Assembly: GCA_003130845.1 (NCBI GenBank)
Contig: QEXW01000066.1
Span: 1 to 32,131 of the forward strand
Length of the DNA stretch: 32,131 bases
Reading direction: 5' to 3'
Origin: Anaerolineae bacterium
GTDB taxonomy: Bacteria > Chloroflexota > Anaerolineae > Anaerolineales > Villigracilaceae
Part shown: one piece after another, positions 1-32,131 of the stretch
Numbering within the stretch: position 1 is the first letter of the stretch
How the letters are laid out: each line of letters opens with the position of its first letter
Made by a program: the position numbers and the translations under genes
Notes under the pieces: model-generated
Told to the model about the DNA's origin: nothing
What the model saw: the letters and a program-made list of their open reading frames with translations, nothing else
The model's database searches: none

Positions 1-32
1 AAAACCGCAAAACCGCAAAACCGCAAAACCTC
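1..32 (+). repeat. 8-bp tandem repeat AAAACCGC x4
   Basis: Four head-to-tail copies of AAAACCGC, the last with one change (AAAACCTC), run directly up to the ATG of the ABC gene. A related AAAACCGG-containing repeat lies inside that gene at 604-670. The array begins at the window edge, so its true length is unknown. Confidence 0.8.
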
Positions 33-36
33 ATGA
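1..36 (+). CDS. 3' end of an upstream gene (partial)
   Basis: From base 1 one frame stays open and ends in TGA at 34-36, overlapping the ATG of the next gene as ATGA. The eleven visible residues read KTAKPQNRKTS. A stop/start overlap of this kind is typical of genes in one operon, and the gene upstream of such an ABC pair is often an HlyD-type membrane fusion protein. That identity is inference only, because nothing diagnostic is visible. The tail is encoded by a short tandem DNA repeat, so the repeat could also be non-coding. Confidence 0.35.
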   Translation, partial: KTAKPQNRKTS

Positions 37-1052
37 TAACCGTTCACAACCTCACCAAGTCATTCTCATCCACCCCCGCCGTTAACGGTGTGAACCTGCA
101 CATTGCCCCCGGCGAAATCTACGGCCTGGTCGGCGCGGACGGGGCCGGGAAAACGACCACCATGCGGTTAATCTGCGGGGCGCTGAAACCCGATTCGGGC
201 GAGGTGAGTGTCTGCGGCTTCGACATTCGCCGCCAGACCGAGCAGGCCCGCGAGCGAATCGGCTATCTCTCCCAGCGCTTTTCGCTCTACGAAGACCTGA
301 CCGTGCTGGAAAACATCCGCTTTTTTGCCGAAGTGCGCGGCCTGAAGCCCGATGAGTGGTACCCGCGCTCGCTGGAAATCCTGGAATTCGTGGGCCTGGC
401 AGCCTTCAAAGACCGTTTTGCCGGGCAACTTTCGGGCGGCATGAAACAAAAACTCGGCCTGGCCTCGGCCCTCGTCACCCGCCCGCGCGTTCTCTTGCTC
501 GACGAACCCACCACCGGCGTAGACCCCGTCACCCGGCAGGACTTTTGGCAGTTGATTATTCGGCTGGTGAATCAGTTCCCCGGTTATCCGGTTAACCGGT
601 TCACTGGAAAACCGGATAACCTCCAAACTGGAAAACCGGATAACTGCCAAACCGGAAAACCACACAACGGCGAAGCCAGGGTTTCCGTGCTCATCTCCAC
701 CCCCTACATGGACGAAGCCACCCGCTGCCACCGGGTCGGGTTTATGAAAAAGGGCCGCCTGGTGGCTGAGGGGACGCCCGGCGAACTGCGCGCCCTGCTC
801 GATGGCCGCATTTTGGAACTGCGCGGCAGCCCGCTGGCTGAAATCCGCCACCATGCGGCGGAAGTTCCCGGCGTGGAAAATGTCCAGGCTTTTGGCGACC
901 GGCTACACCTGCGGGTCAGTTCGGGCCAGGCCGCGAGCGTGATGCAGCGCCTCCCGGCCCAACTCCAACTGCTTGGCCTCTCGGTCGACTCCCTGCGTCC
1001 CCTGCCGCCGACGTTGGAGGACGTTTTTATCGCGCTCTCACAGGACGAGTAA
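33..1052 (+). CDS. ABC transporter ATP-binding protein (first of a pair)
   Basis: This is a cytoplasmic ATPase subunit of an ABC exporter of the YbhF/DrrA/CcmA class. Visible motifs are Walker A GADGAGKTT near residue 36, Q-loop YLSQRFSLYEDLT, signature LSGGMKQ, and Walker B LLLDEPTTGVDP. The H-loop position reads STPYMDEA, with proline instead of histidine. From memory this substitution also occurs in the first ATPase of YbhF-like pairs, so it need not mean a dead enzyme. Between Walker B and the H-loop there is an extra stretch of about 30 residues built from repeats of TGKPDN, encoded by a period-24 DNA repeat; family members usually have a few residues here. The gene starts within the stop codon of the preceding gene and ends 18 bp before the SRPBCC gene, so the three form an operon with the second ATPase. 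Confidence 0.9.
   Translation: MITVHNLTKSFSSTPAVNGVNLHIAPGEIYGLVGADGAGKTTTMRLICGALKPDSGEVSVCGFDIRRQTEQARERIGYLSQRFSLYEDLTVLENIRFFAEVRGLKPDEWYPRSLEILEFVGLAAFKDRFAGQLSGGMKQKLGLASALVTRPRVLLLDEPTTGVDPVTRQDFWQLIIRLVNQFPGYPVNRFTGKPDNLQTGKPDNCQTGKPHNGEARVSVLISTPYMDEATRCHRVGFMKKGRLVAEGTPGELRALLDGRILELRGSPLAEIRHHAAEVPGVENVQAFGDRLHLRVSSGQAASVMQRLPAQLQLLGLSVDSLRPLPPTLEDVFIALSQDE
582..670 (+). repeat. In-frame period-24 repeat with inverted repeat inside the ABC gene
   Basis: CTGGAAAACCGGATAAC occurs at 604-620 and 628-644 within a 24-bp period, with a third degenerate copy from 652. The period equals eight codons (TGKPDN plus two residues), so the frame is kept. GGTTATCCGG (582-591) and CCGGATAACC (612-621) form a perfect 10-bp inverted repeat. 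The sequence falls in the H-loop-proximal part of the ABC ATPase, where close relatives have no such insert. Confidence 0.8.
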
Positions 1053-1070
1053 AGCACCCAAGGAGAACCT

Positions 1071-1511
1071 ATGATTACCCTTGACCTTTCTACTCTGGTT
1101 GACCGCCCCTTGCCGGAGATTTTCGAGTTTCTCTCCAACCCGCTTAACTTGCCCCAATGGCAAAAAATGATTGTCAGTATCGAGCCACTCACTCCCGGCG
1201 AGCCAGCCGTTGGCGCGAGATACAAAGTATCTGCTGCGGTGATGGGACGCCACCTCGAAGGCGAAATGCAAATTACAGCCTTGGAGCCGCCCCACAAGGT
1301 GGGCTTTGTCAACCAATCCGGCCCGATGCGCGTCCATATCACCGTCACGCTCAAGCCGGTCGGTTCTGGCGCCAAAATCGCGCTCCATGCCGAAGGCAAC
1401 CCGGCCGGCGTGTTCGCCCTGGCCGAAGGCGTGCTGGCCGGAAGAATCAAGAGTGAAATGGAAGCCAACCTAGCGCGTCTGAAAGCCGTGCTTGAAAATC
1501 AAAAAGGATAA
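1071..1511 (+). CDS. SRPBCC (START/polyketide cyclase-like) family protein
   Basis: A 146-residue protein with the sequence pattern of the SRPBCC helix-grip fold: an N-terminal beta strand with VDRPLPEIFEFLSNP, the WQKMI segment, alternating strands (GEMQITALEPPHKVGF) and a long C-terminal helix. Such proteins form a hydrophobic ligand pocket. The ligand cannot be predicted here. It lies between the two ATPase genes and is preceded by AAGGAG at 1060-1065, so it is co-translated with them; a role in presenting a lipid-like substrate to the transporter is only a guess. It is probably cytoplasmic, since no signal peptide or membrane segment is visible. Confidence 0.75.
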   Translation: MITLDLSTLVDRPLPEIFEFLSNPLNLPQWQKMIVSIEPLTPGEPAVGARYKVSAAVMGRHLEGEMQITALEPPHKVGFVNQSGPMRVHITVTLKPVGSGAKIALHAEGNPAGVFALAEGVLAGRIKSEMEANLARLKAVLENQKG

Positions 1512-1578
1512 ATGATTCTGCAATTCGTGTTTGCGTTTCCTTCTTAACCATTCTGAATTCTGCATTCCCGGAGCCCCC

Positions 1579-2490
1579 ATGCCCTTACCTGTTATCTATG
1601 TGGATGAACTGACCCGCAAATTTGGCGACTTCACCGCCGTGGACCATGTTTCGTTCGAAGTCAACGCCGGGGAAATTGTCGGCTACCTGGGCCCCAACGG
1701 CAGCGGCAAGACGACCACCATTCGGATGCTGCTCGGGTTGCTAGCGCCTACTTCAGGCAGCGCAACGGTGCTTGGCTTCGATTCCTTTCGGCAGACGGAA
1801 GCGGTGCGGGCGCGGGCTGGGTATATGTCGCAGAAATTTGCGATTTATGATGACCTAACGGTTTGGGAGAACCTGCGATTTTACGGCGGCGTGTACGGGA
1901 TTAACGACCCGGCCCGTATTCAGGAAACGCTGGAGCAAGTTGGCTTGGCGGGTCACGAGAACGCCCTGACCCGCACCCTCTCGGCGGGCTGGCGGCAGCG
2001 CCTGGCCCTCGGCATTGCCCTGGTCCACAAGCCGCAGCTTCTGTTCCTGGATGAACCGACCAGCGGGGTGGACCCCAACGCCCGCCGCGCCTTTTGGGAC
2101 CTGATTTACGACCTGGCCGCCGGGGGCGTCACCATCCTGGTCACCACCCACTACATGGACGAAGCCGAATACTGCCACCGCGTGGGGATGATGCGCGACG
2201 GCAAACTGCTGGCGATGGATTCGCCGCTGGCGCTCAAAGAGCAATACGTTCCAGGCGATGTGTATGAGATTTATGCTGCGCCCCTTCTTGCTGGGTTAGC
2301 CGCCGTGGAATCTGCTCCGGGCGTGCTGCGCGCCGCTTTGGCGGGTGACCACTTGCGGGTGATTGTCGAAAAGGACGCAGGGCAGGAGACGCTCCGGTCA
2401 GCGCTGGCCGCAACGGGGATAAATATCACCTCCATCCAAAAAGGCGAGCCGATGCTGGAAGATGTCTTCCTTGCGCTGGCGAAAACCTGA
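1579..2490 (+). CDS. ABC transporter ATP-binding protein (second of a pair)
   Basis: The second ATPase of the exporter, 303 residues from the ATG at 1579. An upstream TTG at 1531 would extend the frame by 16 residues, but MPLPVIYVDELTRKFGD is the normal family N-terminus and GGAG precedes the ATG at 1570-1573. Motifs are Walker A GPNGSGKTT, Q-loop MSQKF, signature LSAGWRQ (second Gly of the canonical LSGGQ replaced by Ala), Walker B LLFLDEPTSGVDP and an intact H-loop TTHYMDEAE. The C-terminal domain ends EPMLEDVFLALAKT, as in DrrA/YbhF proteins. No permease gene follows: the next gene is convergent and its stop codon abuts this one. Confidence 0.88.
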   Translation: MPLPVIYVDELTRKFGDFTAVDHVSFEVNAGEIVGYLGPNGSGKTTTIRMLLGLLAPTSGSATVLGFDSFRQTEAVRARAGYMSQKFAIYDDLTVWENLRFYGGVYGINDPARIQETLEQVGLAGHENALTRTLSAGWRQRLALGIALVHKPQLLFLDEPTSGVDPNARRAFWDLIYDLAAGGVTILVTTHYMDEAEYCHRVGMMRDGKLLAMDSPLALKEQYVPGDVYEIYAAPLLAGLAAVESAPGVLRAALAGDHLRVIVEKDAGQETLRSALAATGINITSIQKGEPMLEDVFLALAKT

Positions 2491-3465
2491 TTATCCACCG
2501 CCGTATTTCTCCACCAACCTGCGTGCGGTTGGCTCATCGAGTATCAGTTCACGCATCAAGCCGCCTCTGAGCGCGGCGTGCAATCCACGCACTTTGGACA
2601 GCCCGGAGACCACACAAATCCCGTGTTTTTGCTGGAACATTTCCAGGCTAGGGCCGCTCGAACGTTCGTTGAGTGGAATCCGGTCGAAACTGCCATCCTC
2701 GCGGAAAAAGACGGTGGCAATATCTCCGGCAATCCTTTGCCGTTCTAGCTCCCGATAATCTCGTTCCTCTAGATAGCCGCCACTGTAAACGTGACTCGGC
2801 ACCCCGGCATTGACCGCGCCGATGCTGTAGAGCAGCAGGTCGGCTTTTTGTTGCAAATCGAGCAGGCGGCGGATGCTGCCCTCCTTCCAGAGCGCGTTTT
2901 TGGTTTCAGCGTAATCGAAAAAGGTCGGCACGGGGAACAGGTGGGCGGGCGCCCCGTAATTCTGCGAAAAACGCATCAGGATTTGGCTGGCGTATTCAAT
3001 GCCGGTGGTTTGGGTGTTGCCCGCGCCGTTCAATTGGACAATCTGCGAGTTGTAGGTGGGTTTGGGCTGCAGGTGCCGAGAGATGGCGCTGGTGGTGGTG
3101 CCCCAAGCAATCCCCAAAATCATGTTTGACTTAAACACTTCGTTGAGATAGCTGGCGGCATATCGTGCGACCCGCTCTAGCCATTCGGCCTCGCCGGCGA
3201 TTTCCGGCGCCGGGACGACATGCGCCCGCTGAATCCCGAATCGCTCCACAATGGCTTTTTCCAGCCGCCGAGGATGCTCGAAGGGGTCTAAGATGCGTAT
3301 ATCCACAAGACCTTCTTGTTTGGCAAAGCTCAACAGGCGTGAAATGGTGGAACGCGAAACCTGCATTTCGCGCGCAATCGCCTCAGTGCTCATATCTTGG
3401 TAATAATACATGCGCGCCACGTAAATGGCGGCTTCTAGTTTATTTTTCTTGGGTGGGGTAGGCAT
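2491..3465 (-). CDS. SorC-family sugar-binding transcriptional regulator
   Basis: A 324-residue DNA-binding regulator. The N-terminus holds a helix-turn-helix (STEAIAREMQVSRSTISRLL, about residues 26-45). The rest matches the SorC effector-binding domain, including the nucleotide/sugar-phosphate-type pocket segments ILGIAWGTTTSAI and the C-terminal SGLSKVRGLHAALRGG. Family members usually sense a phosphorylated sugar and control the adjacent operon. It is divergent from glpD across a 167-bp promoter region, so glycerol-3-phosphate or a triose phosphate is a sensible candidate effector, by inference. AGGAG lies upstream of the start but about a dozen bases away, a rather long spacing. The stop codon directly abuts the stop of the convergent ABC gene, leaving no room for a terminator. 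Confidence 0.88.
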   Translation of the reverse strand: MPTPPKKNKLEAAIYVARMYYYQDMSTEAIAREMQVSRSTISRLLSFAKQEGLVDIRILDPFEHPRRLEKAIVERFGIQRAHVVPAPEIAGEAEWLERVARYAASYLNEVFKSNMILGIAWGTTTSAISRHLQPKPTYNSQIVQLNGAGNTQTTGIEYASQILMRFSQNYGAPAHLFPVPTFFDYAETKNALWKEGSIRRLLDLQQKADLLLYSIGAVNAGVPSHVYSGGYLEERDYRELERQRIAGDIATVFFREDGSFDRIPLNERSSGPSLEMFQQKHGICVVSGLSKVRGLHAALRGGLMRELILDEPTARRLVEKYGGG

Positions 3466-3513
3466 TTTGTTCTACAAGTCTCCTGAACGTCTGTGGCAAC
3501 GCAATTTGTAAAT

Positions 3514-3519
3514 AGTATA
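3514..3519 (-). promoter_or_regulatory. Candidate -10 box for the SorC-type regulator
   Basis: On the minus strand TATACT (5 of 6 consensus) stands about 50 bp upstream of the regulator start. The region 17 bp further upstream gives only a weak -35 match, so the promoter may need activation or be weak. It lies between the regulator and the strong glpD promoter, so binding here could affect both. Confidence 0.4.
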
Positions 3520-3557
3520 GTCCTTTTGACGTATTTTTGCACGTTTGTTCATTTTGA

Positions 3558-3586
3558 TTGACGAATTGTGCAGCCGTTTCTATAAT
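3558..3586 (+). promoter_or_regulatory. Sigma70-type promoter of glpD
   Basis: TTGACG at 3558-3563 and a perfect TATAAT at 3581-3586 are separated by exactly 17 bp. The predicted transcript starts near 3593 and gives a leader of about 40 nt before the ATG at 3633, with AAAGGA at 3620-3625 as ribosome binding site. This excludes an ATG at 3558, which lies in the -35 box itself. Confidence 0.8.
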
Positions 3587-3632
3587 GCGTCTGATTTTGC
3601 CACCTCCCTTTCTCGCTCTAAAGGACAACCAG

Positions 3633-5327
3633 ATGAACCGTTCTGACGTTTTTTCCGTTCTGCAAGCCAAATCTCCCGATGTTCTCATAATTGGCGCGGG
3701 CATCAATGGCGCGGGCACGTTCCGAGATTTGGCGCTCAATGGGGTGGATGTCTTAATCATTGACCGCGGTGATTTTTGCTCTGGGGCTTCGGCGGCCTCC
3801 TCGCACATGGCGCATGGCGGCATCCGCTATCTCGAAAACGGCGAGTTCCGCCTGGTGCGCGAGGCTGTGCAAGAGCGCAATCGCATGATTGAGAACGCCC
3901 CGCACCTGGTCAGGCCGCTGCCGACCGTTGTGCCGATGTTCAAGATTTTCTCCGGCCTGCTCAACGCGCCACTCAAGTTTTTGAATTGGCTCGATAAACC
4001 TGCGGAGCGCGGCGCGCTGGTCATCAAAATCGGCCTGATTTTCTACGATGCCTTCACCGGCAAACAGCGCACCGTGCCACCTCACAAGTTTGAGGGCCGC
4101 GAAAAATCGCTGGAGAAATACCCCAAACTGGCGCAGGACATCAAGTTTACGGCGACGTATTACGACGGGCAAATCCTTTCACCGGAGCGTTACACCATCG
4201 AACTGCTGTTGGATGGCGAAAAAGATGGCGGCAAAGCCCTGAACTATGTCTCCTTTGTGGGCGCGCAGGGTGATTCGGTCACCTTGCGGGATGAACTGAC
4301 CGGTTCCACCTTCGAGATTCAGCCGAAAATCATCATCAATGCCGCTGGGCCGTGGATTGACCTTGTCAACCGTACCCTGGGCATCTCGAACCGCTACATC
4401 GGCGGGACGAAAGGCTCGCACCTCGTCTTGAATCACCCCGAGTTGCGCGAGGCCATCGGCAAAAACGAGTTCTTCTTCGAGAACAAAGATGGCCGCATCG
4501 TCCTGATTTTCCCGTTCTACGATAAAGTCATCATCGGCACATCTGACATCCCGATTCAGAATCCCGATGAAGCGCGCTGCACTCCTGAAGAAGAACAGTA
4601 TTTTATTGACCTGGTCTCGCGCGTCTTTCCGACTATCCAAGTTGGCCCGGAGCATATCGTTTTCCGCTTCTCCGGCGTGCGTCCGCTCGAATATATGCAG
4701 GCCAAAACCACCGGTCAGATTACCCGCGACCACAGCATCAAGGAAGACAAGGCTGGGAACATCCCCGTCCTTTCACTCGTGGGCGGCAAGTGGACGAGTT
4801 ACCGCGCCTTCGGTGAGCAGGTGACGGACAAGGTGCTTGCCATGCTCGGCAAGAGCCGCCAGGCCGAAACTACCCGCCTGCCCATCGGCGGCGGGGCCGA
4901 TTATCCGGCGGTCAGCCTGGCGCAAATTGAGTACATCAAGAAAATTGGCGAGGAAACCGGGCTGGGCAACCTGATTCCCAAGAACCTGTTCGAGCGTTAC
5001 GGCACGGGCGCGCTGGAGGTGGCCCGATTCGTCAAAGAAACCAGCGCCGAACCGTTTATCCCGCGCTCGTCAGCGGGGCTCCAATCCCTGCCCGGCTGGA
5101 CGGTAGGCGAGGTGCGCTTTCTGGTGGAGCGCGAAAAAGCCGTGCATGTGGATGATATTCTCATTCGCCGCTCGACGCTGGCCTGGCTGGGCAACGTGAC
5201 CAAACCCCTGGTGGAAGAAATCGCCGCAATCATGGCCGACAGCCTGGGCTGGAGCGGGGAGCAAGTGAAAGCCGAAGTGGAGCGAACTCTCCACGTCTTG
5301 AAAGAGTATCACGGCGTTGTGTTGTAA
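3633..5327 (+). CDS. glpD: Glycerol-3-phosphate dehydrogenase (FAD, quinone-linked)
   Basis: It oxidises sn-glycerol 3-phosphate to dihydroxyacetone phosphate at the membrane and passes electrons to the quinone pool. The 564-residue protein starts with the Rossmann FAD motif (IIGAGINGAGTFRDLALNG, about residues 19-37), followed by DRGDFCSGASAASSHMAHGGIRYLE, the segment that contacts FAD and substrate in this family. FSGVRPLE and the GGKWTSYRAF signature come before a C-terminal alpha-helical domain (DAO_C) with the typical FLVEREKA and D-D-I-L-I-R-R-S-T-L-A pattern. The start at 3633 is chosen from the promoter and ribosome binding site. It is transcribed alone, with a terminator 15 bp behind the stop, and faces the SorC-type regulator. 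GlpD (single subunit) fits better than GlpA because no glpB or glpC follows. Confidence 0.95.
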   Translation: MNRSDVFSVLQAKSPDVLIIGAGINGAGTFRDLALNGVDVLIIDRGDFCSGASAASSHMAHGGIRYLENGEFRLVREAVQERNRMIENAPHLVRPLPTVVPMFKIFSGLLNAPLKFLNWLDKPAERGALVIKIGLIFYDAFTGKQRTVPPHKFEGREKSLEKYPKLAQDIKFTATYYDGQILSPERYTIELLLDGEKDGGKALNYVSFVGAQGDSVTLRDELTGSTFEIQPKIIINAAGPWIDLVNRTLGISNRYIGGTKGSHLVLNHPELREAIGKNEFFFENKDGRIVLIFPFYDKVIIGTSDIPIQNPDEARCTPEEEQYFIDLVSRVFPTIQVGPEHIVFRFSGVRPLEYMQAKTTGQITRDHSIKEDKAGNIPVLSLVGGKWTSYRAFGEQVTDKVLAMLGKSRQAETTRLPIGGGADYPAVSLAQIEYIKKIGEETGLGNLIPKNLFERYGTGALEVARFVKETSAEPFIPRSSAGLQSLPGWTVGEVRFLVEREKAVHVDDILIRRSTLAWLGNVTKPLVEEIAAIMADSLGWSGEQVKAEVERTLHVLKEYHGVVL

Positions 5328-5341
5328 ACACCGCTCCCAAG

Positions 5342-5371
5342 GCCCTCGGTAAAATCCGGGGGCTGTTTTTT
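5342..5371 (+). terminator. Rho-independent terminator behind glpD
   Basis: GCCCTCGG (5342-5349) pairs with CCGGGGGC (5356-5363), eight base pairs with one G-U, around a TAAAAT loop. It is followed by TGTTTTTT (5364-5371). It separates glpD from the glycan operon. Confidence 0.88.
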
Positions 5372-5384
5372 ACATGAGATAGGG

Positions 5385-5398
5385 TAAAATTGCCCCGC
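5385..5398 (+). promoter_or_regulatory. Candidate -10 region of the glycan operon
   Basis: TAAAAT (5385-5390) is followed by TGCCCCGC. Thirteen of the fourteen bases are shared with TATAATTGCCCCGC at 31582-31595 in front of the tRNA-tuf operon. A clear -35 box is not visible because the glpD terminator occupies that position. The start codon at 5410 is close, so the leader would be very short. Confidence 0.45.
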
Positions 5399-5409
5399 CC
5401 AGGGTCAGT

Positions 5410-6348
5410 ATGAAACTTTCGATTGTCACCACGCTTTACTACTCTTCCCCCTACATCCAGCCATTCTACGAGCGCACCTGCGCCGCCTGTCAATCCATCC
5501 CCGCCGAGTTGGAATTTGTCTTTGTCAACGATGGCTCCCCGGATGATTCGCTCGAGGTGGCCGTGCGTTTGAGCGAGCAGGACCCGCGCGTGAAAGTGGT
5601 GGATTTGTCGCGCAATTTTGGTCATCACAAAGCCGCCATGACCGGGCTCATGCACGCCACCGGCGACCTGGTGTTCCTGATTGATGTGGACCTGGAAGAA
5701 GAGCCGGAACTGGTGCTGGGCTTTTACAACGAAATGCAAAAACACCCGCGCGCCGATGTGATTTATGGCGTGCAGGATACCCGCAAAGGCGGCTGGTTCG
5801 AGCGCTGGAGCGGCAGCCTGTATTATCGCCTGTTCAATGCGCTCTCCTCGCACAAAATCCCGGCCAACCTGCTGATGGCGCGCCTGATGACCCGCCGCTA
5901 CGTGGACGCGCTCTTGCTCCACCGCGAGAGCGAACTCGACATCAGCGGACTGTGGACGATTACCGGCTTTGAACAAATTCCGGTGACGGTGCATAAGCAC
6001 AGCAAGCCCTCCACCACCTATAACCTGCGGCGCAAAATCGCGCTGATGATTCGCGCCATCACCGCCTTCAGCAACCGCCCCCTCTTGTATATCGCCGCGA
6101 CGGGCGTCATTATCCTGGGACTGTCGTTCCTGTATTTTCTTTACATCATGTACGTTTACCTGTTCGTGGGCAAACCGCCGGATGGCTTTACCACCATCAT
6201 CTTGTCCATCTGGTTTTTGGGCGGTCTGACCATTTTTAGCCTGGGCGTGATTGCCATTTACCTTTCGGTCATTTTTACCGAAACCAAGCAGCGCCCCTAT
6301 ACGATTGTGCGACAAATTTACCAATCGGAGAAGTCGGATGTCCACTGA
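5410..6348 (+). CDS. GT2 glycosyltransferase, ArnC/DPM1-like with two C-terminal TM helices
   Basis: A 312-residue membrane-associated enzyme of family GT2. The catalytic domain (about 1-215) has FVNDGSPDDS, SRNFGHHKAAMTGL and the metal-binding DVD at 92-94 in LIDVDLEEEPE. Two hydrophobic segments (about 225-255 and 262-290) follow, then a short charged tail ending IVRQIYQSEKSDVH. This architecture is that of ArnC/GtrB-type enzymes, which transfer a sugar from a nucleotide donor to polyprenyl phosphate on the cytoplasmic face. It opens the glycan operon and overlaps the next gene by 11 bp. Given the WecE and RmlB homologues downstream, dTDP-4-amino-4,6-dideoxygalactose is a plausible donor, by inference. 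Confidence 0.88.
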   Translation: MKLSIVTTLYYSSPYIQPFYERTCAACQSIPAELEFVFVNDGSPDDSLEVAVRLSEQDPRVKVVDLSRNFGHHKAAMTGLMHATGDLVFLIDVDLEEEPELVLGFYNEMQKHPRADVIYGVQDTRKGGWFERWSGSLYYRLFNALSSHKIPANLLMARLMTRRYVDALLLHRESELDISGLWTITGFEQIPVTVHKHSKPSTTYNLRRKIALMIRAITAFSNRPLLYIAATGVIILGLSFLYFLYIMYVYLFVGKPPDGFTTIILSIWFLGGLTIFSLGVIAIYLSVIFTETKQRPYTIVRQIYQSEKSDVH

Positions 6349-6970
6349 AAATGTATTAAAGCAATTAGAGAAATTTTTCAGCGAGAAAGTCAACCGTCTC
6401 GGCCCCAACCCGCAAGGCGCCGATTACAACTCGCCCGAATCGCAGTTTGTGCGCTTCGACCAACTCATCAAAGTCCTGCCGCCGGTCGAACAACCCTTTT
6501 CGCTGATTGACTACGGCTGCGGCTACGGTGCGCTGGCGCATTACCTGCGCGAAAAGGGCTACCAGTTTGATTACCAGGGCTTCGACATCTCCGAAGCCAT
6601 GATTCAACATGCCCTGCAGCAAAAGCCTGCTGACGTGGACTGGAAATTCTTCACCAGCGAAGCCGAGTTAGTTCCGGCAGATTACACCATTGCTTGCGGG
6701 GTGTTCAACATGAAGTTCGATGCCGATAACGACACCTGGCGGACGTTCATCCTGGAATTGCTGGTCAAAATAGCCCGCTTAAGCCACAAGGGTTTTGCTT
6801 TCAACATGCTCACCAGTTACTCGGACCCCGACCGCATGGCGCAGCGCCCCGATTTATATTTTGGCGACCCCCTATTTTTCTTTGATTATTGTAAACGCAA
6901 CTTTTCGCGCAACGTGGCTCTGCTGCATGATTACAACCTGTACGACTGGACGATTCTGGTGCGGATGTAA
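6338..6970 (+). CDS. Class I SAM-dependent methyltransferase (copy 1, intact)
   Basis: A 210-residue soluble methyltransferase. Motif I reads SLIDYGCGYGALAHYL (about 65-80), with an acidic residue in GFDISEAM closing the SAM site. The C-terminal half contains HKGFAFNMLTSYSDPDRM and DYCKRNFSRNVALLHDYNLYDWTILVRM. The start ATG lies inside the end of the GT2 gene (11-bp overlap), which implies translational coupling. A paralogue with the same layout follows at 8101-8729 but is frameshifted. The target is unknown. The position between glycosyltransferase and WbqC genes suggests methylation of a sugar or its N-acyl group, which is inference. Confidence 0.88.
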   Translation: MSTENVLKQLEKFFSEKVNRLGPNPQGADYNSPESQFVRFDQLIKVLPPVEQPFSLIDYGCGYGALAHYLREKGYQFDYQGFDISEAMIQHALQQKPADVDWKFFTSEAELVPADYTIACGVFNMKFDADNDTWRTFILELLVKIARLSHKGFAFNMLTSYSDPDRMAQRPDLYFGDPLFFFDYCKRNFSRNVALLHDYNLYDWTILVRM

Positions 6971-6979
6971 TTCGTACTA

Positions 6980-7011
6980 CAGGCTTGAACCTGTTCACCG
7001 CCTGAAGGCGG
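6980..7011 (+). repeat. Two short hairpins between methyltransferase and SMR gene
   Basis: CAGG...CCTG (6980-6993) and the perfect CCGCC-TGAA-GGCGG hairpin (6998-7011) fill the gap between the stop at 6970 and the ribosome binding site at 7016. There is no T-tract, so this is not a standard terminator. It may be a dispersed palindromic intergenic unit or a processing/attenuation signal. Confidence 0.5.
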
Positions 7012-7015
7012 CACT

Positions 7016-7021
7016 GGAGGT
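7016..7021 (+). promoter_or_regulatory. Strong Shine-Dalgarno GGAGGT without a canonical start codon nearby
   Basis: GGAGGT is complementary to the 16S rRNA 3' end. Five bases downstream lies ATC (7027-7029), not ATG, GTG or TTG, in the frame of the SMR gene. A GTG overlapping the motif (7020-7022) is out of frame. The first in-frame ATG (7051) is 29 bases away. The site therefore argues for translation beginning at 7027. Confidence 0.7.
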
Positions 7022-7026
7022 GTCTT

Positions 7027-7389
7027 ATCGCTTACTTCTACATTCTTCTGATGGTTTTACTCACCGTCTTTGGTCAGGTGGTTTTCAAATGGCAGGCCGG
7101 GGTTATCGAAGCCATGCCCGAAGGCTGGGCTGAGCGCTTCTGGTTTATGGTGCGGGTGGCGCTCAATCCCTGGATTATCGCCAGTTACGGCTCGGCTTTC
7201 CTGGCTTCGCTCTTTTGGTGGCTGGCCCTGCGCACGCTCGACCTGAGTCACGCCTACCCGTTCACCACGCTCTCGTATGTGCTGGTGCTGGTCTTGAGCG
7301 GCCTCTTATTCCGCGAGGCCATCACCGCGCCCAAAATTATCGGCATGATTCTGATTGTCGCCGGGATGATTATCGCTAGCCGGGGATGA
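7027..7389 (+). CDS. SMR/EamA-type small membrane protein, ArnE/F-like
   Basis: A protein of about 120 residues with four hydrophobic helices, in the small multidrug resistance/EamA superfamily. Typical features are the N-terminal helix ending TVFGQVVFKWQ, the ALRTLDLSHAYPFTTLSYVLVLVLSG segment (helices 2-3 of SMR proteins) and the terminal IIGMILIVAGMIIASRG. In the Arn pathway two such proteins (ArnE, ArnF) flip undecaprenyl-phosphate-linked 4-amino-arabinose. Here it sits among GT2, WecE and RmlB homologues, so a lipid-sugar flippase role is a reasonable inference. The start is unusual: the first helix begins upstream of the ATG at 7051, and the Shine-Dalgarno fits an ATC at 7027. If ATG 7051 is used, helix 1 loses eight residues. 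Confidence 0.8.
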   Translation: MAYFYILLMVLLTVFGQVVFKWQAGVIEAMPEGWAERFWFMVRVALNPWIIASYGSAFLASLFWWLALRTLDLSHAYPFTTLSYVLVLVLSGLLFREAITAPKIIGMILIVAGMIIASRG

Positions 7390-7398
7390 GGCTTGCTT

Positions 7399-8088
7399 AT
7401 GAATGTGGTGATTTTACAACCCTCTTACATCCCTTGGCGCGGCTACTTTGACCAGATTCGCCGCGCCGACCTGTTCGTTTTTTATGACGATGTTCAATAT
7501 GATAAACGTGGCTGGCGTAATCGCAACCAAATCAAGACTTCTCAGGGCAAACAATGGCTGACCATCCCCGTTCATAGTTCCGGCTCAACGGCTGGACTGT
7601 TGATAAAAGATGTTCATATTGATTGGTCAAAACCCTGGGCTGTCAGTCATTGGAAAGCTCTGACCTTTGCTTATGGCAGAGCGCCGTACTTTCGTAAGTA
7701 CGCTCCCTTTCTAGAACCGTTTTATGCGCGGCACGACCCGCTCTTGGCTGATTTCACTATAGACTTGACCATTGCTCTGGCGCGCGAGCTGGGAATTACG
7801 CATACCCGCTTTGTGCGCTCTTCGGAATTGCCTGGCATTACTGGGGCAAAGACAGACCGACTGATACAGGTTCTGCAGGCGGTTGGGGCTTCACATTACA
7901 TCAGCGGACCTTCGGCGCGTGATTACATCGAACCAGAAAAATTCGCGCAAGCGGGCATCACGCTGGAGTATATGGAATACAAGTATCCTGAATACCCTCA
8001 ACTATATCCTCCGTATGACCCGTTTGTAAGCATTCTGGACTTGCTCTTCATGACCGGCGACCGCGCACTGTCTTTTTTTGACCATTAA
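7399..8088 (+). CDS. WbqC family protein
   Basis: A 229-residue soluble protein matching the WbqC family from its N-terminus (VVILQPSYIPWRGYFDQIRRADLFVFYDDVQYDKRGWRNRNQIK) through KTDRLIQVLQAVGASHYISGPSARDYI to the C-terminal EYPQLYPPYDPFVSILDLLF. The family occurs in O-antigen clusters. A role as amide-forming glycine transferase on 4-amino sugars has been suggested for a member but is not firmly established. It lies between two methyltransferase genes and just ahead of the WecE homologue that would make such a 4-amino sugar. The ATG at 7399 is preferred over TTG 7393 because GAGG at 7388-7391 is correctly spaced. The gene looks more AT-rich than the preceding ones, hinting at separate acquisition. 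Confidence 0.88.
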   Translation: MNVVILQPSYIPWRGYFDQIRRADLFVFYDDVQYDKRGWRNRNQIKTSQGKQWLTIPVHSSGSTAGLLIKDVHIDWSKPWAVSHWKALTFAYGRAPYFRKYAPFLEPFYARHDPLLADFTIDLTIALARELGITHTRFVRSSELPGITGAKTDRLIQVLQAVGASHYISGPSARDYIEPEKFAQAGITLEYMEYKYPEYPQLYPPYDPFVSILDLLFMTGDRALSFFDH

Positions 8089-8100
8089 TCGAGCCCATCT

Positions 8101-8729
8101 ATGACCGACTCACGCTTGGAAAGCGTCAAACGATACTTTTCTGAAAAACTTGTAGCCCATGGGCCAACCCATCGTGGCGTAGATTACAACTCAACCGAGT
8201 CGCAGGAAGTGCGCTTTCTGCAACTCATGCGCATCATTGAAAACCCAGCGCAGCCATATTCTCTGCTCGATTTTGGCTCTGGGTACGGGGCAATGTACGA
8301 TTATCTGCTCCGCCAAGGACATGCTTTGCATTATGTTGGCTATGATATTGCGCCCCTCATGGTACAAAAAGGGCGGGAGCTGCATTCAGATTGCCCCGAT
8401 TGCTGGTTTACCGACGACTTAGCCCAGATTCCCGTTTTGGACTATGCCGTTGCGAGCGGCACGTTCAACATGAAGCTGGAAGCGGAATTTGAAGCCTGGA
8501 CGGAAATTATCCTGCAGGCTCTGAATGATATGCACAACCACGCTTCTAAAGGATTTGCCTTAACATGCTGACAAAATATTCGGACCCAGAGCGAATGCGG
8601 CCAGATTTGTATTATGGAGACCCGTTGTTTTATTTTGATTATTGTAAGCGGCACTTTTCACGCAATGTAGCCCTCTTGCATGATTACAACTTGTATGATT
8701 TCACCATTCTCGTACGGAAAAGCGGATAG
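8101..8729 (+). pseudogene. Class I SAM-dependent methyltransferase (copy 2), broken by a 1-nt frameshift
   Basis: The first frame runs from the ATG at 8101 to TGA 8569-8571 and encodes YFSEKL, VDYNSTESQEVRF, SLLDFGSGYGAMYDYLL and ASGTFNMKLEAEFEAW, clearly a paralogue of the gene at 6338. At KGFA the frame derails: the intact copy has A-F-N-M-L-T, here the DNA reads gccttaacatg, one T short. In the neighbouring frame the homology resumes at once (NMLTKYSDPERM, YYGDPLFYFDYCKRHFSRNVALLHDYNLYDFTILVRK) to TAG at 8727-8729. Restored, the protein would have about 209 residues, matching the other copy. It is either a recent pseudogene or a base-calling error in a short T run. Continuing through the TGA in the original frame gives no homology. 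Confidence 0.85.
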
Positions 8730-8756
8730 CACATATCGAAAGGGTCTGTATCTGGC

Positions 8757-9899
8757 ATGACAGCTCGGCGCAGTATTGATTTCAACCATCCCGTTCTCGT
8801 GGGCCGCGAACTAGAATATGTCAGCGAAGCCTTTCGCAATGGACATATTTCCGGCGACGGCCCCTTTACGAAAAAATGCCATGCCTACTTGGAGCAATCT
8901 TTGGGCACGCCAAAGGTTCTGCTAACCACCAATTGCACGCATGCGTTGGAAATGATGGCAATTCTGCTGGAAATTGAGCCGGGAGACGAAGTCATTCTAC
9001 CGGATTTTACCTTTGTCTCCACCGTCAATGCCTTCGTGTTACGTGGCGCCAAGCCGGTTTTTGTGGATATCCGCCCCGACACGCTCAACCTCGATGAGAC
9101 CAAACTGGAAGCCCTCATCACCCCCCGCACGAAAGCCATCGTCCCGGTGCATTATGCCGGGGTGGGCTGTGAAATGGACGCCATCCTGGAGATTGCGAAG
9201 CGGCACAACATCCCTGTGGTCGAGGACAATGCGCATGGTTTGTTTGGCAAATACAAGGGGCGTTATCTCGGCACGTTTGGGGTGATGGCCTCGCAGAGTT
9301 TCCACGAGACCAAGAATTTCTCTTGTGGCGAGGGCGGTGCGCTGCTCATTAACGATGAACAATACATCGAGCGCGCCGAAATCATCCGCGAGAAAGGCAC
9401 CAACCGCAGCCGCTTCTTTCGTGGGCAGGTAGATAAATATACATGGGTAGATATTGGCTCCTCGTACTTGCCCTCCGATGTGTTGGCGGCCTTCTTGTTC
9501 GGGCAGTTGGAACAACGCGAGAAAATCCAGTCTCACCGTCAGCGCGTGTGGGAGACCTATCAGGCCGGATTGGCCGATTGGGCGCATCGGAACGGCGTCG
9601 GGTTGCCATTTGTCCCGGCGCATGTCGAACAGGCCTGGCACATGTTCTACCTGCTTCTGCCTGACCTTGAGACCCGTCAGCGCTTCATCCAACACTTGCG
9701 CGCGCGCGGCGTATATGCGGTCTTTCACTACTTACCCCTTCATCTTTCCGATATGGGGCGCAAATTCGGTGGCCAACCGGGTGATTGTCCCGTGACCGAA
9801 TCGGTCAGCGACCGCCTGGTGCGCCTGCCGTTCTACAACGACCTGACCGCCGACGACCAACAATTCGTCATCGAAGCAGTGCAGGATTTTCGCATATAA
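8757..9899 (+). CDS. wecE: dTDP-4-amino-4,6-dideoxygalactose transaminase (WecE/RffA type)
   Basis: A PLP enzyme of the DegT/DnrJ/EryC1/StrS class that transfers an amino group from glutamate to C4 of dTDP-4-keto-6-deoxyglucose, giving dTDP-Fuc4N. The 380 residues follow E. coli WecE closely as I recall it: FNHPVLVGRELEYV, CGDG-like SGDGPFTKKC, PGDEVILPDFTFVSTVNAFVLRGAK, VFVDIRPDTLNLDET, VPVHYAGVGCEMD, SFHETKN with the PLP lysine at K186, and EIIREKGTNRSRFFRGQVDKYTW. D157 in VVEDNAH would contact the PLP ring nitrogen. The substrate is made by the RmlB homologue encoded directly downstream. The start at 8757 has only a weak upstream AAAGGG. Confidence 0.93.
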   Translation: MTARRSIDFNHPVLVGRELEYVSEAFRNGHISGDGPFTKKCHAYLEQSLGTPKVLLTTNCTHALEMMAILLEIEPGDEVILPDFTFVSTVNAFVLRGAKPVFVDIRPDTLNLDETKLEALITPRTKAIVPVHYAGVGCEMDAILEIAKRHNIPVVEDNAHGLFGKYKGRYLGTFGVMASQSFHETKNFSCGEGGALLINDEQYIERAEIIREKGTNRSRFFRGQVDKYTWVDIGSSYLPSDVLAAFLFGQLEQREKIQSHRQRVWETYQAGLADWAHRNGVGLPFVPAHVEQAWHMFYLLLPDLETRQRFIQHLRARGVYAVFHYLPLHLSDMGRKFGGQPGDCPVTESVSDRLVRLPFYNDLTADDQQFVIEAVQDFRI

Positions 9900-9914
9900 A
9901 AAGGAGTTTTTAGG

Positions 9915-10976
9915 ATGAAACATGTTCTTGTTACTGGTGGCGCTGGTTTCATCGGTGCTAACTTTGTCCGTTACTTGCTTCAGGTTGAGCCACAAGTCCA
10001 TATTTACAATTTAGATGCTTTGACCTATGCCGGTTCGCTGGAAAATCTCAAAAATCTGCCGGATGAATCGCGCCACACCTTTGTTCAAGGGGATATTTGC
10101 GATAATGACCTGGTGATGCACCTGCTGCGCGAACATGAGATTGATACAGTGGTGCATTTCGCTGCCGAATCGCATGTGGACCGTTCGATTCATGGCCCAG
10201 CGGCCTTCGTACAGACCAACATCGTTGGCACGTTCACGCTGCTCGATGCCGCCAAAACCGTTTGGAAGGAAACGGGCGGCTTCGCTGGTCGCCGCTTCCA
10301 TCACGTCTCCACGGATGAAGTCTTTGGTTCGCTTGCGCCGGATGACCCAGCTTTTACTGAAACAACACCCTACGACCCCCGCTCACCCTATTCGGCCAGC
10401 AAGGCGGCCTCGGACCATCTGGTGCGCGCCTATTTCCACACCTATGGTTTGCCCGTCACCCTGACCAACTGCTCCAACAATTACGGTCCTTATCAATTCC
10501 CTGAAAAACTCATCCCCCTGATGGTATTGAATGCCGTGCAAGGCAAGCCGCTGCCGGTGTATGGCGATGGCAAACAAATTCGAGACTGGTTATACGTCGA
10601 AGACCATTGTGAAGCCATTTACCAGGTGCTGAAGCAGGGAAAAATTGGCGAAACATACAATGTGGGGGGCGGCAATCAACCATATAACATCGAAATCGTG
10701 CGCGAAATTTGCGCCATTCTGGATGAACTCCACCCGCAAGGCGCTCCTCACGACCGGCTGATAACGTATGTGCAAGACCGTCCGGGTCACGACCGCCGCT
10801 ACGCGATGGATACCACCAAAATCCAGGCCGAACTGGGTTGGGCGCCGCGCCATGACCTGAAGAGCGGTCTGCGCGCCACCGTCCAGTGGTATCTGGAACA
10901 TCCTGAATGGGTGCAATCTGTGCTGCAGCAGGAGGGCTACGCCGCCTGGCTGGAGCGGAATTACGCCAAACGGTGA
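9915..10976 (+). CDS. rfbB: dTDP-glucose 4,6-dehydratase
   Basis: An NAD-dependent short-chain dehydrogenase/reductase-fold enzyme converting dTDP-glucose to dTDP-4-keto-6-deoxyglucose. The 353 residues show the NAD motif [14 protein letters not shown] (7-20), the dehydratase triad region STDEVFG (T133, D134, E135) and YSASK (Y159, K163). [17 protein letters not shown] and [16 protein letters not shown] are also typical of RmlB. AAGGAG at 9901-9906 gives a good ribosome binding site. The partner enzyme RmlA (glucose-1-phosphate thymidylyltransferase) is not in this window, and RmlC and RmlD are also absent, so the product is probably committed to the WecE branch rather than to rhamnose. Confidence 0.96.
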
Positions 10977-10984
10977 ACCCGGCC

Positions 10985-11929
10985 ATGTCTTCTACCTTGC
11001 GCGTCTCTCTTGTCATCCCCGTCTTCAACGAAGCGACGGTCATCGAAACCACTCATGCTCGTATTAGGGGGGTGGTGGATGCGTTGCCCTATGCCTTTGA
11101 AATCTGGTATGTAGATGATGGTTCGACCGATGGCACGGGGACCGTGCTGGAGCGCCTAGCCGCGCAAGATGAACGGGTGCGGATTCTCACCCTCAGCCGC
11201 AATTTTGGTCATCAGGCAGCGCTCACTGCCGGGCTGGACCATGCGGAAGGGGAGGTGGTCATCTCCCTGGATGGCGATGGCCAGCACCCGCCGGAGATGA
11301 TTCCGCAGATGATTGCTCTCATCGAACAAGGCTACGATATTGTGCAAGCACAGCGCATAGAAGAAGAAGCAGGGTTTTCGTTCAAAAAGGTGACATCCGA
11401 TATTTTTTACTGGCTCATCAATACCATGAGCGGAACGCGCATTATCCCCGGTGCGGCTGATTTTCGCGCCCTTTCACGCCAAGCATTAGAAGCTCTCAAA
11501 TCTATGCCTGAATATCACCGCTTTTTGCGCGGTATGATTGCCTGGATGGGCTACCGCAGCGTCATTCTGCCTTATCACGAACAAAAGCGCATGGCCGGCC
11601 AATCGAAATACTCGCTCAGAAAAATGCTGCGTTTGGCTTCCGATGCCATTTTCTCGTTTTCGCTCATGCCGCTTTATATTGGGTTGAGCGTAGGAGGGGT
11701 ATTTTTGCTCTTGGCGGCCATCCAAATCATCTATGTCTTGTTCATCTTCATCATGAAACCGGCCAATGTGTACATTGCCCCAGGCTGGAGCTCGCTGATG
11801 GCCATTCTCTTAATTGCCAGCGGTATCATCATGATTTTATTGGGTTTCATTGGTGTCTATGTCGGTTATATCTTTCAGCAGGTCAAAGGGCGACCGGTGT
11901 ATTTATTAAAGCGGAGTAAGGTTGAATGA
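10985..11929 (+). CDS. GT2 glycosyltransferase, DPM1/GtrB-like with two C-terminal TM helices
   Basis: A second polyprenyl-phosphate-glycosyltransferase-like enzyme of 314 residues. It has YVDDGSTDGT (42-51), SRNFGHQAALTAGLDHA (71-87) and the DXD-type DGDGQHPPEM (96 onward), then KRMAGQSKYSLRKML, a segment diagnostic of this GT2 subfamily. Two transmembrane segments follow (LMPLYIGLSVGGVFLLLAA and an ILLIASGIIMILLGFIGVYVGYIF helix). The ATG at 10985 lies 8 bp after the rfbB stop; the longer frame from 10907 would overlap rfbB and adds unrelated residues. The gene shares the 4-bp ATGA overlap with the following membrane protein, which suggests a functional pair in which one loads the lipid and the other transfers the sugar. 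Confidence 0.9.
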   Translation: MSSTLRVSLVIPVFNEATVIETTHARIRGVVDALPYAFEIWYVDDGSTDGTGTVLERLAAQDERVRILTLSRNFGHQAALTAGLDHAEGEVVISLDGDGQHPPEMIPQMIALIEQGYDIVQAQRIEEEAGFSFKKVTSDIFYWLINTMSGTRIIPGAADFRALSRQALEALKSMPEYHRFLRGMIAWMGYRSVILPYHEQKRMAGQSKYSLRKMLRLASDAIFSFSLMPLYIGLSVGGVFLLLAAIQIIYVLFIFIMKPANVYIAPGWSSLMAILLIASGIIMILLGFIGVYVGYIFQQVKGRPVYLLKRSKVE

Positions 11930-13491
11930 AGTTTCTCAGAGCGAACGCAGGGTGGTTTTTCATCGCTTGGCTATCACTGGGGGGAGTCTTGGTCGCTTTT
12001 TTAGCCACTTCCCGATATGGGAGTGGCCTTCCATCGGACGCGATGCGCTATATTGCCTTTGCCGATAACCTGTTGAAGGGACGGGGCCTGATAGATTACG
12101 ACCAATATCGCTTACTCGTTTTTCCTCCACTTTTTCCCTTGGTAATTGCCGGGCTCTCATTCGTGACACGTGCCGATGTCTTCCTGGTAGGTTGGTATCT
12201 CAACATCATCTTATGGGGGATTAATCTCTTCTTGAGCGGGGTTTTCTTCCGCCAGGTTTTCAACGATACGCCCATCTATTTCTACCTTTCTCTCTTCATC
12301 TTGTTCTTATTCCCTTCCGCCCTATACATGCACACTTCTATTCTGACCGAGCCGCTGTTTTTGACCTGCGCGCTGCTTTTGTTTTTTGCAGGCAGCGAAT
12401 ACATTCAAACCCGGTCATGGAGGATGTATGGGGTCATGATTGTGCTTGGAATCGTTGCATCCTTGCTTCGCTGGGCCGGCATGAGCCATATCGTTGTTGC
12501 CGTGCTGGTCACTCTTTGGGCTTGGCGCGATAACCTACGAGCGGCTCTTCTGCATGCGGCAGGGTTAGGAATACTTTCTGCACTCCCTGTAGCCGCTTGG
12601 ATTTATTTTCACAACTATTTGCCAACCGGCACGTTGTGGGGGATTTCGAGCGCGGGAAATGTATTTGTCATTGAAAACATCCTACAAGCCTGGCGGAAGA
12701 TGTTTTTCTGGTTTGTGCCGTATCGTCCGATTTCACCTGAAGGGAAGTGGGATGCGGTTATCTTCTTGGTGTTTGTTTTGCTTTTTTTACTGGTTATCAA
12801 CCACAAGCCAGCTTGGCAAGCCTGGAGTAGAGCATATCGGCAGCCTTTGGTACTGACCGCCACGTTGTTTGCCTTGGTGAGCTTTGTTTCTACCGCCTTG
12901 ATGGCCCAAACCAAAGACCATCGCGCGTTGCTCTCTGACCGTTACTATGCTTTGCTGTTTCCTTCTGTGCTAACCATCCTGTTTCTGACCTTTCATCATC
13001 TCATCCGGCCTCATTTGCGGTTCTCTGTGCGTCAAATCAACGCTGGATTGGTTATCGTCGTCCTGCTTTGGTCTGCTTTGCCGGTGAATCGGTTGGTTAA
13101 GTACATACGGGTTAGCTTGCGTGATGGTGAAGCCGCCTATAACTTGTATAACTTTCGCAAATATCACCAATCGGAACTGATAGCGTATGCGCGCACCATC
13201 TTAGAAAAAGAGCCACAAGCGATTTTGTATAGCAATCTGCCTGCGCCCGTTTGGTTCTTCACGCGTCATCTGATGACGTATCTCATTCCTAAAAATGAGC
13301 ACTGGTCGTGGGACGATTTCAAACAACAGATGGCCGGCTGGCCGTATGAAAAAGCGGGTTATATTCTCTGGTTCCATGATGACCCGTTTAGAATTTTCTA
13401 TACTCCCTCGGATTTGTATCGAATTGCTGAGATATATCCGGTTTATCAGGCCGCCGATGGAGTCATTTACTACGTTTCCCCCCGCCCTTAA
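11926..13491 (+). CDS. Polytopic membrane protein, probable lipid-sugar-dependent glycosyltransferase (GT39/ArnT-like)
   Basis: A 521-residue protein with roughly ten or more hydrophobic segments, beginning at WFFIAWLSLGGVLVAFLAT. The first periplasmic loop has SDAMRYIAFADNLLKGRG, resembling the acidic catalytic loop of ArnT/GT39 and related GT-C enzymes, where an acidic residue sits shortly after helix 1. The C-terminal 100 residues are soluble. Sequence conservation is too low for a firm family call. It overlaps the upstream GT2 gene by 4 bp and the next gene by 1 bp. A GT-C enzyme using a lipid-linked sugar made by the GT2 partner fits the context, but an uncharacterised membrane protein cannot be excluded. 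Confidence 0.65.
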   Translation: MKFLRANAGWFFIAWLSLGGVLVAFLATSRYGSGLPSDAMRYIAFADNLLKGRGLIDYDQYRLLVFPPLFPLVIAGLSFVTRADVFLVGWYLNIILWGINLFLSGVFFRQVFNDTPIYFYLSLFILFLFPSALYMHTSILTEPLFLTCALLLFFAGSEYIQTRSWRMYGVMIVLGIVASLLRWAGMSHIVVAVLVTLWAWRDNLRAALLHAAGLGILSALPVAAWIYFHNYLPTGTLWGISSAGNVFVIENILQAWRKMFFWFVPYRPISPEGKWDAVIFLVFVLLFLLVINHKPAWQAWSRAYRQPLVLTATLFALVSFVSTALMAQTKDHRALLSDRYYALLFPSVLTILFLTFHHLIRPHLRFSVRQINAGLVIVVLLWSALPVNRLVKYIRVSLRDGEAAYNLYNFRKYHQSELIAYARTILEKEPQAILYSNLPAPVWFFTRHLMTYLIPKNEHWSWDDFKQQMAGWPYEKAGYILWFHDDPFRIFYTPSDLYRIAEIYPVYQAADGVIYYVSPRP

Positions 13492-14153
13492 TGATGAGTG
13501 ACCAACCCGTTTTCCACATTACGCTTGTACGTCACGGTGAATCGATTGGCAACGCCGAAAATCGTTTGCAAGGTCATGCCGATTTTGCGCTTTCGCCAAC
13601 AGGCCGTGAACAGGCGCGTCAATTGGCCGTTCGCTGGCGCAGCGATGCGGTTCGCTTTGATTACGCTATCACCAGTCCCTTATCTCGTGCGCGAGAAACG
13701 GCGCAAATCTTGGTGGATATACTTGGCATTCCCCATCTCGAAGTTGACCCACTTTGGATTGAACGGAATATGGGCTTACGCTCTGGGATGACCTTCGATG
13801 AAATTCGCGCACGTTATCCTGAACCGACCTTTTTGAATCCGTATGAACCCTGGAGTGAGCAAGGCGAAAGTGACTGGGAACTGTATTTGCGCGCCGGGAA
13901 GGCGTTGCACACGCTGCTACAACGGCCGGCCGGGCGCTATCTGGTCGTTTCACACGGCGCGTTGTTAAACAAAGTCTTATATTCTATTCTTGGCATTACA
14001 CCCCAGCCGTTTTCTCAGGGCATTCATTTTCGGTTGGGCAATACAGCCTTTTCCGTCTTTACCTACAATCCACGCACGCATCAATGGCGGGTTGAAATCA
14101 TTGGGGATACACATCACCTGAACCAAAAAAACGGCCACCCGATCTTAGAATGA
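13491..14153 (+). CDS. Histidine phosphatase family protein
   Basis: A 220-residue member of the phosphoglycerate-mutase-like branch 1 of histidine phosphatases. The catalytic motif is LVRHGES with H15, then NRLQGHADFALSPTGREQA, TSPLSRARETA, WIERNMGLRSGMTFDEI and the second histidine in VVSHGALLNKVL. These enzymes use a phosphohistidine intermediate. The substrates range from sugar phosphates to cofactor precursors and cannot be read from sequence. Two ATGs in tandem (13491 and 13494) are possible starts. The first overlaps the stop of the membrane-protein gene as TAATG. It is the last gene of the glycan operon and meets DUF92 tail to tail with 3 bp between. Confidence 0.85.
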   Translation: MMSDQPVFHITLVRHGESIGNAENRLQGHADFALSPTGREQARQLAVRWRSDAVRFDYAITSPLSRARETAQILVDILGIPHLEVDPLWIERNMGLRSGMTFDEIRARYPEPTFLNPYEPWSEQGESDWELYLRAGKALHTLLQRPAGRYLVVSHGALLNKVLYSILGITPQPFSQGIHFRLGNTAFSVFTYNPRTHQWRVEIIGDTHHLNQKNGHPILE

Positions 14154-14156
14154 CCC

Positions 14157-14948
14157 TCACAGGAACAGAATAGCCAGCAGTGCCCCAAATGCGGCGCAGG
14201 CAAAATTGACCCAATCGTTGTTCAGCCATGGCCAGCCACGCTTCAGCGTAGTCTGCGTTCCGCAGGTGTGCAAGGGATGATGTTCGGTTTCCTTATGGCA
14301 GGTTGGGCAGTGATAAATTGCCTGTAGGGTTGCGCCGAGCAAACTATCGAACAACGAACCTGCCAAACCAGCCAAGGTGACCAGCAAACCCAAAAGGGGA
14401 GAAACCGTCTGAGGCGAAACCAACACAGCAAGCAAGCCAATCAAGCCAGCACCTGCGAGGGCGGCGAGCGTTCCAAAGAGTGAGATTCCGCCTGAAGTTC
14501 CCTTTTCAACCACTTGTAACGGCTTGGTGATTAGGCGCGGCGGATGTGGGTTCAAAACCCCCAACTCGGTTGCCCAGGTATCGGCATTGACTGCTGCCAG
14601 CGAAGCAGCAAACGCTGCCCATATCCAGGCTTCCCCAGGCCAGAAAAACCACAACCCCGCAAACAGCGCTGCCAATCCGCCATTGCCCAGGACTTGGCCT
14701 ATATCACGCTGCCCACCTTTGGAGAATTTTTCGTTCAGGCCGGTTTTGCGTTTCTTAAAAGCACGAGTCAGTGCTGTGGAAGTGATAAAAAAGGCGAGCA
14801 GGAGGATAGCCCATTGCCACCCGCCCGCGCCAAAAATGACTCCGCCTACTAGCGTTGCACCCAATGCCCCCGAGGTGCTCAGGCTGTGCGCGCGGTAGGC
14901 TGCAAAGGCTATTAGGGCTGCCAGAAGAAATCCGGTGAAAATTTGCAT
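14157..14948 (-). CDS. DUF92 family membrane protein
   Basis: A 263-residue integral membrane protein of the DUF92 family (TIGR00297 type). It shows the typical ALGATLVGGVIFGAGGWQWAILLLAFFITSTALTRAF, the conserved AAVNADTWATELGVL followed by PHPPRLITKPLQVVEKGTSGGISLFG, and GSLFDSLLGATLQAIY. The plant relative VTE6 is a phytyl-phosphate kinase, so an isoprenoid-phosphate kinase role is possible but unproven for bacterial members. Near the C-terminus there is a cysteine/histidine-rich insert (CPTCHKETEHHPLHTC) that could bind a metal. It follows the PH-domain gene by 3 bp and is the last gene of its operon. Confidence 0.85.
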   Translation of the reverse strand: MQIFTGFLLAALIAFAAYRAHSLSTSGALGATLVGGVIFGAGGWQWAILLLAFFITSTALTRAFKKRKTGLNEKFSKGGQRDIGQVLGNGGLAALFAGLWFFWPGEAWIWAAFAASLAAVNADTWATELGVLNPHPPRLITKPLQVVEKGTSGGISLFGTLAALAGAGLIGLLAVLVSPQTVSPLLGLLVTLAGLAGSLFDSLLGATLQAIYHCPTCHKETEHHPLHTCGTQTTLKRGWPWLNNDWVNFACAAFGALLAILFL

Positions 14949-14951
14949 GGC

Positions 14952-15854
14952 TTAAAGAGGGGTATTGATGAGAAAATACAGCGCCAACAAGAAAAGCAAC
15001 GAAGTGAGAGCCCCTGAAGCCCACAACGTAAGAGAGTGGACCTGTTGATCGGTGCGACGGTAAAAAAATATGCCTGCTAACCAACCAATAGAAAATAGCA
15101 CCAGGCTTAAGAAAGGCAACAAAATAAGCTGTGCGGCAGGCACGGCTTCCAGGGGCGTCCCGCCTGGTCCAAAACCTAAGGGTGCGCGTCGTCCGCTAGG
15201 GATAAGAAAACCAACCCACACCAACGCGACAAGATTAGCAAACAACCCCGTCAGCCACATGGTGCGCGCAAACCAATTGTTCCAGGCTTGTCCAACTACA
15301 AAGGAAGGAAACTCAGAGCGCGGCGTTCCGGTTGTCAGACTGCCCATTTCGATGATTTTCTGAAACGCTGCCACAAACGCGGCTGGATCCGCAGGCGAAA
15401 TCGCATAGACCCGCCTTGGCGTTGCTACCAACAACAACGGGTCGGTTTCCGAGGCCAGGAATTCTACTTCGCCAATCTCGGGGTGTCGGGTTATGCCCAA
15501 AATGCCGCCTGGTAGACGAAAAAATGGCAGGCTGAGGGGTGTCACCAGCCCTTGCATTGGCCGTATCCATTCGATGTCAGATACCGGAATTTCTTCCAAC
15601 CGCAAGCCCCAGGCTAGCCGCAGTGTGTTGCGGTCGAGGTGGTAATGGGCGCGGTTGAGCGCATACAGGCGATAGGCTAGCACAGGCAGGGGCAAGACGG
15701 TGACCAGAAAACCTACAATGTACAGCGTAAATTCCAGGCCAACCGGAGTCCGAAATACCAACCAGAAGCAAGAACCAGATAGCAAACTTAAAAACGCAAT
15801 CAAAGCTAGGTGGATGACCAGTCCACGTTGACGGGGAGGGAAAAAATCGTTCAT
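14952..15854 (-). CDS. Bacterial PH-domain membrane protein
   Basis: A 300-residue protein with two N-terminal membrane helices (about 14-32 and 41-62), a central soluble part beginning LNRAHYHLDRNTLRLAWGLRLEEIPVSDIEWIRPM, and three further helices towards the C-terminus (about 200-220, 238-265 and 275-297). The central part has the strand pattern of bacterial PH domains of the YdbS/bPH class. The function is unknown. Its position between the DegT aminotransferase and DUF92 genes, in one operon, suggests an envelope role, but nothing more specific can be supported. Confidence 0.6.
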   Translation of the reverse strand: MNDFFPPRQRGLVIHLALIAFLSLLSGSCFWLVFRTPVGLEFTLYIVGFLVTVLPLPVLAYRLYALNRAHYHLDRNTLRLAWGLRLEEIPVSDIEWIRPMQGLVTPLSLPFFRLPGGILGITRHPEIGEVEFLASETDPLLLVATPRRVYAISPADPAAFVAAFQKIIEMGSLTTGTPRSEFPSFVVGQAWNNWFARTMWLTGLFANLVALVWVGFLIPSGRRAPLGFGPGGTPLEAVPAAQLILLPFLSLVLFSIGWLAGIFFYRRTDQQVHSLTLWASGALTSLLFLLALYFLINTPL

Positions 15855-15872
15855 AGTGGGTTTGCCATCGCT

Positions 15873-17030
15873 TCAGGCAGTATGTAAGGCAGTGCGAATG
15901 GCTTGGCAAACGTATTCGACCTGCTCTTCGGTCATCACACCGCTAAACGGCACGGCCAGGCCGCGCCGTCCCAGGTCTTCTGTGACGGGAAAATCGCCTT
16001 CCTTCCAACCAAAGCGCTCCACCATATACGGCTGTAGGTGAATGGGCAGGAAATAAGGTCGCACCGGTACCCCCCGCTCTTCAAGACGCCGAGCAAACTC
16101 CGCTCTGTCAATTTTGCTATCGAGCCGGATGACGTAAACAAACCAGGACATGCGGGTCGTTTCCGGTGCGATAAAAGGGGGCTCGATTTCGGGCAACTCA
16201 CTTAGGCGCTCCGAATACCAGGCCGCCACTTGTTCTCGTTTGGCGAGCATTTCATCCAGGCGCTTTAACTGGCTGATGCCCAAGGCACAGGACAGTTCAT
16301 CGAGCCGATAGTTGTAGCCGAGATAGGTGTGTGAAAGCCAGGTGTCACCGGGGGCGCGTCCCTGATTGCGCAAAGCACGCATGAAAGCGGCTGCCTGCTC
16401 ATCATTGGTGATAACAATTCCACCCTCGCCGGTTGTCATCTGCTTATTGGGATAAAACGCAAAGACGCCATAATCGCCAAACGTGCCGGCTTGTTTTCCC
16501 TTATAGGTTGCGCCCAACGCCTCGCACGAGTCTTCAATCACCTTTAGGCCATGTTCTTGCGCCAGCGTCATGATTTTGTCCATAGCCGCCGGCTGGCCAA
16601 AAACATCTATCGGTAGAATGGCCTTGAGTGCCTTTGGTTTCACTCCAGCCGATTGGCGAGGAAGATATTTCGAGATGTGCAGCAGGGCATCTTTTACCTG
16701 TTCAACATCTATGTTGCCGGTTTTGGGGTCTATATCCACAAAAACCGGAATAGCGTTCTCGAACAGGAGCGCATTGGTGGAAGCGACAAAGGAAAACGGG
16801 CTGGTAATCACCAAGTCGCCGGCGCCGATGCCGGCTGCGCGCACGCACAGGTGCAGTCCGGCGGTGCCAGAGTTGACGGCAATAGCGTGTTTCGCGCCGG
16901 TGTATTGACAGACCGCCTGCTCAAAGGCTGGTAGTTTTGGCCCTAGACTCAAGTGAGGAGTAGCGAGAACTTCCATCACCGCTTGCCGGTCGGCATCAGT
17001 GAGGTCGGGGGAGGACATGGGAATTTTCAT
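15873..17030 (-). CDS. DegT/DnrJ/EryC1/StrS family sugar aminotransferase
   Basis: A 385-residue PLP-dependent nucleotide-sugar aminotransferase. PLP contacts are visible as NSGTAGLHL (53-61), EDSCEALGA with D167, and the Schiff-base lysine K196 in FYPNKQMTTGEGG. NQGR and LGYNYRLDELSCALGISQLKRLD complete the family pattern. The exact sugar cannot be assigned; GDP-perosamine or UDP-linked 4-amino sugars are alternatives. It differs clearly from the WecE homologue at 8757. The start MKIPMSS at 17030 is chosen because the longer frame to 17177 runs into the C-terminus of the propeller gene. It sits 10 bp downstream of that gene's stop and 18 bp before the PH-domain gene. Confidence 0.9.
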   Translation of the reverse strand: MKIPMSSPDLTDADRQAVMEVLATPHLSLGPKLPAFEQAVCQYTGAKHAIAVNSGTAGLHLCVRAAGIGAGDLVITSPFSFVASTNALLFENAIPVFVDIDPKTGNIDVEQVKDALLHISKYLPRQSAGVKPKALKAILPIDVFGQPAAMDKIMTLAQEHGLKVIEDSCEALGATYKGKQAGTFGDYGVFAFYPNKQMTTGEGGIVITNDEQAAAFMRALRNQGRAPGDTWLSHTYLGYNYRLDELSCALGISQLKRLDEMLAKREQVAAWYSERLSELPEIEPPFIAPETTRMSWFVYVIRLDSKIDRAEFARRLEERGVPVRPYFLPIHLQPYMVERFGWKEGDFPVTEDLGRRGLAVPFSGVMTEEQVEYVCQAIRTALHTA

Positions 17031-17040
17031 GAAAGGTGTG

Positions 17041-18882
17041 TTAGGGTTGAAAGAGTTGTGAGCAAAATCGAATGAGCCCATTATACCCGGCATACGCCCA
17101 GAGATTGCCCTGCGCATCGAATGCAACCGAGGAAAACGAGACCCGCTTGAAATGATAGGCCTGCCAGTTCGTTCCATCCCATCCTGCCAGGATGGAACTA
17201 TTCGCGTAAATCAGCCGGTCATTCGGCAGGATGGAGAGCAACAATACGCGCGATGCTTCTAGCGGTGGGAATTGCCAACGTGTATATTCGCCGGACACGA
17301 TGCGGTACACAGCGCTATCCGTTGCAGCATACACTATGCCGTGCGCATCTTCGCTGAAACGCCAAAAGATTTCGTGCGTATCGGGGAAAACCCACTTTTG
17401 CCAAGCGCCTTGTGCAAAAACCCATACTGCGCCGGCTGTCCCGACGAGAACACGGCCATCTTTTAGAACCTGTAGACCGCCTAAAACAGGCAGGGTTAGG
17501 TCAGCAGGGCCAGGGTAAGTGGTCATCTGTCCGTTTTCGGTGCTTACTAACCCCTCGCCAGGCAAGTAGAACCACACCCGCCCTTGCCTGTCTCGGCTGA
17601 AGTATAACCAGGGGGCATTCCATTCGGTCGCTTGTTGGCTCATCTGAAAGAAATAGCGGTTGCCCAGTGCGGTTTGTTGCCAAAACCACCGTGAAAATTC
17701 AACCGCGCGGCCATCTGGGTTGAGAATCACCGGGTCGCCGGGGAAATCAAGCCAGCGGGCGGTTTGAAACTCTGGCACAAAGGCTTCGCCCACCAGCAGG
17801 ATTTCGTCGTGACGTTCAAAGCGGTTGCGCTGGTTCTCGAACAGGGTGTAGTCGTTGTTTAGCCACAGCGTGCCTTGTTCATCGAAAGCCAGCGAAATAT
17901 CACCAAAGCGAGGCAGGCGTGTTAACTCGCCAAACGGCTGCATGGGGTGGAGTGTGAGGGGCAAAACTTGTTCTGGTGGAAATGGGAAGGGAAAATTACT
18001 CTCGCGCAGGTCTCTTGCTTGCAGATTTAACGCCAGGCCGGCGCGGCGGGCGGCGAGGTGTTGGGTAAATTCTTGGATATTCTGGTCTTGCGTCCACTGC
18101 TGACCATCAAAGTGGTGGGCTACCATCGGCATATCGCAGCAACCGTTTCGGACAATGGTGATGTGGTTGGCATTGATAACGCGCAGCCCAACCGGACAGC
18201 CGCCACCACCGGCTTGTGGTAAGTCGGAGAGAAAATTGGCTTGCTTCCATTGACCGTTCTCGCGCGTGTAGAGATGGATGCCACCGTTCGCCACCCATAT
18301 CTGACCGTTCTCATCGAAATCTATGCCGAAGATGTTGCGAGTGCGGCACGTCCACCAGGGGGAATCTTGTGGCAAGGCCAGCAGCGAGTCGGTTTCATCG
18401 TGCCACTGGTGGCCATTGAAGCGCAGCAGGGTGTTTTCTGTGCCACCTACCCAGATTTCACCTTGGGGGGAAATTGCGATAGCCTGGAAATAGTTGGCCG
18501 GCAAACCGTTTTGCATCGAATACCAAGTTTGTTGGCCGTTGGCTTGCTGCCGCAACACGCCAAAGCCACCGATGAGCCATAAGTCTCCATTACGAGCGTA
18601 AACGTAATCGGTCAGACGGTTGTATGGGTAAACAGTAACGACCGAAGCAGGGATTTGCTCGGCAGAAACGGGAGAAACCATTTTGCTGTGACCGCGCAGG
18701 CGCTGTGTGGAAAACTCTGGAGATGGCGTCGGCGTATTGGTGCGGGGTGGAGGGAGCGCAGGACGAAATGTCGCGGTGGGGGAGTATGGCAGTGTGATAC
18801 GGGGGGAATAGATAGAAAAAAGCCAAGAAAATAGCAACGAAGAAAAAATGACCAGGAGAGTTACTTTCTGTTTGAATTTCAT
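17041..18882 (-). CDS. Membrane-anchored or secreted beta-propeller protein
   Basis: A 613-residue protein. An N-terminal hydrophobic segment (KVTLLVIFSSLLFSWLFSIY, residues 6-25) after two or three positive charges is a signal peptide or anchor. A Pro/Thr/Ser-rich linker follows to about residue 60 (PTATFRPALPPPRTNTPTPSP). The rest has many repeats of the pattern GEIWVGG / GQIWVANGG / GTLWLNND / GRVWFYLPGEG, which is the two-component-regulator propeller (Reg_prop) pattern also seen in ligand-binding sensor domains. No kinase, HTH or other output domain is present, so it is a stand-alone extracytoplasmic propeller, perhaps a sensor or a glycan-binding protein. It is the first gene of an operon with the DegT, PH-domain and DUF92 genes. 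Confidence 0.78.
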   Translation of the reverse strand: MKFKQKVTLLVIFSSLLFSWLFSIYSPRITLPYSPTATFRPALPPPRTNTPTPSPEFSTQRLRGHSKMVSPVSAEQIPASVVTVYPYNRLTDYVYARNGDLWLIGGFGVLRQQANGQQTWYSMQNGLPANYFQAIAISPQGEIWVGGTENTLLRFNGHQWHDETDSLLALPQDSPWWTCRTRNIFGIDFDENGQIWVANGGIHLYTRENGQWKQANFLSDLPQAGGGGCPVGLRVINANHITIVRNGCCDMPMVAHHFDGQQWTQDQNIQEFTQHLAARRAGLALNLQARDLRESNFPFPFPPEQVLPLTLHPMQPFGELTRLPRFGDISLAFDEQGTLWLNNDYTLFENQRNRFERHDEILLVGEAFVPEFQTARWLDFPGDPVILNPDGRAVEFSRWFWQQTALGNRYFFQMSQQATEWNAPWLYFSRDRQGRVWFYLPGEGLVSTENGQMTTYPGPADLTLPVLGGLQVLKDGRVLVGTAGAVWVFAQGAWQKWVFPDTHEIFWRFSEDAHGIVYAATDSAVYRIVSGEYTRWQFPPLEASRVLLLSILPNDRLIYANSSILAGWDGTNWQAYHFKRVSFSSVAFDAQGNLWAYAGYNGLIRFCSQLFQP

Positions 18883-19317
18883 GGGCCTGCTATACGTGCT
18901 TTTCGTTGATTAAGCAACGGAGCATCCGTGTTCTTAGAGAAGAGTTAAGCGCATGAACTAGGAAGGGCCTATCTATATTCACAGACGACCGACAACGTAC
19001 CAGGTTCCAACACCAAGGCGTAGAACCCACTCAAAAACGAGCCGAATACTTAACAGGTCTTTGGGATGACAAGCGAGGGATTTGCACGATGGGCTTACAC
19101 TGCAAATATCGCAGCCAAATGCAGGTTTGTGGGGTTTGTTGCTGTTCACGAAAAGTGAAGTAACCGGCCCGGTGCAGTTGCTTGGGAAATGGAGCGCGGA
19201 ACAAAAGTGACCAACACACGGGCGCTTTTCGTCCGTTTAGGCTTTTGTCTAAGGGTGTTCAATTGCAAAAAGAGCACGCTTCGCGATGAATGTAGCGCTG
19301 AAAGTGACGTTGCTTCG
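18883..19317. other. Gene-free stretch of about 435 bp
   Basis: No gene is supported. One frame on each strand stays open for about 60 codons (minus strand 19031-19219; plus strand about 18955-19155), but neither shows a recognisable motif or a good ribosome binding site. The segment holds the upstream region of the propeller gene and the downstream region of the DUF3592 gene. On the minus strand a CTTTTT run at about 19267-19272 follows a weak imperfect stem and might terminate the DUF3592 transcript. It may be decayed coding sequence. Confidence 0.4.
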
Positions 19318-19872
19318 TTATTCGCTCGACTCTCCTGCGTTCTGTGAGGACGAATCTTGTTTTTGCTTGCGCAACCAGGCCAGGGTGATTAAGCCTAGCA
19401 AGCCACCCACTCCAAGCAAGAGCAAAACAGAGCGGAGAAAGGCAACTATACCAATCAGTATCACCAACGCACCGCTGCCTAACATGATGGCCGAAGGCAA
19501 CCACAAGCTGAAAAACGAGTCCTCCACCGCACGTTGCGGATTGGCAGGATTGTAGAGTACTTGCACTTTGTCGCCTTTTTGATGTGAAGGTGGATTGCTT
19601 CCGGTTGAGGCTTGGTAGCGAATCAATTCACCTTGGGCGGTTGTGAATTCAATGACGGGGTAGTAGGAGGTTTGGATGTTCCCCCGCTCATCCGTCTTTT
19701 GAGTCCTGACCAAATCAACCACTATACCTTCCGCACGTGCACTTTGCTGAACGAATGCTGCTGTTCGGCTTTGGGTTTGTTGGCCAAAGAACAATAAGAT
19801 GGCGCCAATTAGAATGGCGATTGGCCCACCAAGTAACCCATCAAAGGGATGGTTAAAACGCCGACGACGCAT
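19318..19872 (-). CDS. DUF3592 domain-containing membrane protein
   Basis: A 184-residue protein with one N-terminal membrane helix (GGPIAILIGAILLFFGQQ, about 15-32), an extracytoplasmic domain (about 35-120) with the DUF3592 pattern (ARAEGIVVDL, YYPVIEFTTAQGELIRY, GDKVQVLYNPANPQRA), two C-terminal helices and a polar tail. DUF3592 proteins are uncharacterised; the domain is an OB-like beta fold. A near-perfect Shine-Dalgarno (AAGGAGGT at about 19878-19885 on the plus coordinates) precedes the ATG. It appears to be a single-gene transcript, with gene-free DNA on both sides. Confidence 0.85.
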   Translation of the reverse strand: MRRRRFNHPFDGLLGGPIAILIGAILLFFGQQTQSRTAAFVQQSARAEGIVVDLVRTQKTDERGNIQTSYYPVIEFTTAQGELIRYQASTGSNPPSHQKGDKVQVLYNPANPQRAVEDSFFSLWLPSAIMLGSGALVILIGIVAFLRSVLLLLGVGGLLGLITLAWLRKQKQDSSSQNAGESSE

Positions 19873-20276
19873 ATCAACCTCCTTAATAAAAGTGTGTCTT
19901 GGATGGAGGGCGCTGTTGCTTTTGTTTTACAGTGTGCGGTGAATAGAATGTGATGGCAAACCCATTTTGCTAGGTTCTCTCAAAAGCGAAAAGAACGCCC
20001 CTCGCCTGCTGAACTTTCTTCCCTGGCTGCGGGAAGAACGTAGAACGCGGTGATGGTCTTGGTTGGAATTGATTCGTTGTAAAATGCTACGGGCCACGCT
20101 TGTTGAGATTACTTATACCCATACGAAATTATATAAAATTTGGATATAAATAGTCTACATATCCAAAGGTACTATATTTCCCCGATGGTTTAGGCATCTT
20201 TGATGCGTTGGGCAGTCTGATTCCACCCTGCTCAACGGTTTCATTTTTGGGCTGTTTTTCGTCTTTGTGTAACGCG
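19873..20276. other. Gene-free stretch of about 400 bp with an AT-rich core
   Basis: No gene is supported. The left part carries the ribosome binding site of the DUF3592 gene. The centre (about 20108-20175) is strikingly AT-rich and contains a perfect 9-bp inverted repeat (20139-20167). The right part is the downstream region of the prolyl-tRNA-synthetase-like gene, without a classical terminator. The open frame at 20129-20404 on the minus strand overlaps that gene and has no support. Confidence 0.5.
20139..20167. repeat. Perfect 9-bp inverted repeat in AT-rich DNA
   Basis: TTTGGATAT (20139-20147) and ATATCCAAA (20159-20167) flank an 11-bp spacer. Spacing and symmetry fit either a dimeric repressor site or a hairpin. 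It has no T-tract directly behind it on either strand. Confidence 0.7.
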
Positions 20277-21488
20277 TCAGCGCTGAAATCTGTGTAACTC
20301 TTCGAGCAGGAAAGGAATCGTTTCACGAATAGGAATGGTTTTGACTTCATTTGCGTGGCGGGCTTTGATTTCAACCATTTCGTTTTGCAATCCGCGCTCG
20401 CCAACGGTGATGCGGAAGGGACAGCCTATCAGGTCGGCATCATTGAATTTGACACCGGCTCGCTCTGGACGGTCATCGAATAGGACGGAAAAGCCGGCGT
20501 CGGTCAGGGTCTGATAGAGTGTTTCTGCCGCGGGAAGGGTATCGAGCGTTTTGCCCGGCACGTGCATCAGGTAAATTGTGAAAGGGGCAACCGAGGGCGG
20601 CAGGCTCAGGCCTTGTGCATCGTGAAAGGTCTCAGCCAGTGCCAGCAGGATATGCTCGTAGTAATATTCTTCTCTCGAAGCCAATTGCCAGGCTCTGGCA
20701 AGTTGAAGCGCTGCTGCGCATTTGGGGCAGGCTGCTCCAGGGGTTGCAAGCACTAGGTCGGTGATTCGGTCGGCGGTGTAATCCCGGCCATAGTTGGTAT
20801 TGAGCAGGTGATAGCCGGGCTGGTTGGCGCCGGCGACCAAGTTCGGTGAATGAGGAATCAGGTCATCCACAACGATAAGGGCATTTTGGATGCCAATCGG
20901 CGAGGCGTAGCCGGGGATAGCGCCCACTGCGCGGATTTCATCTTCGGTGGCCAGGCGGGTTTCGCCCACCAGGGTGGTCAGTTTGGCCGGGCTGAGCGCA
21001 TGGTCGCCGCGAATGACGACGAAGATGAACTGTCCATCGCTGTTTCGGACGAACATCAGGGCTTTGGCGGTTTTCTCTTGCGGGATGCCCAGAAAGGCGG
21101 CCAGGCTTTCGATGGTGGGGCAGTTGGGGGTCAGGACTTTTTCGAGCGGGGCGGGCCGTTCTGCGGGGGAGAAAACGGTTTTTTTGATGGGAGCAAGTTC
21201 CAGCCGCGCGGCGAAGCCACATGCGGGGCAGTGCAGGATTTCGGTATCGCCGACCTCTATCGGGTAGAAAATCTCATGTTTTCCTAAAAGAGAAAGCCCT
21301 AACTGCGCCAGGAAGCCTGGCTCGCGCGCGATTTGAGTCTGGATGGTTTGCAGGGCGGCCTGGCCAAGCGGCAGCCATTCGCCGCTGTGGGAGAGGTAGC
21401 CAGCACGAATCAAAAAGCCCTGCCCGGTGCTGCGGGCATGGGCAGGGGGTTGGCGATAGGTTTGCAGTGAGAGTGCGGTGTATTTCAT
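20277..21488 (-). CDS. Prolyl-tRNA-synthetase-like protein: editing and anticodon-binding domains without the catalytic motifs
   Basis: The 403 residues align with parts of bacterial ProRS (usually about 570). Residues 23-60 resemble the start of the catalytic core (GFLIRAGYLSHSGEWLPLG). The sequence then jumps to the border of the insertion domain (GDTEILHCPACGFAARLE, 80-97), omitting motif 2. The YbaK-like editing domain is complete: TPNCPTIESLAAFLGIPQEKTAKALMF with the KTAK lysines (139-142), VVIRGDHALS, AIPGYASPIG, and NLVAGANQPGYHLLNTNYGRDY to 236. After ACPKC and RAWQLA the motif-3 stretch (GCYGIGVTR in E. coli) is missing. APFTIYLMHV through DDRPERAGVKFNDADLIGCPFRITVG is a normal anticodon-binding domain. 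It cannot make prolyl-tRNA by the class II mechanism; trans-editing of mischarged tRNA-Pro is the likely role. It overlaps the bactofilin gene by 4 bp. Confidence 0.82.
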   Translation of the reverse strand: MKYTALSLQTYRQPPAHARSTGQGFLIRAGYLSHSGEWLPLGQAALQTIQTQIAREPGFLAQLGLSLLGKHEIFYPIEVGDTEILHCPACGFAARLELAPIKKTVFSPAERPAPLEKVLTPNCPTIESLAAFLGIPQEKTAKALMFVRNSDGQFIFVVIRGDHALSPAKLTTLVGETRLATEDEIRAVGAIPGYASPIGIQNALIVVDDLIPHSPNLVAGANQPGYHLLNTNYGRDYTADRITDLVLATPGAACPKCAAALQLARAWQLASREEYYYEHILLALAETFHDAQGLSLPPSVAPFTIYLMHVPGKTLDTLPAAETLYQTLTDAGFSVLFDDRPERAGVKFNDADLIGCPFRITVGERGLQNEMVEIKARHANEVKTIPIRETIPFLLEELHRFQR

Positions 21489-21928
21489 GGTTGCGGGGGC
21501 TCAAAACGCGGGGTGGTTTCGGGTTCGGGGCCAAGGTCCAGTTCAACATGGTCTTCCATGCGCATTTGGCCGCGTAGGAAGGCGCCTTCTTCGGTGACAA
21601 AGGATGTGGTGACAACATCACCCCACACCCGCCCGGTGGCGCGAATTTCTAGCTTTTGGGCGGTGATGTTACCCTTTACGGCACCAGCCACAATGACGGT
21701 GTTGGCGCGGATGTTTTCGCAGGTGACGCGTCCGCTTTCTCCGACGACTAACATTCCGCGCAGGGCAATTTGGCCTTCAAAGGTGCCTTCGATACGCACA
21801 CCGCCTGCACCGCTGATTTTTCCTTCCCAAATGACGCCAGGGCCTAGGACGGATGTGATGCGTTCGACCGCCTGGACAACTGGCGGGGCGGCGGTTTGAG
21901 GGGAGGGAGGGGAGGAACGTTTGAACAT
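21485..21928 (-). CDS. Bactofilin (polymer-forming cytoskeletal protein)
   Basis: A 147-residue protein with the bactofilin right-handed beta-helix core (about residues 28-120): VLGPGVIWEGKISGAGGVRIEGTFEGQI, VVGESGRVTCENIRANTVIVAGAVKGNITAQKLEI, ATGRVWGDVVTTSFVTEEGAFLRGQMRME. Short proline-rich unstructured tails flank the core at both ends, as is usual. Bactofilins polymerise without nucleotides and act in cell shape and envelope organisation. It starts 2 bp after the stop of the GIY-YIG nuclease gene and shares an ATGA overlap with the synthetase-like gene. Confidence 0.92.
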   Translation of the reverse strand: MFKRSSPPSPQTAAPPVVQAVERITSVLGPGVIWEGKISGAGGVRIEGTFEGQIALRGMLVVGESGRVTCENIRANTVIVAGAVKGNITAQKLEIRATGRVWGDVVTTSFVTEEGAFLRGQMRMEDHVELDLGPEPETTPRFEPPQP

Positions 21929-21930
21929 GG

Positions 21931-22857
21931 TTACGGGTAGGGTTGAACCGAATATTGCGTGACGTCTAATTCGGCGTCTTTGTACATCAGAACAATTCTG
22001 TTTTCTTCGAAACGGATGAAAATATCAATTGTATCGCGCGTAAAGATGTGTTCGGACATGGAGGCGAGAAATTGTTTGATTTCCGCCAAAGGTATCATCA
22101 AAAGCTTTCCCCGTGGCATGAGCAAGTACCCCTGACCGTCTTTGAGGGGTTGCAGGGATTTGCTGCCACGAAACGTGACCTGCCAGCCTTTCGGTTTTTC
22201 ACTACCGGGACGGACAATGGTCGTTTCGCCGTTGATGGTGGCATAGGATGCGCCCCATGTTTGTACTTTCCATCCTCGTTGCATTAGGATTTTTCGCGCA
22301 TCATCGAGGAAAACTTCGTCATCGTGACTCTGGCGGATGAATTTTGTAATTTTACCTTTGTTGGAGAGCAGGATATTGATTTCTTCTTTGAATGAAGTGC
22401 TCAAGGCTGTTTGCGTGGCGCTTAAGCCTGGCACGCGGGTTGCAGAAGTGACGACAGAGTAACGATTGAGTTTGAATAGTTGCACGAGGTAATCTTCCAG
22501 GATGAGGCGGATGTTCTCATCATTTAGGTCAGATTGGGAGGCGTTTCGGGCGTCGTTGATGAGGAAAACTCTATCCCAGTGTTTGATTTTTTCTTCGGGC
22601 GTCTTCATGTGAGTTCGGATGCGCGCTTTCAGGTTTTCGGTTTGACCGATGTAAACCTTTTTTTCGCTCCGCTCATCAAACAGCATATACAAACCGGGCA
22701 AAAGTGATTTCCCGATTTCGTCAATCACCTGTTTGAGCGCTTGTTCACTGCGCGGCATATCCCACAAACGCAGGTTTCCGAGCATGGTGCGGGCGCGGAT
22801 GATGCCGAGTCCGTTTTCTGGATTGTTGATGAAGCCGTATTCATTCAAACGGGGCAT
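21931..22857 (-). CDS. GIY-YIG nuclease, candidate restriction endonuclease
   Basis: A 308-residue protein with a GIY-YIG domain at about residues 53-135: GLYMLF (G55-Y57), VYIGQTENLKARIRTH (Y69-G71, then R79/R81) and the metal-binding glutamate in ILEDYLVQLFKLNRYS (E122, N132). All expected catalytic positions are present. The C-terminal half (140-308) is not recognised and may give DNA specificity. Its start is 6 bp after the stop of the DNA methyltransferase gene, the arrangement expected for a type II restriction pair; GIY-YIG restriction enzymes such as Eco29kI and Hpy188I are known. A housekeeping repair function cannot be excluded. Confidence 0.8.
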   Translation of the reverse strand: MPRLNEYGFINNPENGLGIIRARTMLGNLRLWDMPRSEQALKQVIDEIGKSLLPGLYMLFDERSEKKVYIGQTENLKARIRTHMKTPEEKIKHWDRVFLINDARNASQSDLNDENIRLILEDYLVQLFKLNRYSVVTSATRVPGLSATQTALSTSFKEEINILLSNKGKITKFIRQSHDDEVFLDDARKILMQRGWKVQTWGASYATINGETTIVRPGSEKPKGWQVTFRGSKSLQPLKDGQGYLLMPRGKLLMIPLAEIKQFLASMSEHIFTRDTIDIFIRFEENRIVLMYKDAELDVTQYSVQPYP

Positions 22858-22863
22858 ATCCGG

Positions 22864-24252
22864 TTAGTCCTTTTTGAGTGTTACAATCGTTTCCCGCAGT
22901 TGATAAGTACGGATTTGTCCTGACCGGCGGTTGCGAGCTTTTTCGATGCTTTCAATCCGTAAGCCGAGTTCTCGACCCATGCGGGCAAGTATCAGGTCTG
23001 TAGGGACGTACACATCCGCAATTAGGCTATCGCCAATCACCTGGATAAATCGTCCTCCTGGCTTGAGTGCGGAGATGACGTTTTTCATGATTCGGTACAT
23101 GTCATCGAAGTATTTATGGACGATTTCCGGCATATCTGGCCGACGATAGGAGCCGCGACGTTCGATATTTTGCGCGATCTCTGATTTGATGTTCTCTATC
23201 CAATCGTTGGCGTAACGGTCGGAGCGGGTGAAGTTGCGGATCAGGCCTTTCGATACATTATCGCACACTACCATGCTGTCTTTGAGATGTTTGAGTTCCT
23301 GGTGCGTTTGACCAAAACCCAGCCAGCCCATTTCGATTTTGTAGTTGATAACATAGTCTAGGCCGTTCATGTAAGGGGGCGATGTGATCACCAGATCGTA
23401 TTCGGTTGAGTGAGTGTATTCGGCCGAGTTAGCAAGAACAATTTGCCCTTCTACATCCAGACAGTGACGATACATGGTTTGCAGAAGCCACAAGTCTTCT
23501 GCGATTTCTTCGATTTTTTGAGCGAACGCATTGAAAGGGGCTTCATCCTCTACTCGTTTGGATGGGCTGTAGCCCAAACATGGCGTGCGTTTCAGGTTGC
23601 TGACCTCAATGAGTATCGAGGAGAATGCCAGCAACATGAGTTCCCGAATCTGTGCATCCTCATTGTTTCCAGGTTCGAAACTCTGAATACCAGACATTAA
23701 CTTTTCAAGATTTGCTAAAACGCCTGGATTGAATTGACGGCTGGATTTCAGGAAAGAAGGAGCGCGAAAGTCCTTTTTTGCGGATAGATGTCTGGAGATA
23801 CTCAACAGCTTTTCAGGGTTGACGTTCCAGTTTCTGGTTTTGGCGGATGCAACGAAGTGGAGCAGGGGGTTGAGTTCGATACCGTAGAACTTTAAGCCAT
23901 TCAACTTTGTCTGCACCGGTACGGTGCCGCTTCCCGCAAAGGGGTCGAGAATAATCGGTGAGCGATATTCTCTGCGGTACTTTTCCAGTGTGCGTTGAAC
24001 GAATCTGGCTGAAAATCCCTGCACATAAGGAGACCAGCGATGAACCGGCTCATTCGTGTTGGGCAAAAATTGAATGGATTGTCGATTCTCTCGAATTTCT
24101 ATGCCCAGTTCTTCCAGATAGGGGCGCGAATCTTCCAGAGACGTGCCGTTTTTCTTGTGGGAACGCGCAATGTGATACTGACGTGTCGTCAGTTCTGTTT
24201 CAGTTGGCAGAAGAAAGTCTTGTTTGAGCATAACCAATGACTTGATGCACAT
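22864..24252 (-). CDS. DNA methyltransferase (N4-cytosine or N6-adenine)
   Basis: A 462-residue SAM-dependent DNA methyltransferase. The SAM motif ILDPFAGSGTVPVQT (101-115) is followed by YGIELNPLLHFVA, and the catalytic motif IV TSPPYMNGLDY lies at 290-300. The SPPY form is common among N4-cytosine enzymes but is also found in N6-adenine ones. About 180 residues between the two motifs could hold the target recognition domain. The C-terminal LKPGGRFIQVIGDS is a typical late motif. Two starts are possible (24252, or MLKQDF at 24231); neither has a good ribosome binding site. It is the first gene of the cluster with the GIY-YIG nuclease, and its start lies 13 bp from a 30-bp palindrome. Confidence 0.85.
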   Translation of the reverse strand: MCIKSLVMLKQDFLLPTETELTTRQYHIARSHKKNGTSLEDSRPYLEELGIEIRENRQSIQFLPNTNEPVHRWSPYVQGFSARFVQRTLEKYRREYRSPIILDPFAGSGTVPVQTKLNGLKFYGIELNPLLHFVASAKTRNWNVNPEKLLSISRHLSAKKDFRAPSFLKSSRQFNPGVLANLEKLMSGIQSFEPGNNEDAQIRELMLLAFSSILIEVSNLKRTPCLGYSPSKRVEDEAPFNAFAQKIEEIAEDLWLLQTMYRHCLDVEGQIVLANSAEYTHSTEYDLVITSPPYMNGLDYVINYKIEMGWLGFGQTHQELKHLKDSMVVCDNVSKGLIRNFTRSDRYANDWIENIKSEIAQNIERRGSYRRPDMPEIVHKYFDDMYRIMKNVISALKPGGRFIQVIGDSLIADVYVPTDLILARMGRELGLRIESIEKARNRRSGQIRTYQLRETIVTLKKD

Positions 24253-24265
24253 CTTGATGTGAATG

Positions 24266-24295
24266 AATAAGAGCGCGGCATGCCGCGCTCTTATT
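24266..24295. terminator. Perfect 30-bp palindrome, terminator of fabI
   Basis: The sequence reads identically on both strands (arms AATAAGAGCGCGGCA, centre GCATGC) and can form a stem of about 13 bp with a minimal loop. On the minus strand it follows the fabI stop by 16 bp and is flanked by A- and T-rich bases, as in an intrinsic terminator. On the plus strand TTATTTTATC follows, so it may work in both directions. It lies just upstream of the methyltransferase start. Confidence 0.75.
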
Positions 24296-24311
24296 TTATC
24301 ACCTTGCGGGT

Positions 24312-25115
24312 CTATTCGCTCTTTTGTTCTTTGAAGGCGCCCGGCTCGGGAGCGGCCATGATGTTGTAACCGCTATCTACGTAGTGGATTTCGCCGGTGA
24401 CGTGCGCTGCCCAGTCGGAACACAGGTAGACGGCTGCGTTGCCACAATCTTCGATGGTGACATGTTCGTGCAATGGCGCCATTTCTACGAAGTTTTTGTG
24501 CATATCGCGGAAGCCGCTGACGCCCATGGCTGCTAAGGTGCGGATGGGGCCAGCCGAAATGGCGTTGACACGCACACCTTGTGGGCCGAAATCTCGCGCC
24601 AGGTAGCGCGTAGCGGATTCGAGCGCGGCTTTTGCAACGCCCATCATATTGTAGTTCGGGGCGACTTTGACCGAACCGTAATAGGTCAGCGTTAAGAGTG
24701 CTCCGCCTTTGCGCAGGAAGGGTTGAAAGGCACGCGCGAGCGCTACAAACGAGTAGACGCTGATGTCCATCGCCAGGTGGAAGCCGGCGCGGCTGGTGTT
24801 GTAGAAGTACCCTTGCAGTTCGTCTTTATTGGCAAAGCCGATGGAGTGAACTAGGATGTCAATTTCTCCAAAATGCGCGCGCGCTTTTTCGGCGACGGCG
24901 GCAATCTGTTCGTCCGATGCCACGTCACATGGTTCAACGAACTCGGCGCCGACTTGTGCTGCTAAGGGCTTCACGCGTTTTTCAAGCGCTTCGCCAGCGT
25001 AGCTAATGCCAAGGCGCGCGCCTTCGCGCGCAAACGCCTGTGTGATACCCCAGGCGATAGATTTGTCGTTGGCTAGACCAAAAATGATGGCGTTTTTACC
25101 GGTCAGAAGACCCAT
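24312..25115 (-). CDS. fabI: Enoyl-[acyl-carrier-protein] reductase (NADH)
   Basis: The last reductive step of fatty-acid elongation in the cytoplasm. The 267-residue short-chain dehydrogenase has the FabI-specific NAD motif IIFGLANDKSIAWGI (10-24), VHSIGFANKDELQGYF with SIGFA, and the catalytic Y145/Y146 and Y155-x6-K162 (YYGSVKVAPNYNMMGVAKAALE). NAISAGPIRTLAA and VTGEIHYVDSGYNIM complete the pattern. AGGAGG lies upstream of the ATG. A promoter overlaps the end of the upstream glycosylase gene (25133-25161), and a palindromic terminator follows, so fabI can be expressed independently. Confidence 0.96.
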   Translation of the reverse strand: MGLLTGKNAIIFGLANDKSIAWGITQAFAREGARLGISYAGEALEKRVKPLAAQVGAEFVEPCDVASDEQIAAVAEKARAHFGEIDILVHSIGFANKDELQGYFYNTSRAGFHLAMDISVYSFVALARAFQPFLRKGGALLTLTYYGSVKVAPNYNMMGVAKAALESATRYLARDFGPQGVRVNAISAGPIRTLAAMGVSGFRDMHKNFVEMAPLHEHVTIEDCGNAAVYLCSDWAAHVTGEIHYVDSGYNIMAAPEPGAFKEQKSE

Positions 25116-25132
25116 TTCTTCCTCCTAATCTG

Positions 25133-25161
25133 AGAATATGGGGCGGGTGGGGATGTGTCAG
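25133..25161 (-). promoter_or_regulatory. Candidate promoter of fabI
   Basis: On the minus strand CTGACA (25156-25161) and TATTCT (25133-25138) are separated by 17 bp. The -35 box overlaps the stop codon of the glycosylase gene. The predicted transcript starts about 10 bp before the ribosome binding site of fabI. Confidence 0.55.
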
Positions 25162-25748
25162 GTGCGAGGTAGCCTTATCTCTGGCACCCTATATCTCCAG
25201 GGCATGGATTTCCACGGTTCTGGCACATTATATAAACCCACACGCGGGCCAATCGTCACGCCAGAATCGGCAATCTCGAGCCCTGGTTCAATCCAGAGAT
25301 GAGAATCGAGGCGGGTCAGGTCGCGGTTGTTGTGTGCTGGGCCAATACCGAAGGCGCGGGTGAGTTTGGCAGGACCATCGGCCAGGTGTTTGAGAGCAAC
25401 CCCGGGGCGGTTGGCCTGAGCGCGCTCTATGCCGGTCTCTACTTCAACGGCGCGAATCAGCACCGCGGCCGGGAACCCCTCTGCCTCGGTGACCACATTC
25501 AATAACCAATGCATTCCATAGGTGAAATAGACATAGGCTCTACCGGGCGGTCCGTACATGACGCGTGTGCGTGGGGTCAACCCGGCTTTGGCGTGGCAAG
25601 CCAAATCGTTTTCCCCAATGTAGGCTTCGGTTTCTGTGATGATGCCGCTCAATCGTTCTCCCTCTACAATGTGCACCAGGCGACATCCCAAGAGCTCGCG
25701 CGCCACAATCAGAGTTGGACGGGCGTAAAAGGAAGCAGGCAAAGGCAT
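25158..25748 (-). CDS. DNA-3-methyladenine glycosylase (AAG/Mpg family)
   Basis: A base-excision repair enzyme of 196 residues that removes alkylated purines. It shows the AAG-family pattern LPASFYARPTLIVARELLGCRLVH at the N-terminus, GIITETEAYIGENDLACHA (catalytic glutamate in TETEAY), RTRVMYGPPGRAYVYFTYGMHWLLNVV and AAVLIRAVEV. The terminal part has LADGPAKLTRAFGIG and the short C-terminal IGLY-like segment. It lies between purB and fabI on the same strand, with 27 bp to the purB stop. Confidence 0.93.
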   Translation of the reverse strand: MPLPASFYARPTLIVARELLGCRLVHIVEGERLSGIITETEAYIGENDLACHAKAGLTPRTRVMYGPPGRAYVYFTYGMHWLLNVVTEAEGFPAAVLIRAVEVETGIERAQANRPGVALKHLADGPAKLTRAFGIGPAHNNRDLTRLDSHLWIEPGLEIADSGVTIGPRVGLYNVPEPWKSMPWRYRVPEIRLPRT

Positions 25749-25775
25749 GGTGTGATGAGACGACAGGCAGAAATC

Positions 25776-27170
25776 TTAAGAAGAACCCAGCAAACGTTCG
25801 ATGGTTTGTGCCATCTCGCGCGCTTTTTGAGGAGCATTGCCGACGTGTTGGGTGTAGTCCATCTGTTTTTGTACCTGTTCTGCAGAGATGTACTTCAGGA
25901 TTTCTGGTTCTTGTGCGAGTTGTTGGATGAGTGGGTTGGGTTCGCCGGCGCGGATGGCTTGCCAGGCTTGCATCGAATGGGCGCGGATGACCTCGTGCAT
26001 GTCCTGGCGGCTGGCACCTGCGCGCACGGTGGCCATCAGGACCCGCTCGGTGGCGGCAAACGGGCCATATATCTCCAGGTTGCGCTGTAGGGCGGCGTGG
26101 TTAATTTGCAAACCGCGCACGATTCCAAGCATGGTGTGGAGCATTTCATCCGCAGCCAAAAAGGCTTCTGGAAGAATGATGCGGCGGTTGGCAGAGTCAT
26201 CGAGTGTGCGTTCTAGCAAGCTGTGGGCAGCGTTATCCCAAGCGATGCGCGGAAGCTGTGCTAGATAGCGTCCGAGCGAGTCTACTTTTTCGGCCCGAAT
26301 CGGGTTGCGCTTGAAGGGCATCGCCGAAGACCCTACTTGTTTACTGCCAAAGGGTTCTGCAAGTTCACCAATTGGTGGAGATTGCAACAAGCGCAGGTCA
26401 AAGGCCAGTTTGTACAGCGATTGCGCCAGGCCGGCCAGAGCCGCGAGGATGGTGTAATCTTGTTTGCGCGGGTACGTTTGCGTCGCTACGGCGTAGAACG
26501 GCAGGTCAAGTTTTTCGGATAATTTTTGCTCAAAGGCAGCCGCCTGTTCCGCACCGAGCAATTCGGCATAGCTGGCAGACGTGCCAACGGCTCCCTTAAA
26601 GCCTTTGCCACGAATTTGGGAGCGAACGTTGCGCAACGTTTCATAATCGTCTAGCAAGTCTTGGGCATACTGGGCCAAGCGATAGCCTAGGGTAGAAGGC
26701 TCGGCAGGCTGGATATGCGTAAAGGCAATCAGTGGCGTATCGGCCTGTTCCAACAGATGTCGTTGAAGAGCAAGCAGCAGGTCACACAAGTTCTTTAGGG
26801 TCAGGTCCAGGCTTTCGCGCAGGCGTAGAGCATCAGCATTGTCTTCGATGTCCATCGAGGTTGCACCGAAGTGGATAATGCCGCCTCCAATTGTCGCCTG
26901 TTCGGCAAAGACACGCACCTCCGCCATCAAATCGTGGTGAATTTCGGCTTCGATTTCAAGGGCACGCGGGATGTTGATTTCTTCGACATGGGCGCGTAAA
27001 TCGGCAACCTGTTCAGGGGCGACCAGTCCGTATTCGGTTTGCACTTCGGCCAGGGCGACCCAAATTGTGCGCCATAACAGCCGTTTGCGTCGTTCCGACC
27101 AGACCTGGCGCATCGCCGGACTGCCATAGCGCCAGGAAAAGGGAGATTGATAGGACGAAAAATCATTCAT
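25776..27170 (-). CDS. purB: Adenylosuccinate lyase
   Basis: It catalyses two fumarate-releasing steps of purine synthesis (SAICAR to AICAR and adenylosuccinate to AMP). The 464 residues contain the fumarase/aspartase superfamily signature GSSAMPFKRNP (280-290), the region FGATSMDIEDNADALRLRE and THIQPAEPSTLGYRLA with the catalytic histidine, and the C-terminal ADLC-like helices. The ATG at 27170 (MNDFSSYQSPFSWRYGS) is chosen by homology. A further 34 codons upstream to 27272 are open but atypical. No Shine-Dalgarno is visible before 27170; a TAAAAT about 10 bp upstream would give a nearly leaderless transcript. Confidence 0.95.
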   Translation of the reverse strand: MNDFSSYQSPFSWRYGSPAMRQVWSERRKRLLWRTIWVALAEVQTEYGLVAPEQVADLRAHVEEINIPRALEIEAEIHHDLMAEVRVFAEQATIGGGIIHFGATSMDIEDNADALRLRESLDLTLKNLCDLLLALQRHLLEQADTPLIAFTHIQPAEPSTLGYRLAQYAQDLLDDYETLRNVRSQIRGKGFKGAVGTSASYAELLGAEQAAAFEQKLSEKLDLPFYAVATQTYPRKQDYTILAALAGLAQSLYKLAFDLRLLQSPPIGELAEPFGSKQVGSSAMPFKRNPIRAEKVDSLGRYLAQLPRIAWDNAAHSLLERTLDDSANRRIILPEAFLAADEMLHTMLGIVRGLQINHAALQRNLEIYGPFAATERVLMATVRAGASRQDMHEVIRAHSMQAWQAIRAGEPNPLIQQLAQEPEILKYISAEQVQKQMDYTQHVGNAPQKAREMAQTIERLLGSS

Positions 27171-27279
27171 AGCGTGGGATTTTACCATCGGCGCGCATTC
27201 TCCGGGTGAGTTGTGAAGACTGACTAGGGGAATTGTATTTTTCTTGTTGAGGGTCATCTCTTGTGTCATCAAATGATAA

Positions 27280-27308
27280 TTGACTTGCTCTTTTGCCGAT
27301 GGTAAGAT
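27280..27308 (+). promoter_or_regulatory. Promoter of the unknown-protein gene at 27336
   Basis: TTGACT (27280-27285) and TAAGAT (27303-27308) are separated by exactly 17 bp. The transcript would start near 27315, followed by GAGGAG at 27324-27329 with proper spacing to the ATG at 27336. The region is shared with the divergent purB gene. Confidence 0.7.
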
Positions 27309-27335
27309 GGTCTAAGGCCTGATGAGGAGATGGAT

Positions 27336-27881
27336 ATGCCAATTGAAGTTCAATTATTTACAACAGATTACGTATTGCGTGGACACATTGAAAACGATGG
27401 AGAACGACTGACCGATGTGCTCAACCTGAAAAATGAACAGGGCCTGGTCTTGCTCGATGTTCAGGCGGCTAGCTTGCACACCCTGGGCAAAGTTCCGCCA
27501 ATGCGTATGGCCAAGGCGCGGGTGGAGAAAAATGCAATTACGATGGCAATTCCGATTCAGCGCGACCTAACCCATAAAAGCATGTTCCGCAAGGCGAATC
27601 GCTTGGCGTTTGAAGTCGTCGTGCTGATGCCCCAGTTCCAGGTGCAAGGGGTTATCCACCTCACCGAACGCATGGACCCGCGTAAGGGCTTTACCTTGCG
27701 CCCAGAAGATTTTATTCCACTCACAGAAGCCGTGCTAAGCTTTGCGCCTAACCCCAGTCTGATTATGCGTGCTGATACGGTGGTCTTCAACAAAAAACAG
27801 ATGCTGATGCTGGCTGAGTTGCGCGCCCGTCCCATGCAGCCTACTACGACCGGACAGTTGCCCCCTCAGCCCGGTGCATAG
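27336..27881 (+). CDS. Conserved-looking protein of unknown function
   Basis: A soluble 181-residue protein I do not recognise. It is predicted to be mostly beta strand (VQLFTTDYVLRGHIEND, GLVLLDVQAASLHTL, AITMAIPIQRDL) with a repeated pattern of a short N-terminal barrel-like half and a second half beginning FEVVVLMPQFQVQGVIHLTERMDPRKGF, then a flexible Pro/Gln/Thr-rich tail. The pattern of two similar strand-rich halves could indicate an internal duplication of an Sm- or PRC-like barrel, but this is speculative. ATG 27336 is preferred over 27330 because GAGGAG ends directly at 27329. It has a good promoter and is followed 9 bp later by the dehydrogenase-like gene. Confidence 0.75.
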   Translation: MPIEVQLFTTDYVLRGHIENDGERLTDVLNLKNEQGLVLLDVQAASLHTLGKVPPMRMAKARVEKNAITMAIPIQRDLTHKSMFRKANRLAFEVVVLMPQFQVQGVIHLTERMDPRKGFTLRPEDFIPLTEAVLSFAPNPSLIMRADTVVFNKKQMLMLAELRARPMQPTTTGQLPPQPGA

Positions 27882-27890
27882 GAATCTGGA

Positions 27891-28658
27891 ATGTCAAAGC
27901 GCGGGCTGTTTTTTGCCAAACCATTGATGAATGCGGCCGGGGCTTTGGGTTTTGCACCGGATGTGCGCTTCCCGTGGGATTGGGGGGAATTTGGCGCGTT
28001 TGTCACCAATCCGCTCAGTTGGCGTTCGCGCAATCCAACGGCTGAACCGCTGTTGGCCGAGTACCCAGGAGGGTTTTTGCTTCATACTGGCTTGCCTAAT
28101 CCCGGCTTTGTGCGTGTAAGAGAGCAATATGCGGGGCGCTGGGAGCGCGCCAACCTGCCGGTGATTGTTCATTTGATGGCTGACCGCCCGGAAGAAGCCG
28201 GGCGAATGGTGCAGCATCTGGAATCGCTTGAAAACATCTTGGCCGTTGAATTGGGATTTGCCCCCCTGCTCACCGATGACATCATCTTGAGGGCAGTAGA
28301 AATGTCGGCAGGCGAATTGCCGGTGATTGTCAATTTGCCTTGGGAGCAGGTTTTACGCCTTGGGCCTTTGGTGTTGGCTGCCGGCGCTGAAGCGATTAGC
28401 CTGGCTGCGCCGCGCGGTGCGTTGTGGCTGAACGGGCGGATGGTTTCAGGCCGTTTGTTTGGGCCGGCGCTCTTGGCACAATCGTTGCTGTTGGTGCGCC
28501 AAGCAGCCCAAAGTGGCCTTCCGGTAATTGGGGGTTGTGGAGTGTATTCTAGGGAACATGTCAACGCTATGCTAGAAGCCGGTGCGCTGGCGGTTCAGGT
28601 AGATGCAGTGCTTTGGCGCGGAGGGTTTATCCAAACCAAAACCGCTCATCATGGTTAA
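27891..28658 (+). CDS. Dihydroorotate-dehydrogenase-like TIM-barrel protein, probably not a DHODH
   Basis: A 255-residue protein with the layout of the PyrD family: KPLMNAAGALGFAPD (true enzymes have NP.M.ASG), GAFVTNPLSWRSRNPTAEPLLAEYPGGFLLHTGLPNPG (compare GAIVTKT...PR..ET..GMLN..GLQNPG), and a C-terminal PVIGGCGVYSREHVNAMLEAGALAVQVDAVLW that matches the phosphate-binding end of the FMN barrel. The TKT lysine and the NxSCPN-type segment with the catalytic residues are not visible, and about 50 residues are missing compared with PyrD. It may bind FMN or another phosphate ligand without being a dihydroorotate dehydrogenase. Its last 32 bp overlap the convergent kinase-like gene. Confidence 0.65.
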   Translation: MSKRGLFFAKPLMNAAGALGFAPDVRFPWDWGEFGAFVTNPLSWRSRNPTAEPLLAEYPGGFLLHTGLPNPGFVRVREQYAGRWERANLPVIVHLMADRPEEAGRMVQHLESLENILAVELGFAPLLTDDIILRAVEMSAGELPVIVNLPWEQVLRLGPLVLAAGAEAISLAAPRGALWLNGRMVSGRLFGPALLAQSLLLVRQAAQSGLPVIGGCGVYSREHVNAMLEAGALAVQVDAVLWRGGFIQTKTAHHG

Positions 28659-29595
28659 AGCGCGTGGCATATTCACGCGCAACGTAGGCAGCACGCTGAA
28701 TGAAGGTCTCTTGGCCTTGAGGGTCAGAAACCCACAAAGCCAGGGTGGCAATGTAACTTGCGATGAAATATCCTTCTAGCAAGCGCTCATAATCTGGGGG
28801 CAACGGCATGAATTGGACGTACTCATTCAAAAAGATTGGGTGATAAGCCGTCCGCACGTTTGAAAGACACGTGGCCAAGTCATATGCAAAATGCCCAAAG
28901 GCGCACATCGAAAAATCAATCAGCCGAATTTGTCCCTCATGGAGCAAAAAGTTGCCCCGATGTAAGTCAGCGTGCAATAAACCCCAGGTTTGCGGTGTGC
29001 GTTCTAAGCGATAAGTTTGCTCATTAAGCAAAAAGAGTGCGGTTTCTAGCGTTTGATAGTCGGCGAACGAAATCCGCCCATCTTGGATGGCTGGGCGCAG
29101 AGCCTGCAGAGCGTTTTGAAAATAGGCTGAATCACGCTCTGGGCGTAAAAATTCTACAGGAAATTGCCATTGACTGGCGTGGGCGTGAAGTTTTCCAACC
29201 AGCCTGCCCATTTGCGCGGCGGTTTCTTCGTTTTCCAAATCGCGCCTCATCAACTCGCCCTCTTGCCAGCGCAAGAGCGTAGCATTGACTCTCGCCACCG
29301 GAGAGACATACTCGCCTGCTTTGTTGGCAATCGGTTCTGGCACGGGCAAGCCCTCGCCATGCAGAGCCTTCAGCCACAGCATTTCAGAACAAACCATCTG
29401 CGGATTGGTGCTTTGAGGGACGAATGACTCAAAGCGTGGACTGTGTAAGCGCAACAGAAAGGCCGAAGTGCGGCACGCAATGTGAAAGGTCACGTTCTCG
29501 CTGTGTTGCAAGAACGTGACCATGGTAGGAGAGACATCATAATTTTGCAGTGCCTGATAGGCGATGAGCAGACGTTGGTTGGCGGCGATTGGCAT
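28627..29595 (-). CDS. Aminoglycoside-phosphotransferase-fold kinase
   Basis: A 322-residue protein of the APH/choline-kinase/homoserine-kinase II fold. The catalytic loop is HADLHRGN (208-215) and the metal-binding segment IDFSMCAFGHFAYDLA (226 onward) takes the place of DFG. The N-lobe has FLLRLHSP at the ATP lysine-type position (with Arg rather than Lys) and EMLWLKAL. The substrate is unknown; small alcohols or amino acids are phosphorylated by relatives, and antibiotic resistance should not be assumed. It is the last gene of a minus-strand series after dtd (4 bp gap) and overlaps the convergent gene by 32 bp. Confidence 0.85.
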   Translation of the reverse strand: MPIAANQRLLIAYQALQNYDVSPTMVTFLQHSENVTFHIACRTSAFLLRLHSPRFESFVPQSTNPQMVCSEMLWLKALHGEGLPVPEPIANKAGEYVSPVARVNATLLRWQEGELMRRDLENEETAAQMGRLVGKLHAHASQWQFPVEFLRPERDSAYFQNALQALRPAIQDGRISFADYQTLETALFLLNEQTYRLERTPQTWGLLHADLHRGNFLLHEGQIRLIDFSMCAFGHFAYDLATCLSNVRTAYHPIFLNEYVQFMPLPPDYERLLEGYFIASYIATLALWVSDPQGQETFIQRAAYVAREYATRFNHDERFWFG

Positions 29596-29599
29596 ACTT

Positions 29600-30037
29600 C
29601 TATCGTTCTAACCACAAGGTTACCGGGCCGTCGTTGTGAATTTCGACCAACATTTCGGCCCCAAAAACGCCCTCGCCGACCGTAAGCCCTTGTGCGCGCA
29701 ACAAATTGGCAAAGCGCTCCACGAGTGGGCGTGCCACTTCTGGCAAAGCAGCCTCGGTAAAGGAAGGGCGGCGACCCTTTTGCGCATCGGCATAGAGCGT
29801 AAACTGACTGACCACAATGGCTGCCCCACCCACGTCTTTGACGGAGAGATTCATCTTGCCGGCCTCATCCTCAAAAATCCGTAAGTGCGCAATTTTTTCC
29901 GCCATCCAGGCCGCTTGCTCCTCACCATCGTGATGGCCTATGCCCAGCAAAATCACCAAGCCGCGTGCAATTTCGGCGGTGATGTGGCCTTGCACACTCA
30001 CCTTTGCGTATCGTACACGTTGTATCAGGGCTCGCAT
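29600..30037 (-). CDS. dtd: D-aminoacyl-tRNA deacylase
   Basis: It hydrolyses D-amino acids (and glycine from tRNA-Ala) from mischarged tRNAs. The 145-residue protein has the family start [17 protein letters not shown], the catalytic SQFTLYAD motif (77-84) and the cross-subunit GPVT motif (137-140) of the homodimer. [11 protein letters not shown] is also characteristic. It lies downstream of trpS (77 bp gap with a dyad) and 4 bp upstream of the kinase-like gene. No strong ribosome binding site is visible. Confidence 0.96.
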
Positions 30038-30074
30038 GTTCGTTTAAAGTACCTTTTGTTGCGTTGATGCGCAC

Positions 30075-30102
30075 AAGACCGATGTGGCATAGCATTGGTC
30101 TT
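30075..30102. repeat. Dyad between trpS and dtd
   Basis: AAGACCGATG (30075-30084) pairs with CATTGGTCTT (30093-30102) around an 8-nt loop, with one mismatch. There is no T-tract on the minus strand, so it may weaken rather than stop readthrough from trpS into dtd, or be a protein-binding site. Confidence 0.5.
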
Positions 30103-30114
30103 TATGGGTGTTGC

Positions 30115-31104
30115 TCATTTGGGTAACTGAATGGCCTCCCGCACAGCCACCATCGTCTCCTCGGCAATCGCGCGAGCGCGTTGACCACCATCGTGCAGCA
30201 CGTCCCAGACGTGATTGGGGTTTTGGGCAATTTCGGCCCGTTTTTGGCGGAAAGGCTCTAGGTGTTTGTTCAAATTTTCCGCGAAGCGTTTTTTGCAATC
30301 CACGCACCCGATGCCCGCTCGCCGGCATTCGGTGTTAATCATCTCAACTTCATCTGCCGGAGAGAAAACTTTGTGCATGGAGAAGACGTTGCACACGTCC
30401 GGGTTGCCTGGGTCGGTGCGCCGCACGCGTTGAGGGTCGGTGACCATTTGCATGACGCGCTGGCGCGTTTCTTCTGGTGTGGCTGCTAGTTCAATGTGAT
30501 TGTTTAGGCTTTTGCCCATTTTTTGCTGCCCATCAATGCCCAACACCTTTGGCACTTCAGTTGTCTTCATCTGCGGTTCTTTGAGCACGTTGGTGCCAAA
30601 GCGGTAATTGAACGAGCGCACTGTCTCGCGGGCAAATTCAAGGTGCGGCGCCTGGTCCACGCCGACCGGGACGATGTCGGTGCGATACAGAACGATGTCA
30701 GCCGTCATCAGAACGGGGTATCCCACCAGGCCGTAGTTGACATTGTCGGGATTTTCGCGCACTTTTTCTTTGAAGGTGGGCAGGTCGGTGAGTTTGCCCA
30801 AGGGGGTGACCATCGAAAGGTACGTGTGCAATTCCATCACCTGCGGCACATGGCTTTGGACGAAGACAATGGACTCTTCCGGGCGAATACCGGCGGCGAG
30901 CCAGTCGAGCGCCATATCGTAGGTGTTGTTTCTCAGGTCTTTGGTGGTTTCCACCGTAGTCAAGGCATGTACATCTACAATGCAATATACGCAGTCAAAT
31001 TCATCTTGCAGCGCAACATAGTTTTTGATGGCGCCCAAATAGTTGCCAAGATGTTGCCGCCCGGTAGGGCGGGCGCCCGAAAAAACACGGCCTTTCTTCG
31101 ACAT
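30115..31104 (-). CDS. trpS: Tryptophanyl-tRNA synthetase
   Basis: A class I synthetase of 329 residues that charges tRNA-Trp. It shows the HIGH-type motif GRQHLGNY (15-22), the KMSKS-type motif KMGKS (195-199), YPVLMTADIVLY and VPVGVDQAPHLEFARE for tryptophan and ATP binding, and the four cysteines of an extra C-terminal cluster (VCNVF..., CRRAGIGCVDCKKRF). In some bacterial TrpRS such cysteines bind a metal or iron-sulfur cluster; here that is inferred from the spacing. The ribosome binding site GAGGGA overlaps the stop of the upstream selenoprotein gene, with 6 bp between the two genes, so they are co-transcribed. Confidence 0.96.
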   Translation of the reverse strand: MSKKGRVFSGARPTGRQHLGNYLGAIKNYVALQDEFDCVYCIVDVHALTTVETTKDLRNNTYDMALDWLAAGIRPEESIVFVQSHVPQVMELHTYLSMVTPLGKLTDLPTFKEKVRENPDNVNYGLVGYPVLMTADIVLYRTDIVPVGVDQAPHLEFARETVRSFNYRFGTNVLKEPQMKTTEVPKVLGIDGQQKMGKSLNNHIELAATPEETRQRVMQMVTDPQRVRRTDPGNPDVCNVFSMHKVFSPADEVEMINTECRRAGIGCVDCKKRFAENLNKHLEPFRQKRAEIAQNPNHVWDVLHDGGQRARAIAEETMVAVREAIQLPK

Positions 31105-31110
31105 TTTCCC

Positions 31111-31353
31111 TCACGAGTGTAAAAATTTTTGGACTAGACCGGCAATTTCACCTGGTTCGGCATGTCGCCGGGTTTGAAGTTTCGAATACATCAGTTGGTT
31201 GTTGACGACGACCTCGAACTTGCCGCCATCGGAAGGAATCAGAGTCAACGATTCGATTTCCGGCTCGTACATTTTCAGCAATTCACTGGCCAGGCTCACG
31301 GCCCGGTCGGTGTAATGTCAAACAGCGCAATAGGTGACCTCGATTTTGAGCAT
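31111..31353 (-). CDS. SelW/Rdx-family selenoprotein, in-frame TGA read as selenocysteine
   Basis: From ATG 31353 the frame reads MLKIEVTYCAV, then TGA at 31318-31320, then HYTDRAVSLASELL. It continues in the same frame to a second TGA at 31111-31113, for 80 residues. The TGA falls at residue 12 of YC-A-V-U, the C-x-x-U redox motif of the thioredoxin-like SelT/SelW/SelH (Rdx) family. The downstream part (EIESLTLIPSDGGKFEVVVNNQLMYSK, then AEPGEIAGLV) matches the family and is useless without the first strand and motif. A SECIS-like hairpin starts right after the TGA. An extended -10 promoter and GGAG with 8-nt spacing support the ATG. An ORF finder reports only the 62 codons from GTG 31299. 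Function: thiol/selenol redox, exact partner unknown. It is followed 6 bp later by trpS. Confidence 0.88.
31284..31320 (-). promoter_or_regulatory. Bacterial SECIS-like hairpin downstream of the selenocysteine TGA
   Basis: Starting 11 nt after the TGA, CCGGGC pairs with GCCUGG (six pairs, one G-U) around the loop CGUGA, whose second base is G. Below it is a 3x3 internal loop and CAC-GUG. Distance, stem length and loop G agree with the bacterial consensus bound by SelB, as in E. coli fdhF. The GUG in the loop is also the false start of the 62-codon reading. Confidence 0.72.
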
Positions 31354-31383
31354 GTTTTTTACTCCGGGGATGAACTTGCGCGA

Positions 31384-31392
31384 ATTATAACA
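31384..31392 (-). promoter_or_regulatory. Extended -10 promoter of the selenoprotein-trpS operon
   Basis: The minus strand has TGTTATAAT, i.e. a TGn extension plus a perfect TATAAT. The -35 region is weak, which is normal for extended -10 promoters. The transcript would start near 31377 and carry GGAG (31362-31365) 8 nt before ATG 31353. Confidence 0.65.
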
Positions 31393-31407
31393 TGTTGGGC
31401 TTGACGC

Positions 31408-31512
31408 TTAACCTAAATCCTGATAGACTCTGCGTCCGCCCGCAGTGACCAGCATCTTTTCGTTTGCCAGGATGACTGCGTTAAGGCTGCTGTGTTTGCG
31501 CGGCTGGGCCGG
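31408..31512 (-). pseudogene. Possible C-terminal remnant of a propeller/PQQ-like protein
   Basis: Between an in-frame TAG and a TAA, 34 codons encode a peptide ending NAVILANEKMLVTAGGRRVYQDLG, which looks like the last blade of a PQQ- or WD-type propeller. There is no start codon in a suitable place. It could be the decayed end of a lost gene or chance. Confidence 0.25.
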
Positions 31513-31558
31513 CTAGTACCTTTCCATGCGTAAGTGGCCGATTCCACTTCAACCCCCC

Positions 31559-31587
31559 TTGTTGTAGTGGAAAGCGTTTGGTATAAT
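31559..31587 (+). promoter_or_regulatory. Promoter of the tRNA-tuf operon
   Basis: TTGTTG (31559-31564) and a perfect TATAAT (31582-31587) are 17 bp apart. The transcript would start near 31594, about 40 bp upstream of the first tRNA. The -10 box continues as TGCCCCGC, as at 5385. A hairpin AAGTGG-CCGATT-CCACTT lies just upstream (31532-31549). Confidence 0.75.
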
Positions 31588-31589
31588 TG

Positions 31590-31626
31590 CCCCGCTTAAT
31601 GCGGGGCGCGCCCGCCCAAAGCGGGC
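31590..31626 (+). repeat. Two GC-rich hairpins in the tRNA operon leader
   Basis: CCCCGC-TTAAT-GCGGGG (31590-31606) and GCCCGC-CCAAA-GCGGGC (31610-31626) are perfect 6-bp stems with 5-nt loops. They fill the space between promoter and first tRNA and may act in processing of the 5' leader or in growth-rate control. Confidence 0.65.
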
Positions 31627-31631
31627 ATGCC

Positions 31632-31704
31632 GCCGACGTAGCTCAATCGGCAGAGCACCCGCCTTGTAAGCGGGCGGTTACGGGTTCGATTCCCGTCGTC
31701 GGCT
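31632..31704 (+). tRNA. tRNA-Thr (anticodon UGU)
   Basis: A 73-nt cloverleaf with acceptor GCCGACG/CGTCGGC, D-arm AGCTCAATCGGCAGAGC, anticodon stem CCCGC/GCGGG with loop CTTGTAA (anticodon TGT, reads ACA) and T-arm ACGGGTTCGATTCCCGT. Discriminator U, and CCA is encoded (31705-31707). Confidence 0.97.
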
Positions 31705-31711
31705 CCATTAT

Positions 31712-31753
31712 TGACTGGCGTTTGGGGCCAGGTATGACCCCAAACTCGAGTCA
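31712..31753 (+). repeat. Long hairpin between tRNA-Thr and tRNA-Tyr
   Basis: TGACT-GGC-GTTTGGGG pairs with CCCCAAAC-TCG-AGTCA around a 10-nt loop: an upper stem of 8 bp, a mostly unpaired 3x3 stretch, and a lower stem of 5 bp. No T-tract follows. It may be an RNase III-type processing site between the tRNAs or a mobile palindromic unit. Confidence 0.65.
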
Positions 31754-31778
31754 GTAATGACTCTAACAATCGAATTGT

Positions 31779-31861
31779 GGGCAGTTACCCAAGTGGCCAA
31801 AGGGGGCTGACTGTAAATCAGCTGGCAGACGCCTTCGGAGGTTCGAATCCTTCACTGCCCA
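31779..31861 (+). tRNA. tRNA-Tyr (anticodon GUA)
   Basis: An 83-nt class II tRNA with acceptor GGGCAGT/ACTGCCC, anticodon stem GCTGA/TCAGC with loop CTGTAAA (anticodon GTA), a long variable arm (TGGCAGACGCCTTC region) and T-arm GGAGGTTCGAATCCTTC. Discriminator A. CCA is not encoded. A small CCCGG-TTTAT-CCGGG hairpin follows at 31867-31881. Confidence 0.96.
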
Positions 31862-31892
31862 CCTTTCCCGGTTTATCCGGGCAGCACAATCA

Positions 31893-31965
31893 GCCCTCAT
31901 AGCTCAGTCGGCAGAGCACAGTCTTGGTAAGACTGGGGTCATGGGTTCAAATCCCATTGAGGGCT
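31893..31965 (+). tRNA. tRNA-Thr (anticodon GGU)
   Basis: A 73-nt cloverleaf with acceptor GCCCTCA/TGAGGGC, D-arm AGCTCAGTCGGCAGAGC, anticodon stem CAGTC/GACTG with loop TTGGTAA (anticodon GGT, reads ACC/ACU) and T-arm ATGGGTTCAAATCCCAT. Discriminator U. CCA is not encoded. Only 31 bp separate it from tRNA-Tyr, so there is no room for the glycine tRNA found here in the E. coli operon. Confidence 0.96.
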
Positions 31966-32014
31966 CAGTTGCTGAATATGCACTCTGTTCATTTTTTGTT
32001 AAGGAGAGTGAATC

Positions 32015-32131
32015 ATGGCGAAGCAGAAATTCGACCGCAGCAAACCGCACCTGAACGTGGGAACGATGGGCCACATTGACCACGGCAAGACGACCCTGAC
32101 GGCGGCGATTACGAAAGTAGCGGCGTTGATG
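32015..32131 (+). CDS. tuf: Elongation factor Tu (5' part, runs off the window)
   Basis: The 39 visible residues start [32 protein letters not shown], the EF-Tu N-terminus with its P-loop GHIDHGKT (20-27). AAGGAG at 32001-32006 precedes the ATG. EF-Tu brings aminoacyl-tRNA to the ribosome. The gene follows the tRNA array by 49 bp with no terminator between, as in the thr-tyr-gly-thr-tufB operons of other bacteria. Confidence 0.97.

Follow-up and report, generated by a model that had tools for sequence, protein, structure and literature searches.

A TGA triplet interrupts a short reading frame on the minus strand of the window (the whole stretch of DNA that was analysed, 32,131 nucleotides). 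The question is whether this codon is a stop, an error or a site at which selenocysteine (Sec) is inserted. An earlier note on this DNA had read the frame as a hidden selenoprotein gene. We conclude, with a probability of about 0.96, that the locus is a bacterial SelW-like (Rdx, SelT/W/H) selenoprotein gene whose codon-12 UGA is decoded as Sec.

A SelW-like gene with an in-frame TGA

31353..31111, minus strand: rdx/selW-like selenoprotein gene of 80 codons and a stop, Sec at codon 12
31320-31318, minus strand: Sec-UGA codon (codon 12) of the motif CAVU (C-A-V-U, residues 9-12)

The translation reads MLKIEVTYCAV*HYTDRAV...FLHS*, where the asterisk at codon 12 is the TGA, and the terminal stop is a second TGA (31113-31111, minus strand). 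The ATG at 31353, the TGA at codon 12 in C-x-x-U and the stop at 31111, as placed by the earlier note, agree with this translation. That note had also claimed that homologous coding sequence flanks the TGA within a single frame, and profile searches bear it out. Pfam Rdx (PF10262) matches residues 3-75 across the TGA in a single frame (67.4 bits against a cut-off of 22.6), and NCBIfam TIGR02174 (CXXU_selWTH) scores the 80-residue protein at 52.3 bits against a cut-off of 34.2. The narrower profile NF041051 (SelTWH_Campy) gave 73.8 bits, under its cut-off of 88. Across the genome the only PF10262 match is the window gene, with one TGA inside the match. As expected of a gene said to be missed by standard gene callers, rdx is absent as one gene from an ordinary table 11 listing of open reading frames of at least 80 amino acids. 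These results confirm that a gene of the Rdx/SelW family with an in-frame TGA is real.

We also examined the predicted fold. An AlphaFold model of the 80-residue protein (alignment of 28 sequences) has a mean pLDDT of 96.6, with a predicted strand at residues 2-9 and a predicted helix at 15-32, so that the CAVU motif at 9-12 would follow the first strand. The top solved matches of the model (ranks 1-21) are bacterial homologues, several of them titled SelW-related, with TM scores by query of 0.84-0.89. The bacterial SelW-related structures 2fa8, 2p0g, 2obk and 3dex share the fold at these TM scores, whereas the window protein is only 24-32% identical to them in sequence. A sequence profile search of the PDB found 2fa8 at 1.1e-23 and mouse selenoprotein W (2npb) at 1.5e-7; the mouse protein belongs to the same superfamily (TM 0.67, rank 23) and presumably carries CxxU as well. 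In eukaryotic SelW the SECIS element lies in the 3' UTR, unlike that of the window's bacterial gene. In the model, then, the product has a predicted thioredoxin-like fold in which the CxxU redox pair comes next to the first strand, at its end. Fold and motif together make it probable that the protein acts as a thiol/selenol oxidoreductase. One published study mentions an interaction with glutathione (PMC1088965).

Codon 12 in relatives and the selenocysteine machinery

The earlier note had proposed aligning Rdx proteins across relatives to see which codons occupy the TGA column. In the 170 loci that we read, which are partly non-independent, the column holds TGA in 147, TGC in 12 and TGT in 11, and nothing else, as would be expected of a Sec site. 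Because the column holds only TGA or a Cys codon, a chance TGA is excluded. The ratio of TGA to Cys is not a sample, since sets of loci were picked by their marking as TGA or stop-free.

Three sets make up these loci. The 71 loci from genomes of the same class, the window's included, comprise 68 with TGA and 3 with TGT; 40 of the 71 were picked from rows already marked TGA, and the 30 best-scoring ones comprise 27 TGA and 3 Cys. All 20 copies picked as stop-free (6 rows from the class and 14 from a search of the phylum) have Cys, as TGC in 12 and TGT in 8. Among loci from named genomes, 79 were readable of the best 80 of 234 confirmed relatives, and all 79 have TGA. The patterns used in this last search assume a Cys codon or avoid the column, so the set does not favour TGA, and some of its loci are probably the same records as class loci. 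The closest relative with a name among those best 80 is Anaerolineales bacterium SKYG2 (Chloroflexota; 93% identical), and the titles all belong to Chloroflexota or groups within it. The 147 TGA rows reduce to 134 distinct 42-nt stretches. A scan of viral contigs found no rdx relative. One further Rdx copy (L157) has no readable CxxU or CxxC start in frame, is seemingly broken and was left out of the counts; its assembly (JACRMH) also yields an intact locus (L125).

We then considered how Rdx copies are distributed with SelB. Rdx was found in 179 of 396 genomes of the class and, in TGA and stop-free forms, in 138 of 301 genomes of the phylum. By the rows listed, at least 141 class genomes have a TGA copy and at least 8 a stop-free copy, with 5 having both. 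SelB (E of 1e-60 or better) is present in 133 of the 141 genomes with a listed TGA copy, in none of the three that have only stop-free copies and in 147 of the 217 class genomes without Rdx; this comparison omits 35 of the 179 Rdx genomes, those without a listed row, of which 34 have SelB. The presence of SelB therefore goes with TGA copies, the Cys-only contrast group being three genomes. The eight TGA genomes without a SelB match are 55-96% complete. Absent contigs may explain several of these cases, but not those of G278 (96%) or G057 (91%).

The source is a draft genome of 159 contigs with 2.63% contamination. The earlier note had suggested searching it for selA, selB, tRNA-Sec and selD, and the first three are present above their cut-offs. 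By profile search, SelB scores 357 bits (cut-off 242.25) and SelA 531.8 bits (cut-off 267.9); tRNA-Sec scores 78.3 (cut-off 47), and ARAGORN names it tRNA-SeC with anticodon tca. All three loci sit on contigs other than the rdx contig. In controls with 14 known genomes, SelB passed its cut-off in 2, SelA in 1 and tRNA-Sec in 5, so the tRNA-Sec model alone is not fully specific. For selD the search yielded only a fragment below the cut-off at a contig end, and no SelD match in the source genome reaches the 125-bit cut-off. The fragment, at the end of contig C30, scores 37.8 bits over model positions 1-60 and contains a TGA within SSCAG*ASKLN. The TGA of SSCAG*ASK stands at what we take to be the catalytic Sec/Cys site of SelD, and a seven-pair hairpin with the loop GUU lies 33 nt downstream of this UGA. 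This SelD-like fragment (L020, 1501-1683), cut by the contig end, is probably a second selenoprotein gene of the genome. Contig C75 has a longer, stop-free match to the SelD model of 67.4 bits, also below the cut-off.

Two readings of codon 12 other than Sec bear on these data. UGA could be read as Trp or Gly through a change of the code, or by near-cognate readthrough with tRNA-Trp. UGA is near-cognate to tRNA-Trp, and trpS adjoins the gene, which would suit such a reading. Against it, all 23 stop-free copies that we read have Cys as the sense residue at the column, the genome encodes SelA, SelB and tRNA-Sec, and a SECIS-like hairpin lies downstream of the codon. Moreover, the window gene and 23 of the 79 named loci end in TGA, so UGA stops translation elsewhere. 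We regard a Trp or Gly reading as very improbable. A pseudogene or sequencing error, with the TGA a mutated or miscalled TGC or TGT, is yet harder to credit. The genome is a draft and TGA is one base away from the Cys codons, but TGA recurs in 147 of 170 loci from many assemblies, with the frame conserved on both sides, and in 79 of 79 named loci from a set unselected for TGA.

The note's view that the organism decodes UGA as Sec is supported by selA, selB and tRNA-Sec, by the TGA-or-Cys column and by the SECIS-like hairpin. Gene, frame, family, fold, machinery (selD in part) and the conservation of codon and hairpin are results of computation. Sec insertion and redox activity we infer from established knowledge of the pathway. 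By that knowledge, SelA would convert Ser-tRNA-Sec to Sec-tRNA-Sec with selenophosphate supplied by SelD, and SelB would bring the Sec-tRNA-Sec to the ribosome and bind a hairpin just 3' of the UGA. Codon 12 would then be read as selenocysteine, translation would continue to codon 80, and the CxxU pair would perform thiol/selenol redox chemistry.

A conserved hairpin in two registers

31306-31290, minus strand: bacterial SECIS hairpin with the sequence CCGGGC-CGUGA-GCCUGG and its loop 17 nt downstream of the UGA, part of the minimum free energy structure

From the UGA onward, 41 nt fold with an energy of -13.2 kcal/mol, and this hairpin is their core (z -2.45; 4 of 200 shuffles are as good). 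For the window sequence alone, 9% of synonymous recodings fold as well, leaving its energy unexceptional. The evidence for a SECIS element lies in the set of loci, not in the single window sequence.

We therefore compared pairing across loci with that in synonymous recodings, using pair counts on sets not chosen by pairing and leaving out per-register shuffles on sets chosen by pairing. In the 22 loci of the window's family, all six pairs of this near hairpin are present in 19 and the inner five in all 22; on average 5.86 of 6 pairs are observed, compared with 4.39 in synonymous recodings. The 46 other TGA loci of the class, which were not selected by pairing, average 5.83 of 6 pairs compared with 4.34 in recodings. 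No clear excess appears in the three Cys loci (3.33 pairs compared with 3.19). At +18/+30, both third codon positions, the 46 other TGA loci have CG in 36, GC in 7, TA in 3 and no mismatch. In the family, +15/+25 changes from GC (19 loci) to AT (3 loci) while Arg and Leu are kept. Of the 134 distinct stretches, 88% form every one of the six pairs in one or other register, compared with 27% in synonymous recodings (40% at the highest among 1000); in 7 of the 134, the inner five pairs are complete in neither register. The recodings also show that amino-acid bias alone yields part of both hairpins. Taken together, these comparisons show that the hairpin is kept across relatives beyond the demands of the protein, and in the family the near hairpin is a likely SelB binding site.

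The two registers differ in position and loop. The typical hairpin of the 46 other TGA class loci is CCGUCA-GUU-UGACGG, with its loop 22 nt after the UGA and six pairs in 38 of the 46. In the window's family the hairpin lies five nt closer to the UGA and has a different loop (CGUGA). Both are built on one codon stretch, RAVSL in the window. Family loci keep five of the six far pairs in 12 of 22 cases, and all 22 have G opposite G at +21/+27. The six far pairs are complete in four loci from other families of the same order, and the near inner five are possible as well in two of these (L073, L075). In ten of the 134 stretches, including L094 and L103, the inner five pairs are possible in both registers. 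A tree of the linked TrpS proteins (87 of 97 TrpS rows, made by a quick method and with a doubtful root) needs three changes between registers when only rows assigned to one or the other are counted, so a single origin of the shift is not established. By eye, two further loci (L168, L171) have a hairpin GGCCGU-AGGU-ACGGCC outside the two main registers.

It is an even call whether, within one gene family, the recoding signal changed its position and left the protein almost unaltered, with SelB accepting two registers and loops as well as a third spacing, the 33 nt of the selD fragment. Spacing, loop length and loop sequence vary across these SECIS variants and the protein changes little. Natural variants in two registers of one conserved gene could thus serve as a test bed for what SelB needs of its hairpin.

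The trpS neighbourhood and comparison with known selenoproteins

31365..31362, minus strand: ribosome binding site GGAG, 8 nt before the ATG
31389-31384, minus strand: TATAAT, a possible and perfect -10 box, without a clear -35
30115..31104, minus strand: trpS, tryptophan--tRNA ligase (TIGR00233, 285.6 bits against a cut-off of 176.75), starting 6 nt after the rdx stop

A good promoter and ribosome binding site had been claimed upstream of the TGA. The GGAG site stands, and GGAG or GAGG occurs in 20 of 21 upstream stretches from the family. The promoter stands only in part: the -10 box is perfect, but there is no clear -35, and a consensus promoter scan of this strand from 29900 to 31640 returned no promoter-like site and no -35 box.

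The gene for TrpS lies downstream of rdx in all 22 family loci and in 71 of the 79 named loci, two sets that overlap. Among the 49 other class loci it was found in 4, all of the same order (L073-L076), some of the stretches being short. A general link between rdx and trpS across the class was considered and rejected, with no trpS found downstream in 45 of these 49 loci. By a simple start rule, 12 of 22 family loci (median gap 19.5 nt, range 3-213) and 51 of the 71 named loci have no more than 30 nt between the two genes; close spacing is common, not general. Because rdx precedes trpS, often by few nucleotides, failed Sec insertion under selenium shortage might lower trpS translation and couple selenium to tryptophan charging, a possibility that we consider unlikely.

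The same arrangement raises the idea of two short genes, an 11-residue leader peptide (perhaps a trpS attenuator) followed by a separate or re-initiated frame; a short open reading frame, a hairpin and a downstream aminoacyl-tRNA synthetase do give the outline of leader control, but the Rdx match runs across the TGA without a change of frame (residues 3-75), the predicted first strand of the fold precedes the TGA, the 11-residue peptide has no Trp, and 46 of the 49 other class loci have the TGA while 45 have no trpS found downstream, so that we give this idea hardly any weight.

In the Sec reading, UGA serves as both Sec and stop in one gene, because rdx also ends in TGA. TGA is the terminal stop in 2 of 22 family loci, one of them the window's, and in 23 of the 79 named loci. 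Counted from the terminal UGA of the window gene, bases 10-42 have a folding energy of -6.3 kcal/mol.

Other features of the window were observed alongside. Downstream of trpS (28627-30037, minus strand) lie a D-Tyr-tRNA(Tyr) deacylase gene (dtd) and an APH-family kinase gene. A 403-residue ProRS-like protein (20277-21488, minus strand) has aminoacyl-tRNA editing and anticodon-binding domains; no Pfam class II catalytic core matched it at E 0.001, and it is possibly a shortened paralogue. The region 31632-32131 (plus strand) holds genes for tRNA-Thr(tgt), tRNA-Tyr(gta) and tRNA-Thr(ggt) and, after them at the contig end (32054-32125), a stretch that the beginning of the SelB model matches over 24 positions, and contig C42 begins with an equal-scoring match; this is probably an EF-Tu gene repeat at which the assembly broke. 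A 24-bp tandem repeat of 2.5 copies (603-661, plus strand) lies in frame in an ABC transporter ATPase reading frame (33-1052) and adds TGKPDN-like repeats after the ABC_tran match (residues 18-161).

Bacterial SelW-like CxxU selenoproteins have been described since 2005, and that work gives SelW-like as the most abundant selenoprotein family of the Sargasso Sea set, with 48 genes (PMC1088965). Other papers report 427 selenoproteins in the GOS set (PMC2398784), list SelW-like in a table of families with few Cys forms in Sec-using organisms (PMC1794560), and include a table row for Rdx with CxxU (PMC9312934). Since CxxU SelW-like selenoproteins have long been described, the window gene is another member of a known family. 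What it adds is a selenoprotein present in many Anaerolineae genomes that gene finders can easily overlook. Two of the observations are perhaps less familiar, the near register in the window's family and the position of trpS after rdx in 22 of 22 of its loci. Among the matches listed in a literature search, no title or abstract opening concerned SelW in Anaerolineae, an rdx-trpS operon or moving SECIS registers; this absence is weak evidence of novelty, most subscription journals being outside its scope.

The published bacterial SECIS model has a loop of 3-9 nt, an upper stem of 4-16 bp, a distance of 16-37 nt from the UGA, a G in the first two loop positions and an energy of -7.5 or lower (PMC13188914). 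By these values CCGGGC-CGUGA-GCCUGG fits the model: it lies 17 nt from the UGA, close to the lower limit of the spacing, in a 41-nt stretch that folds at -13.2 kcal/mol. The window gene resembles the known bacterial SelW-like selenoproteins (PF10262, TIGR02174) in its CxxU motif, its profile and its SECIS within the coding sequence, and it differs from them in its Anaerolineales host, its trpS neighbour and its nearer SECIS register.
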